A stretch of DNA of 64,000 nucleotides from Bifidobacterium polysaccharolyticum (lineage in GTDB: Bacteria > Actinomycetota > Actinomycetes > Actinomycetales > Bifidobacteriaceae). Of the stretch, positions 1 to 64,000 are shown one piece after another. The notes below the pieces were generated by a model. It was not told the origin of the DNA, made no database searches, and worked only from the letters and a program-made list of their open reading frames with translations. The stretch lies in the NCBI RefSeq assembly GCF_016101585.1, contig NZ_JACFQG010000002.1, positions 496,001-560,000 on the forward strand, read 5' to 3'. Numbering within the stretch: the stretch's first letter is position 1; every line of letters begins with the position of its first letter. Made by a program: the position numbers and the translations under genes.

Positions 1-186
1 AATCCCGACCTGGACGTGAAGACCATCATCAAGGATGCCGAAGAGAGTGGCGTGCGCAAGACACCGAAAAAGCTGGTTGCCGAGACACGCAAACTTCTGG
101 GCATTCCCCGCTCAGGAGACAAGAAAGCCCGTGAGGCAAAGCAACCGAAGGATGCTGAACCCTCAACGAAACCCACAAAGTCATAG
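1..186 (+). CDS. C-terminal end of an unidentified protein (5' end outside the window)
   Basis: An open frame enters from the left edge and ends at the TAG at 184-186, giving the last 61 residues of a protein. The tail is lysine- and alanine-rich and ends in a low-complexity stretch rich in K, P, E and T, typical of a flexible C-terminus. No family is recognised. A perfect 15-bp hairpin 145 nt downstream (331-374) is a plausible end of its transcript. Frame and terminator support a real gene end; function is unknown. Confidence 0.55.
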   Translation, partial: NPDLDVKTIIKDAEESGVRKTPKKLVAETRKLLGIPRSGDKKAREAKQPKDAEPSTKPTKS

Positions 187-330
187 CACTCCGTGAGCCT
201 GACATGCTTCCTCAGCCGATGCGCCAAGGAGGGTAATCTCCTCCCAGCCACCAGACAGGTCATAGTCAACGTCCAGATCCGAGGCCTTTGCCCCTTTCAG
301 CCCATGACGACATCCCTCGGCATTCAAACG

Positions 331-374
331 GAAAGAGTGGATGGAGTTTCAAAGAAGCTTCCATCCACTCTTTC
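331..374. terminator. Bidirectional terminator-like hairpin
   Basis: Perfect 15-bp inverted repeat (331-345 with 360-374) around a 14-nt loop, lying between the converging ends of the partial gene on the left and the xylosidase gene. The plus-strand 3' arm ends in CTTTC followed by TGGCTT, so the T-tract is weak. Apart from this hairpin nothing is seen between 187 and 402. Confidence 0.6.
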
Positions 375-402
375 TGGCTTCAGGCCATCCGTGATTCAAC
401 TC

Positions 403-2361
403 CTACATAAGCCGCACATGATTCTTCCCTGGTGTTAGCTCCTCAAGAGGGCCGGGCACCGGGGCATCCCCACGAGCGATGCCAGTCAGGTCCCTATCTA
501 TGGCAATCGGGCTGCCATCCGGGGCCTCATACCGTTCTTCGGACATGCGCGGCGCTCCCAACATGGCGGTGTCAACAATGCGGCAGCCCATGTGGAACAT
601 GGCCTCAGGCAATTCCCCATCCAGCCAAACAGTTCCGTCGTGGTCTGTTACAACTTTGAATCTCGGATTATCGGGAATCTTGCAAGCATCGCTGTCCTGA
701 GAGCATGACTGTGCGCCATTAAGATAGACGTTGCGGTCAATATAGGCAGGTTGCTTCACTCGTTCGAAAAGCTCAAGGTCCCCCGGACCATGAGCATGAA
801 CCAGTTCCCGGTACTCGTCCATGCTGCCTGGGCACCCCTCATAGGTCTCTGTCCCCCTAGTAGTTACCCCAGGCAGATAGGCCTCTCCTCCCACAAATAT
901 GTTCTGATAGATTCGGTCGTCGCCTCCATAGACGCAGGCCGTGCCAGCGACAGTGGTCGAATGCGGCAAATGGTAGGGGGTGAACCGGTCGAGGACGTCG
1001 CGGCGCTGGGCGGACCCACAGAACAGGTTGTGCACAAAAGCGGTGCCCTGTGCCACATTGTCCAGGTTGTATGCCGAGGCGAACACATTGTTGTCGACCA
1101 GGCAGGGGCCATGAGTGACTTCAATCATAAAATCACGGATATTGTCATTGAAGACATTCGAGCTCACCCGCGTCCCCTGGGCTTCCCAATCCAGCCAGAT
1201 TCCCAATGTGGATTCATGGATGTGATTATGCCGGATAATCACATCGATTGCGGTATGCAGCTTGATGCCGGCTATCTCATGGCCGAAGAACTCATGCTTA
1301 TTGCCAATATCATGGATGTCATTGTCCTCAATCACCGAACGGATGCAACCCAGATGCCCGACGACTCCATTCTGGCCACAGTCGTGGATATGGTTATTGC
1401 GCACGAGATGCGAACCGACGGTCTCCATATCCCACCCGGCATGGCGAGCGCGGAAAACCGTCTCCAATTGCGTCTGATACCCAGGCTTGTATCCCCACCG
1501 GGTGGATTCGCTGTCACCAGTGGACCAGTCCTTGCCCAGCGAAACTGCGCTGCACCTGGCATCATGCAGATCATTTCCCTCAATGACCCATCCCTTTGAC
1601 CAGTGGGTGCCGATCAGACCCTGCTGGTCACCCGTGGGGGGAGCCCATTGGCAGGCAGCCTGGGCCATCTCGAACCCGGTTACTGTTATGTAGTTGATGC
1701 CGGTACGCAATGGGTAGAAGCAGGTCGGGCGCACATTGATCTCCACCAGATTGGCGTTCGGATCATACCCTTGGAAATTCGCCCAAATGCAGGTTGTCCG
1801 ATCCCCGACCTGTGCATACCACTGATAGACCGTATCCTCTGGATGAGCCACCGGCTCCTCCTCCTTGACCCAGTCGGGTCCGAAACCGGTCTTGCGCATC
1901 TGGGGATTGCGCACCGACTCCACGTCCGGAGCCTGGTACATCGACTTCCCATTGATATAGACCTCGCCGAGAGTCATATTCCATGTACTCGGCCGTTCCA
2001 GCCAATCACCTTTCAGAGGGGTTGCAAAGGGGTTGAAGCTTCCGAACAAGCTGTTGTCGATTTCGGCCGTCCAGACTGAATTCCCACGATCCTGCCAGCA
2101 GTTGACGCACTCTGAACCCTTGATCACCGGATGCTCGCCGGGAGCGGCAGTATAGGTGATCCGGTCATACCGGTCCTTGCCGCCGTTGATTGGATTCACG
2201 CTCTCCCTGTATGTGCCAGCATGCACCATGACCACATCGCCGGCCAAGGCCACATCGGCTGCCTGCTGAATGCTGCGAAAAGGCCTTTCCACGCTGCCAT
2301 CGCCGCAGTCATCAGAGCCTTCCTTCACGTGCAGAACCCGGCTTCCAGTGTCTGGTCTCAT
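403..2361 (-). CDS. xylC: GH120 beta-xylosidase (right-handed parallel beta-helix)
   Basis: This 652-residue protein has no signal peptide, so it should act in the cytoplasm, releasing xylose from imported xylo-oligosaccharides. It follows glycoside hydrolase family 120 (XylC type) along its whole length: an N-terminal 'GSDDCGDGSVERPFRSIQ' segment typical of parallel beta-helix enzymes, then the blocks 'HDARCSAVSLGKDW', 'GHEIAGIKLHTAID' and 'LGIWLDWEAQGTR'. Asp391 in the last block and Glu414 in 'MIEVTHGP' have the 23-residue spacing of the nucleophile and acid/base described for this family (Asp382/Glu405 in the Thermoanaerobacterium enzyme, as remembered). The ATG at 2361 has an AAGGAGG Shine-Dalgarno seven bases upstream. 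It is divergent from the sugar ABC importer at 2513, with which it shares a 151-bp intergenic region containing a palindrome. Family assignment is strong; the exact substrate is inferred. Confidence 0.92.
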   Translation of the reverse strand: MRPDTGSRVLHVKEGSDDCGDGSVERPFRSIQQAADVALAGDVVMVHAGTYRESVNPINGGKDRYDRITYTAAPGEHPVIKGSECVNCWQDRGNSVWTAEIDNSLFGSFNPFATPLKGDWLERPSTWNMTLGEVYINGKSMYQAPDVESVRNPQMRKTGFGPDWVKEEEPVAHPEDTVYQWYAQVGDRTTCIWANFQGYDPNANLVEINVRPTCFYPLRTGINYITVTGFEMAQAACQWAPPTGDQQGLIGTHWSKGWVIEGNDLHDARCSAVSLGKDWSTGDSESTRWGYKPGYQTQLETVFRARHAGWDMETVGSHLVRNNHIHDCGQNGVVGHLGCIRSVIEDNDIHDIGNKHEFFGHEIAGIKLHTAIDVIIRHNHIHESTLGIWLDWEAQGTRVSSNVFNDNIRDFMIEVTHGPCLVDNNVFASAYNLDNVAQGTAFVHNLFCGSAQRRDVLDRFTPYHLPHSTTVAGTACVYGGDDRIYQNIFVGGEAYLPGVTTRGTETYEGCPGSMDEYRELVHAHGPGDLELFERVKQPAYIDRNVYLNGAQSCSQDSDACKIPDNPRFKVVTDHDGTVWLDGELPEAMFHMGCRIVDTAMLGAPRMSEERYEAPDGSPIAIDRDLTGIARGDAPVPGPLEELTPGKNHVRLM

Positions 2362-2404
2362 TATTTCCTCCTTGAAGACACGAGAATTAAATCAATAAAC
2401 TAAT

Positions 2405-2433
2405 TTGCACTTAGTAATTACTAAGTATATAGT
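2405..2433 (+). promoter_or_regulatory. Promoter of the sugar ABC importer operon
   Basis: TTGCAC (2405-2410) and TATAGT (2428-2433) are separated by 17 bp, close to the sigma-70-type consensus and pointing to the importer start at 2513. The spacer is filled by an 18-bp palindrome annotated separately. Confidence 0.7.
2409..2426. promoter_or_regulatory. Operator-like 18-bp perfect palindrome
   Basis: ACTTAGTAATTACTAAGT equals its own reverse complement. It overlaps the last two bases of the -35 element and fills the spacer up to the -10 of the importer promoter, a position where a bound repressor would exclude RNA polymerase. It also lies upstream of the divergent xylosidase gene. The nearby TetR-family gene at 5782 is the obvious candidate binder; that link is inferred. 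Confidence 0.65.
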
Positions 2434-2512
2434 AATCATCGACTCCCGACGACGGAAGCCCTCGGGATTCAGATAAAACGAAGAGAAGATAGGACTCAAA
2501 GAGGAGACTGAC

Positions 2513-3826
2513 ATGAAACAATCGGGCAAACTCATTGCAGCCATAGCATCCACGGCCATGCTACTAGGAGCCTCCGCCTGCGGTTCCCAGCCTGGAAACT
2601 CGTCAGGCAGCAAGGCGGAAGGCGCCAATGTGACGACCTGGGCTATGACGGATGCACCCTGGAACCCCGTAAAGGATGCCTTCAAGGAATGGAACAAGGA
2701 CCACAAGGATGCCCAGATCAGCGAGGAGAGCTTTGCCAATGACGCATACAAGGAGAAAATCCGCACTGCAGTCGGTTCGGGCAACGCCCCTACTTTCTTC
2801 CCCAGTTGGGGAGGGTCGCCGCTGACCGACTACACCAAGAGCAAGGCAATCACCGACCTGACCCCCGAACTCAAGACCGATATTCAGGGCAAGGTGCTTG
2901 ATTCGGTTGCAGCCGAAGGTTTCCGAGACGGCAAGCTCTATGCCGTACCCACCGGACAGGCCCAGCCTGTTCTGATGTTCTACAACAAGAAAGTACTCAA
3001 GGAGGCGGGCATCGACTCGGCCCCACAGACCTGGGACGAACTGGTCGCCGATGTTTCAGCACTGAAAGCCGCCGGCAAGACCCCCATCTCCCTGGCGGGT
3101 GGCAGCAAGTGGCCATACCTGATGTGGGCCGCATACCTTGTTGACCGCATCGGAGGCCCTGAAGTCTTCAACAATGTGCTCAAGGGCAAGAAAGACGCCT
3201 GGAGCGATCCTGCGGTGACCAAGGCCATGGGGATGATTCAGGAGCTGGTCAAGGCAGGCGCCTTCGGCGATTCCTACCAGTCCCTGACCGCCGATGACAG
3301 GAAAGACACTGCACTCATCACCACTGGGCAGGCGGGATTTGAACTCATGGGATCCTGGGTGTATTCGGACCTGATCAGCATCAGCAAGGACTTCACCGCC
3401 AAGGACCTAGGCTATGCCCCCTTCCCGACCGTCAAGGACGGCAGGGGCGACCCCAATGACCTGACAGGAAATCTGTCCAGCTACTGGCAGCTTTCGTCAA
3501 AGGCCAGCAAGGAACAGAAGAAGACCTTCGTAGACTTCATCAAGACCAAGAACTATTCCGACACCATGGTCGATGCCATGCTCAAGCAGGGGCAGGTCCC
3601 TCCGGTGAAGAACATCGAATCCAAGATCAAAGCTGCTGACGATGGTTCAGGCTACTACCCCTGGCTGTACCAGGCCGTAAAAAAGGCGCCGAACTATCAG
3701 CTCTCCTGGGATGTTGCGCTTCCCTCTGAACAGGGTCAGGCCATACTGAACAACCTGGAGCAGGTGTTCCTGAACACCATGTCTCCTGATCAGTTCGTTT
3801 CGGCGATGAACAAAACGATCAAATAG
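2513..3826 (+). CDS. Sugar ABC transporter substrate-binding lipoprotein (family 1)
   Basis: This 437-residue protein is the extracellular binding component of a carbohydrate ABC importer. It starts with a lipoprotein signal (basic MKQSGK, hydrophobic stretch, lipobox LGASAC) predicting lipid anchoring at Cys23 on the outer face of the membrane. The mature part looks like a family-1 solute-binding protein: 'DAYKEKIRTAVGSGNAPTFF' near the N-terminus, 'AVPTGQAQPVLMFYNKKVLK' in the middle and 'AGIDSAPQTWDEL' after it, all typical of MalE/MsmE-like proteins. The ATG at 2513 is preceded by GAGGAG. Two permease genes follow directly in the same operon. The adjacent GH120 gene suggests xylo-oligosaccharides as ligand, but the sequence does not show specificity. 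Confidence 0.9.
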   Translation: MKQSGKLIAAIASTAMLLGASACGSQPGNSSGSKAEGANVTTWAMTDAPWNPVKDAFKEWNKDHKDAQISEESFANDAYKEKIRTAVGSGNAPTFFPSWGGSPLTDYTKSKAITDLTPELKTDIQGKVLDSVAAEGFRDGKLYAVPTGQAQPVLMFYNKKVLKEAGIDSAPQTWDELVADVSALKAAGKTPISLAGGSKWPYLMWAAYLVDRIGGPEVFNNVLKGKKDAWSDPAVTKAMGMIQELVKAGAFGDSYQSLTADDRKDTALITTGQAGFELMGSWVYSDLISISKDFTAKDLGYAPFPTVKDGRGDPNDLTGNLSSYWQLSSKASKEQKKTFVDFIKTKNYSDTMVDAMLKQGQVPPVKNIESKIKAADDGSGYYPWLYQAVKKAPNYQLSWDVALPSEQGQAILNNLEQVFLNTMSPDQFVSAMNKTIK

Positions 3827-3861
3827 CTCCCAAGGTACAAACAAGCTATGAGAGGAGCGCT

Positions 3862-4767
3862 ATGAGGAAAACACATCAAAGGGGCACGGAGAAGACCCTG
3901 CACAAGGGACCGTCATTATGGTACGCCTTGCCGGCCCTGCTGCTGTTCGGTCTATTCGCGGCAATTCCCCTGGTAGGTGTAGTCATCCTGTCCCTGACCA
4001 ACTGGGACGGACTGGGAGCGGTTACATGGAATGGCATCGGCAACTGGATCAGAATGCTCCATGACCCGCTGGTGCTCAACGGTCTGAAGCTCACTGTGAT
4101 ACTCACCGTTGTCAGCTGGCTGGTGCAAACCCCCATCTGCATCCTTTTGGGAGTCTTCATGGCAGGAAAGCAGCGGTACAGGGCCTTCCTGTCAGTGTTC
4201 TACTTCATTCCGCTCCTCTTCTCGTCCACTGCGGTCGCCATAGCCTTCAAGAACCTTCTGGATCCGCAATTCGGCCTTGGGAAGGCTTTGGGGTGGAAGT
4301 GGCTCGCACACAACTGGCTGGGCGATCCCAACACCGCCCTCTGGACCCTGATCGTTGTGGTTTCCTGGTGCTTCATACCATTGCATTCACTGCTCTATCA
4401 GGGTGCGGTACGGCAGATACCCCAAAGCCTGTATGAAGCAGCCATGCTGGACGGAGCAGGGACTGTACGCCAGTTCTTCTCCATCACCCTGCCGCAGATC
4501 AAATATACCTTTGCCACCGATTCGACCCTGATGATTGTGGGATCGCTGACCTATTTCGATCTGGTCTATGTCATGACCGCAGGCGGGCCGGGAAATGCCA
4601 CCCGCATTCTTCCCCTGGACATGTATCTCAAAGGTTTCAAGAGCTATGACATGGGCGGGGCGAGCGTCGTGGGGGTCATCATCCTCGTCATGGGCATTGC
4701 CATATCGCTCCTGCTCAACAAGCTATCGGGTTCCGACAAGATGGAAAGCCAGATGGAGGGAGTCTGA
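3862..4767 (+). CDS. Sugar ABC transporter permease, MalF/MsmF type
   Basis: A 301-residue integral membrane protein with about six hydrophobic segments and the binding-protein-dependent permease signature 'EAAMLDGAGTVRQFFSITLP' (residues about 192-211), which forms the coupling helix contacting the ATPase. 'MTAGGPGNATRILPLDMY' further on is characteristic of the MalF/UgpA half of CUT1 sugar importers. It begins 35 nt after the binding protein and overlaps the next permease by one base (TGATG), so the two are probably translationally coupled. No ATPase gene is in the operon. Confidence 0.9.
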   Translation: MRKTHQRGTEKTLHKGPSLWYALPALLLFGLFAAIPLVGVVILSLTNWDGLGAVTWNGIGNWIRMLHDPLVLNGLKLTVILTVVSWLVQTPICILLGVFMAGKQRYRAFLSVFYFIPLLFSSTAVAIAFKNLLDPQFGLGKALGWKWLAHNWLGDPNTALWTLIVVVSWCFIPLHSLLYQGAVRQIPQSLYEAAMLDGAGTVRQFFSITLPQIKYTFATDSTLMIVGSLTYFDLVYVMTAGGPGNATRILPLDMYLKGFKSYDMGGASVVGVIILVMGIAISLLLNKLSGSDKMESQMEGV

Positions 4768-5597
4768 TGATCAGGATCAAAGGAAAGCAAATCAACATCG
4801 CCGGAGGACTCCTAGGCTGGATCTGGCTGGCCGTCGTGGTAGTGCCCGTTTACTACATTCTGGTAACGTCGGTCCGGAATCAGAACGACCTGTTCTCCCA
4901 AAACCCGCTTTCGTTGCCAAGCCATGTCACTTTTGACGCATATCGAAGAGTCTTCCAGAATCACTTCCTCAGATACATCTGGAATTCGGTCTTCGTCACA
5001 GTCGTCACCGTAGCCATAATTCTGCTGGTCACCTTCATGGTGGCTTACATGATCGTACGCAGAAACGACAAGTGGTCCCGACGGGTCTACAAGTTCATCA
5101 TCACCGGCCTGGCCATTCCCATGCAGGCCGTGATCATCCCGGTGTATTACCTCATTATCCGCATCGGCCTCTATGACACTTTGTGGGCCTTGATCCTGCC
5201 GTCAGCAGCCTTTGCGATCCCCATCTCGGTAATGATATTGACCAACTTTCTGAGAGACATACCCCAGTCTCTTTTCGAAGCCATGTCAGTGGACGGGGCC
5301 AGCGAGTTCATGACCATGACGAAACTCGCTGTTCCGATGGTCAGGCCCGCAATCATTACAGTGGCTATCTATGACGGCCTGAATGTCTGGAATGGTTTCC
5401 TCTTCCCGTTGATTCTGACCCAGTCTGCAGATAACCGCGTGATACCCCTGTCGCTCTGGCTTTTCCAGGGGCAGTTCACTGTAGATACACCAGGAATACT
5501 GGCAGCAGTGGTTATTTCGGTGCTGCCGATCCTGACGGCCTACATCTTCGGCCGCAAACAGATGGTCGCAGGCTTGACAGCCGGGTTCAGCAAATAA
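4767..5597 (+). CDS. Sugar ABC transporter permease, MalG/MsmG type
   Basis: A 276-residue membrane protein with about six membrane segments and the coupling motif 'EAMSVDGASEFMTMTKLAVP' (residues about 171-190), the MalG/UgpE-type partner of the preceding permease. 'PLSLWLFQGQF' near the C-terminus is also typical of this half. The start ATG shares one base with the stop of the upstream gene. It is the last gene of the importer operon and is followed at once by a strong hairpin. Confidence 0.9.
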   Translation: MIRIKGKQINIAGGLLGWIWLAVVVVPVYYILVTSVRNQNDLFSQNPLSLPSHVTFDAYRRVFQNHFLRYIWNSVFVTVVTVAIILLVTFMVAYMIVRRNDKWSRRVYKFIITGLAIPMQAVIIPVYYLIIRIGLYDTLWALILPSAAFAIPISVMILTNFLRDIPQSLFEAMSVDGASEFMTMTKLAVPMVRPAIITVAIYDGLNVWNGFLFPLILTQSADNRVIPLSLWLFQGQFTVDTPGILAAVVISVLPILTAYIFGRKQMVAGLTAGFSK

Positions 5598-5620
5598 TCG
5601 TAGGCAGCCCAGCTGAAAGA

Positions 5621-5667
5621 ACAGATCGGGGCCAAGCAGAACGGCTTTCTGTTTGGCCCCGATCTGT
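5621..5667 (+). terminator. Strong hairpin ending the importer operon
   Basis: Perfect 15-bp arms (5621-5635 with 5653-5667) extended inward by a CAGAA/TTCTG stem, forming an almost unbroken stem of about 20 bp. No T-tract follows, so it may protect or attenuate the mRNA rather than act as a classical intrinsic terminator. Confidence 0.6.
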
Positions 5668-5781
5668 CCAGACGATGCATTGCCGGTTGACGGATTATCC
5701 TGATATAAGTGGTTGCATCAAGTACATTGAATACGGATACAATGCTGTTGGTACACGTCGACTTTCTCAGAGGGATGACCA

Positions 5782-6405
5782 ATGAATAGGCGAAAGCGTT
5801 CTACCTCGTCACCGCGAATGTCGGCCGACCAACGCAGAACAAGCATTCTGAAATCAACCATCGCTTGTATTTCCAAGTTTGGCTTCTGGGGGTTCACCAT
5901 ACGTGATGTAGCGGAAGCTGAGGGAGTGACTGAGGCAGGGCTTCTGTACTACTTCAAATCCAAAGAGGAACTTCTTGTCAAAACTCTGGAATATGCGGAC
6001 AGCATCAACGCCGAAGCCATCGCCAAGCGCCTTGGAGTCAGCGAGGAAACCGATATTTCAGATGGACTGGGATACCACGGTGATTTCAGCCTCAAGACCC
6101 TGACCACTGCAACTGTGGAAGCGAACGTCTCCCGACCGCAATTGGTCAGTCTCTATATCGTCCTTCAAGGCGAATCCCTGGAAGACAAGCATCCCGCCCA
6201 CCAGTTCTTTCTCGATCGCGAGCAGAAGGTTCTTCACGAGTATGCCTACGTTGCCAAGAGGGACAGGCTTGAGAACCCCGATCGAATAGCCCTGCAAACG
6301 CTCAGTGCCATGGATGGGCTCCAGCTGCGGTGGCTGACAGGCGGTAAAACCATGGATTTTGTTGATGAATGGAAACGCTTCATCAACATCATCATTCCGG
6401 ACTGA
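5782..6405 (+). CDS. TetR-family transcriptional regulator
   Basis: A 207-residue protein with an N-terminal TetR helix-turn-helix at about residues 23-65: 'GFTIRDVAEAEGVTEAGLL' followed by 'YYFKSKEELL', the usual 'lYyHFksKeeLl' signature. The C-terminal half is an all-helical ligand and dimerisation domain with no recognisable effector class. It lies downstream of the sugar importer, separated by the hairpin at 5621-5667, and has its own AGAGGG ribosome site. Position suggests control of the xylosidase/importer divergon, where a perfect palindrome occupies the promoter spacer. Most local regulators of bifidobacterial sugar clusters are LacI type, so TetR control would be less usual. Confidence 0.85.
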   Translation: MNRRKRSTSSPRMSADQRRTSILKSTIACISKFGFWGFTIRDVAEAEGVTEAGLLYYFKSKEELLVKTLEYADSINAEAIAKRLGVSEETDISDGLGYHGDFSLKTLTTATVEANVSRPQLVSLYIVLQGESLEDKHPAHQFFLDREQKVLHEYAYVAKRDRLENPDRIALQTLSAMDGLQLRWLTGGKTMDFVDEWKRFINIIIPD

Positions 6406-6447
6406 TCCATAGCCACGAATAGTGACAGAAGCGTCGCAACATCAGTA

Positions 6448-6849
6448 TCAAGCCGGATGATTGACCAAATCGCGCTCGATCCAGGCCATGACCAGCCTGG
6501 CCAGGGCATCCACCTCCGCATCGGTCAGAGCCCGTCCGCGCGGGATATGATGCCAGCGCTCGATGCACCCCCGGCAGCAGGTGGCCGTGGCATGCTGGGC
6601 TGTGAAAACCGGATGCCCGCGGTAGGGGGTCTGCTTGCCGTCCTTGAGCGGATGGGCCGGCCCCACACGCTTGGCCAGCATCTCATGAGCGTGGCGGTCG
6701 ATGGTATCCCTGCCCTTGGCGCGGGCGTAGGCGCGATCCTTGGCCGACAGGGAGAAACCAGCCCGGAAGCGTGAATGCCCCAATCTGGCAAGAGTGTCCT
6801 GGACCCAGGCCTCATCTGGCCTGGCCGCCGCTGATCCGCTGCTGGACAT
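6448..6849 (-). CDS. DUF4186 family protein
   Basis: With the ATG at 6849 this is a 133-residue protein; a GGAGG ten bases upstream supports that start over the longer frame reaching 6936. The core 'LARLGHSRFRAGFSLSAKDR' with 'DGKQTPYRGHPVFTAQHATA' and 'TCCRGCIERWHHIPRGR' is the conserved body of DUF4186. The family's conserved His and Cys residues (HPVFxAQHATxTCCRGC) hint at metal or redox chemistry, but no activity is known to me. It converges on the TetR gene with 42 bp between and is divergent from cfa. Confidence 0.85.
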   Translation of the reverse strand: MSSSGSAAARPDEAWVQDTLARLGHSRFRAGFSLSAKDRAYARAKGRDTIDRHAHEMLAKRVGPAHPLKDGKQTPYRGHPVFTAQHATATCCRGCIERWHHIPRGRALTDAEVDALARLVMAWIERDLVNHPA

Positions 6850-6930
6850 TTCCCGCTCGCCTCCAGGTTCAGCCTTACCAAAGAGTCTGTACCCAGGCAA
6901 GGTTCCCCATGCGGAATAATTCAGCGAACA

Positions 6931-6954
6931 TGACACCGATAGGGACCAGTGTCA
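6931..6954. promoter_or_regulatory. Inverted repeat in the cfa upstream region
   Basis: TGACAC (6931-6936) and GTGTCA (6949-6954) form a 6-bp inverted repeat with a 12-bp centre, in the 189-bp region between the divergent DUF4186 and cfa genes. It could bind a dimeric regulator; arms this short also occur by chance. Confidence 0.3.
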
Positions 6955-7038
6955 GGGGTAGGGTGAAGACAGTACTTGTATCCACTAACTACCAGACCCG
7001 CCATGTTCGGTCATGTCCGGGTCACACAAGGGGGCTTT

Positions 7039-8328
7039 ATGGCCAAAAGCAAGATGACTGTAGCCGAGATGATCGGGCTCTTCCTCACCCCTGACGCGCC
7101 TGTGCAGGTGACCGCCTTCGATGGGTCGGTCTTCGGGCAGGACCAAGCGCCACTGCATCTGGAAGTCAAGAATTCCCGTGCCATGTACTACATCACGGAA
7201 AATCCCAACGACCTGGGTCTGGCCCGCGCCTACCTGCAGGGCGATCTGGATTCACCCGAGCTGCTGCCGGGCAACCCCTACCAGGTCCTCAAGGAACTGA
7301 TGGGCCTCAAGCACTTCGTCAAGCATCCCAGCAAGATGGAGCTGGCCCGGGCGGCTGGAGCCGTCTTCTCGCACGGAGTGCGCGTGCCCGAACCGCCAGC
7401 CATCGAGGGACCTTCCCTGGCCAAGCGACTGACCGAAGGCATCCGCCCCCACACCCGCCGTGGCGACGCAGCCACCGTCAGCTACCACTACGACCAGTCC
7501 AACGACTTCTACCGGCTCTTCCTGGGCTCCTCCATGACCTACACCTGCGCCGTCTTCGAGAAGGAGGACGACAGCCTGGAGGACGCTCAGTGGCACAAGC
7601 TCAACATGGTCCTGGACAAGATGCACCTGAACAAGGGCGACCGTCTGCTGGACGTGGGCTGCGGCTGGGGCTCCATGGAGATTGCGGCCGCCCGCCGCGG
7701 CATTCACGTCATCGGCGTGACTCTGGCTGAGGAGCAGGTGGAGTGGGCCCAGAACTGGATCCGCCAGGAGGGTCTACAGGATCTGGCCGAGGTCAGGCTG
7801 ATGGATTACCGTGACGTGCCCGAGTCCGGCTTCGACGGAATCTGCTCCATCGGCATGATGGAACATGTGGGCTACAAGCAGTACCCCTCCTACTTCAAGG
7901 AGATGATGGACAAGCTGCGTCCGGGCGGCATCCTGCTCAACCACCAGATCACCCGCACCAACTCCCACGACCACAAGCGGGCCGGCGGATTCATCGACCG
8001 CTACATCTTCCCCGACGGTGAGCTGGCCAGCCCGGCCGAGATCGAACTGGCCATCCAGGACACCGGCTTCGAGGTCATCACCCAGGAGAACCTGCGTCAG
8101 CACTATGCGCTGACCCTCAAGCACTGGACCGAGAACCTCCAGGAGCATTGGGGCCAGGCCAAGCCCATGGTGGGCGAGCCCAAGGCGCGTCTCTGGGGTC
8201 TGTACATGGCCGGCGCGCGGCTCAACTTCGAGCTCGACAACATTCAGATACACCAGTTCCAGTGCATCAAGCCTGATCCTGAAACCGGCACGGACACCTA
8301 TCCGCTGCGGCCCTGGTGGGATCGGTAG
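7039..8328 (+). CDS. cfa: Cyclopropane-fatty-acyl-phospholipid synthase
   Basis: A 429-residue cytoplasmic, membrane-associated enzyme that adds a methylene group from S-adenosylmethionine to double bonds of phospholipid acyl chains. The SAM-binding motif 'LLDVGCGWGSMEIAAARRG' is preceded by the family's 'VSYHYDQSNDFYRLFLGSSM' block and followed by 'SIGMMEHVGYKQYPSYFKEM'. The late block 'GGFIDRYIFPDGEL' is also conserved in CFA synthases. I chose the ATG at 7039 because AAGGGGG stands seven bases before it; an in-frame ATG at 6976 has no such site. The gene stands alone and ends at a strong bidirectional terminator. Confidence 0.93.
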   Translation: MAKSKMTVAEMIGLFLTPDAPVQVTAFDGSVFGQDQAPLHLEVKNSRAMYYITENPNDLGLARAYLQGDLDSPELLPGNPYQVLKELMGLKHFVKHPSKMELARAAGAVFSHGVRVPEPPAIEGPSLAKRLTEGIRPHTRRGDAATVSYHYDQSNDFYRLFLGSSMTYTCAVFEKEDDSLEDAQWHKLNMVLDKMHLNKGDRLLDVGCGWGSMEIAAARRGIHVIGVTLAEEQVEWAQNWIRQEGLQDLAEVRLMDYRDVPESGFDGICSIGMMEHVGYKQYPSYFKEMMDKLRPGGILLNHQITRTNSHDHKRAGGFIDRYIFPDGELASPAEIELAIQDTGFEVITQENLRQHYALTLKHWTENLQEHWGQAKPMVGEPKARLWGLYMAGARLNFELDNIQIHQFQCIKPDPETGTDTYPLRPWWDR

Positions 8329-8380
8329 TTGGTCTGAGGCGACCGATATAACTACACGACCTATAATATAGAAGGCTTGA

Positions 8381-8415
8381 AAAGGGGCGAGGAATCAAAT
8401 CCTCGCCCCTTTTTG
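8381..8415. terminator. Bidirectional intrinsic terminator
   Basis: GC-rich 12-bp perfect stem (8381-8392 with 8401-8412), 8-nt loop, followed by TTTTTG on the plus strand; the complementary AAA gives a short T-run on the minus strand. It serves cfa and the converging iron operon. Confidence 0.9.
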
Positions 8416-8441
8416 TTTCTGCCACCCGTACGGCCCGGTTC

Positions 8442-8987
8442 TCAGGAAGACCTGTCCGCCGAAGCTTCCAGCCGAGCCAGATCCAAGGCCTTGTTGAAGG
8501 CATCCGAGGTCCAGCTGGCCCCAGCCACCTTGTCCACCTTGAGGTCCTTGAGTGGGCGCCCCTGGACTACTCCAGGCACAGCCCGGGCGAAGCGTTCCAT
8601 GTGGCCGCGCGAGATGGGCGAATCCGAATGCCCCTGGACTTGGACCCGGGTCACCTGGCCTCCCGACAGGTCCAGATCCACATCAATGCTGTCAGCCCCG
8701 TCATGCCCGTACTTGCCCGTCAGGGCGTAGGTGCCATCGTGATAGTTGCCCGTGTCAGCCGGGGCGGTCGGCAGTCCATCACGGGAGACGGCGGTGGGAT
8801 TACCTTCGCCCGCAGAGCCGGCTCCTGACTCTGGCGCAGAGCTGGACTCTGCGCCCGATCCGGCGAACTCATCGTCCATGGGCTTGGCCTGCTGACTTCC
8901 ACAGCCGCCCAGGAGGGAGCCGACCGCCACAAGGGTCGCCAGGGTTGCCGAGGCCGTGGCCAGTCCCCGAGACTTGCTTTTGGCCAT
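8442..8987 (-). CDS. FMN-binding-domain lipoprotein at the end of the iron operon
   Basis: A 181-residue secreted lipoprotein (lipobox LLGGC; acylated Cys near residue 28) with a Ser/Ala/Gly/Glu-rich linker and a C-terminal FMN-binding (NqrC/RnfG-like) domain. The blocks 'YHDGTYALTGKYGHDG', 'GGQVTRVQVQGHSDSPIS' and 'VDKVAGASWTSDAFNKALD' fit the family; D-K-V-A-G-A-S matches the ApbE flavinylation pattern D-x-x-(S/T)-G-A-(S/T), except that Ala replaces the first Ser/Thr. The ATG at 8987 has GGAGG eight bases upstream and lies one base after the ATPase stop. In related P19 loci of Gram-negatives this slot is usually filled by thioredoxin-like proteins. It probably passes electrons to iron outside the membrane; that role is inferred. 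Confidence 0.85.
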   Translation of the reverse strand: MAKSKSRGLATASATLATLVAVGSLLGGCGSQQAKPMDDEFAGSGAESSSAPESGAGSAGEGNPTAVSRDGLPTAPADTGNYHDGTYALTGKYGHDGADSIDVDLDLSGGQVTRVQVQGHSDSPISRGHMERFARAVPGVVQGRPLKDLKVDKVAGASWTSDAFNKALDLARLEASADRSS

Positions 8988-8988
8988 T

Positions 8989-9858
8989 TCAACGCCCTCC
9001 TTCTGATTCAGCGGCCGATCCCGGCAAGGAGCCGCCGGTCTTGGCCATCTTAGTGGGGTCATGGAAGCCCACCGGAATATCCTGGTCCCCGGAATCGACA
9101 GGAGTTCCACTGAAGGCCGGACGGCCTCCGGCAGCAAGGTAGGCCCGCTTGGCCTCCTCATCATTCCACTGCTCGCCGGCCAGCACACCGTGGTTGAGCA
9201 TGATCTCCCGCTGGGCGCAGGAGGCCACCAGGGCATCGTGGGTGACCACAATCAAAGAGGTCCCCTGGTCATGCAATTGCCTGAAGAGGTCCAGCACAAT
9301 CCGCTCATTGGCCTCGTCCAGGTTGCCAGTGGGCTCGTCAGCCAGGATCAGCTTGGGCTCGTTGATCAACGCCCGGGCCACGCAGACCCGCTGCTGCTCG
9401 CCACCCGAAAGCTGACTGGGCAGGTGGCGGGCCCGATCCGCCAGACCCACCCGGTCCAGAGCCTTCATGGCCTGGTCCTCGTCCACCACCGAGTGGTAGT
9501 ACTGGGCCACCATGACGTTCTCCAGGGCGGTCAGATGCGGGACCAGGTAGAACTTCTGGAAGACCAGGCCTATCACGTTCTTGCGCACATCGGCCAGCTG
9601 GGACTGGCTCAGGTCCTCCAATGGCCGCCCCTGCAGACGGACCGAGCCCCGGCTGGGGGTGTCCATGCAGCCCAGAATGTTCATCAGCGTGGTCTTGCCT
9701 GAGCCGGATGACCCCACCACGGCCAGCCACTGACCTTGCGGGACGCTCAGATTCAAATCGTCCAGGGCATGCAGATCGCCGTAGATCTTGGATACATGGT
9801 CCAAATCCAGCAGCATGCCGCCGCCCGACGGGGACTCGTTCGCCTTTGCCTGCGTCAT
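8989..9858 (-). CDS. ABC transporter ATP-binding protein of the iron operon
   Basis: A 289-residue cytoplasmic ATPase of the MacB/LolD type. Walker A 'GSSGSGKTTL', the Q-loop region 'VFQKFYLVPHLTALENV', the signature 'LSGGEQQRV' and Walker B 'LILADEPTGNLD' are all intact. A non-conserved tail of roughly 60 residues follows the ATPase core. Two ATG codons, 9864 and 9858, are possible; I prefer 9858 because GGAGG stands seven bases before it, while the first ATG abuts the site. The gene overlaps or touches the upstream permease, and together with the two FtsX-like permeases it should form one transporter or mechanotransmission complex. Confidence 0.9.
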   Translation of the reverse strand: MTQAKANESPSGGGMLLDLDHVSKIYGDLHALDDLNLSVPQGQWLAVVGSSGSGKTTLMNILGCMDTPSRGSVRLQGRPLEDLSQSQLADVRKNVIGLVFQKFYLVPHLTALENVMVAQYYHSVVDEDQAMKALDRVGLADRARHLPSQLSGGEQQRVCVARALINEPKLILADEPTGNLDEANERIVLDLFRQLHDQGTSLIVVTHDALVASCAQREIMLNHGVLAGEQWNDEEAKRAYLAAGGRPAFSGTPVDSGDQDIPVGFHDPTKMAKTGGSLPGSAAESEGGR

Positions 9859-9860
9859 TG

Positions 9861-11054
9861 TCATTCCTCCCTCAAAACCAGGGCCGGGTCGATACGCGAA
9901 GCCCGGAGGACCGGCCGGATGGATGCGATCATGGATATGGCCACGCTCAGCAGGACCGTGCCCAGGGCCAGCCACCAGTTGAAGCCCAGCGGCCGTTGGA
10001 AGACGGACAGGCAGAGCAGCCGGGCGAAGCCATAGCCCAGGGCCGTGCCGATCAGGCCTCCTGCCAATCCGTAGCAGGCCGATTCCGCCAGAAACTCCAT
10101 AGCTATCCCCCGCGAGGAAGCGCCCAGGGCCTTGCGCAGGCCGATCTCGCTGCGCCGCTGGGAGACGATGGAGGCCATGGTGGTCCCCACGCCCACAAAG
10201 GTCAGGACCAGCACCACCACAGAAACCAGCCAGAAGAGCGACTGGAGCATGGCGATGGTATGGCTGTCGCCCGCTGTGATCCTGGTGACCGGCCGGGCCT
10301 TGACCCCCATGGAGGTCATGTCGTTGATGCCTGCGGCAATGGTCTTTAGCCCCGAGGTCATGGTGTTGACCGAGTATTCAATGACATCGGTACCCCGCTT
10401 GGCCCCGGTCAGGAGCTCCAGGTCGGCCAGGTCGGCGTAGATGATCCGATCCTCGGGACCACCGGTATCGACGATGCCGCCCACACGAAAGTCACGGCCC
10501 TGGCCTCCGGCCTTGCCTGTGTTGGTGACCTGTCCGGCCGGATAGCCGATGGTCATCTGTTTGCCAGTGGTCAGCCCAAGCGAATCAGCCAGGTCCCGCC
10601 CCACCATGACCGAACCGGGCCGGGGCCAGGAACCCTCCACGCTCCAGTGGCGGTTGAGCCGACGCACTTGGTCAGGGTGGATGCCGGCCATCACGCGGGC
10701 CCCGGCATTGACCTGCACCGTCTCATATCGATAGGTGGCGTACCTTGCCGGAGCCTTGGCGGTCACCATATGGGTGGTGTGGTCCACCATGCCCTGTTCG
10801 ATGCCGGATTCGGACCGGTTGCCCCCCTGAATGGGCGAGACGATCAAATTGGCCCCATAGGAACGCATCTCCTGGTTGATCTGTCTAGGGGCCTCGATGC
10901 AGACCGCCGCCAGGCAGAAGAGTGTGGCCGCCCCCACCAGGGAGGCCACCACCGCCATCAGGGCCCTGCCTCGACGACGGAAGACGGCCCCGAAGAGCAT
11001 GGTCAGGAACATGCGGGTATTGGTCATATGGCTCTTATGGCGATCAGCGGCCAT
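9861..11054 (-). CDS. FtsX/MacB-like ABC permease (second of two)
   Basis: A 397-residue membrane protein with the MacB/FtsX layout: one N-terminal membrane helix ('ALMAVVASLVGAATLFCLAA'), a periplasm-type extracellular domain, and three C-terminal helices around 'GTTMASIVSQRRSEIGLRKA'. That last motif is the diagnostic coupling segment of the family. The ATG at 11054 overlaps the upstream permease by 11 bases and has GGAGG six bases before it. Comparable pairs of permeases are found in P19-type iron uptake loci. Confidence 0.88.
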   Translation of the reverse strand: MAADRHKSHMTNTRMFLTMLFGAVFRRRGRALMAVVASLVGAATLFCLAAVCIEAPRQINQEMRSYGANLIVSPIQGGNRSESGIEQGMVDHTTHMVTAKAPARYATYRYETVQVNAGARVMAGIHPDQVRRLNRHWSVEGSWPRPGSVMVGRDLADSLGLTTGKQMTIGYPAGQVTNTGKAGGQGRDFRVGGIVDTGGPEDRIIYADLADLELLTGAKRGTDVIEYSVNTMTSGLKTIAAGINDMTSMGVKARPVTRITAGDSHTIAMLQSLFWLVSVVVLVLTFVGVGTTMASIVSQRRSEIGLRKALGASSRGIAMEFLAESACYGLAGGLIGTALGYGFARLLCLSVFQRPLGFNWWLALGTVLLSVAISMIASIRPVLRASRIDPALVLREE

Positions 11055-12354
11055 GAAGCACCTCCGCCGGCCGAAGCCGCAGAATGGATCTGATGGACGA
11101 GATGGATGCCAGCAGCACGGTCAGGGCCAGCAGCACGAAAACCAGCACGAAAACCATGGGCCGCATGGTGATGCCTGAGCCGAAGACCACCCTGCCCACG
11201 ATCTGAGCCACTCCGGAGCCCAGCAGAGCACCGACCAGAGCCCCGGCCAGGGCGATCAGGGCCGTCTCGGCCAGCACCAGTCTGGACACGGCTCCATCAG
11301 TGGCACCCAGAGCTTTAAGCAGGGCGAACTCCGAGGACCGCTCGGATATGGAGGATGCCATCAGATTGGCCACGGCGATGGCTGCCGCCAGCAGGCTGAG
11401 CACGGTCATCAGAATCATGACCGCCTGGGTCTTCTGCAGAACGTCGCCCTGCAGGGCCGCCACCTGCCTGACCTGCTTGGCCATGGATCCGGGGATGGCC
11501 TCCTCGATTTGGTAGGCGATGGATGAGGGGTAGGCCGTGCAGTACCAGGTCTCCCATTCGTCCTGGGAGAGGGCAGCAGGGTTTCGCGCAGCCTTGCGCG
11601 CCAGATCGTTCTCGGGCGTGGTCAGGGCCTTGACCTCCACCTGGTCGATCTGATCGGTCAGGCCGGACATCTCCTGTAGCGGCCGGGTAGGCAGGTAGAG
11701 GGAGGAGGCATCGGCATCACCGGAGTCGAAGATGCCTACAATGGTGACGGTCCGCCGCTGATCGCCCAGACCGACCTTGACCTGGTCACCAACCTGACTG
11801 CCGCCCAGTCGTGCCGCCAGCTCTTTGCCCATCATGGCCTCGGTCCCGCCGCCGGACCCAGCCTCGTCCTTGGGCCAGCGTCCTTGAACCTTCCACCAGG
11901 GTCGAAGACCTTTCAGACCCGCAGTGCTGCTCTCGCCGCTGTCCACCTTGACGGTCCGGCCGAACCAGGTGCCCACCAGAGGGGCGCTGACCTGGTCCAC
12001 AGTGCCGCGAAGGTCCAGGCGGGGGGCGAAGTCGGTGATGTTGTAGGCCCAGAAGATGGTCTTGATCTTGGGCACCTGGGACTCCTTGAGGAAGGCGGTT
12101 GGTGTTGACTCGTCGCTTGAGGGGCCGCCCTCCTGGTCGCCGTAGAGGTCGGAGACCACGGCATCCGCCTTGGCCTGGACCGTGATATTGGATCCATAGG
12201 TGGACAGTTCCGCGTTGAGCTTGTCGCCCACATCGAAGACCACCCCCAGCATGGCCGTAGCTACGCAGGCAGACAGGCAGACCGTGACGGCGATGAGCAT
12301 TCTTCGCCCAAACTGGCGGCTGAATGACCGCAGCATCATTCGCATGAAGAACAT
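11044..12354 (-). CDS. FtsX/MacB-like ABC permease (first of two)
   Basis: A 436-residue membrane protein, paralogous in layout to the next gene: N-terminal helix 'MLIAVTVCLSACVATAMLG', a large extracytoplasmic domain, then three C-terminal helices with 'ASSISERSSEFALLKALG', the FtsX-type coupling motif. The extracytoplasmic domain is longer than in its partner and contains a Gly/Ser-rich insertion near 'KDEAGSGGGTEAMMGKELAA'. AAGGAGC precedes the ATG at 12354, 21 nt after the DUF2318 gene. Confidence 0.88.
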   Translation of the reverse strand: MFFMRMMLRSFSRQFGRRMLIAVTVCLSACVATAMLGVVFDVGDKLNAELSTYGSNITVQAKADAVVSDLYGDQEGGPSSDESTPTAFLKESQVPKIKTIFWAYNITDFAPRLDLRGTVDQVSAPLVGTWFGRTVKVDSGESSTAGLKGLRPWWKVQGRWPKDEAGSGGGTEAMMGKELAARLGGSQVGDQVKVGLGDQRRTVTIVGIFDSGDADASSLYLPTRPLQEMSGLTDQIDQVEVKALTTPENDLARKAARNPAALSQDEWETWYCTAYPSSIAYQIEEAIPGSMAKQVRQVAALQGDVLQKTQAVMILMTVLSLLAAAIAVANLMASSISERSSEFALLKALGATDGAVSRLVLAETALIALAGALVGALLGSGVAQIVGRVVFGSGITMRPMVFVLVFVLLALTVLLASISSIRSILRLRPAEVLHGR

Positions 12355-12375
12355 ACCAACCGCTCCTTCCCTTTT

Positions 12376-13650
12376 TCAGCTCTTGAAGTGTGAGGACAGG
12401 GCATCCAGGTCGGCGGTGCTGATCAGTATGGCGCCCCGGCCGGTTTTGTATGGCAGGGGTACGGGATTGCAGCCGCCCTTGAACCCGATGGTGGCCAGGT
12501 TGATGGCCACGTCGCACTTCTTGCAGATGATCTTGCCGTCTTTTTCGTAATAGCCCGCATCCCCGCAGTTCTCGCAGGCATCCAGCCCGACCCCATAGGC
12601 TGCACCATTCTTGCGGATGATGATGAAGCGCATCTCAGTGCCGTCCTTGGCCCGGTAGCTGAATCGATGCAGGTGGCCATCCTCCACCTGGGAGAAACGA
12701 ATGGTAGCCGTATCAGCGGTCAGGGAATACCGCTCAGGAGGCGAGAGCACGGGCACCTGGTGGGCCTTGGCGGTGCCCACCGTCAGTGCCAGGGTGACGC
12801 CGATCATGGCCACCAGGCTCCAGACCGCCGATGCCAGGGCCCTTCGGCGGAAGGCCCGGTGGCTACGGTCGTCGGCTGTGGAAGCTCCAGTCACCGGCAT
12901 GCGCCAGCCCGCAACCAGGCAGGCCAGAACCGGAATGATGAAGACCAGCACCTGGGCAAGAACCAGGATCAGGTCGGCGTTGTATCCCAGGGCCATGACC
13001 CGGAAGGCCCATCCATGCAGAAGAATCAGGCCGGTGGTCTGCATCAGGGCTACCAGGGCTACGGCGTGCCGGACCAGCAGCAGGATCACCATGAGCAGAG
13101 CGGCCAGGCGGAAGGCTATCCGAGGGCAGGAGGTATGCATGGTCCTCAGAATGGCGGCCACCGTCACAGCGGCAGCCAGACCGAGCAGGAAGCCCAGGGC
13201 CCGCAGGAGCATGGCCGAGGTCAGCACAGGCTCCCCCGGCTCCACAAAGGCCGTAAGCTGCAGGATGACATCGGGCAGGGCACGGAAAGTGGTCAGCGCT
13301 ATGGCCAGGGCCGCCAAACCGTTAGCCAGATCCATGGCCCAGGGGCGGCGATGCCAGTCTGAGACCAGCCGGTCGGCGACCAGCACCACCACGATGGCCG
13401 CCAGATCGGTCAGAACGCAGGCTACCAGGGTCGGGTAGTTGACCATGGTCCGGCGGTTAATAATCACGGTGGCGCGCAGGAGGGCAAAGACCAACGCCCC
13501 CAGCACGCCGACCCCCAGGCCAATCAGTCGCCAGGAGGAGGAGCGGGGCCGATCGCGGCCCTCGCCAACCCCCAGAAGGACGCTGAAAACCATGACCAGG
13601 AGGGCCGGGGCCAGCGTCCCTGGCAAGACCGTGACAAATTGCTCAAGCAT
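12376..13650 (-). CDS. DUF2318 (Fe-S-containing) multi-pass membrane protein
   Basis: A 424-residue protein with about eight to nine membrane segments followed by an extracytoplasmic C-terminal domain carrying two CxxC pairs ('CENCGDAGYY' and 'CKKC') and 'FKGGCNPVPLPY', the DUF2318 signature. The family sits beside P19 and FTR1 in bacterial ferrous/ferric iron uptake loci and is thought to move electrons or bind a metal centre. I chose the ATG at 13650, 13 nt after the P19 stop; an in-frame TTG at 13707 would force a 44-base overlap. No Shine-Dalgarno is obvious, so translation may depend on the upstream gene. Confidence 0.87.
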   Translation of the reverse strand: MLEQFVTVLPGTLAPALLVMVFSVLLGVGEGRDRPRSSSWRLIGLGVGVLGALVFALLRATVIINRRTMVNYPTLVACVLTDLAAIVVVLVADRLVSDWHRRPWAMDLANGLAALAIALTTFRALPDVILQLTAFVEPGEPVLTSAMLLRALGFLLGLAAAVTVAAILRTMHTSCPRIAFRLAALLMVILLLVRHAVALVALMQTTGLILLHGWAFRVMALGYNADLILVLAQVLVFIIPVLACLVAGWRMPVTGASTADDRSHRAFRRRALASAVWSLVAMIGVTLALTVGTAKAHQVPVLSPPERYSLTADTATIRFSQVEDGHLHRFSYRAKDGTEMRFIIIRKNGAAYGVGLDACENCGDAGYYEKDGKIICKKCDVAINLATIGFKGGCNPVPLPYKTGRGAILISTADLDALSSHFKS

Positions 13651-13663
13651 GGCGCATAGCAGC

Positions 13664-14287
13664 TTACCACTGGTGGGGCGTGTAGTCCCAGTCCCAGCTG
13701 ACCACAATAGGCTCGGTCCAGAAGTGTCCCTTCACGCCGGTCTCCGGGTCGACGTGCAGCATCCATCCCTTCTTCTCCGGAGAGTCGATGGAATAGGTCA
13801 GCTTGTAGGATCCGGCCTTCTCCATCTTGATGTTGGCTCCGTAATGCGGGCCGTCCGAGGCGTTCATCTGCATGAAGGTGCCGGACTGCTTGTCGTTGGG
13901 GTCATCCTTGTTCTGGATGGTGTAGTTGACGGTCAGATCCGGAACGAACTCACCTTTGGCATAGCCCAGGTTGTTGTTGGGCAGGGCATGGATATCAGCC
14001 TCCAGGTGCAGGCTGGCATCGGCTGCCTTCAGACCCATGGATGCGGGCTCCATGTCGATGGGCTGGAAGAAGACCGTGCCAATGTTCAGGGGACCCTTCT
14101 GCTGATCGTCGGGCGGAATGGGGATCTCCTCGAACCCGGCCCCCTTGCCCGCCGAGGACTGGGAGGCACCGGAGGCCTCAGGCGCTTGGGCCTCACGGGT
14201 GCCTGACCCGCTGGAGCCGCACCCGGCCAGGGCCAAGGTGCCTGAGAGCACCAGCGCGACCAGGGCGGTCAGTTGTCTCTTCTTCAT
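13664..14287 (-). CDS. P19/Tp34-type periplasmic-like iron-binding lipoprotein
   Basis: A 207-residue lipoprotein (lipobox LALAGC, Cys near residue 23) with a Ser/Gly/Ala linker and a beta-sandwich domain of the P19/Tp34 iron transport family. The block 'MEPASMGLKAADASLHLEAD', His in 'DIHALPNN', and His in 'SDGPHYGANI' are the positions that supply Met/His metal ligands in P19. 'WMLHVDPETGVKGHFWTEP' near the C-terminus is also typical. It delivers iron to the FTR1 permease. Its ATG overlaps the FTR1 stop (ATGA). Confidence 0.9.
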   Translation of the reverse strand: MKKRQLTALVALVLSGTLALAGCGSSGSGTREAQAPEASGASQSSAGKGAGFEEIPIPPDDQQKGPLNIGTVFFQPIDMEPASMGLKAADASLHLEADIHALPNNNLGYAKGEFVPDLTVNYTIQNKDDPNDKQSGTFMQMNASDGPHYGANIKMEKAGSYKLTYSIDSPEKKGWMLHVDPETGVKGHFWTEPIVVSWDWDYTPHQW

Positions 14288-16098
14288 GATTGTCCTTCGC
14301 TCTTTGGTGTTTGCATGGATGCCGTGACCTCAGAGGGCACAGCCCCTTCGGCGGCCTGCTCGGCTTCCGTCTGATGGACGGTTGCCGACGGCGACCCGCC
14401 GGAGTCCTGATTCGACCGCAACCGCTCCTGCTTGTGCAGGCGGCGGGTCGACACAATTGCCAGCACGACCACGACCAGGGCGGCCAGGATCTGGGCGCCG
14501 ATGGTCTGTGTGTAGGGATACAGCCCGATCCAGTCGCTGGTGGGCACACCGGGCAGATAGGTGGCCGGCACCAGATCGCCCTCAATCAGGGCATGGACAC
14601 CGCCGCCGGCGAAGATGACCACCATGACCGCCATGAGCAGGCTGGTGATGATGAAGAAGGGCCGGATGGGGATCTTGACCGAGGTGAAGCGAATGAGCAC
14701 GAAGACGATGACCAGGACCACGGCGGCAGCTGCAAAACCGGTCCAAATCTCCCGTCTGCCACCGGGAGCCATGGCGAAGATGGCCTGGTAGAACATGACC
14801 GTCTCCGCCCCCTCCCTGAAGACCGCCAGGAAGGAGAGCAGGGCCAGGGAGATCACGCTGCCCTTCGAGATGGCCGCCACCGTCCGGCTCCGGATGTAGT
14901 GGTTCCAGGATTCCACAGAGGACTTGGACAGCATCCAGTTACTGGTGTAGAGCAACATGAGCATGGCCACCAGGGCCACCACGCCCTCCAGGATCTCCTG
15001 CTGGGGACCGTTCCCGTTGAAGAGCAGGGTGAAGAGCAGGGCCACCAGCCCGCTGGCTACGAGGCCCGCTGCAATGCCCCAGTAGATGTGCCGAACCTTG
15101 TCTTTATGGCCGGACTTGACCAGGTAGGCAATGATGGCGGCCACCACCAGGATGGCCTCCAACCCCTCCCGCAACAGGACCACAAAAGCCTGTCCGAAGG
15201 CGGAGGTCAGGAAGGACGTCCACCCGTTGACCTGGTCTGCGGCGCCTCCGTCCAGAATGGCTGCGTCCTCGACCAGCATGCTCTTCAGGTCGTTCACCAG
15301 GGTCTTGGCCGGCTTGCCCGCCACCATGGCCATCCGGGTCTCCTTGAACTGGTACTCGACCTGGGAGACCCTGTTGCCGCTGATGGCATTCATGACGTTC
15401 TTCTCGAAGCCCAGCTTTTCGTAATACTGGTAATAAGCCTTGTTGACCAGGTCGGACCCCGCCTGGCCCTGTCCCTTGGATGCCTCGGCGAGCGCCTGAT
15501 CCAGGATGGGCGTCATCTCGTGGGCCACCTGAGTCCAGGTCCGATCGCCCTTGCCGTTATTCCGATGCTTCTTGGCTGCGTCCAGCCTTCGACGGTCCGC
15601 CTTGATCTGCTCCTGCTGAGCCCTGGCATAGGCACGGGGATTGGCCAGCCCTTGGGTGGCATCCAGCTGGGTGGCCGCAGCAGCCAGATCGGCCTTGAGC
15701 TTTTCACTGCCCTGGGTCAGGGCCTGCCCGTTATCCGGAGCGTAGGCCTGGTTCTGCAGGGCCTGGAACTGCCCGTCCAGACCGTTGCGCTTATCCTGCC
15801 CTAAGGTCGACTCCACGACCGAAACGAACCCAGAGCCCACATAACCCACGTTGTAGGCTCCCATGAATTGCGAGGCGGCCCCGGCGCGATCTCCATGGCC
15901 ATAGTCCTCACACCCTCGGTCCAGCTGATGGGATACGGAGTCAGCCACCTGGGTCCAGCTGTCATAATCCGTGGCCGCGCTCGCCGCCATGGCCGACTGC
16001 GGGGTTTGCAGAACCAGGAGTATCAGGGCCAACAGCAGGTATGAGAGCAGGGAACCAGCGGTCCTGGCCACTCGCGTCCTGCCGACCTGTGCAACCAT
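14284..16098 (-). CDS. FTR1-family iron permease with long extracytoplasmic N-terminal domain
   Basis: A 604-residue protein. Residues about 1-39 form a signal or membrane anchor, about 40-295 a helical extracytoplasmic domain, and about 300-570 the seven-helix FTR1 permease. The iron-binding REGxE motifs are both present: REGLE at 310-314 and REGAE at 428-432. The N-terminal extension resembles that of bacterial FetM/EfeU-type permeases and is thought to receive iron from P19. The ATG at 16098 has AAGGAGA ten bases upstream, and it is the first gene of the seven-gene minus-strand operon. No clear DtxR/IdeR box was found in the 159 bp upstream. Confidence 0.9.
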   Translation of the reverse strand: MVAQVGRTRVARTAGSLLSYLLLALILLVLQTPQSAMAASAATDYDSWTQVADSVSHQLDRGCEDYGHGDRAGAASQFMGAYNVGYVGSGFVSVVESTLGQDKRNGLDGQFQALQNQAYAPDNGQALTQGSEKLKADLAAAATQLDATQGLANPRAYARAQQEQIKADRRRLDAAKKHRNNGKGDRTWTQVAHEMTPILDQALAEASKGQGQAGSDLVNKAYYQYYEKLGFEKNVMNAISGNRVSQVEYQFKETRMAMVAGKPAKTLVNDLKSMLVEDAAILDGGAADQVNGWTSFLTSAFGQAFVVLLREGLEAILVVAAIIAYLVKSGHKDKVRHIYWGIAAGLVASGLVALLFTLLFNGNGPQQEILEGVVALVAMLMLLYTSNWMLSKSSVESWNHYIRSRTVAAISKGSVISLALLSFLAVFREGAETVMFYQAIFAMAPGGRREIWTGFAAAAVVLVIVFVLIRFTSVKIPIRPFFIITSLLMAVMVVIFAGGGVHALIEGDLVPATYLPGVPTSDWIGLYPYTQTIGAQILAALVVVVLAIVSTRRLHKQERLRSNQDSGGSPSATVHQTEAEQAAEGAVPSEVTASMQTPKSEGQS

Positions 16099-16257
16099 GG
16101 GCGATGATCTCCTTCGTCAATCCCTCGTTATCGAACCCACGAGAAACGAAGGCCGATTTGACAGCTACCGAAAATCAATCTAGCCCAAGCACAAACGGAA
16201 AAACAGACTTGTTTATAGCCCTTTAAGGCCATATAATGCGCCCGCGCTCGCAGAAGG

Positions 16258-17748
16258 TCAGTCGACCGACAACGGCTCACCCTTATGCTTCCACAGGCAG
16301 ATGCCGCCGAATACCAGCAGCCAGACCAATCCCAGTATGGCTGGATACCGGGTGTCGGGAGCCAGGAAGAGCGAGAGGTAGATCAGGACGAAGAAGGCGA
16401 TGGCAATGGCTCCAGTCACCCGGTAGGCCGGCATGATGAACCCATCAGGCATGAAGTCCGGGCTGGTCCGGTAGCGGCGGTGAGCAAGCAGGGTCAGAAT
16501 GTAGATGAAGATGATGACCGCGCTGGAGCAGGAGGTGAACAGGACGAAGGTGTTCTCGAAGCCGGGCAGCATATGCAACACCGGAGATAAGAGGATCAGC
16601 ACTCCGGACAGGATGATGGCCCGGGCAGGCACCTTGCCGCGGCGTGAAATCGTATGAAGGCTGCGCATCACAGGAGAGCGGCCGGCGGCGGCCAACTGGA
16701 AGAGGTTGCGGCCGGCGGAATAGAGCAGGGAATTCAGCGAGGAGCTGGCTGCCGTGATGACCACGAAGAAGACCAATGCGGCCGCCCAGTCCACCCCCGC
16801 GTAACGAAAGACCATGACGAATGGCGAGGTGAAGCTGCCGTCGGCGTTGGGGCGGAAGGAGCGCCAGGGCACGATCAGCATGATGGCGACCAGGGCACCC
16901 ACGTAGAAAATCAGTACGCGCAGGATGATCTGATTGATGGCCTTGGGCAGGACCTTGCGGGGATTCTGCGTCTCGGATACGGTCACCCCTACGAATTCGA
17001 TCATCTCGTAGGCGAAGAAGACCATCTGGAAGCTCATGAAGAAGGCCATCCACCCGTTGGGCGCCAGGCTCAGACCGCTGGTGATGTTGTCCAGGCCGGC
17101 ATGCCCAGCCGGGCTGATCCGGTCCTGTCCCGGCATGTGGACGGCCGGATAGTGGAAGCCTGTGATGACCATGACCACAGCCGTGACGATCATGGCCAGA
17201 ATCAGGGTGATCTTGATCATGGAGAACCAGAACTCGGTCTCCCCGAAAACCCTCACGGCAATCAGATTGATGCACACCATGGCCGTCAGGAAGCAGAACT
17301 CAATCAGACCCCGCCAGGCGCTCAGATCAATGCCGAAGGTGCCGAAGAAGGTGACGAAGTAGGTGCCCACGGCAGTCAGCTCGGACATGCCGATCAGGAT
17401 GAGCACGATCCAGTAGGACCAGCCGGCGAAGGACCCCCACCCCTGGCCCAGGTAGCGGCTGATGAAGGCGATGAAGGTGTGCTGGACGGGGCTGCGATAC
17501 ATGAGCTCGCCAATGGCCCGCATGAGCAGGTACATGATCAGCCCCACGCCGATGTAGACCAGAATGATGGAGGGACCGGTCAGGGCTATGGACTTGCCCG
17601 ACCCCAGGAAGAGCCCGGTGCCGATGGTGCCGCCGATGGCGATGAACTGCACATGACGGTTGCTCAGACCGCGTTCCATACCGTCGCCTGCCGAGGCGCT
17701 GTCACCTTGATTCTGTTGCGCCAAAGGGCCATTGCCCGTACGGTTCAT
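16258..17748 (-). CDS. APC-family amino acid permease (CycA-like)
   Basis: A 496-residue integral membrane transporter with about 12 helices. The AAT-subfamily start 'LSNRHVQFIAIGGTIGTGLF' followed by 'LGSGKSIALTGPSIILVYIG' binds the amino acid backbone in this family. It resembles D-serine/alanine/glycine permeases, but substrate cannot be read from sequence. AAGGAGGTG precedes the ATG at 17748; a TTG or other start further upstream is less likely. It is transcribed alone, divergent from the next permease. Confidence 0.88.
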   Translation of the reverse strand: MNRTGNGPLAQQNQGDSASAGDGMERGLSNRHVQFIAIGGTIGTGLFLGSGKSIALTGPSIILVYIGVGLIMYLLMRAIGELMYRSPVQHTFIAFISRYLGQGWGSFAGWSYWIVLILIGMSELTAVGTYFVTFFGTFGIDLSAWRGLIEFCFLTAMVCINLIAVRVFGETEFWFSMIKITLILAMIVTAVVMVITGFHYPAVHMPGQDRISPAGHAGLDNITSGLSLAPNGWMAFFMSFQMVFFAYEMIEFVGVTVSETQNPRKVLPKAINQIILRVLIFYVGALVAIMLIVPWRSFRPNADGSFTSPFVMVFRYAGVDWAAALVFFVVITAASSSLNSLLYSAGRNLFQLAAAGRSPVMRSLHTISRRGKVPARAIILSGVLILLSPVLHMLPGFENTFVLFTSCSSAVIIFIYILTLLAHRRYRTSPDFMPDGFIMPAYRVTGAIAIAFFVLIYLSLFLAPDTRYPAILGLVWLLVFGGICLWKHKGEPLSVD

Positions 17749-18053
17749 GCGACTGCACCTCCTTGTCTTCACAACCCATTAATCATCGCCGTCCAAGAAG
17801 GGACATCCTGTCGAGGCCGGTAGGACAGCAATACCACAGAGGTGTCGATAACCGGGAGCAGGCGGCAGGCACCGACGCCCATGGTAGGACCCAGCGGTCA
17901 CGATTTGGTGAATTGAACGTCTCATATGGCGGACGCCTATATTCCACAATGCAAAGGCCTGGTCATCCTGCGCGGGTCGGCTTCGATAGGGTTGGGCCTG
18001 TCAGCCGGCGGTATCCAGTTGACAACCATCACCATCTAAGGAATGACATCCCC
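17749..18053. other. Intergenic region between two divergent permeases
   Basis: About 305 bp without a credible gene. Short inverted repeats are present (for example CTGTC/GACAG near 17811-17828), but no known riboswitch consensus could be matched and no clean promoter was identified. Confidence 0.4.
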
Positions 18054-19517
18054 ATGGATCAACCCAAGGAGTCGCAGGGCAAGGACCTGCGCAAAACCCT
18101 GAAGAACAGGCATATCCAGCTCATCTCGCTGGGCGGCGCCATCGGAACGGGACTCTTCTACGGGTCCGGGGAATCCATCTCATTGGCAGGGCCGGCCATC
18201 ATCATCGCCTATCTGATAGGCGGTCTAGCCATCTTCATGATCGTCAGGGCCATGAGCGAAATGAGCGTGGAAGACCCCAAGTCCGGCGCTTTCAGCTACT
18301 ACGCCACCCGCTACTGGTCCAAACGGGCAGGGTTCGTTTCAGGGTGGAACTACTGGATGAACTACGTGCTTGTATCCATGGTCGAACTCTCCGTAGTGGG
18401 CACCTTCGTCAACTTCTGGTTCCCGGCAATACCCGCCTGGGTATCTGCGGCCTTCTTCCTGGTGGTCATCACGGCAGCCAATCTGATGGGCGTCAGCAAA
18501 TTTGGCGAGTTTGAGTTCTGGTTCGCCATCATCAAGATCGCAGCCATCGTGGCCATGATCATCGGCGGACTGGCCGTCGTGGTCATGGCCCTGCCCACGG
18601 CCAACGGACTGCGGGCCTCCTTTGCCAACTGGTTCACCGTGGGCGGCGGATTCCTGCCCAATGGACTGATGCGTCATGGCGCCAACGGCCAGTGGACCGG
18701 TCTGCTTATGTCGCTGGCTGTGGTCATGTTCAGCTTCGGCGGCACGGAACTCATCGGCATCACCGCCGGAGAAGCCTCGGATCCCCGTCGGACCATCCCC
18801 AAGGCCACCAACGCCATCATTTGGAGGATCCTGGTCTTCTACATCCTGACGCTTGGAGTGATCATGGCCGTGGTTCCCTGGAACGCCATCGGCAAGCCCA
18901 ATGCCCAGGGCATGGTCGTCAGCCCCTTCGTCCAGATTTTCGACTCGGTGGGAGTCCACGCGGCCGCAGGCATCCTCAACTTCGTCTGCCTGACCGCAGT
19001 CATGAGCGTCTACAACTCGGCCCTCTACTCCAACTCCCGCATGCTCTTCTCCCTGGCCCGGCAGGGCAATGCCCCCAAGTACCTGGGACGGCTGTCCAAG
19101 GGCGGCGTGCCCTACGCAGGAGTGCTGACCTCGGCCTGCATCATCGCCCTGGCGGTGGTCGTGGTCTTCCTCTGGCCCCAGTTCGCCTTCAACTACCTGA
19201 TGAGCATCGCCACGATCTCGGCCATCATCAATTGGTCCATGATCATGGTGACCGAGATGCTCTTCCGGCGTGCTGTTGCCCGCGGTGAAGGCCCCGGCGA
19301 CCTGGCGGGCAAGACCGGCGAAAGCGCTCTGAACGCCCTACACTTCAAGCTGCCCTTTGCCCGGGTGACCCCCTGGGCGGTCCTGGCCTTCCTGGCCATG
19401 ATCGTGGTACTCATGTGCTTCTCATCCAGCTACCGGGTGGCCGTCATCGCCGGGCCTATCTGGCTTATCGTCCTGCTGGTGTCCTACCAACTGACCCAGC
19501 GGCGAGCGCGCCAATGA
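18054..19517 (+). CDS. APC-family amino acid permease
   Basis: A 487-residue AAT-subfamily transporter with 12 predicted helices, beginning with 'LKNRHIQLISLGGAIGTGLF' and 'YGSGESISLAGPAIIIAYLI'. 'GEFEFWFAIIKIAAIVAMII' and 'GGTELIGITAGEASDPRRTI' are conserved landmarks of the family. The frame is open back to 17763, but residues before 18054 have no family similarity and the ATG at 18054 is preceded by AAGGA. It is related to proline/aromatic/GABA permeases; substrate unknown. It converges on the dehydrogenase gene with a 15-bp gap. Confidence 0.87.
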   Translation: MDQPKESQGKDLRKTLKNRHIQLISLGGAIGTGLFYGSGESISLAGPAIIIAYLIGGLAIFMIVRAMSEMSVEDPKSGAFSYYATRYWSKRAGFVSGWNYWMNYVLVSMVELSVVGTFVNFWFPAIPAWVSAAFFLVVITAANLMGVSKFGEFEFWFAIIKIAAIVAMIIGGLAVVVMALPTANGLRASFANWFTVGGGFLPNGLMRHGANGQWTGLLMSLAVVMFSFGGTELIGITAGEASDPRRTIPKATNAIIWRILVFYILTLGVIMAVVPWNAIGKPNAQGMVVSPFVQIFDSVGVHAAAGILNFVCLTAVMSVYNSALYSNSRMLFSLARQGNAPKYLGRLSKGGVPYAGVLTSACIIALAVVVVFLWPQFAFNYLMSIATISAIINWSMIMVTEMLFRRAVARGEGPGDLAGKTGESALNALHFKLPFARVTPWAVLAFLAMIVVLMCFSSSYRVAVIAGPIWLIVLLVSYQLTQRRARQ

Positions 19518-19532
19518 TATAAGCGGGAGAAC

Positions 19533-20489
19533 TCAGCGGTCTTTCTCTTTCTTGTGGTCCGCGACCAGCGCCTCCAGCAGCCGCTGGTCGCGGTCGGCGA
19601 TCATGGCTTGGCTCTCGGCCCCCTGCCATGAATAAAACCCCTGGCCGCTCTTGGCGCCCAGCTGACCGGCCTGGACCTTGGACTTCAGAACCGGGTCCTC
19701 GCCCGGACGGTTGTCCAAATCGTCGTAGAGGTACTTGGAGATATTGTCGAATACATCCAGTCCGCCTAGATCAGCGCTGGCGATGGGCCCAAGGATGCTC
19801 CACCGTCGGCCCAGGCTGTAGGTGACGATCTCATCCACGGCCTGCGGGGTGGCAATGCCCCGTTCCACGATATTCAGGCACTCTCGAATAACAGCCGCCT
19901 GGATGCGGTTGCCTACGAACCCGAGCGATTCCGTGGACAGCGCCACGGCATGCTTGCCGATATGGTTCATAAGCTCGACCGTGGTATCCACCACGCCCTG
20001 GTCAGTGTTCGCAGCAGGCACCACCTCGACCAGGGGCATGAGCTGGGCGGGATTCCAGAAGTGAGCCACCAGGAACCGCTGGGGATGCCGCAGCACCGAG
20101 GCAATTCCAGTGGGTCCCAGTCCTGAGGTGTTGGTGGCCAGAATGGTCTGCTCGCCAACTATGGCCTCCACCTGCTGCCAAACCTGGTGCTTGACGTCCA
20201 TGTCTTCCAAGACGGATTCGATAACAAAGTCAGCGTCAGCCAGAATGCCGTAATCAGTGTCCTCTTGGATGCGATCCAGCACGCCCTCCCTCTGATTCTG
20301 GGAAATCAGACCAGCACCGATGAAGGTATCCAGATCATGCTCGATCAGTCCCCTCCCCCGGTCCAGGGCCTGGCGGCTGGAGTCCACCAACCGGACCGGA
20401 TACCCCCGCATGGCGAACTGGAGCGCCGTTGCATGCCCCATGGTGCCCGCCCCGATATTACCGATTACCTTGATATCATCGACCTTCAT
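19533..20489 (-). CDS. 3-hydroxyacyl-CoA dehydrogenase family protein (NAD-dependent)
   Basis: A 318-residue cytoplasmic oxidoreductase. The N-terminal Rossmann fold carries 'GNIGAGTMGHATALQFAMRG', where the first G of GxGxxG is present as GAGTMG, and an acidic residue follows in 'VRLVDSS'. 'VIESVLEDMDVKHQVW', 'TNTSGLGPTGIA' and 'AHFWNPAQLMPLVEVVP' are standard HCDH blocks, and 'GFVGNRIQAAVIRECLNIVE' opens the C-terminal dimerisation domain. The protein could be a hydroxybutyryl-CoA dehydrogenase or an L-gulonate/lambda-crystallin-like enzyme acting on small hydroxy acids. Neighbouring beta-oxidation genes are absent, which favours the second option. Confidence 0.87.
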   Translation of the reverse strand: MKVDDIKVIGNIGAGTMGHATALQFAMRGYPVRLVDSSRQALDRGRGLIEHDLDTFIGAGLISQNQREGVLDRIQEDTDYGILADADFVIESVLEDMDVKHQVWQQVEAIVGEQTILATNTSGLGPTGIASVLRHPQRFLVAHFWNPAQLMPLVEVVPAANTDQGVVDTTVELMNHIGKHAVALSTESLGFVGNRIQAAVIRECLNIVERGIATPQAVDEIVTYSLGRRWSILGPIASADLGGLDVFDNISKYLYDDLDNRPGEDPVLKSKVQAGQLGAKSGQGFYSWQGAESQAMIADRDQRLLEALVADHKKEKDR

Positions 20490-20644
20490 CAGTCACTGCC
20501 TTCTTTCCTAACGAATTCACGCCCATCCTACGCGGTCAATAGGCGCAGCCAGGATTGCCAGCACGGCCATGGACATTGCAGAAAAGCAGAAGCCATTTGG
20601 GCCTTGTCTGAGAATCACTCTATGCTGTCTCGTGATTACAAAAC

Positions 20645-20821
20645 CACTGATGAGGTCGCCGAACCTATCAGTAACCGGGATCAGACAGTGCGGTGTCGCA
20701 TACTCCCGGTGAAAGGAGGTCCGGCCGAAACGGTTCGGATCCGCCCATCCGACTCGTTGGGCCCGGGTCGAACAGGTCCGGGACTGTCGCAACCAGATGT
20801 TGCGGAGCGCTATGTGCAGTG
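20645..20821 (+). promoter_or_regulatory. Lysine riboswitch (L box) upstream of the first LysP-like permease
   Basis: The aptamer elements occur in canonical order. GAGGTCGCC and CAGTA (20652-20672) are followed by a P2 stem ACCGGGA/TCCCGGT and GAAAGGAGG with GGCCGAAACGG. Then come a P4 hairpin CCCGG...CCGGG, ACTGTC, a P5 hairpin CGCAAC/GTTGCG, and GGAGCGCTAT. CACTG (20645-20649) and CAGTG (20817-20821) can close the outer helix, though P1 is imperfect. Lysine would be expected to reduce expression of the permease at 20917. A terminator with a T-tract is not evident between aptamer and gene, so control may act on translation. Confidence 0.85.
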
Positions 20822-20916
20822 TCACAGACAGGCAACCTGCCTGGATTCCGCCTGAGCGGAACTGGCCGGAACCGTCGTCATAGGGCTCTCAGATCAGTTC
20901 GAGGAGAAGAGCAGTC

Positions 20917-22392
20917 ATGGCGACCAGGCAGGGCGAGAAAGACGACCCCTCCGCATCCGACGACCGGGTCCAACGCAACCTCAAGACCCGACACGTCACC
21001 ATGATCGCTCTGGGCGGCTGCATTGGCACCGGCCTGTTCATGACCTCCGGGTCCACTATCGCCAAGGCCGGGCCGGGAGGCGCACTGGTGGCCTACGCGG
21101 CCATGGGTCTCATGGTCTACTTCCTGATGACCAGCCTGGGTGAGCTGGCCACCCACCTGCCTATCTCCGGCTCCTTTGCCGCTTACAACGCCCGCTATGT
21201 GGATCCGGCCCTAGGCTTTGCCATGGGATGGAACTACTGGCTGAACTGGGCCATCACCGTGGCTGTGGACATCTCCACCGCAGCCCTGCTGATCCAATAC
21301 TGGCTGCCACACACCCCTGGCTGGGTCTGGAGCCTCCTGGTCCTGGTGGTCATCTTCCTGATCAACGCCCTGACCGTGTCCACCTTTGGCGAGACCGAGT
21401 TCTGGCTCGCACTGATCAAGGTGGTGACAGTGATCGTCTTCCTGGTCATCGGTCTGGCCATGATCTGCGGAATCATGTTCCGTCCGGCCATAGGCTTGGG
21501 CAATTTCACCTACAAGGACGCCCCCTTCGTGGGCGGATTTCCCGCCATTCTCAACGTCTTTCTGATTGCAGGCTTCTCCTTCCAGGGCACCGAGCTGATT
21601 GGCGTCACTGCCGGCGAGTCCGAAAACCCCGGCAAGGCGGTCCCCAAGGCCATCAACGATGTCTTCTGGAGGATCCTGCTCTTTTATATTCTGTCCATCT
21701 TCGTCATCGCCGCGCTGATCCCCTACACCAGCCCCAATCTGCTCAGCTCCGCCGAAGGGGACATCGCCATGTCACCCTTCACCATGGTCTTCCAGCGGGC
21801 GGGCCTGGCCTCGGCAGCCAGCGTCATGAACGCCATCATCCTGACCTCGGTCCTCTCATCTGCCAACTCAGGTGTCTACGCCTCCACCCGAATGCTCTAC
21901 GCTCTTGCCAAGGACCATTACGCCCCGGCCTTCTTCGGGCACACCACCCGACACGGCATCCCCATGGCCTCGCTGGTCGCCACTCTCGTGGTCTCCCTGG
22001 CTACCTTCGCTGCCAGCATCTTCGGTCAGCGGATCTACATGTGGCTGGTGGCCGCCTCGGGGCTGACCGGATTCATCGTCTGGATCGGCATCGCCCTGAG
22101 CCACTACCGCTTCCGCCGCGCCTGGGTGGTCCAGGGCCACCGGGTTGAGGAGCTGCGCTACCATGCCAAGCTCTTCCCCCTGGGGCCAATCCTGGCTCTG
22201 ATCCTTTGCGTCGTCGTCATCGGCGGGCAAAACATCGAGGCCTTCGTCAACTGGAACTGGCAGGAGATCGGCGTCACCTACATCAGCGTGCCTCTGGTGC
22301 TTGCCCTTTACCTGGGCTACAAGATCCGACACCATACCCGAATCGTGCCCTTGGAGACCATGGATTTGAGCGGGGATCCTGAATCGCTATGA
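20917..22392 (+). CDS. lysP: LysP-like lysine-specific permease, riboswitch-controlled
   Basis: A 491-residue APC/AAT transporter that closely follows LysP throughout: 'LKTRHVTMIALGGCIGTGLF', 'GLMVYFLMTSLGELATHLPI', 'AAGE'-type 'VTAGESENPGKAVPKAIND', and 'SHYRFRRAWVVQGHRVEEL' near the C-terminus. It imports lysine with protons across the cytoplasmic membrane. The lysine riboswitch directly upstream supports the substrate independently of the protein. GAGGAG precedes the ATG at 20917. A second, very similar gene lies 205 bp downstream. Confidence 0.9.
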   Translation: MATRQGEKDDPSASDDRVQRNLKTRHVTMIALGGCIGTGLFMTSGSTIAKAGPGGALVAYAAMGLMVYFLMTSLGELATHLPISGSFAAYNARYVDPALGFAMGWNYWLNWAITVAVDISTAALLIQYWLPHTPGWVWSLLVLVVIFLINALTVSTFGETEFWLALIKVVTVIVFLVIGLAMICGIMFRPAIGLGNFTYKDAPFVGGFPAILNVFLIAGFSFQGTELIGVTAGESENPGKAVPKAINDVFWRILLFYILSIFVIAALIPYTSPNLLSSAEGDIAMSPFTMVFQRAGLASAASVMNAIILTSVLSSANSGVYASTRMLYALAKDHYAPAFFGHTTRHGIPMASLVATLVVSLATFAASIFGQRIYMWLVAASGLTGFIVWIGIALSHYRFRRAWVVQGHRVEELRYHAKLFPLGPILALILCVVVIGGQNIEAFVNWNWQEIGVTYISVPLVLALYLGYKIRHHTRIVPLETMDLSGDPESL

Positions 22393-22597
22393 AAGATTTG
22401 TCAACTAGCATGACACATTATGACCATGGGAGCTGGAAAGCCACACCAATGGCATAGACTCCCTAAGCGTTCGAGGACCGGCCCAAGGACCCGGCTATAT
22501 GAATCTATTCCGACATCCAGCCGGCAATATCAAGAATCACAATTTCAGTACGACCCCGGACTCCCCGGTGCGTCGCCCAGCCAAAAGGAGGAGGATC

Positions 22598-24103
22598 ATG
22601 ACGCAGAACACCAGCAATGCAGCGTCGAACACCAATCAATCCGACCGGGCCGGGCAAGAGCACCATGGCTATGGCAACGTCAAGCGCAACCTCAAGACCC
22701 GCCACATCTCCATGATCGCCCTGGGCGGCTGCATCGGCACCGGCCTGTTCATGACCTCCGGCTCCACCATCTCCACAGCCGGCCCCGGCGGAGGACTTCT
22801 GGCCTACATCGCCATGGGCGTCATGGTCTACTTCCTGATGACCAGTCTGGGCGAGCTGGCCACCCACCTGCCGGTGTCGGGATCCTTCGCCGCCTACAGC
22901 GCCCGCTACGTGGATCCGGCCCTGGGCTTCGCCATGGGCTGGGACTACTGGCTGAACTGGACCATCTCGGGTGCCGTGGACATCTCCACCGCAGCCCTGC
23001 TGATCCAGTACTGGCTGCCACACACCCCGGGATGGATCTGGAGCCTGCTGGTCCTGGTCATCGTCTTCCTTATCAACGCCCTGACGGTCTCCGCATTCGG
23101 GGAAACCGAGTTCTGGCTCTCCCTGATCAAGGTGGCCACTATCATCGTCTTCTTGGTCATCGGCATGGCCATGATCTGCGGAATCATGTTCCAGCCGGCG
23201 GTCGGCCTGAAGAACTTCACCTACAAGGACGCCCCCTTCGTGGGCGGATTCCCGGCCATCATGAGCGTCTTCCTGATCGCCGGCTACTCATTCCAAGGCA
23301 CCGAGGTGGTAGGCGTGACCGCTGGCGAGTCCGAGAACCCCGGCAAGGCGGTCCCCAAGGCCATCAACGACGTCTTCTGGCGGATCCTGCTCTTCTATGT
23401 GCTGTCCATCTTCGTTATCGCTGCCCTGATTCCCTACACCAGCCCCAACCTCCTGGGAGCCTCTGACGGGAACATCGCCATGTCGCCATTCACCCTGGTC
23501 TTCCAGCGGGCCGGCCTGGCCTCGGCGGCCAGCGTCATGAACGCGGTGGTGTTGACATCCATCCTCTCGGCCGTCAACACCGGGGCCTACGCCTCCAGCC
23601 GCATGCTCTACGGACTGGCCAAGGACCACTATGCTCCGGCCATCTTCGCCAGGACCACCAAGAGGGGCATCCCCCTGGCGGCCCTGGTAGCCACGGTCTG
23701 CATGTCCCTGGCCACCTTTGCCTCCAGCATCTTCGGCCAGTCCTTCTATATGTGGCTGGTGACCGCCACTGGGTTGACCGGGTTCATCGCCTGGATCGGC
23801 ATCGCGCTGAGCCACTTCCGCTTCCGGAGGGCCTTCAAGCTCCAGGGACACGACCTGAGTGAACTCAAGTATCACTCCAAGCTCTATCCGTTCGGCCCGA
23901 TCCTGGCCATGGTGCTCTGCGTCATCGTCATCGCCGGACAGGATATCCCCTCCCTGCTCAGCCTGAACTGGTCGCACATGGCCATGACCTACTTCAGCGT
24001 GGTGCTGGTCCTGGTCCTCTACCTGGGCTTCAAGTTCGTCAACCACACCAAGATCGTGCGCCTCAAGGACATGGACGTGTCCGGCGCCGAATCCGCCCGC
24101 TGA
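22598..24103 (+). CDS. LysP-like permease, tandem paralogue without riboswitch
   Basis: A 501-residue permease that is nearly the twin of the upstream protein over all 12 helices ('LKTRHISMIALGGCIGTGLF', 'YKDAPFVGGFPAIMSVFLIA', 'SHFRFRRAFKLQGHDLSELK'). Differences cluster in the N-terminus, in loops, and at 'GYSFQGTEVVGVTAGESENP', where the first copy has GFSFQGTELIG. The ATG at 22598 has AAAGGAGGAGG upstream, and the region before it has no L-box elements. The pair is a tandem duplication that kept the transporter but not the lysine sensor; the second copy may have a different cationic substrate. Confidence 0.88.
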   Translation: MTQNTSNAASNTNQSDRAGQEHHGYGNVKRNLKTRHISMIALGGCIGTGLFMTSGSTISTAGPGGGLLAYIAMGVMVYFLMTSLGELATHLPVSGSFAAYSARYVDPALGFAMGWDYWLNWTISGAVDISTAALLIQYWLPHTPGWIWSLLVLVIVFLINALTVSAFGETEFWLSLIKVATIIVFLVIGMAMICGIMFQPAVGLKNFTYKDAPFVGGFPAIMSVFLIAGYSFQGTEVVGVTAGESENPGKAVPKAINDVFWRILLFYVLSIFVIAALIPYTSPNLLGASDGNIAMSPFTLVFQRAGLASAASVMNAVVLTSILSAVNTGAYASSRMLYGLAKDHYAPAIFARTTKRGIPLAALVATVCMSLATFASSIFGQSFYMWLVTATGLTGFIAWIGIALSHFRFRRAFKLQGHDLSELKYHSKLYPFGPILAMVLCVIVIAGQDIPSLLSLNWSHMAMTYFSVVLVLVLYLGFKFVNHTKIVRLKDMDVSGAESAR

Positions 24104-24165
24104 AGCAGAAGGACACAGCAGGCACGGAGGACACCTTGTAAAAAACCGCGTCCTCTATAACCAAT

Positions 24166-24206
24166 GGTGCCCCACCCAGATGAATTGACCATATGGGTGG
24201 GGCACC
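24166..24206 (+). terminator. Hairpin downstream of the permease pair
   Basis: Perfect 13-bp GC-rich stem (24166-24178 with 24194-24206), 15-nt loop, 63 nt past the permease stop. No T-tract follows on the plus strand. The rest of 24104-24414 contains only the next terminator. Confidence 0.55.
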
Positions 24207-24313
24207 GCCGTACATCCTCTGGCATTGCATATTGCACATATCCACATGACCGATCCGGTCAGTGAAACAATCCGACCACACGATTGAAACGTAAGCGTCG
24301 GGTCATGATAACA

Positions 24314-24364
24314 AAATGGCCGTTCCTTCATCGGCATTGCATCCGGATGAGGGAACGGCCATTT
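24314..24364 (-). terminator. Intrinsic terminator of ilvC
   Basis: A 19-bp stem (24314-24332 with 24346-24364) with a single G-U pair; on the minus strand it is followed by TGTTATC after the closing TTT. It begins 51 nt past the ilvC stop and also faces the converging permease transcript. Confidence 0.85.
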
Positions 24365-24414
24365 GCTGAATGGTCAGTCGGACCAAACAAGGTCCTCCCA
24401 ACAGAACCTAGAGG

Positions 24415-25464
<1,050 letters not shown>

Positions 25465-25728
25465 TATCTACACTCCTTTATGTGCGGTCCAACCGGACCG
25501 GCTCTTCCAGGCCGGGGAACGCTAAATACTGTGAATTCCTGTCGTTGTTCCAGGCGGACGATGCTCTTTCGACCGGGGCGACGGATTTTGTCCTTGACCC
25601 CGATCCGTACCCAATGGATACGGTATGCCTCCAACCATACTCGTGATATGGCCAGATGGACTGTCCGCAATTCGTTGTTCGGACACCGACGCGATTCAAA
25701 GAACCGGCCGGCGGGATGCATCCGGGGC

Positions 25729-27090
25729 TTACTTGGTGAAGTCCACATCCTTGGTTTCGTGGCAGGTCAGCACTGCCACCAGGCAGCAGACCGCCATGAC
25801 GGCCAGGTAGAGCCCGACCGAGCGCACTCCCCAGTGGGAGGAGAGCCAGGTGGCGATGGTAGGCACGAAGGCCGCGCCCACGATGGCCGCCAAGTTGTAG
25901 CCGATACCGGAACCCGAGTAGCGCACGTTGGCGTCAAAGAGCTCCGGCAGGAAAGCGCCGATAGGCCCGAAGGCGATGCCCATCAGGGCGAATCCGACGC
26001 AGAGGAAGACCATGACCTGGAAAGTGTTGTGATGGGCCATGAGCAGGTAGGGGAAGACCAGGCTGAAGACCACCAGCATGACGGAACTGCCGATCAGCAC
26101 CCGGCGACGGCCGATGCGGTCCGCATAGACGCAGGCCAGCACGATGAAGAGGGCGAAGACCAGGATGGAAACCATGAGCATGAGTAGGTACTCCTGGTTA
26201 GTGAAGCCCAGTCCGCCGCCTCCCTGGGACTTGGGCTTGGTGCCGTAAGCCAGGGACCAGGTGGCCAGGGTGTAGAAGAGGGTGTAGGTGACCGCGACCA
26301 GGAAGGTGGCCTGGAGCACCTGGCGCCAGCTCTTGCGGAAGACCTCCAGCAACGGGGTCTTGACGACCTTCTGCTGATCCAAGGCCATCTGGAAAATGGG
26401 TGTCTCTTGCATGGAGACGCGCACAGCCAGTCCTACGACCACCAGGATGGCGGAGAGCAGGAAGGGCACGCGCCAGCCCCAGCTCAGCATCTGCTCAGGG
26501 GTGCAGAACATCTCCAGCAGGAAGTAGGTTCCGTTGGCCAGGAAGAAGCCGATGGGGGCGCCCAGCTCAGGGAAGGAGCCATAGAGGGCCCTCTTGCCTT
26601 CCGGGGCGTTCTCGGTGGCCACCAGGGCTGCGCCGGACCACTCGCCGCCCAGGCCAATGCCTTGCACGAACCGGCAGAGGCAGAGGACCACCACGGCCCA
26701 GAGCCCCCAGGTGGCGTAGGTGGGCAAGACACCGATCAGGACCGTGGAGCAACCCATGGTCAGCAGGGAGACCACCAGGGTTGTCTTGCGTCCCTGGCGG
26801 TCACCGAAGTGTCCGAAGATCAAGGACCCCAAGGGCCGCGCGATGAAAGCGATGGCGAAGGTCAGCAGGGATGCCAGCAGGGCCACGGTCGGATCGGTCT
26901 TGGGGAAGAAGAGCTTGGGGAAATAGTTGGCCGAAGCCGTCCCATAAGCGTAGAAATCGTAGAACTCGATGGCCGTGCCGACCATGGAAGCCCCGATGAC
27001 TGTGCGAACCGAGCTGCGGGTCACACGGGTGCTGCCGGACACGGAGGCTGCCGAGGCCGGGGAAGCAACACTAACGTCGTTTGCCGTCAC
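25729..27090 (-). CDS. MFS transporter, metabolite:H+ symporter (MHS) family
   Basis: A 453-residue protein with 12 predicted helices. 'GTAIEFYDFYAYGTASANYF' near the N-terminus and 'GHFGDRQGRKTTLVVSLLTM' between helices 2 and 3 are hallmarks of the MHS family (ShiA, ProP, YhjE). 'RFVQGIGLGGEWSGAALVAT' follows. The substrate may be an organic acid or osmolyte. Translation is taken from the GTG at 27090 behind AAGGAGATG; upstream ATGs in that leader run straight into stops. A small terminator lies just 5' of the ribosome site. Confidence 0.87.
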   Translation of the reverse strand: MTANDVSVASPASAASVSGSTRVTRSSVRTVIGASMVGTAIEFYDFYAYGTASANYFPKLFFPKTDPTVALLASLLTFAIAFIARPLGSLIFGHFGDRQGRKTTLVVSLLTMGCSTVLIGVLPTYATWGLWAVVVLCLCRFVQGIGLGGEWSGAALVATENAPEGKRALYGSFPELGAPIGFFLANGTYFLLEMFCTPEQMLSWGWRVPFLLSAILVVVGLAVRVSMQETPIFQMALDQQKVVKTPLLEVFRKSWRQVLQATFLVAVTYTLFYTLATWSLAYGTKPKSQGGGGLGFTNQEYLLMLMVSILVFALFIVLACVYADRIGRRRVLIGSSVMLVVFSLVFPYLLMAHHNTFQVMVFLCVGFALMGIAFGPIGAFLPELFDANVRYSGSGIGYNLAAIVGAAFVPTIATWLSSHWGVRSVGLYLAVMAVCCLVAVLTCHETKDVDFTK

Positions 27091-27110
27091 TTCATCTCAT
27101 CTCCTTATAG

Positions 27111-27132
27111 AAAAACCCCGCTGTTGGCAGGG
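27111..27132 (-). terminator. Intrinsic terminator between apbE and the MHS transporter
   Basis: On the minus strand CCCTGC-CAACA-GCGGGG (one G-U pair) is followed by TTTTT, about 6 nt before the AAGGAG of the transporter. It ends apbE read-through or acts as an attenuator. A second, T-less stem (CCCCG/CGGGG) lies at 27161-27178. Nothing else is seen between 27091 and 27384. Confidence 0.65.
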
Positions 27133-27384
27133 TCTGATGCGATGAAGCCTATGCGTCCAGCCCCGCCTTCCGACGGGGTCGAACAATGAAGATTGTCGAG
27201 TCAGTCCGCCGGTGAGGACGGGCTAATAATTCGTGCGGACACGGTGCCGAATCGGCGGGTGTCTGTCAAGCTGGTCATCACGGCGAACCTCCCTTCATCA
27301 TCCTCGAATCGGATGCGTTCTCTGCGCATCCGCATTGGTGCCGACCATAGGCCTGACCTCGGCCGGTCCAGCGAGACTGGTCCA

Positions 27385-28353
27385 CTATGTGGACGGATGG
27401 ATATTGGGGTCAGTAAAGAACCGACCCGGAAATTCGTCGGAGATCACGGCCTGACGGTCGGCATACATCAGCGCACAGGCGAAGGAAAATCCGGCAGCCA
27501 GCACATCCGGCTGCACCAGGAAGAGGGCAGTGGCCAGACCATCAGCCAGGCCCGTGGGGTGTTCATTGTCCTTTTCCTCAGTCACTACCCAGGAGGCCAG
27601 CACACGGTCAACTGGACGGCCGTCAATGGCGTCCAGGATGTGGTGAAGTGCCGTTAACCCTGCCGCTGCAGCATCCTCGGACCGGTCGGCCCAATGGCGG
27701 CGGCTGGGTGCCGAGGCGCACAAAGAACCACAGGACAGCTCAATCCGGCCCACGCCTGCAGACAAATCACCGGGATCTTCCATAGCGATGGAGATCGGGT
27801 GAGAGGTCCGCATACGCATGTCGCCGCCAGCATCGATCACATACTCTTCGACCCGAGGTTCGAGCAGGTCAGCAATCAGATCAACCAAATAGCCCTTGCC
27901 GACTGCCCCGAAATCAAGGCTGACCGGACCGGCAGTCATAAGGACAGCACCCTGACGTCTGAGGTCATTGCCCCAGGTCGGCCGCCCATGGATCCGTCCC
28001 AGATGACCGACGGCATCGGCCTGCAGCCGGAAAGTGGGCTGCATGCCGTATCCCAGACGGGTCAGATCCTCGCCCACCATGGGGTCCAAGGCCCCGCCGG
28101 TAGCAGAATACAGCCTGTCATACAGGTCAAACAGCCCCTGGCAGTAGTCAGGAAAGACGAACCTACCCCCATGGGTAGCCTGGGCCATTTGCGCAGGTAT
28201 GGCATCCTGCCTGAACCTTGACAGGGCACACTCGTAATCCTCGATCAGATCAGCGATAGTCCCGTGCAGTCGTTCTCCCAGAGGCCTGTCCGTAGAGATG
28301 ATGATTCCTGTCCCGACCGCCCCCGGGAAGGCAGTCAGGCAGGGCAGACCCAT
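27385..28353 (-). CDS. apbE: FAD:protein FMN transferase (ApbE family)
   Basis: A 322-residue ApbE-type flavin transferase that cuts FAD and attaches FMN to Ser or Thr in D-x-x-(S/T)-G-A-(S/T) motifs of exported proteins, using Mg2+. The core 'VSLDFGAVGKGYLVDLIADL', 'EYVIDAGGDMRM' and the metal-site block 'GLADGLATALFL' match the family. No signal peptide or lipobox is apparent, so it probably acts at the cytoplasmic side or is exported otherwise. It lies 9 bp after purA and probably shares its transcript. Its likely target in this window is the FMN-binding lipoprotein at 8442-8987. Confidence 0.9.
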   Translation of the reverse strand: MGLPCLTAFPGAVGTGIIISTDRPLGERLHGTIADLIEDYECALSRFRQDAIPAQMAQATHGGRFVFPDYCQGLFDLYDRLYSATGGALDPMVGEDLTRLGYGMQPTFRLQADAVGHLGRIHGRPTWGNDLRRQGAVLMTAGPVSLDFGAVGKGYLVDLIADLLEPRVEEYVIDAGGDMRMRTSHPISIAMEDPGDLSAGVGRIELSCGSLCASAPSRRHWADRSEDAAAAGLTALHHILDAIDGRPVDRVLASWVVTEEKDNEHPTGLADGLATALFLVQPDVLAAGFSFACALMYADRQAVISDEFPGRFFTDPNIHPST

Positions 28354-28362
28354 GGATCTTCC

Positions 28363-29664
28363 TCAGTCGATCAGAGAATGGATCTGCACGATCTGGTCGC
28401 GGCCCGGGCCCGAACCCACAGCAGAGATGCGGCAGCCGGACAGGTCCTCCAGGCGATGGATGTAGTCCTTGGCCTTGGTCGGGAACTCCTCGAAGCTCTT
28501 GGCACCGGAGATGTCCTCGCGCCAGCCCGGCAGCTCCTCGTACACCGGCTGGGCAGATTGGAACTCGGCCTGGTCCACGGGCATCTGGTCCACCCTGACG
28601 TGTGAGCCGTCGGACCGGGTGATGTCGTAGCCCACGCAGACCGGAATGGTCTCCAGACCAGAGAGAACATCCAGCTTGGTCAGCACGATGTCGGTCAGGC
28701 CATTGATCTGTACTGCATAGCGGCTGACCAGCGCATCGAACCAGCCGCAGCGGCGGGAGCGGCCAGTGGTTACCCCGTACTCATGGCCCTGACGGCGCAG
28801 CCATTCACCCTGCTCATTGTCCAGCTCCGTGGGGAAGGGCCCCTCGCCCACACGGGTCACATAAGCCTTGGCCACGCCGACCACACGGTCGATCCTGGTC
28901 GGGCCCACGCCAGTGCCGGTGCAGGCGCCCCCGGCCGTACAGTTGGATGAGGTGACAAAGGGGTAGGTGCCATGGTCCACGTCCAGCATGGTGGCCTGTC
29001 CCCCCTCGAAGAGCACGTTCTTGCCCTGCTCCAGAGCCTGGTTGAGCATCAATGAGGTATTGGCCACGTAGGGCTTAAGACGCTCGGCGTATCCCGCCAG
29101 CTCTTCAACGGTGGCCTCCACCTCGATGGCCCGGCGGTTGTAAAGCTTGACCAGCATCTGGTTCTTCTGGTGTAGGCTTGCCTCCACCTTGTCGCGCAGG
29201 TGGTCGACATTGAACAGGTCGTGCACACGGATGCCCACACGGTTGATCTTGTCGGCATAGGCCGGGCCGATCCCGCGGCCTGTCGTCCCGATCTTATGCT
29301 TGCCCAGGAAGCGCTCGGTCACCTTGTCCAGCGTCCGATGATAGGGGGCGATTATGTGCGCGGACTCGCTGATCCTCAACCGGCTGCAATCCACACCGCG
29401 GGACTGGAGTCCATCGATCTCCTCGAAGAGTGCGGCCGGATCGACCACGACGCCGTTGCCGATGACCGGGGTAATGGCCGGATGAATGATCCCCGAAGGC
29501 AGAAGGTGGAGGGCGTATTCCTGGTCGCCCACCACCACGGTATGGCCGGCATTGTTGCCTCCGTTGAACCTGGCGACGTAGTCCATGTGCTCGCCGATCA
29601 GATCCGTTGCCTTGCCCTTGCCCTCGTCGCCCCACTGGGCCCCGACGATCACGATTCCCGGCAT
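28363..29664 (-). CDS. purA: Adenylosuccinate synthetase
   Basis: A 433-residue enzyme making adenylosuccinate from IMP, aspartate and GTP, the first committed step to AMP. The N-terminus '[20 protein letters not shown]' contains the phosphate-binding loop GDEGKGK and the catalytic Asp. '[20 protein letters not shown]' and '[20 protein letters not shown]' are also invariant blocks. I use the ATG at 29664 with AAGGAGC seven bases upstream; the frame continues to a GTG at 29682 that would add only six residues. apbE follows 9 bp later. Confidence 0.96.
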
Positions 29665-29806
29665 ACGATGCTCCTTATCCACTGGTCGCCATTCAAGGAA
29701 AACAAAGGCAGACCATCCATAGACGAGCCTAACCCCATGTATGGAGCTGGAGGTCGTTCAGACCTTTCAAATCAGCATGGGCAGATCCGCAATGGGAAAA
29801 ATCCGG

Positions 29807-30341
29807 TCAGGTCCTGGAGCCGATCATGGTGTCCCGGCCCCGACAGAGCAGGAAGGCCGCACTGACGAGCAACCCTAGGATGACCGGGATCAGGGATGCT
29901 TCGATGCCGAATGATCCACCGGTCAGCAGGGTCGGCCCCTGAACCTTCATGACCATGAAGCCGTATATATGCTGGCCGGAGACCGGAATTCCCAACAGGG
30001 CCGCAGTGAGGTTCCACCCTATATGAAAGCCTATGCAGATCCAAAGATTATGCCTGGATACCATGATGGAGCCCAGCATAAGACCGGCTTCGATGGCTAT
30101 GGCCAGACACGAGAAGAGGGTAGCCCCAGGGTTGAGAGCATGCATGAACCCAGATGCCGAAGACCATGAGGAGGATGGCGACCAGTAACTTCAACGACTG
30201 AGCCCATACGGCCTGCCCGCTCATCGGGGTCATTGAGGAATCGAGCATCAGCAATACGCCGAACCCCAGAAGTCCCCAAGCAGCAGTCTTGTGCATTCCC
30301 TGTCTGGGCTGGCATGAATTGGATTGCGTATGCTGTTTCAT
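29807..30341 (-). pseudogene. Frameshifted CPBP-family intramembrane protease remnant
   Basis: Reading from the ATG at 30341, which overlaps the fba stop (ATGA), one frame gives two hydrophobic segments and ends in 'VFGIWVHA'. A second frame continues as 'HALNPGATLFSCLAIAIEAG' and 'ICIGFHIGWNL', the FxxxH and HxxxN motifs of CPBP proteases. The frames meet at CATGCATG (near 30140-30147), where removing one 4-base copy restores FGIWVHALNPGAT. The first protease motif, EExxxR, is absent from the preceding segment, so a deletion is also likely. Read with both defects this is a broken gene, not two small genes. Confidence 0.65.
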
Positions 30342-31402
30342 TTCATGGCCCGCCCTGCGCTGCCCAGCTGCTGGCAAGCCTGGACTACGCGCGCCGCCAT
30401 GCCGTCTTCAGCCTGGCGCCCCCAGGAACGGGGGTCGTACTCGCTCTTTTCGCCGACCTCCCCATCCACCTTGAGGACCTTGTCGTAATTGGCGAACATG
30501 TGCCCTGCCACGGCCCTGGTGAAGGCGTACTGGGTATCGGTATCCACGTTCATCTTGACCACGCCATGAGCGACGGCCGATGCAATCTCTTCCGGCTGCG
30601 AACCAGATCCCCCGTGGAATACCAAGAGGAAGGGCTTGTCGGCAGGGGCGCTCGGGGAGGGGATGCCGCCAACCTCCCCATCGGATATGGCTTTGGCGGT
30701 CCTGGCCTGGATCTGCCCCAGCAGATCAGGACGCAGCTTGACTACACCGGGCTTGTAGGACCCGTGCACGTTGCCGAAAGTGAAAGCCACCATGTAGCGG
30801 CCGCGTTCGCCCAGACCCAAGGCATCAACCACCCTGGGGCCATCCTCGGGCGATGAATAGAGCCGCTGATCAATAGCAGCCGAATGACCATCCTCCTCGC
30901 CACCGACAGTGCCCACTTCGATCTCCAGAACGGTGTGGGCGGCCCGGGACAACTCCAGCAGCTCTGCCGCCGTGGCCAAATTTTCCTGTAAGGGCAACCC
31001 GGAGCCGTCCCACATATGCGACTGGAAGAGCGGATCCTGACCGTGAGCCACTTGCTCCTTCTCATAGGCCAGCAAGGGACGAACCCACTCGTCCAGGTAT
31101 TGCGGGGCGCAGTGGTCCGTATGCAGGGCCACGGTGATGCTCGGATAGCGGGCGATCACCTCGTGGGCGAACTTGGTGAAGGCGATGGAACCGGCCACCC
31201 GGTCGGCCAGGCGCTGTCCCGACAGGTAGGCAGCACCTCCCACGGATACCTGGATGATCCCGTCGGACTGGGCTTCGTCCAACCCCTGCAGGGCCGCGTT
31301 CAAGGTCTGCGTACTGGTCACATTGATGGCGGGATAGGCGTAGGACCCCCGTCTGGCCGCATCAAGCATCGCCACATACTGTTCAGGAGTCGCTAAAGTC
31401 AT
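30338..31402 (-). CDS. fba: Class II fructose-bisphosphate aldolase
   Basis: A 354-residue Zn-dependent aldolase of the longer class IIb/E. coli FbaA-like type. It splits fructose-1,6-bisphosphate in glycolysis and runs in reverse in gluconeogenesis. 'ALHTDHCAPQYLDEWV' supplies the catalytic Asp and a zinc His, 'LEIEVGTVGGEEDGH' the next metal block, and 'LVFHGGSGSQPEEI' with 'VVKMNVDTDTQYAFTRA' the phosphate-binding region. The ATG at 31402 follows GAGG at short distance. It is divergent from the nucleoside hydrolase operon and translationally coupled to the CPBP remnant. Confidence 0.95.
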   Translation of the reverse strand: MTLATPEQYVAMLDAARRGSYAYPAINVTSTQTLNAALQGLDEAQSDGIIQVSVGGAAYLSGQRLADRVAGSIAFTKFAHEVIARYPSITVALHTDHCAPQYLDEWVRPLLAYEKEQVAHGQDPLFQSHMWDGSGLPLQENLATAAELLELSRAAHTVLEIEVGTVGGEEDGHSAAIDQRLYSSPEDGPRVVDALGLGERGRYMVAFTFGNVHGSYKPGVVKLRPDLLGQIQARTAKAISDGEVGGIPSPSAPADKPFLLVFHGGSGSQPEEIASAVAHGVVKMNVDTDTQYAFTRAVAGHMFANYDKVLKVDGEVGEKSEYDPRSWGRQAEDGMAARVVQACQQLGSAGRAMK

Positions 31403-31511
31403 ACCCTCATTATCGTCGGTTGCGCGGAAAAGCGGCCGTCAACCTGCGAATGCATGATCACCGATAGATTTGCAGGTCTCTGCCCTGATGGCGAACACCC
31501 CCCGACGCGCT

Positions 31512-31540
31512 TTGACAAGCCTCCAAGCCGCAGGTAGTTT
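31512..31540 (+). promoter_or_regulatory. Promoter of the nucleoside hydrolase operon
   Basis: TTGACA (31512-31517), a 17-bp spacer and TAGTTT (31535-31540). The -35 is a perfect consensus; the -10 is weaker. Transcription would begin near 31547. Confidence 0.65.
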
Positions 31541-31551
31541 AGCTCCGTACA

Positions 31552-31575
31552 GTTTGATGAAACGTTACATCAAAC
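31552..31575. promoter_or_regulatory. 24-bp operator-like palindrome
   Basis: GTTTGATG and CATCAAAC flank A-AACGTT-A, giving a 24-bp palindrome with a single mismatched pair (positions 9 and 16). It begins 12 nt after the -10, so a bound protein would block the start of transcription. The AACGTT centre resembles LacI-family operators; no LacI gene is in the window. Confidence 0.6.
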
Positions 31576-31633
31576 AGGTTGTTTGTTTCACGGCAGTAAC
31601 GAATCAGCCTAGGGAAGGCACGACATAGGTAAG

Positions 31634-31661
31634 CAGAAGGTTGGGGTCGCCCATCCTTCTG
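31634..31661 (+). other. Leader hairpin before the nucleoside hydrolase ribosome site
   Basis: CAGAAGG/CCTTCTG with an inner TGGG/CCCA stem and one mismatch, ending at the edge of the GGAAGGAGA site. It may influence translation or mRNA stability. Confidence 0.45.
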
Positions 31662-31675
31662 GGAAGGAGACCAAC

Positions 31676-32668
31676 GTGTCAGCAAGCAAGGGAACCGTCC
31701 GCAAGATCATCCTGGATCTGGACACTGGCATCGACGACACGCTGGCTCTGTCCTATGTCCTGGGCTCCCCGGATGCCGAACTGATCGGAATCACCGGCAC
31801 CTACGGCAACGTGGTGCTCGACCAAGGCGTCGACAACGATCTGCGGCTGCTGGCCATGTACGGCAGGGAGGACATCCCGGTCTTCAAGGGGATCGATCAC
31901 CCCAGCACGGCTGACTCATTCAGCGTTCCGCCGGACTCCGAGATCTTCCATGGGGCCAACGGCACCGGCAACATCGAAATCCCCGCACAGACCGACCGGC
32001 AGGCCAGCCAGCAGAGCTCAGTCGACTTCATCATCGACGCAGTCCGCCGCTATCCCAAGGGCGAGCTGGTCGTGGTACCCACCGGCGCCCTGACCACCAT
32101 CGCCGCCGCCCTGGAAAAGGCCCCCGACATCGTCGACCGCATCAGCATCGTCATGATGGGCGGCACACTGACCCAGCCGGGCAACGTGGGGCCCTTCGCA
32201 GAGGCCAACATCAACCAGGACCCCGAGGCCGCCAACCGTGTCTTCGCCACCACCGCAGACATCACCATGGTCGGCCTGGACGTGACCACCCAGGCTCTGA
32301 TGAGCCGCGAGGACACCGAGGCCCTGCGCGCAACAGGCACCAGCGCCGGCCGCTTCCTGGCAGACATGACCGACTACTACATCGACATCAGCGAAAAGGA
32401 GAGCGGGGTCTACCTGGGCGGCTGCAATTTGCACGATCCCCTGGCCGCCGCTGTAGCCATCGACCCCAGCCTGGTCACCACCTTTGCCACCAACCTGATG
32501 GTCGAGACCGAGGGACCACAGCGGGCCCGTACCATCGGCGACCCCAGCAGGCTCCTGGACACAGTCAAGAACACCAAGGTGGCCCTGTCTGTCGACACCG
32601 AGCGGTTCACCCGGCGCTTCATGGACAGACTCCTGACCCTGGTGCGCAAGACCGAGAGCGAACGATAG
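31676..32668 (+). CDS. Inosine/uridine-preferring nucleoside hydrolase family
   Basis: A 330-residue enzyme that cleaves ribonucleosides to base and ribose. The N-terminal 'KIILDLDTGIDDTLALSYVL' has the calcium-binding DxDxxxDD pattern, followed by 'GITGTYGNVVLDQGVDNDLR'. 'VVVPTGALTTIAAALEKAPD' and 'VMMGGTLTQPGNVGPFAEAN' are usual IunH blocks, and 'GGCNLHDPLAAAVAIDP' includes the late catalytic His-Asp. The start is a GTG behind GGAAGGAGA. The next gene, 13 bp downstream, is an MFS transporter that may import its substrate. Confidence 0.92.
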   Translation: MSASKGTVRKIILDLDTGIDDTLALSYVLGSPDAELIGITGTYGNVVLDQGVDNDLRLLAMYGREDIPVFKGIDHPSTADSFSVPPDSEIFHGANGTGNIEIPAQTDRQASQQSSVDFIIDAVRRYPKGELVVVPTGALTTIAAALEKAPDIVDRISIVMMGGTLTQPGNVGPFAEANINQDPEAANRVFATTADITMVGLDVTTQALMSREDTEALRATGTSAGRFLADMTDYYIDISEKESGVYLGGCNLHDPLAAAVAIDPSLVTTFATNLMVETEGPQRARTIGDPSRLLDTVKNTKVALSVDTERFTRRFMDRLLTLVRKTESER

Positions 32669-32681
32669 AAGGACGGCAGTC

Positions 32682-34085
32682 ATGAGCGAATCCATCACCA
32701 CAACGGCTACCGAAGCGACCATGGAGGAAAACCGCCGCAGCACCAAGCGGGCCCTGCCCGCCCTGCTGACCATCTTCCTGCTGGGCACACTGATGATCCA
32801 GGCCTTCAACCTGGTCTTCCAGAACGTGGGCGACTCCCTGGGGATGTCCGCCAACGCCTCGCTGATCAGCACCCTGCCCGGCATCGTCCTGGGTGTGGTC
32901 TGCATGCTCTACGGCACCCTCTGCGACTACATCTCCCCCCGTAAGATGACCCTGTTCGGAGTGGGTGCCCTGATCATCGGCAGCCTCCTGGGCTTCTTCG
33001 GCGCATCGAACTTCTGGGCTGTCGTCCTGGCCCGCATGATCCAGACCGCGGGCGGTCAGGTGGCCGGCTCGGTCTTCCTGGTCATGGCTATGAAGTACCT
33101 GAGCGACAAGGAGCGTGCCTTCTACCTGGGCATCTTCAACGCCGTCTACTACGCATCCTCCGCTGTGGGCATCTTCGCCGGCGGACTGATCACCTCCATC
33201 GACTGGCGCTACCTTTTCCTGGTACCCCTGGTCTCCGTCCTGCTGATTCCTCCGGTGCTCAAGTACACACCTGACACCGGCATCAAGGGTGAGCGCATCG
33301 ATGTCTTCGGCATCGCGCTGTTCGCGCTTATCGCCGGATTCGTGGCCGTCTACTTCTCCTTCCCGGCCACCTGGATGTTGGGGGTGCTGGCCGTCCTGAT
33401 CCTGATCTTCGCCGGCTATGTCTGGAAGGGCGCCAACCCCTTCTTGAGCCGCGGGTTCGTGACCAACGGAGCCTACATGGCTGTCCTGCTGGCCCTCTTT
33501 GTCTTCTACTTCTTCAACTTCGCCTGCGTGCCCATCTACAACGTGATCGGCGACCGCATCTACGGGATCTCCCTGAGCCAGGTCTCCCTCTGCCTGACCA
33601 TCGTCTACATCGTGGCCACCCTAGTGGGCTGCCTGTCCGGAGCCATCATAAACGCCATGGGACGCCTGCCCATGCTGATCCTGTCCGCCCTGCTCATGAT
33701 CGCTGGAGCTGCCGGTTCTGCCCTAATGCTCACCTCGGGCTTCTGGGTCCTGACCGCGCTGGCCTCGGTCTTCATCGCCGGCATCACCATGTCCTACACG
33801 CCCCTCTACGACTCCTTCTCGGCCACTTTGCCCGTGGACCAGAACGGCCGCGGCATCGGCATCGGGGATCTGATGATGAACACCTCGGCCTCCATCGGCA
33901 TGGCTGTCTACAGCGGACTCATGGCCAATCCCCAATTCGGGTCGCATGCTCTGGCGGGTGTAAAGACCGGCATCCAGGCCCAGGTGGCCAATATGTTCTG
34001 GGTCATGGCGCTGGCCGCCCTGCTGGCCCTGATCATTGTGGCCGTCTTCCACAAGGCCATGTCAGCCAAGGCTCCCCAGGAGTAA
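32682..34085 (+). CDS. MFS transporter linked to the nucleoside hydrolase
   Basis: A 467-residue membrane protein with about 14 hydrophobic segments. 'LCDYISPRKMTLFGVGALII' and 'VLARMIQTAGGQVAGSVFLV' are motif-A and motif-C-like blocks of drug-resistance-type MFS proteins. Its partnership with a nucleoside hydrolase in one operon suggests nucleoside or base transport rather than efflux, but that is inference. It starts 13 bp after the hydrolase and ends before a strong terminator. Confidence 0.85.
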   Translation: MSESITTTATEATMEENRRSTKRALPALLTIFLLGTLMIQAFNLVFQNVGDSLGMSANASLISTLPGIVLGVVCMLYGTLCDYISPRKMTLFGVGALIIGSLLGFFGASNFWAVVLARMIQTAGGQVAGSVFLVMAMKYLSDKERAFYLGIFNAVYYASSAVGIFAGGLITSIDWRYLFLVPLVSVLLIPPVLKYTPDTGIKGERIDVFGIALFALIAGFVAVYFSFPATWMLGVLAVLILIFAGYVWKGANPFLSRGFVTNGAYMAVLLALFVFYFFNFACVPIYNVIGDRIYGISLSQVSLCLTIVYIVATLVGCLSGAIINAMGRLPMLILSALLMIAGAAGSALMLTSGFWVLTALASVFIAGITMSYTPLYDSFSATLPVDQNGRGIGIGDLMMNTSASIGMAVYSGLMANPQFGSHALAGVKTGIQAQVANMFWVMALAALLALIIVAVFHKAMSAKAPQE

Positions 34086-34290
34086 GGCTGGTGTGACCCA
34101 CACATACTTGGTCGGATAGCCGCGCTGCTTGGTCCACTCTTCCTGTCCTCGGGAATGAGTCAGGCCCAGCATCGGCACCCGGCCGCTCGAACCGGGGAGG
34201 GAGCGGAGTTCGGACTGCTTTCGGCAAAGTGATAGTCCCCCTCTTCCCTCAGCCGCCGAAGGCAAGAAGATCGCCGGCCCTCCCCACGGT

Positions 34291-34330
34291 GAAGAACCCC
34301 CGTCATAGCCATAACTGACGGGGGTTCTTC
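34291..34330 (+). terminator. Terminator of the nucleoside hydrolase operon
   Basis: Perfect 15-bp stem (34291-34305 with 34316-34330) and a 10-nt loop, 205 nt past the transporter stop. The 3' arm ends in TTCTTC. Confidence 0.75.
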
Positions 34331-34618
34331 CATATCTTCAGTTCCTGTCTTCAATCCTGCGCCTATAGTTCAGGCCGTGCATTGAAACACAACTTTTATA
34401 CAGACACCAGAGAAGAGCAATCTGAATCTGAGAATGCGGCTGCGCGGAACTTCCGATCTCGTCTTGGAGATTCGCCAAACTTGAGTCTCGGATCCAAAGA
34501 AGATAGAAGATCAACGAGCAGATGACCGGCCCAGCCAAGCATCAGGCGACCCATGTGTTGCACACGCCTGACCATCCTGTATAGGCCTTAAGGAACTCAA
34601 GCAAACCATTGGTCATGT

Positions 34619-34634
34619 GGTTTCACGTGAAACG
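34619..34634. other. parS-like ParB-binding site (core matches)
   Basis: The 14-bp core GTTTCACGTGAAAC (34620-34633) is intact; the outer T/A pair of the 16-bp parS consensus is replaced by G/G. It lies in the 844-bp gap between the MFS gene and dcd, about 26 kb from the perfect site. Confidence 0.6.
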
Positions 34635-34668
34635 TCGGCGCACCAAAAGCCCCTCAAAATGAAGAGAA

Positions 34669-34694
34669 CCCGGCGGTGCGTGAACACCGCCGGG
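34669..34694. other. GC-rich hairpin in the dcd upstream region
   Basis: CCCGGCGGTG (34669-34678) pairs with CACCGCCGGG (34685-34694) around a 6-nt loop. No T-tract. The remainder of 34086-34929 holds the terminator and parS-like site listed separately and no credible gene. Confidence 0.5.
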
Positions 34695-34929
34695 CGAGAG
34701 AGAAGAAAGGGAAATCAGTTGTCGGGCGGAGGTCAACCGCCCATCGGTTTTTGAGCCGACATCTATAGTAAAGAACAGCTACCTTATGGTGACGATAGCG
34801 TTATCTGAAAATTCTCTGTGAATACAGCCAGATCAGAAGGCGGGTATAGGCCCGGTTAGACTGGATTCAGAATGGTTTCCCGCCAGAGGAGAGACCCTCG
34901 ACCGACGAACCTAAAGGAGATACCCCGGC

Positions 34930-35511
34930 ATGCTGCTCAGCGACCATGACATCCTGGATGCCTACCAGGCAGGACACCTGAATCTGGACCCGTGGACGCC
35001 GGCCATGGTTCAGCCATCCAGCGTGGACGTGCGTCTGGACCGCTACTTCCGGATCTTCAACAACCATCAGTACACCTATGTGGATCCGGCAGAGGACCAA
35101 GGTGCGCTGACCGAGCAGTTCGAAGTGCCCAAGGACGAACCCTGGATCCTACACCCCGGCGAGTTCGTTCTGGGATCCACCTGGGAGTATGTCAAGTTGG
35201 ACTCCACCCTGGCCGCTCGCCTGGAGGGCAAGAGCTCCCTGGGCCGTCTGGGCATTCTGACCCACTCCACCGCCGGATTCGTCGATCCCGGCTTTGAAGG
35301 GCACATCACCCTGGAGCTGTCCAACGTGAGCACCCTTCCAGTCAAGCTCTGGCCCGGCATGAAGATTGGCCAGATGTGCTTCTTCCAGCTCTCTTCGCCC
35401 GCCCAGTACCCTTACGGCTCCAAGCACAACGGATCCCATTACCAGGGCCAGCGCGGGCCAACCCCTTCCCGCTCCTACATCAACTTCTACAAGGCCGACG
35501 TCTCGGACTGA
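34930..35511 (+). CDS. dcd: dCTP deaminase
   Basis: A 193-residue cytoplasmic enzyme of the dUTPase fold that deaminates dCTP to dUTP for thymidylate synthesis. '[20 protein letters not shown]' and '[20 protein letters not shown]' followed by '[15 protein letters not shown]' hold the conserved nucleotide-binding and catalytic residues (Ser, Arg and Glu of the family). Many actinobacterial Dcd proteins are bifunctional deaminase-dUTPases; this cannot be settled by eye. AAAGGAGAT stands eight bases before the ATG. It is a single-gene unit. Confidence 0.94.
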
Positions 35512-35538
35512 CTGCCAACGGCTCTCTCCGCCATCACC

Positions 35539-35569
35539 TTGACTTCGAGCACACTCGAAGGGGTATAGC
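35539..35569 (+). promoter_or_regulatory. MerR-type promoter with 19-bp spacer and central dyad
   Basis: TTGACT (35539-35544) and TATAGC (35564-35569) are 19 bp apart, two more than the normal optimum, and the spacer contains CTTCGAG-CACA-CTCGAAG (35543-35560). This is the architecture bent into activity by MerR-family regulators. It drives the CMD-cupin gene at 35619. Confidence 0.8.
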
Positions 35570-35618
35570 TGAAACTGCCGGAATGACCCGGCCAAGATGA
35601 TGGCAAGGAGACTAACTC

Positions 35619-36383
35619 ATGGCAATCAAACAAACAGCGGGCCACGACCGGCTCGGTCGGTTCGCACCGCAATTCGCCCACCTCAACGATGATGTGCTCT
35701 TCGGCCAGGTCTGGTCCCGCGAGGACGAACTTTCGGCTCGGGACCGCAGCATGATCACCTGTGCAGGTCTGATGAGCATGGGACTCTTCCCCCAGCTGAA
35801 GAGCCATATGGCCATGGCCAAGGGCAATGGCGTCACCCGCACTGAAATGGTGGCACTGATCACCCACCTGGCCTTCTATGCGGGCTGGCCCAAGGCATGG
35901 TCGGCTTTCGACCTGGCCAAGGAGGTCTACGGTGAGGGCGACCGTGACGACGAGAGCCAGGAAACCCCTGCAACAGCAACTGGAACCGAGCCGGATTCAG
36001 GGCCCTATCCCTTGGGAGATTCGGCTGACGGACGCAACTTCACCGGTCATGTCTGGTTGCACCGACTGACTGATTCGGACGCAGAATGCTCCGCCAGCAA
36101 TGTGACCTTCGCACCCGGGTGCGTCAACCGTTGGCACACCCACCCGCACGGCCAGCTGCTGATCGTCACCGCCGGGCAGGGGTGGGAGCAGGAGGAAGGC
36201 CATCAGCCCCGCAGGCTGGAACCCGGCGACGTGGTCTTCTGCCCGGCAGGCGTCAGACACTGGCATGGGGCCTCGGCCCGGTCATCCATGGCCCACATCG
36301 CCGTTACCCCGGCCTCAAGCGGACAGTCTCCGGTCGAGTGGATGGAGTTCCCAGATCCCGATCAGGTGTCCGCTCTGGGGTGA
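35619..36383 (+). CDS. Carboxymuconolactone decarboxylase-cupin fusion protein
   Basis: A 254-residue cytoplasmic protein with two parts. Residues about 1-110 form a CMD domain ('RFAPQFAHLNDDVLFGQVWS', 'RSMITCAGLMSMGLFPQLKS', 'THLAFYAGWPKAWSAF'), and about 150-240 a cupin ('VNRWHTHPHGQLLIVTAGQG', 'PGDVVFCPAGVRHWHGA') with the HxH and late His metal ligands. Such fusions are often induced by electrophiles or aldehydes through MerR regulators, which fits the promoter upstream. The enzyme activity is unknown. GGCAAGGAG precedes the ATG at 35619. Confidence 0.88.
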   Translation: MAIKQTAGHDRLGRFAPQFAHLNDDVLFGQVWSREDELSARDRSMITCAGLMSMGLFPQLKSHMAMAKGNGVTRTEMVALITHLAFYAGWPKAWSAFDLAKEVYGEGDRDDESQETPATATGTEPDSGPYPLGDSADGRNFTGHVWLHRLTDSDAECSASNVTFAPGCVNRWHTHPHGQLLIVTAGQGWEQEEGHQPRRLEPGDVVFCPAGVRHWHGASARSSMAHIAVTPASSGQSPVEWMEFPDPDQVSALG

Positions 36384-36463
36384 CTCACACGGCCTGATTA
36401 CAGCGTGTCTTCGCCCTGCAGATATTGAGGCCGACAGACAGCTAACCAGTTCCCGCCTGCCTT

Positions 36464-36469
36464 TACACT
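36464..36469 (+). promoter_or_regulatory. -10 element placing rlmB at or near a leaderless start
   Basis: TACACT ends six bases before the ATG at 36476, so transcription would start on or beside the start codon. No Shine-Dalgarno is visible before the ATG. The -35 is weak. Confidence 0.4.
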
Positions 36470-36475
36470 GAAGAC

Positions 36476-37468
36476 ATGGCTAACAAGAAAGGCCCGACCA
36501 AGGGTTCGGGCGGCAAGCACCGCAACAAACTGCGCGGCCGGGGACCTACCCCCAAGGCTGAGGATCGCGTCTACCACAAGGCCTACAAGGCCCGACAGGT
36601 GGCCCAGCGCAGGCAGGCGGCAGATCCACGTCTGGCAGCCCGCCGCCGGGCCGACCGATTCACCTCCGATTCCGATGATCTGGTCATCGGCCGCAACGCA
36701 GTCCTGGAAGCCCTGCGCGTAGGAGTCCCGGCCAGCCAGCTCTATCTGGCCGCCCGGATGGACCATGACGACAGGACCAGAGAAATCGTACGACTGGCTG
36801 GACAGGAGGGACTCAACCTGCTGGAAGCCGACCGTCTGGAGATGAACCGCATCGCCCGGTCCAGCAACCACCAGGGCGTAGTCCTCAAGGTGCAGCCCTA
36901 CCAGTACGCCTCCCTGCAGAGCCTGGTCGACAGGGCCGAGAAGCACGCGGCTGCCCTGGAAGGAGCCGATCAGGCGACCAAGGTTGCCGCCCGTCCGCTG
37001 TTCATCGCCCTGGATGGGGTCACTGACCCGCAAAATCTCGGGGCCGTGATCCGTTCAGCAGCGGCCTTCGGCGCCTCGGGTGTGGTTCTGCCCGAGCGAC
37101 GCAGCGCCTCGGTCACAGCTGCAGCCTGGAAGGTGTCTGCCGGAGCCGCCGCCCATCTGCCCGTGGCCCGCGTGGTCAATCTGACCAAGGCCATCCAAGG
37201 GCTCAAGGAGCGCGGCTACTACGCGGTTGGCCTGGACGGCGCAGGCACCACCACAGTAGGCGAGACAGGCTTCGAGACCGATCCGCTGGTGGTGGTCCTG
37301 GGCTCCGAGGGCAAGGGGCTGAGCCGCCTGGTCCGCGAGAACTGTGACGCCCTGGCCTCCATCCCCATTTCCAGCTCGGTGGAATCCCTGAACGCCTCGG
37401 TTGCAGCCGGCATCAGCCTCTACGCCGTAGCCATGGCACGCCGACGGTCCGCCCGCCAAGCGAAATAG
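36476..37468 (+). CDS. rlmB: TrmH/RlmB-type 23S rRNA guanosine 2'-O-methyltransferase
   Basis: A 330-residue SpoU-family enzyme. A basic N-terminal tail of about 55 residues precedes the RNA-binding domain ('DLVIGRNAVLEALRVGVPAS'), and the C-terminal SPOUT domain has the three motifs: 'ALDGVTDPQNLGAVIRSAAA', 'VVVLGSEGKGLSRLVRENCD' and 'SSVESLNASVAAGISLYA'. These form the knot that binds S-adenosylmethionine. RlmB methylates G2251 in E. coli; the exact target here is inferred. It converges on DUF4032 with a 103-bp gap carrying a strong terminator. Confidence 0.92.
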   Translation: MANKKGPTKGSGGKHRNKLRGRGPTPKAEDRVYHKAYKARQVAQRRQAADPRLAARRRADRFTSDSDDLVIGRNAVLEALRVGVPASQLYLAARMDHDDRTREIVRLAGQEGLNLLEADRLEMNRIARSSNHQGVVLKVQPYQYASLQSLVDRAEKHAAALEGADQATKVAARPLFIALDGVTDPQNLGAVIRSAAAFGASGVVLPERRSASVTAAAWKVSAGAAAHLPVARVVNLTKAIQGLKERGYYAVGLDGAGTTTVGETGFETDPLVVVLGSEGKGLSRLVRENCDALASIPISSSVESLNASVAAGISLYAVAMARRRSARQAK

Positions 37469-37523
37469 CCCCAGGCAGGCACCGGCAATCTGAAGACAGA
37501 CAAGCCAAGCGGCAACAGCCTGC

Positions 37524-37560
37524 GTGCGGCAACCGGTCTGCAGCAGACTGGTTGCCGCAC
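37524..37560. terminator. Bidirectional terminator between rlmB and the DUF4032 gene
   Basis: An 18-bp arm pair (37524-37541 with 37543-37560) matching except for one G-U pair; the tip must open slightly to form a loop. It lies between the two converging stops. Confidence 0.75.
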
Positions 37561-37571
37561 AGACCAAAGAA

Positions 37572-39248
37572 TCAGCTGGAAGCCCAGACTGCATCGTCCT
37601 GATCGTCCTGGTCGGCAGCCGCATCCAGGCTGCCAGGGGCATAGACCGATCTCAGCGAGCTTCGGCCGCCATTCGCGTCCTCAAAGGCCGGCTGCGACGA
37701 CACCTCCTCGACAGCCCGGTCACGGTCCGTCTGGGTGCCTGCTCCGTTCTGGCCTCCAGCGTTGGTTTGGCCAGTCACCCCACTGTCGGCTGCGTCTTGG
37801 CCTTCCACTTCATGTCCATTCGCATCCTTGTCGGTCCGATCGCGGTCGGCTTGCTCACCTTGACCGGCCTGGGCATGGCCGCCCTGCCAATTCATCTCGT
37901 CGTCGACCACCCCGGCATCGGCCTCTTCGTTGATGGTCTTCATGTCCTCGGAATCCAGCCGGTACTCGGGCAGGGACTCGCTGATATAGCTCTGCACGGC
38001 CTCGGCCATGGGCACATCGTGGCCGGCCTTCTCGGCCATCAGCCAGCGGTGGGTCAGCACCTCATGGAAGAACTGGGCCGGTTCGATCTGCGAACGATAT
38101 TCCGGCGGGATCATGCGCACAGTAGGCTCGAAGACCTCGCGCATCCAGTCGGTGGCCACGATTTCCAAGTCCTCGCCCTGACGCCAGGTGGAGGCACGAT
38201 AGGCATCCAAATCATTGAGCAGCCGCCGGGCCTGGTTCTCCTGCACGTCCAGACCAGTCAGCCGCAGCAGCTTGCGGGAGGCGTAGCCGGCATCGACCAC
38301 CCTGGGCCGAACCAGCACCCGGTTGCCGCCCTCCTCGGTCTTCATCTCCAGTTCGTCCACGTCGAAGCCCAGATCATTGAGCCGGTTGACGCGGCGCTCG
38401 ATCTTCCACATCTCATCCGGGTCGAAGCTGTCCACGTCCGTCAAGGCGCTCCAGAGGGAGTGATAGCGGTCTACCAGCCGGTTGCCCACGCCGACCTCGT
38501 CCACCTCACCGGCCAGCAGGTTGCCGGAATCCAGATCCATGAGCTCACCGATGATGTTGGTCCTGGCCAGGTCGATGTCGTATTCGCGCTGCCCATCTGT
38601 CAGGCTGGGATGCAGATCGCCGGTTTCGGCATCGACCAGGAAGGCCGAGAAGGCATCGGCATCGCGTAGGAAGAGCACGTTGGACAGGGAAACATCGCCC
38701 CAGTAGAAACCGGCCAGATGGAGTCTCACCAGAAGGACCGCCAGGGCATCGATGAGACGCTCGGCCGTGTCCGGGCGCAGATTGCGGGCGAATAGGGCAC
38801 GGTAGGGCAGTGAGAACTTCAGGTGCTGGGTGACCAGCATGGCCTCAAGAGGCTCGCCCTCGCGGGTGTGCCGACCGGTGACCACGGCGATGGGATTGAC
38901 CGTAGGCAGCTCCAGTTTTTGCAGCTTGCGCAGGAGCTCATACTCACGCTCGGCCACTCGCTGGGTGATCTCCTTCATGGCGTAGACATCGTCGCCCACG
39001 TGGACAAAGCGCACCACGTGCCGGGAGATGCCCCTGGGCAGGTTGGCCAGCAGATCCCGGGGCCAGGTGGCCAGCGGCCGCTCCCAGGGCAGGGTAAACA
39101 TCCTGGGGTTGGAGCTGGTGGCCGTGATGTGCAGGGCAGCCGGCTCCTGCTCGGAGGAGGGGTCGGCCGTGGTCTTTATCGAGGTGGCTTTCATGGCGCG
39201 AGGGTCCAGAGAGGAGGCCGTCGCCCGGTTGATATTCACGCTAGTCAT
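37572..39248 (-). CDS. DUF4032 domain protein with kinase-like N-terminal region
   Basis: With the ATG at 39248 the protein has 558 residues; ATGs at 39260 and further upstream stay in frame, and no ribosome site decides between them. Residues about 100-250 resemble a lipopolysaccharide-kinase-like fold: 'DDVYAMKEITQRVAEREYEL' and 'GFYWGDVSLSNVLFLRDA' with 'AFLVDAETG', analogous to the Lys, catalytic Asp and metal-binding Asp. The DUF4032 domain follows ('TVRMIPPEYRSQIEPAQFFH', 'TDWMREVFEP'). The last 100 residues are low-complexity, acidic and Asn/Gln-rich. Substrate unknown. Confidence 0.85.
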   Translation of the reverse strand: MTSVNINRATASSLDPRAMKATSIKTTADPSSEQEPAALHITATSSNPRMFTLPWERPLATWPRDLLANLPRGISRHVVRFVHVGDDVYAMKEITQRVAEREYELLRKLQKLELPTVNPIAVVTGRHTREGEPLEAMLVTQHLKFSLPYRALFARNLRPDTAERLIDALAVLLVRLHLAGFYWGDVSLSNVLFLRDADAFSAFLVDAETGDLHPSLTDGQREYDIDLARTNIIGELMDLDSGNLLAGEVDEVGVGNRLVDRYHSLWSALTDVDSFDPDEMWKIERRVNRLNDLGFDVDELEMKTEEGGNRVLVRPRVVDAGYASRKLLRLTGLDVQENQARRLLNDLDAYRASTWRQGEDLEIVATDWMREVFEPTVRMIPPEYRSQIEPAQFFHEVLTHRWLMAEKAGHDVPMAEAVQSYISESLPEYRLDSEDMKTINEEADAGVVDDEMNWQGGHAQAGQGEQADRDRTDKDANGHEVEGQDAADSGVTGQTNAGGQNGAGTQTDRDRAVEEVSSQPAFEDANGGRSSLRSVYAPGSLDAAADQDDQDDAVWASS

Positions 39249-39287
39249 ACTTCCATCCATCCCATCGCCGCCCATCCTATACGGGAA

Positions 39288-39318
39288 GAGCCCCGCACGG
39301 ATGTGCCGCGCGGGGCTC
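39288..39318. terminator. Hairpin between the sugar ATPase and DUF4032 genes
   Basis: GAGCCCCGC (39288-39296) pairs with GCGGGGCTC (39310-39318). It lies downstream of the minus-strand ATPase gene and upstream of DUF4032. The T-tract is short. Confidence 0.6.
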
Positions 39319-39420
39319 CTGGTCACCCGGTCAACAAGGAAAGGAGATGATATCAATGATCGACACGGGCCCTGCGGGTCGGCGGGAAACCGTGGCCGAA
39401 CCACAGGGTCACAGAAAGGC

Positions 39421-40548
39421 TCAGTTCAGCCGCAGCTCACTGGCCGGGGAGAACAGGTGCATCTTTTCAGGATCGATGTGGATCTTGACCACGTCGCCCA
39501 CCTTGGGCAGGTCGCGCGGGTTGACACGGATGGTGGTCAGCTTGTTCTGGTCAGACATGACGGTGGCCTGCTCAGCCACGCTGTTGTCGGTCAGAATGTT
39601 GCCATAGATGTAGCCGTCGGAGCCCAGATCCTCCACGTTGGCTACCTTCAGGGAGAAGGCATCCGGTTCGGAGGGACTGGCCAGACTGGCGTTCTCGGGA
39701 CGGAAGCCGACGACGATCTTGCCCTGATCCTCGGGGGTCAGCTTGTCGACGGCCTCGCGCGGCAGGCTGATGGTGTCCTCACCGATCTTGGCCTGGCCGT
39801 TGACCACGGGGTGGATGTTGATGTTCATGGAGGGCGAGCCGATGAAGCCGGCCACGAAGACATTCTCGGGCCGATCATAGAGCTCGGTAGGCGCGCCCAC
39901 CTGCTGCAGGACGCCCAGCTTGATGACGGCGATCCTGTCGCCCATGGTCAGAGCCTCTGTCTGATCGTGGGTCACATACAGGGTGGTGACGTTGAGCTGA
40001 CGCTGCAGAGCAGCGATCTGGGTACGGGTCTGGACACGCAGCTTGGCGTCCAGGTTGGACAGAGGCTCATCCATCAGGAAGACCTTGGGCTGACGCACAA
40101 TAGCGCGGCCCATGGCCACACGCTGACGCTGACCACCGGACAGAGCCTTGGGCTTGCGGTCCAGGTACTCGGTCAGATCCAGCACCTCGGCGGCCTTCTC
40201 CACCCGCTGGCGAATCTGGTCCTTGGGGGTGCCAGCGATCTTCAGGGCGAAGCCCATGTTGTCGGCCACGGTCATGTGGGGGTAAAGTGCGTAGTTCTGG
40301 AAGACCATGGCGATGTCGCGGTCCTTGGGCTGCATGGTCGTCACGTCCCTGTCGCCAATCATGATGCGTCCCTTGTTGACCTCCTCCAGGCCGGCCAGCA
40401 TGCGCAGGGTGGTGGACTTTCCGCAGCCGGAAGGCCCTACCAGAACAAGGAATTCACCGTCTTTGATGTCCAGACTGAGGTCACTGACCGAGGGCTCATC
40501 GTTGCCCGGGTAGATACGAGTGACGTGGTCGAATACCACTTCTGCCAT
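39421..40548 (-). CDS. ugpC: Carbohydrate-import ATPase, MsmK/UgpC type
   Basis: A 375-residue ATPase of CUT1 sugar importers. Walker A 'LVGPSGCGKSTTLRMLAGLE', the Q-loop 'MVFQNYALYPHMTVADN', signature 'LSGGQRQRVAMGRA' and Walker B 'VFLMDEPLSNLDAKLR' are intact; a C-terminal regulatory domain carries 'GFRPENASL'. It stands alone, with no permease or binding-protein gene beside it, as expected of the shared ATPase used by several sugar importers in bifidobacteria and other Gram-positives. The xylo-oligosaccharide importer at 2513-5597 lacks an ATPase and is a likely client. Confidence 0.93.
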   Translation of the reverse strand: MAEVVFDHVTRIYPGNDEPSVSDLSLDIKDGEFLVLVGPSGCGKSTTLRMLAGLEEVNKGRIMIGDRDVTTMQPKDRDIAMVFQNYALYPHMTVADNMGFALKIAGTPKDQIRQRVEKAAEVLDLTEYLDRKPKALSGGQRQRVAMGRAIVRQPKVFLMDEPLSNLDAKLRVQTRTQIAALQRQLNVTTLYVTHDQTEALTMGDRIAVIKLGVLQQVGAPTELYDRPENVFVAGFIGSPSMNINIHPVVNGQAKIGEDTISLPREAVDKLTPEDQGKIVVGFRPENASLASPSEPDAFSLKVANVEDLGSDGYIYGNILTDNSVAEQATVMSDQNKLTTIRVNPRDLPKVGDVVKIHIDPEKMHLFSPASELRLN

Positions 40549-40752
40549 TGTTCATCCTTTCATCGGCAGGTACGTGCCGAACGATCCGTAGTGAAGGGTT
40601 GATTTTCACTGTGGTTTCCGTCCCGGGGTCAACACCGACATCGGCATGGCCATGCGACGGTTTTCTATTTTGTGGTTAAGAGAAACTCTCCCTTGAGCCA
40701 GTGCCCACTATACACCAAGGTCTGAATTCGACGTGCAAACCCTTGCCGAGAC

Positions 40753-41151
40753 TCAATCCTTGGGCTTGTCGGAATCCTCAGAGCCGCGCTCGAAGACCGT
40801 CCTGGCCACGTTGATCGCGTTGATGACCCTGGGAAATCCCACGTATGGAGCACATTGGAGTATGGCTTCGACCACGGCCGCCTTGCTCAGCCCCACATTC
40901 AGGGCTCCCTGTATGTGAACAGTCAGCTGTGGAACCGTGTCACCCTGCGTCACCAGACTGCCTATAGTGACCAGCTCACGCTGCTGAAGATCGAGTCCTT
41001 TTCTGGTGTATATGTCACCAAAGGCGAATTCGACAATCCAACGGCCAAGGTCCGGCGCTATATCCTGAAGGGAGTCGATGACAGCCTGACCTCCCTTGCC
41101 GTCAATAGCGGCCAAGGCCTCGGATCCCTTTTCAAAGCGCGAAGCTTCCAC
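40753..41151 (-). CDS. Carboxymuconolactone decarboxylase family protein (single domain)
   Basis: A 132-residue protein if translation begins at the GTG at 41151, which has AAGGGG just upstream; the frame runs further to 41286 but that part has no similarity. 'ELVTIGSLVTQGDTVPQLTV' and 'EAILQCAPYVGFPRVINAI' are the diagnostic CMD blocks. There is no AhpD-like CxxC, so a thiol peroxidase role is unlikely. It is divergent from the Ser/Thr kinase gene. Confidence 0.85.
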   Translation of the reverse strand: MEASRFEKGSEALAAIDGKGGQAVIDSLQDIAPDLGRWIVEFAFGDIYTRKGLDLQQRELVTIGSLVTQGDTVPQLTVHIQGALNVGLSKAAVVEAILQCAPYVGFPRVINAINVARTVFERGSEDSDKPKD

Positions 41152-41323
41152 GGAAGCCCCTTCTTTCTGTTGTTTTGTATATTTTCCCGCCGAGAATATT
41201 GTATCAACGCCTGTTTGCTCATTATGCCGTCGGCAGTCGAGCCATCTGAGGCAATCTCGGACGCGGCGAAACAGCAGAGGTCGCAATCAGATGCTTTTCA
41301 ACCAGTCGGGGCACAATGGAGAT

Positions 41324-43294
41324 ATGAGCGATCTTGAGGGTTTGGACCTGAGGCCGGGACGGCTGGTAGGGGGCTACACCCTGATCGAGCCCCTGGGCGG
41401 CGGTGCCATGGGGTCCGTCTGGCGCGCACGTGATGGCGGGGGCCAGGACTATGCCATGAAGATCCTGCGGGAATCCCTGGAGGAGGATCAAGTCCCGTCA
41501 GACAGCCCTGACGAACGCGACCGCGCCTCGGCCCGCGAGCGCCTGCGGCGCGAGGCTCTGGCCCTGCAACGGATCCGCCATCCAGGCGTCTGCCGGATCG
41601 TGGATATGGAACTTGATGATGCCCTGGCCTTTATCGTGACTGAACTGATCGAGGGGCGCAACCTTCGCGACGATGTGGCCGTCAACGGCCCCTATCAGGG
41701 CGACGATCTGGAGCGGCTGGCACGAAAGCTGACCGATGCCGTCGCAGCCGTCCACCAAGCGGGCATCGTCCATCGGGACATCAAGCCCACCAATGTCATG
41801 ATCTCGGTCTCGGGGCCGGTGCTGGTGGACTTCGGCATCGCTATGGGTCAGGGGCAAAGCCATGTGACCCGAACCGGGCTGGTCATGGGGACCCCTGGCT
41901 TCATCGCCCCGGAGATCATTGACGGAGCCGAGGCCGACCAAGAAACCGATTGGTGGAGCACGGCAGCCGTTCTGGCCTATGCAGCCACCGGACGAGCGGT
42001 CTTCGGCGACAAACCCATGATGGCGGTTCTGGAGCGGGAGGCTTCGGGCAATGCTGATCTGTCCGGGCTGCCCATGGGCACCATGAGAGCCCTGCGTTCG
42101 GCCCTCTCCCACGACAGAGGTGCACGTTGCACGCCCGAGGAACTTCTGGAGGCCATCGGTCGGGACGCCATGGATCCGCAGGCCTGGCAAGGAGAGCAAG
42201 ACGACCAGGAGACGATGCGCCCTTTTGGCGACGGCTCTTCGGAGGCTGAGGGGCAGGCCGACTCACCCACCATGGTCGTTGAGCCGGCCACCATGCCAAT
42301 GCCGCCAATCGCGCAGGCTGATCCGGACAGTCCGCGGACGGCCTGGTCACAACCCCCGACCGAAGACGAAGCCGATGAACAGACGACCCTCCTGCCCGAC
42401 ACGGAACAGCCCACCAGCCTGTTGAATCCCCTTCCCGCAGCCGAGGAGCAGACACAGGCATGGCAGGACCAACAACCATTAGCCGACCGACAAGATCTTC
42501 AAGCCACCACCGTTCAGGATCCGCTACCGCCAGCACAGCCCCTGCCCAGCGGATACCGCAATGAGGCGAATGCCCACTGGCTGGGAGACCAGCCTCCAGC
42601 TCAGATGCGGCGCCTGCGCTACCTGAAGGCGGGAACCCCCTGCCTGGTCATGCTGGGAATCCTCCCCGCCCTGCTGACAGCTCTGGCCCCGGTCTCGGCA
42701 CTAGTGGCCGCCGGAATCCTCCTCTGGGCCCTGAGCACCGCAGGATGGAGCATAAAGGCCCAAATAGAACGGGAGCTGCGCCGCGAGGGCCCTCGGCGGG
42801 GCACCGACCGTCTGTTGAACGCGGCCGCCCTTCCCTGGCACTTGCTCAGGGGCCTGGCGGCCGCCCTGCTCCGCCTGCTGGGCATAATCCTTGTCCAAGC
42901 CTTGGCCGCGCTGCCGCTGACCTGGATAGGCGCCCTCACCACCGTTCATACAAGTCTGGCCCTGGGCGGACACCTGCTGATCTTCCCCCTGCCAGCGGCC
43001 AGGCCACTGTCCGCCGGCGGACTGGCCATGGCCCTGGCGACGCTGGCCGGCTGGCTGTTGACAACCCTGCCCACGCAAGACGGCTCAGCCCCCAAGGCCA
43101 GCAGCGGCAACATGGTCCTGCGTCTGGCGGCGGGCCGCATCCCCTTGGGCCGCCAGAATTCCGATGCGCCGGGTAGCCCCCGTCGCAGGTGGATTCTGCT
43201 CCTGGTCTGGTTGCTGATCATTGCCGTTCTCCTGGCCGGGCTGATTACCCAGCCCTCCATGGACTGGGCACCCATTCGCCTCCTGCGCGCCTAA
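41324..43294 (+). CDS. Ser/Thr protein kinase with multi-pass C-terminal membrane domain
   Basis: A 656-residue protein (from the ATG at 41324). The kinase domain spans about residues 15-285: glycine loop 'GGYTLIEPLGGGAMGSVWRA', Lys46 in AMKIL, 'HRDIKPTNVMI' at about 150, DFG at about 168, and 'TPGFIAPEII', all intact and PknB-like. A Pro/Gln/Asp-rich linker of roughly 140 residues follows, then at least four hydrophobic helices toward the end ('VMLGILPALLTALAPVSALV' and others). Most actinobacterial kinases of this class have one helix and PASTA or other sensors, so this tail is unusual. The frame is open upstream of 41324, but that part lacks similarity. Confidence 0.87.
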   Translation: MSDLEGLDLRPGRLVGGYTLIEPLGGGAMGSVWRARDGGGQDYAMKILRESLEEDQVPSDSPDERDRASARERLRREALALQRIRHPGVCRIVDMELDDALAFIVTELIEGRNLRDDVAVNGPYQGDDLERLARKLTDAVAAVHQAGIVHRDIKPTNVMISVSGPVLVDFGIAMGQGQSHVTRTGLVMGTPGFIAPEIIDGAEADQETDWWSTAAVLAYAATGRAVFGDKPMMAVLEREASGNADLSGLPMGTMRALRSALSHDRGARCTPEELLEAIGRDAMDPQAWQGEQDDQETMRPFGDGSSEAEGQADSPTMVVEPATMPMPPIAQADPDSPRTAWSQPPTEDEADEQTTLLPDTEQPTSLLNPLPAAEEQTQAWQDQQPLADRQDLQATTVQDPLPPAQPLPSGYRNEANAHWLGDQPPAQMRRLRYLKAGTPCLVMLGILPALLTALAPVSALVAAGILLWALSTAGWSIKAQIERELRREGPRRGTDRLLNAAALPWHLLRGLAAALLRLLGIILVQALAALPLTWIGALTTVHTSLALGGHLLIFPLPAARPLSAGGLAMALATLAGWLLTTLPTQDGSAPKASSGNMVLRLAAGRIPLGRQNSDAPGSPRRRWILLLVWLLIIAVLLAGLITQPSMDWAPIRLLRA

Positions 43295-43355
43295 GGTGGC
43301 GCTTCACCCCCGGCGGCTACACTATGCTCAGTATGCCAAGGAAAGGATCCAGGTC

Positions 43356-44279
43356 ATGTCCAAGGGCAGGCAGAACCATCAGGCCGCGCTCAAGGCCCAG
43401 GAAGAAGCTCGGCGGCTCCAGGAGGCCAAGGAACGCCGCCAGCAGACCATGATCGGCATCATTGTCACCGTGGTGCTCATCGCACTGATCGCTCTGGGCG
43501 GATTCTTCTACTGGCGCAGCCATCGCCCGGTCAAAACCCAGGACCTGGAACAGGCCCGGCAAGCCGTCGCCCGGGTCAAGGAGAAACCCTCGGCCGCCAA
43601 TGACCAGGGTGGCTTCCTGATCAGCTCCCGGGGGCTGGGCAAGCCAGTGGCCAAAGCGCCGACCGTGGAGATATACATGGACTTCATGTGCCCAGGATGC
43701 GGCGCCCTGCATCGCGGGCTGGACTCCACCTTGACCGGTCTTGTGGATGGCGGGCAGATCAACTTGGTCATCTACCCCATGAGCTTCATGGACCGGCTCT
43801 CCACGGACAACTACTCGACCAGGACGGGCACGGCCACCATCTATGTGGCCCAGCACGATCCGGACCACCTGCTGCCCTTCATAGCCAATCTCTACGCCAA
43901 GGACTTCCAGCCGGACGAATCCAACTACCAACCGATCAGCAACGACAAGATCCGCCAGCAGGCCATCAAGGCCGGGGTTGATCCCAAGGTTGCCGACCAG
44001 GCACTCAAGGGCCACTACCGGGACTGGATCAAGGCCATGGACGCCTATACCCCCATGCGTAAGGAGCTCTGGAATCCCTCCGGGTCCAACAAGGGACAGA
44101 TGACCACGCCCACGGTCCGCATCAACGGCAATTACTGGGATCTGGGCAACCTGTCCCGGGCCGGCTTGGACTACCGCGCAGGCCTGCTCAAGGCTCTGGG
44201 CCTGGATCAGTCCAAGGTGGGCGTCAAGGGAGCCATGCCCGCAATCGGCGCCTCCGGCCATCCGCGCTCACTGGACTGA
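43356..44279 (+). CDS. Membrane-anchored DsbA-like thioredoxin-fold protein
   Basis: A 307-residue protein with a short basic cytoplasmic start, a membrane helix ('GIIVTVVLIALIALGGFFYW'), and an extracytoplasmic thioredoxin-fold domain. The CPGC active site is in 'EIYMDFMCPGCGALHRGLDS', and the cis-Pro region is 'GQMTTPTVRINGNYWDL'. It is therefore likely to form or reshuffle disulfides in exported proteins. AAAGGA precedes the ATG at 43356 by eight bases. It is 61 bp after the kinase gene and ends 110 bp before tRNA-Thr. Confidence 0.88.
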   Translation: MSKGRQNHQAALKAQEEARRLQEAKERRQQTMIGIIVTVVLIALIALGGFFYWRSHRPVKTQDLEQARQAVARVKEKPSAANDQGGFLISSRGLGKPVAKAPTVEIYMDFMCPGCGALHRGLDSTLTGLVDGGQINLVIYPMSFMDRLSTDNYSTRTGTATIYVAQHDPDHLLPFIANLYAKDFQPDESNYQPISNDKIRQQAIKAGVDPKVADQALKGHYRDWIKAMDAYTPMRKELWNPSGSNKGQMTTPTVRINGNYWDLGNLSRAGLDYRAGLLKALGLDQSKVGVKGAMPAIGASGHPRSLD

Positions 44280-44389
44280 ACTGGGTACGTCGAGAGAAAT
44301 TTCGCGCCCAGCGTCCCCTTGGGGGCATGGTGATGGTACGATATCATTTCGTACCGCGGCCCGGAATGCTGTAATGGACCACCGGGACC

Positions 44390-44463
44390 GCCTCCTTAGC
44401 TCAGTTGGCCAGAGCAGCCGCCTTGTAAGCGGCAGGTCGTCAGTTCGACTCTGACAGGAGGCT
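44390..44463 (+). tRNA. tRNA-Thr (anticodon TGT)
   Basis: A complete 74-nt cloverleaf: acceptor GCCTCCT/AGGAGGC, D arm GCTC-AGTTGGCCA-GAGC, anticodon arm GCCGC-CTTGTAA-GCGGC, T arm GTCAG-TTCGACT-CTGAC. The anticodon TGT reads ACA (and other ACN by wobble) as threonine. The 3' CCA is not encoded. Confidence 0.95.
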
Positions 44464-44571
44464 CTACGCCAAGAACGAACTATTAAATCCAACTATTCAT
44501 TTTTCTTCTTGGCAGGCTACAATAATGGACATTGCCTGGATAACTACAAATACTTCCCTCGAGTAAGTCAT

Positions 44572-44667
44572 TTCGGAGGCTCGTCCTCCGAAGTACGAAC
44601 GGAGCATTTCCCCAACCATCTCCGTTCGTATTCGAGGACGGGATCATTCCCCTTCATTCCCGTCCTC
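44572..44667 (+). ncRNA. Candidate structured RNA with mutually exclusive hairpins
   Basis: Three hairpins follow one another: 44572-44579 with 44585-44592, 44594-44604 with 44620-44630, and 44634-44643 with 44658-44667. CGTCCT (44582-44587) can instead pair with AGGACG (44635-44640), extending the middle stem and breaking hairpins 1 and 3. An intrinsic terminator follows at 44702-44742. A TACAAT at 44518-44523 could start a transcript of roughly 210 nt. It might be a small RNA or the attenuated leader of the gene at 44866; it matches no family I recognise. Confidence 0.5.
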
Positions 44668-44701
44668 TTGACGTTGACCCGCCGACCAGGACCCGGGTCT
44701 T

Positions 44702-44742
44702 AAAAAAGCCGACTGACCGATGAAGGCCAAGTCGGCTTTTTT
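44702..44742 (+). terminator. Intrinsic terminator
   Basis: AAAAAAGCCGAC (44702-44713) pairs with GTCGGCTTTTTT (44731-44742), an A-rich/T-rich 12-bp stem with a T-tract. It lies after tRNA-Thr and the candidate RNA and before the G5-domain gene. Confidence 0.9.
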
Positions 44743-44865
44743 ATTGCCGTCCGTCTACTACAAATGTGGATGTTTGCCCGACCTTGCGAATTGTGCGGCC
44801 TCGCTCCATGCCTGCACCGCTAGAATTGCCGGGTACAGACAAGGCAGAAACGGGGAGGCGAGCAC

Positions 44866-46296
44866 ATGGCCAGACGCTGGACACCGAGGCGTTTCGTCAT
44901 GCTCAGAAGGATCCGCGTGGCCTCCTGCGCCCTCCTGGTCGTTCTGGCCATGATCCTGACCTTCGGCATTACCGCACGCAAGAGCGTGGCGTTGAGCGTC
45001 AACGGACAGACCAAAATGGTGACCACCTATGCCTACAGCGTGGACGGCCTGCTACGCCAGCAGGGGGTCAAGGTCAAGACCCACGATCTGGTCGATTCCA
45101 CCTCGGGAGGCCAGCTGCGCAACCATGCGGCGGTCACTGTGCGCTCCGCCTATCAGACCACCATCGTCATCCAGGGCCAGCGGGTGCCCTTCTGGACCAC
45201 GGCAACAAGCATGGACCAGCTGCTGGGATTCTTTGAGGAGAACCGCAAGCAGGCCATGAAGGTCACCGTGGATGTGGGCAACGTCTACAACCAGCTGACC
45301 GGCGGTCTGGTCATCAATCAGGCCGGGCCGGTCACGGTCGTGGCTGATGGGAAGACCTCGGTGGCCCCTGACGGCAAGCTTCCAGCCGCCTCCATCCTGG
45401 ACTCCAAGGGTATCGTGCTGGGCAAAGAGGACCGAGTCAGCGTGGAGCATGACCAAGGCACCACTGTGCTGCGTGTCCAACGGGTCACCCACGGAAACAC
45501 CCAAAGGACGGTTCCCCTCCCCTTCGCCACGAGGACCGTGGTCGACCCGAGCCTGGCGCCCGGTCAAACCCAGGTACGGCAGGCGGGTGTAGCCGGTCAA
45601 CGCCTGCAGACCATCCAGGTCACCTACGTGGATGGGCAGGTCGAATCGGAGCAGGTGGTCAAGGAGGAGACCGTAGCCATGCCAGTGGATCAGGTGGTGG
45701 CCGTCGGTCCCGACAAGCCAAGGGAAGAGCAAAACAGCGGGCAGCAATCCAAAGACACGGGCAAGGATTCCCAACAAGCGCAGAAGACCCCCTCTCCGAG
45801 CCCCTCGTCCAACCAGGATTCGCAATCGTCAACAGCACCGGCCCCTACGCCAGCACAGACCAAGCCGCCGCAGACCACGCAGCCGACACAACCAAGCAAG
45901 CCGGATAAACCGACCACCCCAAGCAAGCCCGAGGACAAACCAGCCCCGTCTCCAGCACCGAACCCATCTCCAAATGGTCTTTGGCACGCCAGCGTGGACT
46001 TAGCCCAGACCTATGCCGGCGGTGCTGCCGCCCAGCGCGGATGGACAGGTTCGGAGTTCACGGCTCTAGTGGAACTGTGGAACAGGGAATCAGGATGGCT
46101 CTGGTATGCCGAAAATAAAAATTCAGGCGCCTACGGTATTCCCCAGGCTTACCCCGGCTCCAAGATGGCGCTATTTGGAGCCAACTGGCATGACGATGCC
46201 GCTGTCCAGATCGATTGGGGCCTCTACTACATTGCGCAGCAGTACGGGAATCCCAGTACAGCCTTGCAATACCAAAAACAGCATAATTCGTACTAA
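44866..46296 (+). CDS. G5/DUF348 domain protein with C-terminal transglycosylase-like domain
   Basis: A 476-residue exported wall protein. One N-terminal membrane or signal helix ('ASCALLVVLAMILTFGITA') is followed by DUF348/YabE-like repeats ('KSVALSVNGQTKMVTTYAYS', 'TTIVIQGQRVPFWTTATSMD'), a G5 region ('GQRLQTIQVTYVDGQVESEQ') and a Pro/Thr/Ser/Gln-rich linker of about 100 residues. The last 100 residues resemble a lysozyme-like transglycosylase domain: 'ALVELWNRESGWLWYAENKN' with 'SGAYGIPQAYPGSKM', where Glu of RESGW is the likely catalytic acid. It is reminiscent of resuscitation-promoting factors. GGGAGG precedes the ATG. Confidence 0.85.
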   Translation: MARRWTPRRFVMLRRIRVASCALLVVLAMILTFGITARKSVALSVNGQTKMVTTYAYSVDGLLRQQGVKVKTHDLVDSTSGGQLRNHAAVTVRSAYQTTIVIQGQRVPFWTTATSMDQLLGFFEENRKQAMKVTVDVGNVYNQLTGGLVINQAGPVTVVADGKTSVAPDGKLPAASILDSKGIVLGKEDRVSVEHDQGTTVLRVQRVTHGNTQRTVPLPFATRTVVDPSLAPGQTQVRQAGVAGQRLQTIQVTYVDGQVESEQVVKEETVAMPVDQVVAVGPDKPREEQNSGQQSKDTGKDSQQAQKTPSPSPSSNQDSQSSTAPAPTPAQTKPPQTTQPTQPSKPDKPTTPSKPEDKPAPSPAPNPSPNGLWHASVDLAQTYAGGAAAQRGWTGSEFTALVELWNRESGWLWYAENKNSGAYGIPQAYPGSKMALFGANWHDDAAVQIDWGLYYIAQQYGNPSTALQYQKQHNSY

Positions 46297-46329
46297 TCCC
46301 CAACCACACCCGCCGAGCAACGAACCGAC

Positions 46330-47211
46330 ATGAACACTGAAAACGAAAGCGACCGCCTCCTGGGTGCCGCCGACATCCGACGCATCGCCGACCGGATCGA
46401 TATCCACCCCACCAAGCGATTGGGGCAGAACTTCGTCATCGATCCAGGAACTGTCCGCAGGATCGTGCGTTTGGCGAGAGTGGAGTCCGACCAATCCGTT
46501 CTGGAGGTGGGTCCTGGTCTGGGATCCCTGACTCTTGGACTGCTGGAGACGGGCTGTCTGGTGACCGCCGACGAGATCGATCCCGTCCTGGCCCAGCAGC
46601 TTCCGCAAACCGTCCGCGAGCGCATGCCGGAGAGCCTGGACCGGCTGACCGTGATCAACCGTGATGCCCTGACCTTGACCCCTCAGCTGGCAGGCGACGC
46701 GGGCACGGCCGCCGACCTGGCCATGGTGGCCAACCTGCCATATAACGTTGCCACTCCGATCATTCTGACCCTCCTGGTCCGGTTCGCCAATCTGAGCCGG
46801 TTTTTAGTCATGGTCCAGAAGGAGGTGGCGGATCGGCTGACGGCAGCCCCGGGCTCCAAGGTCTACGGCGCTCCCAGTCTGAAGCTGGCCTGGTACGGGC
46901 ATGCCGCCCAAGCGGGCAGAATCGGGCGCCATGTCTTCTGGCCAGCCCCCAACGTGGACTCGGCCCTGGTTTCCTTCACCCGGGACAAGGATGGACGCGG
47001 GCGCGGGGACGAGGGGACGAGGACCGAGGTCTTCGCCCTGATCGATGCCGCCTTTGGACAGCGCCGCAAAACCCTGCACGCCGCCCTGAAGGGTCTGGTG
47101 ACCACCGAAGCCTTCCAGGCAGCAGGCATTGACCCTGCACGCCGGGGGGAAACCATGACCATCGAGGAGTTCGTAGCCCTGGAGCAAGCCCGCCGTGAGG
47201 TGACCGCGTGA
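46330..47211 (+). CDS. rsmA: 16S rRNA dimethyladenosine transferase
   Basis: A 293-residue enzyme that dimethylates two adenines at the 3' end of 16S rRNA (KsgA). The start 'RLGQNFVIDPGTVRRIVRLA', SAM motif 'VLEVGPGLGSLTLGLLETG', and motif IV 'MVANLPYNVATPIILTLLVR' are all present. The C-terminal region includes 'VYGAPSLKLAWYG'-type residues and 'FGQRRKTLHAALKG'. It overlaps ispE by four bases (GTGA), an arrangement common in actinobacteria. Confidence 0.95.
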   Translation: MNTENESDRLLGAADIRRIADRIDIHPTKRLGQNFVIDPGTVRRIVRLARVESDQSVLEVGPGLGSLTLGLLETGCLVTADEIDPVLAQQLPQTVRERMPESLDRLTVINRDALTLTPQLAGDAGTAADLAMVANLPYNVATPIILTLLVRFANLSRFLVMVQKEVADRLTAAPGSKVYGAPSLKLAWYGHAAQAGRIGRHVFWPAPNVDSALVSFTRDKDGRGRGDEGTRTEVFALIDAAFGQRRKTLHAALKGLVTTEAFQAAGIDPARRGETMTIEEFVALEQARREVTA

Positions 47212-48128
47212 GCCCGGCAGCCGGAAGGGACGGCGTGGGCCTCTGCTGTCCCGCCAAAATCAATCTGAGACTTCGCGTTGGCCCTACCCGAACCGACCTT
47301 GGAGGACGACACCGCCTGGACACCATATACAGCGCCGTGGGAATCTGGGACCGGGTGGAACTGCGCCCGACAGAACCTGGCAGCGGCTTCCGCCTGAGCT
47401 TGGAGGGTGAGCACCTTGGCGACCTGAACCGCCGGGATGCCGATCCACACGCCAACCTAGCCGTCAAAGCCCTCCTGGCCATGGCCCAGGCTACCGGGCA
47501 CGAGCCTGATGTGGCCATCCACATCGTCAAACGGATACCGGTGGGCGCCGGCCTGGCCGGCGGATCAGCGGATGCTGCCGGAACCATGCTGGGCCTGAAC
47601 CGGCTTTGGAATCTAGGGATGGCTGCCGCCGACCTGGATCGAATCGCTGCCAGTCTGGGCGCGGATCTGCCCTTCTGCCTGCATGGAGGGCTCAGCAGAG
47701 GCACAGGTTTCGGCCAGATTCTGGAACCCCTGGATCCTGATGGCCCGCAGGCCCAGCGGCTGTCCCGAGCTGGGCTGACCGGACACCTCCTGATCGGGGC
47801 ATACGAGAGCCAACTGAGCACAGCCCAGGTCTACAAGGCCTTCGATCTGATCGGACCCGGCTCCCACGATCTGAACGACCTGCAGGAGACCGCCTGCACT
47901 CTGCACCCGCGCTCACGCCAAGCTCTGGACCTTGCCCGACGGGCAGGCATCGGGCCGGCTTTCGTCTCTGGATCAGGCCCCTCGGTTGTGGTCATGGCCC
48001 CTCGGCCCGAGCAGGCAATCGCACTGATAAGGCTCTGGCGGGAGCAAAATGCCGTGGACAGGATCATCGAGGCTGACTCGCCAGTCCTGCCCAGGATGGT
48101 CCCACTGCGAGTCACCCATAGACAGTAG
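47208..48128 (+). CDS. ispE: 4-diphosphocytidyl-2-C-methyl-D-erythritol kinase
   Basis: A 306-residue GHMP kinase of the non-mevalonate isoprenoid pathway. 'CPAKINLRLRVGPTRTDLGG' and 'HRLDTIYSAVGIWDRVEL' open the family, the GHMP motif is 'KRIPVGAGLAGGSADAAGTM', and 'GADLPFCLHGG' and 'GPAFVSGSGPSVVVMAP' are the usual late blocks. Start is GTG at 47208, inside the rsmA stop. The presence of ispE implies a MEP pathway in this organism. Confidence 0.94.
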   Translation: MSPAAGRDGVGLCCPAKINLRLRVGPTRTDLGGRHRLDTIYSAVGIWDRVELRPTEPGSGFRLSLEGEHLGDLNRRDADPHANLAVKALLAMAQATGHEPDVAIHIVKRIPVGAGLAGGSADAAGTMLGLNRLWNLGMAAADLDRIAASLGADLPFCLHGGLSRGTGFGQILEPLDPDGPQAQRLSRAGLTGHLLIGAYESQLSTAQVYKAFDLIGPGSHDLNDLQETACTLHPRSRQALDLARRAGIGPAFVSGSGPSVVVMAPRPEQAIALIRLWREQNAVDRIIEADSPVLPRMVPLRVTHRQ

Positions 48129-48138
48129 AGTAGGCAAC

Positions 48139-48750
48139 ATGACGAATCCCGAACCACTGGACGAACGCGAGGCCCGCAGGCAGTTCGTACGACGGCGGCA
48201 GAAGATGGTCTTCACCATAGTCGTCAGCGCCCTAGTGGCCATCCTGGTCATATGCAGTCTGATCATCTTCGGGTCCATCGGGCATAACGCCAAACACACC
48301 AGCATCGCCAAGCCCAACTATGGGGTCGCCGTGCCCTGCCCGCCTGACAAGTCCAAGCTGGTCAACCACCCCGACATCCGCGTGCGGGTGCTCAACGGAA
48401 CCAACAAGTCCGGTCTGGCCACTGCCCTGGCCTCGGCCCTGCGCAATCGGGGATTCAACATGCAGGATGTGGCGGACTATCCAGGCAAGACCGAGACTGC
48501 ACGCACCGAGATACGCTTCGGGGCCTCGGCCATTGACCGTGGCTACACAGTGGGATCCCAATTCAACGATGCCGTGCTGATCATGGACGACCGCGGCGAC
48601 GATCTGATCGACGTGGTCGTCGGGGCCACCTTTAACGATCTGAACGACGAGGACAGCACCTCTGTCGTGGGCCGCAAGATCGAAGCCATCAAGGGCTGCC
48701 AGACCGACCCCTCCTCCATGAAGAACCTGCCCAAGGCTCCCAAGGCCTGA
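48139..48750 (+). CDS. LytR C-terminal-domain membrane protein
   Basis: A 203-residue protein with a basic cytoplasmic N-terminus, one membrane helix ('VFTIVVSALVAILVICSLII') and an extracytoplasmic LytR_C domain ('VRVLNGTNKSGLATALASAL', 'TEIRFGASAIDRGYTVGS'). It lacks the LCP catalytic domain found in full LytR-CpsA-Psr proteins. The role is probably in the wall, but no activity is established. It begins 10 bp after ispE and likely belongs to the rsmA-ispE operon. Confidence 0.87.
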   Translation: MTNPEPLDEREARRQFVRRRQKMVFTIVVSALVAILVICSLIIFGSIGHNAKHTSIAKPNYGVAVPCPPDKSKLVNHPDIRVRVLNGTNKSGLATALASALRNRGFNMQDVADYPGKTETARTEIRFGASAIDRGYTVGSQFNDAVLIMDDRGDDLIDVVVGATFNDLNDEDSTSVVGRKIEAIKGCQTDPSSMKNLPKAPKA

Positions 48751-48857
48751 CGCTGGCGATCCGGCTTACTGCCGAATTCAACACAACGACACCACAATCC
48801 TCGCCGCCAATGTTCGCAGCTTTCTGACCAGGAGTTCCGGGGAAGGGTTGACCTGGG

Positions 48858-50288
48858 TCAGGCTTGGTCGGCGCCTTCTCTTTGCCACCAGTCCCGTAGC
48901 TCCTGCTCGGCTGTCTGCCGGTCGACAGGGCCCTGATCCAGGCGGTAGTCCAGCATGTGCCGGTAAGCACGTCCCACCTGCGGCCCGGGCTTGAGGCCCA
49001 GAATCTGCATGATCTGTCGTCCATCCAAGTCGGGCCGGATGGCATCCAAATCCTCCTGCTGGCGCAATTGAGCCACCCTGTCCTCCAGCTCGTCCATGGC
49101 GGAGGAGAAGACCTGGGCCTTGCGCTTGTTGCGGGTGGTGGCATCGGCCCGGGTCAGGCGATTGAGCCGCTCATAAAGCGGACCGGTCTCCCGGGCATAA
49201 CGGCGGACGGCCGCATCGGTCCAGCGCTCGTCCACATAGCCATGGAAGCGCAGGTGCATGGAGATCAGGTCGCAGACGTCGGCGATCAGGTGGTGGTCGA
49301 AGCGCAGGGCCTTGAGGCGCTTACGGGCCAACCGGGCTCCGACTGCATCATGGTGATGAAAACTGACCTTGCCACCGGGCTCAAAGCGTCTGGTGGCGGG
49401 TTTGCCGATGTCGTGCAGCAGGGCAGCCAGGCGCAGGGTCAGATCCGGGGCGGGCACAGGTCCGTCAGGTCCGGTCTCCAGGGCGATGGCCCGGTCCACC
49501 ACCATCAGGGTGTGTTCAAAGACATCCTTGTGCCGGTGATGCTCGTCTATCTCCAGCTGCAGAGCCGGCACCTCGGGCAGAACGATGTCAGCCAGGCCGG
49601 ACTGCACCAGGGCCTCAATGCCCTGGACGGGGTGTTCGGCCAGCATGAGCTTGGTAAGCTCATCGCGAATCCGCTCGGCCGAGACAATGCTGATTCGATC
49701 GGTCATGCGGGTGATGGCCTCTGCGGTCTCCGGGGCGATGGTGAATCCCAGCTGGGCCACGAACCGCACGGCCCGCATCATCCGCAGGGGATCGTCGTCG
49801 AAGGACTGACGGGGATCCACCGGGGTTCGGAGCACCTGCTTGGCCAGGTCGTTGGCCCCCCGGTAGGGGTCTACAAAGACCAGGTCGGGCACCCGCAGGG
49901 CCATGGCATTGACGGTGAAGTCGCGCCGTGAAAGATCCCCCTCGAGGCTGTCCCCATAGTCCACCTCGGGCTTGCGGGAATCGGGATCGTAGGTGTCTCG
50001 CCGGTAGGTGGTCACCTCTACCTTGACCTCGGTGCCGTCAGGACGCCGCCGCAGCGCGCCCAGGGTGCCGAATTTACGCCCCATGTCCCAAAAGCCCGAC
50101 CCCCAGTGACGCAGAATGGGCTCGAACTGCTCGGGTCGGGCCGAGGTGCAAAAGTCCAGGTCGTGGGAGGGCCGGTGCAGGAGCAGATCGCGTACAGGAC
50201 CCCCTACCAACGCCAGTTCATATCCCTGCTCGGCGAAGAGGCGCCCGAGCTCAATGGCCTCCGGCCAGACTTGGAAATCCACGCTCAC
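48858..50288 (-). CDS. pcnA: CCA tRNA nucleotidyltransferase (HD-domain type)
   Basis: A 476-residue class II nucleotidyltransferase that adds CCA to tRNA 3' ends, needed here because the tRNA-Thr gene does not encode CCA. 'LALVGGPVRDLLLHRPSHDL' and 'DFCTSARPE' form the nucleotidyltransferase core with the DxD-like metal site, 'RRDFTVNAMALR' is the next conserved motif, and 'LAALLHDIGKPATRRF' starts the HD domain. The GTG at 50288 touches the AGGAAAGG site; a GTG six bases later has better spacing. It is divergent from NUDIX, a standard actinobacterial arrangement near oriC. Confidence 0.93.
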   Translation of the reverse strand: MSVDFQVWPEAIELGRLFAEQGYELALVGGPVRDLLLHRPSHDLDFCTSARPEQFEPILRHWGSGFWDMGRKFGTLGALRRRPDGTEVKVEVTTYRRDTYDPDSRKPEVDYGDSLEGDLSRRDFTVNAMALRVPDLVFVDPYRGANDLAKQVLRTPVDPRQSFDDDPLRMMRAVRFVAQLGFTIAPETAEAITRMTDRISIVSAERIRDELTKLMLAEHPVQGIEALVQSGLADIVLPEVPALQLEIDEHHRHKDVFEHTLMVVDRAIALETGPDGPVPAPDLTLRLAALLHDIGKPATRRFEPGGKVSFHHHDAVGARLARKRLKALRFDHHLIADVCDLISMHLRFHGYVDERWTDAAVRRYARETGPLYERLNRLTRADATTRNKRKAQVFSSAMDELEDRVAQLRQQEDLDAIRPDLDGRQIMQILGLKPGPQVGRAYRHMLDYRLDQGPVDRQTAEQELRDWWQREGADQA

Positions 50289-50363
50289 CCTTTCCTACGG
50301 AGTTGATGCGCCTACTAGCATACCGTTACCCCACCTGCACATTACCTTACGTAAAGTTGGAGT

Positions 50364-51032
50364 ATGATTACGCCCGCAGACATGGCGCGCATGCTTGCAC
50401 ATAGCGCCAACTCTGCGGACACCCATGCCCGCGGCCAGCAGAGGCGGGACCATCTTGTGGAAACCGTAAGCGAACGTCTGGATCCGCAGGTCCGCGAGCA
50501 CATACAGGCAGAGGATGACGCTCCCACGCCTGCTCTCATGCCCCGGCATAAGCAGGCACCAGGACCTTCGACCTTTGCCTCCCTGGATGCCCAGGAACTG
50601 CCCGTGGTGCGCGAGTATTCGGCGGGCGGACTGATCTTCGACCGGCATGACCGGGTGGCCATCATCGCCCGGCACTCCCGCTCAGGCCACCTGGAATGGT
50701 GCCTGCCCAAGGGCCATATCGAGAAGGGGGAAACACCCGAGCAGACGGCGGTGCGCGAGGTTCACGAAGAGACTGGGATACTGGGCCGGGTAACCGATTC
50801 CATCGCCACCATCGACTACTGGTTCACCGGAACCAACCAACGGGTCCACAAGTTGGTCCATCATTTTGTCCTGCGGATGATCGGCGGCTCCCTGAGTGTG
50901 GAAGGCGACCCCGATCATGAGGCCGAAGATGCCATCTGGGTGGACTTCTCCGATCTGACCTCGGTGCTCAGTTACCCCAATGAGCGTAAAATAGCCTGGC
51001 TCTACGCGAGGAAGTACAAAAAACAGCCATGA
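50364..51032 (+). CDS. NUDIX hydrolase (actinobacterial oriC-proximal type)
   Basis: A 222-residue protein with a non-conserved N-terminal third and a full Nudix box: G at the start of 'GHIEKGETPEQTAVREVH', then EETGI, fitting GX5EX7REUXEEXGU exactly. The C-terminal region 'VHKLVHHFVLRMIGGSLSVE' is typical of MutT-like enzymes. It probably hydrolyses a nucleoside diphosphate derivative; the substrate is unknown. Its stop overlaps the next start (ATGA). Confidence 0.9.
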   Translation: MITPADMARMLAHSANSADTHARGQQRRDHLVETVSERLDPQVREHIQAEDDAPTPALMPRHKQAPGPSTFASLDAQELPVVREYSAGGLIFDRHDRVAIIARHSRSGHLEWCLPKGHIEKGETPEQTAVREVHEETGILGRVTDSIATIDYWFTGTNQRVHKLVHHFVLRMIGGSLSVEGDPDHEAEDAIWVDFSDLTSVLSYPNERKIAWLYARKYKKQP

Positions 51033-53224
51033 TCCAGACCCCCCTGCGCCCGAGCGGGCGCACCAGCCAGCACACTCATGCCTTCAATCGGTGGACCCGG
51101 TGGGCTCGAATCCTGCTAACGATCGTCCTTCTGCTGACCCTGGTGATGGCTCCTTGGCATCCGGCACCAGCCTTGGCTGCCACCAATCATCAGAGCTCTG
51201 CCGAGGTGGCCCTGCGCTGGTCGACGCCAGTGGTGACCGACAAGTCCGGCTACACTCTGCGCGCCGCGGTGACCAACACCGCCAACCAGCCCATGGAGAA
51301 TGCCCATCTGAGCGTGTCCACCAGCGCCCTTTACTCCTTCAGCTCCCGGGCCGACATGCAGGCCTGGTCCGAAGGCCACGCTCGCATCCCCACACCGGAC
51401 GTGCTGGGTACGCAGACCGTACCGACAATACCGGCAGGGCAGAGCGTCGAGGTTGCAGTCAATGTGCCGGCTGATCAAGGCTCGATCAAGAAGATGACCA
51501 GCTGGGGGCCCAAACCTGTCCGGCTCTCCCTGAGCGACGATCAGGACCAGGTCCTGGGCGACGTGTTCACCTTTCTGACCCGGACCTGGGACGGCCTGCC
51601 TACCGCAGGCACCCCCGCCCTGGCCCTGACCATGGTCATGCCGCTGACCTCCTCGGACTGGAACATTGACGACAAGGCCATGACGGCGCTGATGACCCAG
51701 TCAGGTTCGGGCAACGATAAAAACCGGAGCGTGACACTGACCCGCCAAGGGGCCCGCCGCCAGGGGGATCAGAGCCAGCTGCTGGCCAAGCACGGGTCCC
51801 TGCAGGCCCTGGGCGATCCGGTCTATCTGTCCGCCTTCGCCAATCGTCCCCAGATCCAGGGGCTGATTCAGCCGGCCGACTTCGACATCACTGGGTATGC
51901 CTCCCAAAATCAGGACCGCTATGCCCAGGCTGGGGTCACGCCCGGATCCTGGAGCGCCAAGGCCTCGGCCAAACTCTATGCCGACAGCGCGCCTGACACA
52001 TATGCCTGGCAGGGCAGACAGGAGTGGACCATGGAGTCCATCACCGCCGCCCGCCGTGCCGGCTATCAGACGGTCATCGCCCCCCAGGGCTTCGAGGTCG
52101 ATGCCGGCACCTCCGCCCACACGGGCAAGTACACCATCGAAACCAAAGCCGGAAAGGTAACCGTCCTATCGGCCCAGCGCGAGCTCAGCAACCTGGCCAG
52201 GGGCCACCCCAGCTCCACGCGTGCCACCGGGGAGCAGACCCAGGCCGGGCAAACGGCCCGCTTCATAGCCCAGAGCGCCTTCTATCAGATGGAACAGCCC
52301 TACGCCGAACGTTCCCTTCTGGTCTGCTTCGATACCGATGAAGACACCCAGCAGGCGGACCAGATCATGACCGAATTGGAGCATGCCCCATGGATCAGCC
52401 TGAAGTCCATGGACAACCTGATGCAGGCACCCGACTTCACCGGCGGGTCGTCGGGTCTGCTCAAGGCCCTGGAGCTCGACAGCACCAAGGGCAGCGCCAA
52501 ACATGGCGATGGACCGACAGGCACCCTGGACTCCCTGATCGCCAGCCGGGCTGAGATCGACCGGTTCGCTACCACCATCCTGGCTGACGGCAAGCAGGAT
52601 TCCCAACCCACTGCCAGCGCCACGGCAGGCAAGACCGACAGCCAGGCCCTGGCCCGCCAGGATGCCGACACCACCGCCCGCCAGCCCAAGGATCCACATC
52701 AATGGCTGAGCCAGCTGACCGCCGCCCATGACGACCTGGCTCTGAAGTCACTGGGCGGAACCACAGCCGCCGCCGGTTTGGCCGATCAGGCCGAGGCCAT
52801 GTCCCGCCGACTCCTGGATGGTGTCAGCATCACGCCCAGCGAATCTCTGAACGTCGTCAGCGAGACGGCCTCCATGCCAGTGACCGTCAGCAACAGCCAT
52901 CCCTACCCTGTCCACGCCCGCATCAGCGCGCGAACCGACTCCATGGAGATCGTCACCTCGCGTATGGCGGAGGTGGTCATTCCCGCCCGATCAGAAGCCC
53001 AGGTGACCTTCAAGGTCAGAGTGGCAACAGCCGGCAGAGCCAATGTGGATATCGGTCTGCTGGATCGCCAGGGCCGACCCTTCGGCCAGGTGCGCCGGGC
53101 CCAGATCACCAGCAATCTACGGCTGAGCGACATGAGCGGCCTGATCATTATTGTCATCGCCGTGCTTCTGGGACTCCTGGGACTCTGGCGGCAGTTCCAC
53201 CGTACGAAGGATCCGGACGAATGA
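51029..53224 (+). CDS. DUF6049 family exported membrane protein
   Basis: A 731-residue protein with an N-terminal signal helix ('ILLTIVLLLTLVMAPW', followed by ALAA), a large extracytoplasmic region and a C-terminal anchor ('LIIIVIAVLLGLLGLWRQF') with a basic tail. It corresponds in position to the protein between NUDIX and MurJ in mycobacteria. A stretch near residues 490-560 is Gln/Ala/Ser-rich and not conserved. Overlap on both sides (ATGA) implies coupled translation with NUDIX and MurJ, so a link to cell-wall lipid II export is plausible but inferred. Confidence 0.88.
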   Translation: MIQTPLRPSGRTSQHTHAFNRWTRWARILLTIVLLLTLVMAPWHPAPALAATNHQSSAEVALRWSTPVVTDKSGYTLRAAVTNTANQPMENAHLSVSTSALYSFSSRADMQAWSEGHARIPTPDVLGTQTVPTIPAGQSVEVAVNVPADQGSIKKMTSWGPKPVRLSLSDDQDQVLGDVFTFLTRTWDGLPTAGTPALALTMVMPLTSSDWNIDDKAMTALMTQSGSGNDKNRSVTLTRQGARRQGDQSQLLAKHGSLQALGDPVYLSAFANRPQIQGLIQPADFDITGYASQNQDRYAQAGVTPGSWSAKASAKLYADSAPDTYAWQGRQEWTMESITAARRAGYQTVIAPQGFEVDAGTSAHTGKYTIETKAGKVTVLSAQRELSNLARGHPSSTRATGEQTQAGQTARFIAQSAFYQMEQPYAERSLLVCFDTDEDTQQADQIMTELEHAPWISLKSMDNLMQAPDFTGGSSGLLKALELDSTKGSAKHGDGPTGTLDSLIASRAEIDRFATTILADGKQDSQPTASATAGKTDSQALARQDADTTARQPKDPHQWLSQLTAAHDDLALKSLGGTTAAAGLADQAEAMSRRLLDGVSITPSESLNVVSETASMPVTVSNSHPYPVHARISARTDSMEIVTSRMAEVVIPARSEAQVTFKVRVATAGRANVDIGLLDRQGRPFGQVRRAQITSNLRLSDMSGLIIIVIAVLLGLLGLWRQFHRTKDPDE

Positions 53225-56200
53225 GTTCCGTAGGGCGCAATTCCGCCATCATGGCCACCGGCACCGCGGCCTCCCGTGTGACCGGACAGATCCGCACCAT
53301 CCTGCTGGCGGCCGCCATAGGCACCACCGGAATCGCGGCCGACGCCTACCAGACCGGCGCCATGATTCCTCAGGTCATGTTCACCCTGATCTCGGGCGGC
53401 ATCTTCAACGCCGTACTGGTCCCGCAGATCGTACGCACCCTCAAGGAGCGGGACGCAGCAGACCGGCTGAATAAGCTGATCACGGTCGCCATGGTCCTCC
53501 TGGCCCTGTTGACCCTGCTGCTGATGCTGGGCACCCCGGTGCTGACCACCATCTATCTGAACTCCAAATGGAACCCGGCCCAGCGTGCCCTGGCCAACTC
53601 CTTCACCCTCTGGTGCATGCCGCAAGTGTTCTTCTATGGGCTCTACACGGTCCTGGGTCAGATCCTGGCCGCCAAGGGCCGGTTCACTGCATACGCCTGG
53701 AGCTCGGTGGGCGCCAACGTTATCAGCTGCCTGGGCTTCCTGGTCTTCATCTTCCTGTTCAGCAACGCCCGCAATCAGCCGGTCGGCTTCTGGGACGACG
53801 GTAAGGTGGCCTTGACCGCTGGAGCCTGGACCCTGGGCGTGGCCTTCCAGGCACTGGTCCTCTTCATCCCCCTGATCATGAGCGGCTTCCGCTATCGCCC
53901 TCGCTGGGGTCTGCGTGGAATAGGCCTGCGATCCATGGGGTCGGTAGCGGCATGGAGCATGTGCGTGGTCATCGTCGACCAGCTGGCCAACGTGGTCAAT
54001 GCCCGCATCAACAACGGCGCGCCCCTTGAAGGCAACCCGTTTGACATCGCTGGCAACGGCTCCTATCAGAACGCCTACACCATCTTCATCCTGCCCTATT
54101 CCCTGGTAGCCGTCTCGGTCAGCACGGCCCTCTTCCCCAAGCTGTCCAAAGCGGTTTCGGACGGCCGCATTGGGGATGCCCGCAATGATCTGAGCCAAGC
54201 CCTGCGCAACGTCGGACTGGTCATGTTCTTCTTCGCCGCAGTCCTGTTGGCAATTCCAGTGCCCATCACACGAGCCCTGCTGCCCTCGGTAAGCGTCCAT
54301 GAGTCTGTCCTTATCTCAGGACCGCTGATAACCCTGTCCCTGGGGCTGGTCCCCTCAAGCGCCTTCCTGCTCATTCAGCGCACCTTCTACGCCTTTGAGG
54401 ATGGGCGGCATCCTTTCATCTTCGCAGCCGTCTCCAACACCATCCAGGTAGCACTGGTTCTGGTATCCATACGCTTGTTCCCTCCCCGCTACTGGGCAGC
54501 GCTGGTAGGCCTGAGCCTGTCCCTGAGCAGCATCCTCAGTTTCCCTGCCCTGACTCACATGCTGCGCAGCCCCTTCCAGGGGAATCTGGACGAGCGGCGG
54601 ATTCTGACCACTTACGCCAAGGCTTTCCTGGCTGCGGGATTGGCCCTGGCAGCAGCCCTGACAGTCAAGACCCCGGTGACCCACCTAGTCGGCGCCTGGA
54701 TTCAGGGCCGACAGGGCCACATGAGCTGGGTGCAGGCACTCTTCATCTGCGTGGTCATCACCCTGCTGACGGCGGTCATCTATGTCGTGACCCTGGTAGC
54801 CCTGCGCACTGAGGAATTCACCCAACTCCTGATCGACCTGGCCCGTCGACTAGGCAGGACAGCCCGGCACCCCGTCCGCAGCATGGACGCTCTGCAGGGA
54901 CGACCCTCCCGGCTGGCCGACCGCTCGGTCAGGGTGGTGCACTCCTCCTCCCCTGACTCCGCTCTGCCCGGCATGGACGCAGCACTGGAGAACTTCGAAG
55001 AGGCCCGTGAGTCCGACGCTGATGGAGAATCCGCGATAGCCGGACCCCCACCGGCCCCTCCGGCCCAGCAACCCGTTAGGATTGTACCTAGGAACAGCAA
55101 GGTCCACCACGGTGTCGCCGACTACAGGCGACGCCCCACTTCTGATGAGAGCTCGGCAACCATGAACGCGCATATCGGAGACACCATCCTCGGCAGATAT
55201 ACCCTGGTCACCCTGCTCCGCCGCGCGAACGGTCTGAGCGCCTGGCGGGCCAAGGACAAGGTCCTGGAAAGGGACTGCCAGCTCTTTATCGCCGGGGATT
55301 CCACCTGCATGGACCGGATCAACGTCAACGCTTCCAGCCTGGCGCTGAACAAGGACCGCCGCTTCACCCCGGTCTACCAGCTGCACACTCGTGACAAGGT
55401 CTCCCTGATCGTCACCGCCCCCGATGCCGGCATGTCCTTGAGGGACTACATGCACGGACCCGCTGGGGGAACGCTCAGCGACCGGGCCATCGGCACCATC
55501 ATGGGAGAGGTCACCGAGGCCATGCGCACCCTGCATGCCGCCGGCATGGTCGACTATGCGGTCTCCACGAGCACCATCAGGCTGGCACCAGCCTCGATCA
55601 CCCTGGCCGATGCACCTATATCGCCCATGCTCGAGCACCCGTCGGTCTCGACTGAGATGGGACTGACGGACGAGGAGTATGCCATACACGAGCTGGCCGG
55701 CGTGCTCTATGCCATGCTGACCAGACGGGCTAATCAGGACGGACGACAGCCTAGTCTGCAGGAGCTGCCCAAGCAGACCCCGGAAGAGTTCAAAATCATC
55801 TGCATGCGCGGGCTGGGCCTGGCTAATGAGCAGGGAGCCGTGCCGGTTCCGCTGGTCACATTGGCAGAGCTCTCGGCCCTGCTCAGCCCCTGGGTCCCGC
55901 CAGAGGAGCTGACCGACAGCGATCTGATTTGGCCTGAGATGGACGGCCGTGCCTCCATCGAAGCTGTGGCCCTGCGCCCGGTGGATCCCAAGAATGTACT
56001 CCCGCTTCCCGCAGGGCTGACCTCCTCGGCCCTGCCTGCCGCGCAGACCGTATCTCACCATGAGCCGCACTGGAAGACCAACCAACTGCTCTTTCCCGGT
56101 CGCAGCGAGATTGAAATGCTCAATCCAGAGGATACGGATACCGACCTCTTCTCGCTCTTTGACGAGCGCCAGCGGCTGCGCTCGCTGAACAGCTCCTCCC

Positions 56201-57423
56201 GCAAGACCGCAGCCATGGATGTGAGCGCACTCAGGGCGACGGCAACCAGACCCACAGCCATGAATGAGGAAGAGTCCAAAGCTGTGACCGGACGGGTGCC
56301 GACCGTCAAAAGTGATCAGCGTAAGCCCTCCGAGACTCTCAGCGGCAACGGCGTGACTGCCGACAATCCCGTGGAGCGAGGCTTCTCCCAGTGGGACTTC
56401 CACAAGTCCGGCAACAGCCAAGCCAAGGCAACCTCCAACCTGAGCGCACCACAGGGCAACGTCGATTCGCGTGCGCGCCAAGCAGGAGCTGCGGCTGCAG
56501 AGCCTATTGTCGCAGGAGAATCTGCGGCCCGGAATGCACACTCCCCTTCCGCCGCTGCTGACAAGACCAAGGCACCTAGCAAAGCGTCCAGCCAAGCGAA
56601 CCGGTCCTTTAAGAACCACGATTTCGATGAGGAGGAGCAGAAAACCACAGTTATGGAGCCGCTGCCCCCCAGCTTCACGCCTGAAATCCACTCCATGCCC
56701 GCTCCGGTGACTTACTCGGTTCTTCCCGACGATGAGCAGGATAATGATCTGGACGATGAGGCCGATATGGCTAACACCCGCCTGTTCGGCCGCTTCACGA
56801 CTCGCTCAGTGGTTATTGCCATAGCGGCGGTAATCGTTGTGGTGGCCCTGGTCTGGGCTCTCTCGACCATTACCGGGTCCCGATCCAGAGTCGGCAAAAG
56901 TGAGGGCGGCTGGCCGGTCATGTCCAACGTGCCCTTCCCAGGCAAGACCAATGAGAGTGAAGAAGCAACCCCCTCCGGCAATGACAACGGCGATGACCAA
57001 GCTCAGTCCGGCACTGATGCTAGGAACGACAAGGTCAGCCACGCTGACAAAAAGGCGGGCAAGGTTCCCGATCCGCCCAAGCCCAAGAACACCACGGCCT
57101 ATCCGATTAGCCGCCAGCTCTTCCTCAACAAACCCGCCGGCCTGCAGGGCTATGGATGGTATATGCATCTGACCCAGCCGGAAGAGGTCTCTCGCCTGAC
57201 CATCGTCGCGCCTCAGAGCGGTGGCCATGCCCAGATCTATGCGAATTCCACGGCGGCTCAGCCCAACCAAGGACAGCCGCTGGCCGACTTCAGCTTCGAT
57301 GCCTCCGGAACCACCCAGGTCACCCTGCGAGAACCGGTGACGACTCAGGACCTGGTCGTCTGGGTCCCCATGGATGGCATGCCAGGAAACACCCTGCGCT
57401 TCACTTCCGTTCAGGCTTTCTGA
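53221..57423 (+). CDS. murJ: Lipid II flippase MurJ fused to a pseudokinase domain
   Basis: A 1400-residue protein. Residues about 1-540 form the MurJ/MviN transporter ('ASRVTGQIRTILLAAAIGTT', 'ADAYQTGAMIPQVMFTLISG') that flips lipid II in peptidoglycan synthesis. After a linker, about 650-885 is a kinase-like domain ('GDTILGRYTLVTLLRRANGL'). It lacks the active-site set: where HRD is expected it reads 'HAAGMVDYAVSTSTIRLAPA', and the DFG site reads 'LADAPISP'. It is therefore a pseudokinase, as in mycobacterial MviN, where a phosphorylated form binds an FHA protein. A helix at about 1195-1218 precedes an extracytoplasmic C-terminal domain. Low-complexity linkers lie between. Confidence 0.92.
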   Translation: MSSVGRNSAIMATGTAASRVTGQIRTILLAAAIGTTGIAADAYQTGAMIPQVMFTLISGGIFNAVLVPQIVRTLKERDAADRLNKLITVAMVLLALLTLLLMLGTPVLTTIYLNSKWNPAQRALANSFTLWCMPQVFFYGLYTVLGQILAAKGRFTAYAWSSVGANVISCLGFLVFIFLFSNARNQPVGFWDDGKVALTAGAWTLGVAFQALVLFIPLIMSGFRYRPRWGLRGIGLRSMGSVAAWSMCVVIVDQLANVVNARINNGAPLEGNPFDIAGNGSYQNAYTIFILPYSLVAVSVSTALFPKLSKAVSDGRIGDARNDLSQALRNVGLVMFFFAAVLLAIPVPITRALLPSVSVHESVLISGPLITLSLGLVPSSAFLLIQRTFYAFEDGRHPFIFAAVSNTIQVALVLVSIRLFPPRYWAALVGLSLSLSSILSFPALTHMLRSPFQGNLDERRILTTYAKAFLAAGLALAAALTVKTPVTHLVGAWIQGRQGHMSWVQALFICVVITLLTAVIYVVTLVALRTEEFTQLLIDLARRLGRTARHPVRSMDALQGRPSRLADRSVRVVHSSSPDSALPGMDAALENFEEARESDADGESAIAGPPPAPPAQQPVRIVPRNSKVHHGVADYRRRPTSDESSATMNAHIGDTILGRYTLVTLLRRANGLSAWRAKDKVLERDCQLFIAGDSTCMDRINVNASSLALNKDRRFTPVYQLHTRDKVSLIVTAPDAGMSLRDYMHGPAGGTLSDRAIGTIMGEVTEAMRTLHAAGMVDYAVSTSTIRLAPASITLADAPISPMLEHPSVSTEMGLTDEEYAIHELAGVLYAMLTRRANQDGRQPSLQELPKQTPEEFKIICMRGLGLANEQGAVPVPLVTLAELSALLSPWVPPEELTDSDLIWPEMDGRASIEAVALRPVDPKNVLPLPAGLTSSALPAAQTVSHHEPHWKTNQLLFPGRSEIEMLNPEDTDTDLFSLFDERQRLRSLNSSSRKTAAMDVSALRATATRPTAMNEEESKAVTGRVPTVKSDQRKPSETLSGNGVTADNPVERGFSQWDFHKSGNSQAKATSNLSAPQGNVDSRARQAGAAAAEPIVAGESAARNAHSPSAAADKTKAPSKASSQANRSFKNHDFDEEEQKTTVMEPLPPSFTPEIHSMPAPVTYSVLPDDEQDNDLDDEADMANTRLFGRFTTRSVVIAIAAVIVVVALVWALSTITGSRSRVGKSEGGWPVMSNVPFPGKTNESEEATPSGNDNGDDQAQSGTDARNDKVSHADKKAGKVPDPPKPKNTTAYPISRQLFLNKPAGLQGYGWYMHLTQPEEVSRLTIVAPQSGGHAQIYANSTAAQPNQGQPLADFSFDASGTTQVTLREPVTTQDLVVWVPMDGMPGNTLRFTSVQAF

Positions 57424-57432
57424 GCATGACTA

Positions 57433-57475
57433 TGGGTCGACGGCAACAAATGCGAATCATCCCGACGTCGACCCA
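57433..57475 (+). terminator. Hairpin after murJ
   Basis: TGGGTCGACG (57433-57442) pairs with CGTCGACCCA (57466-57475), a perfect 10-bp stem with a 23-nt loop and no T-tract, in the 243-bp gap before the aminotransferase. Confidence 0.5.
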
Positions 57476-57666
57476 CAGACCACTCGTCGACCGCAATTGC
57501 CTGCAAGCCCCATGGACCCAATCAGCCAGACATGGCTGCCTACCCATCCGTATGCCGATACTATGGGTGTACCGAAATGGTAATGTGTTGGATTTTTCCT
57601 CCTACATAGCGTCCGCAGGTAATACAGTTTCCTTAGACAACGGCGGCAGGAAGGCGGAAGTCAGTT

Positions 57667-58950
57667 ATGGCGGATGATCCCAATATCGCGTCCAAGGTCA
57701 TCAAGAACGATCCTTGGTATAGCTCCTATGCAACACGAGCCGAGCAGATGCGCGCCTCCGAGATTCGCGCCCTCTTCGCCGTGGCCAATCGGCCCGAGGT
57801 GGTCTCCCTGGCCGGCGGCATGCCCTACCTGGGCCGGATGCCTTTCGATAAGTTGGCCGATCAGCTTGGCGACATGCTACGGAGCAAGGGCCAGGTGGCC
57901 TGGCAGTATGGGTCAGCACAGGGCGATCCCCATCTGCGCGAAGACGTGCTGCCCATTATGGAGCTGGAAGGCATCAAGGACGTCCAGCCGGATGATGTGG
58001 TTATCGTCAACGGTTCCCAGTCGGGACTGGACCTGATTACCAGGATCATGTGCGACCCCGGCGATGTGGTACTGGCTGAGGCACCCAACTATGTAGGTGC
58101 CTTGGGTGTCTTCCAATCTTTCCAGGTCGATGTGGTCAATGTGGCCATGGACGGAGACGGACTGATTCCCGAGGCTCTGGAGGAGACCATTCTGGAGCAG
58201 CGCCGCCAGGGCAAGGCGGTCAAGTTCCTCTACACTGTGCCCAACTTCCATAACCCAGCCGGCGCCACCATGAGCGTCGAGCGGCGTCCACAAGTCATCG
58301 AGATCGCCCGAAAATACCACGTGCTCATCGTGGAGGACAATCCTTATGGACTGTTGGCCTTCAACGGCCAAACTTATCCGGCCCTGCGCTCTTACGACTC
58401 CGAGGGCATTGTTTATCTGAGCAGCTTCTCCAAGATCATCGCTCCGGGCATGCGCGTGGCCTGGATGGTTGCACCTCCTGGAATCAGACAGAAGCTGGTT
58501 CTGGCCAATGAGTCAGCCATCCTTTGTCCTTCCAACATGAGCCAGATGACCATCACCACCTATCTGGACAACTTCGACTGGAAATCGCAGATCAACGATT
58601 ACCGGGGGATGTACAAGGAACGTTGCGATGCCATGGACGAGGCTTTGAAGGAATACCTGCCCTACTGTTCATGGCTCAAGCCCAAGGGCGGCTTCTACAT
58701 CTGGCTGAAGATACCCCAGGGGCTCAACGCCAAGGAGATGCTGCCCAGGGCAATCACCGCCAAGGTGGCTTACGTGTCGGGCACAGCATTCTACGATAAC
58801 GGGGAGGGCGCGGACCATATGCGCTTGTCCTTCTGTTACCCCACTCCCGATCGGATCCGAGAGGGAATACGCAGACTGTCCACGGTCATCGAGAATGAAC
58901 TCGCCACCGTCCGGCTGTTCGAGCCCGACAGCGGCAAGGAAAGGGGCTGA
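57667..58950 (+). CDS. PLP-dependent aminotransferase class I/II (LysN/2-aminoadipate-like)
   Basis: A 427-residue cytoplasmic enzyme without a DNA-binding domain. 'VVSLAGGMPYLGRMPFDKLA' and 'GQVAWQYGSAQGDPHLREDV' are typical of the 2-aminoadipate aminotransferase/MocR catalytic branch. 'KFLYTVPNFHNPAGATMSVE' and 'IVEDNPYGLL' hold the conserved Asn and Asp-x-Tyr, and 'VYLSSFSKIIAPGMRVAWMV' the PLP lysine. It ends three bases before the ligase gene, so the two are probably one operon. Confidence 0.91.
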   Translation: MADDPNIASKVIKNDPWYSSYATRAEQMRASEIRALFAVANRPEVVSLAGGMPYLGRMPFDKLADQLGDMLRSKGQVAWQYGSAQGDPHLREDVLPIMELEGIKDVQPDDVVIVNGSQSGLDLITRIMCDPGDVVLAEAPNYVGALGVFQSFQVDVVNVAMDGDGLIPEALEETILEQRRQGKAVKFLYTVPNFHNPAGATMSVERRPQVIEIARKYHVLIVEDNPYGLLAFNGQTYPALRSYDSEGIVYLSSFSKIIAPGMRVAWMVAPPGIRQKLVLANESAILCPSNMSQMTITTYLDNFDWKSQINDYRGMYKERCDAMDEALKEYLPYCSWLKPKGGFYIWLKIPQGLNAKEMLPRAITAKVAYVSGTAFYDNGEGADHMRLSFCYPTPDRIREGIRRLSTVIENELATVRLFEPDSGKERG

Positions 58951-58953
58951 ATC

Positions 58954-60156
58954 ATGGCGGCCAAGCACAGCAAGACACCACGGCAACAGACCGGCGGCAA
59001 AACCCCGGCAGTCGGCAAGGCCAAGACAACCGCGAGCGCAACGACGACCACAGCCGCCAGCTCGGCCAACACTGCGTCCACGGCTACAGGCGAAGTGGTC
59101 AAAAGAGCCAGGCGAACCTCGCATCGCTCCATCCGCGAGGCCACGCCGGTCACCATGGACGATGTCCTATCTCTGGCGAGCAAGGCCACCAAGCGTGCCG
59201 ATAAGTCGCTTTTGGTTATCTGCGGCGGCCTCAGCCATGAGCGCGATGTCTCCATAAGCTCGGGCCATCGAGTCCAAGGATTCCTGGAGGAGGCCGGATG
59301 GACGGTCCACGTCCACGACATGGACGGCTCGCTCCTGCCATACCTGACCGACGAATCGACCCGCCCTGATCTGGTCTGGCCTTTGCTGCACGGCGCCAAC
59401 GGCGAAGACGGCTCCATCCGTGATGTCTTGGAGATGGCTGAATTGCCTTACATCGGATCCCGAGCCAAGGCCTCCCGGACCGCTTGGAGCAAACCCATCG
59501 CCAAGAACGTTGTCCGCATGGCCGGATTGCAGACGCCACATTCCGTGACGCTGCCCGAATCCATGTTCCGCGAGCTGGGAGTCGAACCCGTTATCGACAT
59601 GCTTCTAGGTTCGCTGGGACTCCCGCTCTTCATCAAGCCCACCATGGGCGGCTCAGCCATGGGTTGCACCATGGTAACTGAACAGAGTCAGCTCACTCAG
59701 GCGTTGATCAACTGCTTTGCCTACGGTGATGTGGCCCTGATCGAGCAGGCTGTAACGGGCACTGAAGTCTCCGTCTCCATCCTCGAGTTTGACGGACACC
59801 CCCTGGTTCTGCCTCCGCTCGAAATCTGGACTCCCTCAGGTACCTACGACTTCGAGGCTCGCTCCACCCCCGGTCCGACGGAGTTTTATGTTCCGGCCCG
59901 ACTGGATGCCAAAACCACACAGGCTGTGAGCGATGCTGCATTGACCGCCCACCGGGCTTTGGGACTCCGCGATATCTCACGCACCGACTTCATCGTCGAT
60001 GCCCAGGGTCAGCCGCAATTCCTGGAGTCCAACGTGGCGCCCGGCATGACAGACACTTCGCTTTTGCCGCAATCAGCCCTGGCTGCAGGCTACAACCTGC
60101 CAGAGCTATACACTGCATTGGTCCAATCGGTTTTGGATCAAAAACGAACCGACTGA
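58954..60156 (+). CDS. ddl: D-alanine-D-alanine ligase family protein with N-terminal extension
   Basis: A 400-residue ATP-grasp ligase. The family core begins near residue 86 ('SLLVICGGLSHERDVSISSG') and includes 'PLLHGANGEDGSIRDVLEMA', 'PLFIKPTMGGSAMGCTMV' and the late 'FLESNVAPGMTDTSLLPQSA', where most Ddl enzymes have NTLPGMT. The first 85 residues are Ala/Thr/Lys-rich and absent from typical Ddl, which is about 300-350 residues. D-Ala-D-Ala synthesis is the first guess; another dipeptide or cell-wall amino acid ligase is possible. It follows the aminotransferase by 3 bp. Confidence 0.85.
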   Translation: MAAKHSKTPRQQTGGKTPAVGKAKTTASATTTTAASSANTASTATGEVVKRARRTSHRSIREATPVTMDDVLSLASKATKRADKSLLVICGGLSHERDVSISSGHRVQGFLEEAGWTVHVHDMDGSLLPYLTDESTRPDLVWPLLHGANGEDGSIRDVLEMAELPYIGSRAKASRTAWSKPIAKNVVRMAGLQTPHSVTLPESMFRELGVEPVIDMLLGSLGLPLFIKPTMGGSAMGCTMVTEQSQLTQALINCFAYGDVALIEQAVTGTEVSVSILEFDGHPLVLPPLEIWTPSGTYDFEARSTPGPTEFYVPARLDAKTTQAVSDAALTAHRALGLRDISRTDFIVDAQGQPQFLESNVAPGMTDTSLLPQSALAAGYNLPELYTALVQSVLDQKRTD

Positions 60157-60204
60157 AACCTCAAAGCCTGCCTGGTTCTGCCTACCATTCGGCAAGCATG
60201 AGTG

Positions 60205-60257
60205 AAGTCCGCATGATGCCTAGCGTGCAAATTGCGCAATATGCATCATGCGGACTT
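60205..60257 (+). terminator. Terminator-like hairpin after the ligase gene
   Basis: Perfect 15-bp stem (60205-60219 with 60243-60257) around a 23-nt loop that can fold further, 49 nt past the ligase stop. The 3' arm ends in GGACTT, then GTAATA. Confidence 0.75.
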
Positions 60258-60507
60258 GTAATATACGTAGTTTGCAAACACAGCCAGAGCAAATAGTGCG
60301 TAAGACGAGCACGCTACACACAGCGCGAACTAACAGTTTGTAATCATTAAACCCGATGTTCTATTCTGCGTTCATTATTCTCAGCATCATTCTTCTCTGG
60401 AGCCAAATACCTGTTATTCACCATTCATCATCCACCATTCATCGTCAGTTATTTCCTCTCCCCCTATTTGCTAATCTCGACTCCCAGCTTCTCCTTTGCT
60501 CTCCTAT

Positions 60508-60517
60508 CCCCCCCCCC
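60508..60517. repeat. Homopolymeric C10 tract
   Basis: Ten consecutive C in otherwise AT-richer spacer, preceded at 60418-60442 by two copies of CACCATTCATC. No gene depends on it that I can defend; such tracts slip easily in replication and sequencing. Confidence 0.7.
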
Positions 60518-60532
60518 TACTATTCCGCCAAA

Positions 60533-60580
60533 GCCAACATTCGAACCAACATTGAAACCAACATTGAAGCCGACTTCGAT
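60533..60580. repeat. Tandem repeat of a 12-nt unit (four copies)
   Basis: GCCAACATTCGA, ACCAACATTGAA twice, then GCCGACTTCGAT: two identical central units flanked by diverged ones. Because the unit is divisible by three, a short frame through it gives a four-residue repeat, but that frame has no ribosome site and is not called. Confidence 0.7.
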
Positions 60581-60758
60581 TGAAGGATTTGTTTAATCAG
60601 GTCCCTGTTTTTACATTGTCGGCTTATGCTGACTCGCAGAAGAGATGCAATCCAATAAATGGCCGATGTCAGAATGGCTAGTCACTCTCCAAGATTCAAC
60701 TCACAATAGACGGCTGTCTCGCTCCACATCCATGCATGCAATCGTGGTCGGTATCGAA

Positions 60759-60774
60759 TGTTTCACGTGAAACA
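60759..60774. other. parS: parS site (perfect ParB-binding consensus)
   Basis: TGTTTCACGTGAAACA, identical to the consensus, within a 22-bp perfect palindrome (60756-60777). ParB binds it to organise and segregate the origin region. The spacer 60157-61399 around it holds the terminator, repeats, this site and a hairpin at 61098-61119; no gene is credible there. Confidence 0.93.
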
Positions 60775-61097
60775 TTCTGTGGTGATCAACTTACTTCGTC
60801 GACTCCTGCGAGAGTCCCACACGATACAACACTTATGCCCGGCTACGAATGTTGCCCGTTAAAAGTGCGAATCTAATAAAGATATGAGTCAGAAAACAGC
60901 GAAGACAGCCTTCACGGTATTGCGACGCTACAGGGTCTAGATCAGTCAACACAAGATGGTTTTACCCAAGATGTTTATCAAGCAGACTTGATTACATATA
61001 GTTGTAGGCATCACTGCTTTTCCATCTTCGAAAAGCGAGCTATCGCTACTATGCCATCAAGAACCTCGAACGAGAACTGAGTCAGCGCCGGTAAATC

Positions 61098-61119
61098 GCA
61101 ATGCCGTCACCGGCATTGC
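61098..61119. terminator. Compact hairpin in the parS spacer
   Basis: GCAATGCCG-TCAC-CGGCATTGC, a 9-bp stem with a 4-nt loop. It resembles an intrinsic terminator stem but has no clear T-tract and no assignable gene. Confidence 0.5.
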
Positions 61120-61399
61120 TGCATCTATTCATTTACCTCGATTCGTTCGTCCTCATCGCTGCGAACACGATCTTCCTATCCGAATTCATCGATCGAGTCA
61201 TATCGCTTACGACCGGCTCGCTCCCCCGCGGCCGTCCTAAGCCCATTAAAAGCCAATAGATACCTTGCAGGTCAGTGGATACATATGTACAGGCGCATCC
61301 GTCCTTATTGAAAGACCATACTTTCGTAAGACCGAACAAACAATTGAAACCGTACCCACCGATATTGAATCGTCTACGACCTAGCTAGCTAGATATTCC

Positions 61400-61750
61400 C
61401 TACTTGTCTTTTTTGCTTTCCTTGTTCTTGTCCGATGCGCGCCAAGAACTTTCAACAGGTTCTTCTTGAATTGATGATGAATATCGTTCGCTACTCCCAG
61501 CAGTCATATCTTCATCGGCCCCAAGGCTTTTGTCTGTAGTCAGAGAATCAGCATCCAACTCGTCGTCATTGTCATCAGGGCTTGGTGGGTTCCAAAAACG
61601 CCAGCTATGCCAGCTGTCATCCCCGCTCTTATCATCTGTTTGATGGCTGGGATGCTCCCGCAGCAAACGGTCAACTCGGAGCATAAACCAGATCAGCACC
61701 AGAATCGTCCCAAGATTGGTTAGGATGGCGACTATCACAGTTTTCTCCAT
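61400..61750 (-). CDS. Small single-pass membrane protein, function unknown
   Basis: A 116-residue protein with one N-terminal membrane helix ('VIVAILTNLGTILVLIWFML') and a hydrophilic, acidic and Ser-rich cytoplasmic tail that ends in Lys residues. No family is recognised. It is divergent from trxB with 109 bp between and lies in AT-richer DNA. The helix/tail layout and a clean frame to the ATG at 61750 favour a real gene. Confidence 0.6.
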   Translation of the reverse strand: MEKTVIVAILTNLGTILVLIWFMLRVDRLLREHPSHQTDDKSGDDSWHSWRFWNPPSPDDNDDELDADSLTTDKSLGADEDMTAGSSERYSSSIQEEPVESSWRASDKNKESKKDK

Positions 61751-61824
61751 GATTCAAGAATAGCCTGCCGGTGTCAGAACCGAGCTTACTGTGAGATAAC
61801 ACGCGACCTTTTCGCCCACCGCAT

Positions 61825-61853
61825 GTGACTCGGTCATCCTGAATGGATACAGT
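61825..61853 (+). promoter_or_regulatory. trxB promoter giving a leaderless transcript
   Basis: GTGACT (61825-61830), a 17-bp spacer and TACAGT (61848-61853) end six bases before the trxB ATG at 61860. Transcription would therefore begin at or next to the A of the start codon, and no Shine-Dalgarno is visible. Confidence 0.6.
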
Positions 61854-61859
61854 AGCGTT

Positions 61860-62804
61860 ATGAAGCAAACTGTTCATGATGCGATTGTTATAGGGTCCGG
61901 ACCCGCAGGTTACACCGCCGCCATTTATCTTGGCAGGGCTGGATATGCTCCACTCGTTATTGCAGGAGCCCTAACGCCCGGCGGTCAGCTTATGAACACG
62001 ACGGAAGTAGAGAACTTCCCTGGATTCCCCAAAGCAGTACTCGGCCCCGATCTGATGGATCAGATGCGCGATCAGGCCGAACATTTTGGTGCTCAAATTG
62101 AATATGATGATGTTGTCTCAGTTGACTTGAGCGGAGACGTCAAGCGGATCACCACCGATGGCGGCGAGGAATATCAAGCTCGAGTCGTCGTCATCACCAC
62201 TGGCTCGCAATATCGTAAATTGGAAATCCCTGGCGAGCGCGAGTTTTCAGGACGAGGGGTATCCTACTGCGCCACATGCGACGGCTTCTTCTTCAAGGAC
62301 AAGCCCATTGTAGTCGTTGGTGGAGGCGACTCTGCCATGGGTGACGCGGACTTCCTGACCCGCTTTGGTTCGTCTGTTACACTGATCCACCGTCGCCAAG
62401 GCTTCCGCGCTTCAAAAATCATGGTGGACCGTGCTAAGGCCAATGACAAAATCAACTTCCTTCTTGATTCGGTCGTTACACGAATCAACGGCGACGATAG
62501 CGGCGTAACCTCTTTGGATGTCCGCAATACAGCCACTGACCAGCAATCCACTATTCCAGCTAATGGAGTCTTTGTCGCCATTGGATTCACCCCTCAGACC
62601 GCTTTCCTTAATGGCCAAGTTGATCTGGATCAGGACGGCTATATCCTGGTCGAAGGTGGGTCAACGAAGACTTCTGCACCTGGAGTCTTTGCCGCTGGTG
62701 ATGTCACCGACAAGATCTATCGACAGGCCATCTCTGCGGCCGGCATGGGTTGTCGTGCTGCTTTAGATGCTCAGGAATATCTTACGAGTTTGGATAACCG
62801 ATAG
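61860..62804 (+). CDS. trxB: Thioredoxin-disulfide reductase
   Basis: A 314-residue FAD/NADPH flavoprotein that reduces thioredoxin. 'VIGSGPAGYTAAIYLGRAGY' binds FAD, 'VSYCATCDGFFFKDKPIVVV' has the redox CATC pair, 'GGGDSAMGDADFLTRFGSSV' binds NADPH, and 'GVFAAGDVTDKIYRQAISAA' is the second FAD motif. Length and motif order are typical of the low-molecular-weight enzyme. Its codons are less GC-rich than those of genes left of 60 kb. A thioredoxin gene is not in the window. Confidence 0.96.
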   Translation: MKQTVHDAIVIGSGPAGYTAAIYLGRAGYAPLVIAGALTPGGQLMNTTEVENFPGFPKAVLGPDLMDQMRDQAEHFGAQIEYDDVVSVDLSGDVKRITTDGGEEYQARVVVITTGSQYRKLEIPGEREFSGRGVSYCATCDGFFFKDKPIVVVGGGDSAMGDADFLTRFGSSVTLIHRRQGFRASKIMVDRAKANDKINFLLDSVVTRINGDDSGVTSLDVRNTATDQQSTIPANGVFVAIGFTPQTAFLNGQVDLDQDGYILVEGGSTKTSAPGVFAAGDVTDKIYRQAISAAGMGCRAALDAQEYLTSLDNR

Positions 62805-62838
62805 AACTCGATACGCACCCCCACAAACATGAATTCAC

Positions 62839-62874
62839 GTGCCTGGCAGTTTACGATTGCCAGGCACTTCGTTT
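62839..62874 (+). terminator. Intrinsic terminator of trxB
   Basis: GTGCCTGGCA (62839-62848) pairs with TGCCAGGCAC (62858-62867), followed by TTCGTTT. It begins 34 nt after the trxB stop. Confidence 0.85.
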
Positions 62875-63601
62875 ATCGATTATGCGCAGCTGCCTACTTA
62901 GTTTGCTTTTATTTCTCCATTGACTGCCAGCGGACACCCTACTCAACAAGAACATTTCCTACCCTACAGCTTCTTAAATCATCCTCTGCTGACGCAAGTT
63001 ACTTCCCACTGACGTAACTTTCCGCAACAGAGCCTCCCTCCCCTCTAACGCACAGCTAGAATTCCCAGAGTTACGCTGCACGAATTTGTCACCCCACCTC
63101 AATGACTAAGACCAACTTCAGTGAAAAGCCGCACAGAAGCGAGGGCTTATTACCTACCAAATGACAAACACAAAAACAGAAGTTCCATCATGGCCGACTA
63201 AGTGGCCTGTCACCAACGACTAACTGGATACCTTACGATTGAATATACCTATCACACTACTGACAACTATGAAGGCGAGAGACCAATCCGACCAGATACA
63301 GTTCCCCGACAAAATGACCTGGGTGACCAGGCTCTAGCGATTCGCAATCCAATTCTTTGCCGGCCGACTGTTTGCCAGCTTCATGCTATTTATCAAACTT
63401 TACGCACAGATATATCTGGTCAGCGAATCGGACATACCTTGGACACCCAATCATTCTGGCCTTCCCAATCATTCTGTCCTTAAGGTAATTTCAGCGATTG
63501 CTCATCAGCTCATACCAAACTTGATCGGGCTATGAAGCAATCGCTCACTTTACGGCAAGGTTCGGATGAGCAAACCCTGAGGTCCCACTTCCAGAATGGG
63601 A
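62875..63601. other. Intergenic stretch between trxB and parB
   Basis: About 730 bp, AT-richer than the rest of the window, with no gene, tRNA, DnaA-box cluster or recognisable RNA. Short open frames occur but have no ribosome site or family likeness. Confidence 0.5.
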
Positions 63602-64000
63602 TCAAACCCAGCCTTTATCGCCAGAATGACTGTCATTACTTGCAGATTGATTCTTTTCCAAGAGAATGGCAACAATGCGGTCCATGTCTTCAGGCGAAGA
63701 AAACACGATTTCTATTTTCCCGTGCTTTTTAGTGCCCTTGATGGCCACCTTGGTATCAAAGTGGCTTTCCAGATCCTGGCGTACAGGACTGTCAGCCCAG
63801 GCGTTTACCCTAGGCTTCTTTGCTTTCTTCTTCGTCTGTCCAGTCTGCAAGGCGACAAGTTCCTCAGTAGATCTTACCGACAGACCTTCAGCAATGATCT
63901 TGTCTGCCAGAGTAGTCATAGACTTTTCATCCGGCAAAGTAAGCAAGGCGCGAGCATGCCCAGCTGACAACACACCTGAGCTTACTTTTTTCTGCACACT
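63602..64000 (-). CDS. parB: Chromosome-partitioning protein ParB, C-terminal part
   Basis: The last 133 residues of ParB; the N-terminal CTPase region lies beyond 64000. 'SVQKKVSSGVLSAGHARALL' ends the parS-binding helix-turn-helix domain, a Lys-rich linker follows, and 'GKIEIVFSSPEDMDRIVAIL' is the C-terminal dimerisation domain. The frame is open to the window edge. Together with parS at 60759 it marks the origin-proximal end of the window. Confidence 0.93.
   Translation of the reverse strand, partial: SVQKKVSSGVLSAGHARALLTLPDEKSMTTLADKIIAEGLSVRSTEELVALQTGQTKKKAKKPRVNAWADSPVRQDLESHFDTKVAIKGTKKHGKIEIVFSSPEDMDRIVAILLEKNQSASNDSHSGDKGWV

Follow-up and report, generated by a model that had tools for sequence, protein, structure and literature searches.

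Gene content and boundaries of the operon

Seven consecutive, tightly spaced genes run along the minus strand from 16098 to 8442 of the window, by which we mean the whole 64,000-nucleotide stretch that was analyzed; gene calls and Pfam matches confirm the set where the original prediction had placed it. The host of the operon is a honeybee-gut Bifidobacterium.

The first gene (14284–16098) encodes an iron permease of the FTR1 family whose N-terminal extracytoplasmic part is long (PF03239, 140.5 bits; BfeU orthologue); its translation contains REGLE and REGAE, the two RExxE motifs of FTR1. It is followed by the P19 iron-binding lipoprotein (13664–14287; PF10634, 200.4 bits; BfeO orthologue), which has 18 distinct matches among solved sequences (E ≤ 0.001; 3nrp ranks first, at 9.3e-44), and by the FtrD/DUF2318 membrane protein (12376–13650; PF10080, 107.6 bits; orthologue of SifA and counterpart of FetA in Campylobacter). 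Two FtsX/MacB-type ABC permeases come next, permease 1 (11044–12354; PF02687, 57.1 bits; SifB orthologue) and permease 2 (9861–11054; PF02687, 76.2 bits; SifC orthologue), each also matching PF12704 (MacB_PCD). The set is completed by an ABC ATPase (8989–9858; PF00005, ABC_tran, 120.5 bits; SifD orthologue), translated here from the ATG at 9858, and an FMN-binding lipoprotein (8442–8987; PF04205; SifE orthologue) with the lipobox LGGC and the motif DKVAGASWTS. The ATPase reading frame can be extended to 9975 via an upstream start.

FTR1 and P19 overlap by 4 nt and the two permease genes by 11 nt; the remaining gaps are 13 nt between P19 and FtrD (ATG at 13650), 21 nt between FtrD and permease 1, 2 nt before the ATPase, and 1 nt before the FMN gene (ATG at 8987). 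The B. breve sifA gene is preceded by an intergenic gap and has a promoter to itself (PMC5449479), whereas the spacing of only 13 nt between P19 and FtrD makes a single transcript likely here. The promoter scan found none against 1.4 expected, and the published B. breve iron motif had no match within the window with up to three mismatches allowed. A probable minus-strand terminator, recognized by eye as a 10-bp hairpin with TTTT behind it, is located right after the SifE stop codon (8380–8409); the terminator scan, which requires five T in eight, did not list it.

The first six genes, FTR1, P19, DUF2318, two permeases, and an ATPase in the expected order, constitute the P19-type iron-uptake set that had been proposed. 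Their order is common to the 13 operons without an FMN gene that are described below and to a locus (L107) in which all seven genes are present, and homologues occur in all 55 mapped loci (FTR1 as just a fragment in L149), so that a chance arrangement is excluded. With an FMN-binding SifE as the last gene, the locus matches bfeUO-sifABCDE of B. breve (PMC5449479) in all seven genes and in their order, with identities from 51% (SifE) to 78% (ATPase) to G057, a genome that is B. breve-like by its identity fingerprint; B. asteroides also has all seven (BAST_1624-1618; PMC5449479, Table 5). Gene content and order identify the operon as the P19/FTR1 iron-uptake system in its Gram-positive form, which in bifidobacteria goes by the name bfeUO-sifABCDE.

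The first six genes also stand in the same order in Campylobacter jejuni fetMP-fetABCDEF (cj1649-1656; PMC6083913 and PMC10783030, both cited here and below from excerpts), where the seventh and eighth genes are thioredoxin-like; here the seventh position holds a single FMN_bind lipoprotein. The contrast that the original prediction drew with Gram-negative bacteria is thus correct. Its implied novelty does not hold, since both the gene set and the contrast between an FMN-binding seventh protein in Gram-positives and thioredoxins in Proteobacteria are in print (Liu 2018, PMC6083913; Méheust 2021, PMC8238504, the latter likewise from excerpts). The operon belongs to the kind represented by the 260 P19 clusters with an FMN-binding domain, mostly Gram-positive, of Méheust 2021 (PMC8238504). 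The seven-gene system with an FMN-binding end is therefore not new and the gene set itself adds little; what matters, modestly, are the added constraints.

Fold and predicted flavin site of SifE

The PF04205 score of SifE, 24.9 bits against a curated cut-off of 22, is modest but passes. The SifE profile matches 8p2a at E = 0.006, and VIA-align places 8p2a first (Z = 9.6), followed by 8p2b (Z = 7.9) and NqrC 4xhf (Z = 7.5); because unrelated folds reach Z = 7.4, only 8p2a stands clear. Foldseek gave no match for SifE at E ≤ 0.001, with RnfG TM0246 in 12th place (E = 0.14) below mostly IscU and SufU chains. The FMN-binding fold is supported by the profile and VIA-align matches to 8p2a.

This fold is that of SaFMN3/CbFMN4 and the NqrC/RnfG FMN-binding domains, and in the profile alignment the motif DAVSGATYTS is paired with dkvAGASwTs of SifE. 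SifE differs from the multi-flavinylated SaFMN3/CbFMN4 in having a single domain, a Ser as likely acceptor, and an Ala where the fourth motif position would be Ser/Thr. Residues A155-G156-A157-S158 and T160 (A-G-A-S-x-T) are invariant in 35 of 35 SifE sequences. Against the reviewed flavinylation consensus D-x-x-[S/T]-G-A-[S/T] (PMC12052999, here and below from an excerpt), SifE reads D-K-V-A-G-A-S; position 4 is Ala in all 35 sequences and the leading Asp is kept in only 25. SifE may nevertheless work like the ApbE-flavinylated FMN_bind family, with DKVAGASWTS as its predicted flavinylation site; the inferred covalent FMN has indirect support, from the link with ApbE described next.

Joint retention and loss of SifE and ApbE

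A flavin transferase of the ApbE family, in which no signal peptide is visible, is encoded on the minus strand at 27385–28353 (PF02424, 98.1 bits) and is the sole PF02424 match in its genome; this genome and the B. breve-like G057 each have one FMN_bind and one ApbE match. Among 106 FtrD-carrying Bifidobacteriaceae genomes, FMN_bind and ApbE are both present in 93 and both absent in 13, with no discordant case (Pfam matches, with G041 added from BLAST). Pfam positions put the FMN gene no more than 7 kb from FtrD in 91 of these 93 genomes; in G041, BLAST places it directly after the ATPase, and G009 (76% complete) is an exception, its FMN_bind gene sitting on a separate contig rather than behind the ATPase. 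The distance between ApbE and FtrD is at most 20 kb in 60 of the 93. Among named genomes, ApbE is absent in five of five without the FMN gene and present in seven of seven picked from those having it. This joint retention or loss of SifE and ApbE is the new observation of the present work.

The 13 losses represent two independent events in two clades, and since the 106 genomes are related, the Fisher's value of 6e-17 overstates the strength of the association. Host records were consulted for three named losers, and all three are from bumble or carpenter bees; neither SifE nor ApbE was found in B. bombi or Bombiscardovia coagulans. Absence of the FMN gene from orthologous operons, which the original prediction named among the observations against it, is borne out in part: the gene is kept in 93 of the FtrD-carrying genomes and missing in these 13. 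All 13 retain the other six operon genes, indicating that SifE is not always needed.

No thioredoxin or other replacement was seen in the 13 operons among reading frames of at least 50 aa within 3.5 kb after the ATPase (first 130 residues, by eye), and no remnant of the FMN gene was found by tblastn (E ≤ 0.1) in 18 loss loci, which include five named records, at least two of which (ESL0784 and Bombiscardovia) are also among the 13. A Met/His-rich insertion in permease 2 was considered as a stand-in for SifE and rejected as not general: B. bombi lost the FMN gene but does not have the insertion. Loss clade B shows a permease 2 loop with at least five Met in 12 of its 13 rows and loss clade A in none of its five. 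Of 117 rows keeping the FMN gene, two show it, those of B. tibiigranuli, which is sister to clade B, and of the B. breve-like genome (some genomes occur twice, and L149 is counted within the 117).

Mutants of this operon in B. breve have been published (Lanigan 2017, PMC5449479), and the sifE transposon mutant among them supports the predicted role in iron uptake. The sifA-E and apbE mutants grow poorly with dipyridyl and phenanthroline and normally with ciclopirox (PMC5449479); in our own reading of the table, 23 of whose 28 genes lie outside sif, apbE alone among these 23 behaves like sifA-E. By analogy with Salmonella, the authors attribute the apbE phenotype to Fe-S repair rather than to SifE, an explanation that fits the milder effect of apbE than of sifE on dipyridyl (PMC5449479). 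We regard it as unlikely, since the table shows the Fe-S gene apbC to be sensitive to each of the three chelators (PMC5449479) whereas the apbE mutant, like those of sifA-E, grows normally with ciclopirox, and since ApbE is by present accounts a flavin transferase (PMC12052999).

Still less probable, in our estimate, is a SifE that holds its ligand, FMN or another, without a covalent bond, or that has a structural or metal-binding role, with ApbE acting elsewhere and the co-loss in two lineages coincidental. The weak Pfam score, the Ala and the variable Asp of the motif, and the small number of loss events (just two) would fit such a protein, as would the occurrence of ApbE without FMN_bind in five of 151 genomes, where ApbE must have other work. 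It is countered by the concordance in 106 of 106 FtrD-carrying and 12 of 12 named genomes, the genomic linkage of the two genes, the single copy of each in this and the B. breve-like genome, and the mutant pattern common to sifA-E and apbE.

Site of flavin attachment and direction of electron flow

The ApbE of the window begins at its conserved core and shows neither a signal peptide nor a lipobox (judged from hydropathy). On the same hydropathy scale, 85 of 86 ApbE leaders lack a signal-like segment and all 35 SifE leaders score 1.90–2.60; six canonical ApbEs of these genomes are also signal-less, at most 1.40, the comparison containing no signal-bearing ApbE as a control. TatC exceeds the cut-off in five of 151 genomes, this one not among them. 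With no signal visible on ApbE and no TatC match in the genome, the cytoplasm is the probable place where SifE receives its FMN, before Sec export, and no FAD need then be exported. Méheust 2021 (PMC8238504) centers on extracytosolic ApbE, unlike the enzyme linked to SifE here. From a survey of Bifidobacteriaceae and a few Actinomyces, we tentatively suggest, at somewhat less than even confidence, that bifidobacteria and Actinomyces flavinylate an exported protein from inside, with a cytoplasmic, signal-less ApbE specific to SifE that recognizes an A-G-A-S site and acts before Sec, without FAD export, and that the pair was co-lost twice, in clades whose host-typed members come from bumble and carpenter bees, the remaining iron genes being retained.

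FtrD has about eight predicted membrane helices and a C-terminal domain in which C359, C362, C376, C379, and C394 (CxxC-x13-CxxC-x14-C, within the DUF2318 spacing CxxC-x13-CxxC-x14,15-C) as well as H326 and H328 are invariant in 38 of 38 sequences; the five-cysteine spacing agrees with that published for Campylobacter (PMC6083913). Its AlphaFold2 model has a mean pLDDT of 85.1, and it gave no Foldseek match at E ≤ 0.001 and no solved relative in phmmer at E ≤ 0.1. A haem-type electron conduit through FtrD was rejected: outside the C-terminal domain H195 is the sole nearly invariant His, and no bis-His signature was seen.

The original prediction proposed that electrons could pass from DUF2318 through the flavoprotein to Fe(III) on P19. 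Four known transmembrane donor families, DsbD_TM, Ferric_reduct, Fer4_5, and NQR2/RnfD, each have no match over the cut-off in 151 genomes, so that none of the four supplies a source for this path, and the flow may be reversed. The seventh and eighth Campylobacter proteins, FetE and FetF, are thought to be oxidases and may act as such in vivo (PMC10783030), so electrons could run the opposite way here. SifE would then be an electron acceptor to which Fe(II) gives up its electrons, through P19 or the cysteines of FtrD, and FTR1 could carry the resulting Fe(III), in parallel with the ferroxidases that serve yeast Ftr1 and the proposed role of the cupredoxin FtrB in FtrABCD. Consistent with this, the prediction for FtrC is that it makes use of Fe(II) oxidation (PMC11966278, from an excerpt), a related protein with covalent FMN is reactive toward dioxygen (PMC10339131, also from an excerpt), and the B. 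breve sif mutants are hit by chelators that their authors call ferrous and spared by ciclopirox (PMC5449479). The missing donors point the same way, but sub-threshold matches (E ≤ 0.001) do occur, for DsbD_TM in two genomes (G084 and the B. breve-like G057), Ferric_reduct in four, Fer4_5 in one, and NQR2/RnfD in none, and the search covered only those four families. An acceptor for the electrons leaving SifE also has to be assumed in a fermenting anaerobe. Moreover, where the function of a flavinylated lipoprotein is known, as for Listeria PplA, it is the reduction of an extracellular acceptor. We consider oxidation a serious rival, though a rather doubtful one.

With moderate confidence we favor a Gram-positive P19/FTR1 system in which P19 would hold iron outside the membrane, FTR1 would move it into the cell, and FtrD and the FtsX-type ABC transporter would assist uptake. 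ApbE would attach one covalent FMN to SifE in the cytoplasm; exported by Sec thereafter, SifE would serve as a redox partner on the external side of the membrane, where the likeliest reaction would be the reduction of Fe(III) near P19 and FtrD.

With these added constraints the published apbE phenotype receives a different reading, SifE gains a candidate maturation enzyme, and four known electron donors become unlikely. The SifE-less bee symbionts represent natural knock-outs of a part of P19-type uptake, and if the flavin is attached before export, the accepted picture of how surface proteins are flavinylated in these bacteria would change.

Gene content and precedents of the iron-uptake operon

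Seven tightly packed genes occupy the minus strand of the window from 16098 to 8442 and encode, in order, FTR1, P19, the DUF2318 protein FtrD (the SifA orthologue), two FtsX/MacB-type permeases, an ABC ATPase, and the FMN_bind lipoprotein SifE (8442–8987, minus strand). Gaps and overlaps between successive genes amount to 4, 13, 21, 11, 2, and 1 nt, and, by eye, the final stop codon is followed by a hairpin and a short run of T. The flanking genes, an amino-acid permease and a cyclopropane-fatty-acid-synthase-like gene identified by Pfam, lie outside the set. This layout, together with Pfam matches that all exceed the cut-offs, confirms the seven-gene set of the original prediction. Upstream of the operon, three APC-type amino-acid permease genes fall within a span of 8 kb, at 16258–17772 (Pfam), 17763–19517, and 22499–24103 (the latter two by eye from the translation). 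The FtrD of this genome (GCF_016101585.1) is 96–98% identical to that of B. asteroides, B. mizhiense, B. apousia, and B. mellis strains, and, judged by sequence, the genome is a member of the B. asteroides group.

The implied novelty of an FMN-ended operon was not borne out. Liu 2018 (PMC6083913) describes six leading genes, identically ordered, as common to all 33 species examined, with thioredoxin as the seventh in most Proteobacteria and an FMN-binding protein in Actinobacteria, Firmicutes, Spirochaetes, and Synergistetes; a figure legend there includes B. kashiwanohense. Méheust 2021 (PMC8238504) finds an FMN-binding domain in 260 P19 clusters, most of them from Gram-positives, and already draws the parallel to thioredoxin. 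Lanigan 2017 (PMC5449479) characterizes the operon in B. breve as bfeUO-sifABCDE via transposon mutants, lists it for B. asteroides, and gives B. bohemicum and B. bombi without sifE. An operon of this kind was therefore already known.

Joint presence and loss of SifE and ApbE

The genome contains a single FMN_bind match and a single match to the flavin transferase ApbE, the latter in the window (27385–28353, minus strand), 15 kb from FtrD. Among 151 Bifidobacteriaceae genomes, Pfam searches found FtrD in 106, FMN_bind in 93, and ApbE in 98. The 106 FtrD genomes carry either both FMN_bind and ApbE (93) or neither (13), and none carries one alone; the FMN gene of one of them, G041, fell under the Pfam threshold and was entered from BLAST. 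A Pfam match to FMN_bind lies no more than 7 kb from FtrD in 91 of the 93, and in G041 the gene entered from BLAST directly follows the ATPase. In G009, which is 76% complete, FMN_bind is on a separate contig and none was found 3' of the ATPase. The FtrD of this genome (locus L149) is distant, at 33% identity, with a long C-terminal tail containing His and Cys that is missing in the 14 other aligned sequences. The 45 genomes without FtrD comprise 39 with neither gene, five with ApbE only (G130, G016, G040, G034, and G045), and one with FMN_bind only (G077). In G130 (locus L109), FTR1 and part of P19 remain near ApbE, as if the operon were decaying.

Of 80 named FtrD loci, two of which (L191 and L192) come from opposite ends of a single record, 5 have no FMN gene: B. 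aemilianum, B. sp. ESL0784, B. bombi, B. commune, and Bombiscardovia coagulans, which comes from bumblebees. ApbE is missing in all five of these genomes and was found in 7 of 7 chosen from the carriers. Published hosts are Xylocopa for B. aemilianum and Bombus for B. bombi and B. commune.

On a tree of five operon proteins over 55 mapped loci, the FMN gene was lost in two events, and two were again obtained in a 69-row tree of five operon proteins, made up of 54 of the 55 mapped loci (L149 left out) and 15 of the 80 named loci. The sister group of one loss clade, the B. asteroides group, retains both genes. Fisher's test of FMN_bind/ApbE concordance (p = 6e-17) was computed without regard to genome relatedness, so we read the result as two concordant events.

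The loss clade around B. commune has a long Met/His-rich loop in permease 2, with 5–16 Met in 12 of 13 rows (L097–L106, L181, L216). This loop also occurs in B. tibiigranuli and a B. breve-like genome and therefore probably predates the loss of the FMN gene; in some of the loci, permease 1 has a comparable loop as well.

Probable flavin attachment

A profile match and a structure alignment assign the FMN_bind fold to SifE. Its A-G-A-S-x-T is invariant in 35 of 35 sequences, with the leading Asp of the motif present in 25, and has Ala where the reviewed flavinylation motif (PMC12052999) has Ser or Thr.

The window ApbE begins at the conserved core, 9 nt past the upstream ORF. From 87 ApbE rows, with some genomes represented twice, we set aside L065, a canonical ApbE whose alignment starts mid-protein. 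Leaders were shorter than 12 residues in 41 of the remaining 86; the best 12-residue hydropathy was at most 1.65 in 44 of the 45 longer ones, the exception being an over-extended frame (223 residues, 2.17). All 35 SifE leaders scored 1.90–2.60, and six canonical ApbEs of the same genomes also stayed at or below 1.40, so that this comparison has no signal-bearing ApbE control. Five of 151 genomes had a TatC match over the cut-off; in the genome studied here, profile search found none. Since the ApbE leaders show no clear signal by hydropathy, the SifE leaders are hydrophobic, and TatC is rare, FMN is likely attached to SifE ahead of Sec export. The sole match for cytosolic or cytoplasmic ApbE in our literature search was a review (PMC12052999) describing a cytosolic ApbE that serves soluble fumarate reductase.

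Some relatives have a second FMN_bind type (L034–L046, L053, L055, L056, L059, and L061) that in most cases has a hydrophobic N-terminus; a canonical SGAT site is present in 18 of 19 loci examined, and none was recognized in L060. An ApbE gene stands beside it in several loci, and shows no clear signal in the three examined loci where an adjacent ApbE was recognized; G111 and G122 have a sub-threshold Ferric_reduct match next to the pair.

Possible electron path and mutant phenotypes

About 8 helices are predicted for FtrD, whose C-terminal domain holds five Cys and two His residues, all invariant. None of the 151 genomes gave a match over the cut-off for DsbD_TM, Ferric_reduct, Fer4_5, or NQR2/RnfD; sub-threshold matches occur in 2, 4, 1, and 0 genomes, respectively, and of 14 control genomes 10, 4, 6, and 4 were positive. 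A related FMN protein has a reported redox potential of −184 mV and reacts with dioxygen (PMC10339131), properties that by analogy would be compatible with either electron direction for SifE. C. jejuni FetE and FetF are described as redundant, suggested oxidases (PMC10783030). The path originally predicted, from FtrD and the flavolipoprotein to Fe(III) held by P19, is one possible, one-sided reading.

For FtrD, permease 1, and the ATPase, the identities of genome G057 differ by at most one point from those published for B. breve in the identity table, in 11 of 11 species compared; the remaining columns are up to 10 points apart. A single FMN_bind and a single ApbE match were obtained in G057. 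In the published table of 28 B. breve genes (PMC5449479), sifA-E mutants grow normally with ciclopirox and poorly with dipyridyl and phenanthroline, and, by our reading, apbE is the sole one of the 23 non-sif genes sharing this pattern. The mntH mutant comes near it but is scored ++ on phenanthroline, and the apbE mutant is milder than sifE on dipyridyl and worse on phenanthroline. The authors interpret the apbE phenotype as Fe-S repair; the mutant of the Fe-S gene apbC is sensitive to all chelators. We read the apbE phenotype in this table as lost SifE flavinylation, a link not stated in the titles and abstract openings among the matches listed in our literature search.

The useful yield of the analysis is the pairing of ApbE with SifE, including its double loss in clades that contain bee symbionts, together with the signal-less ApbE.
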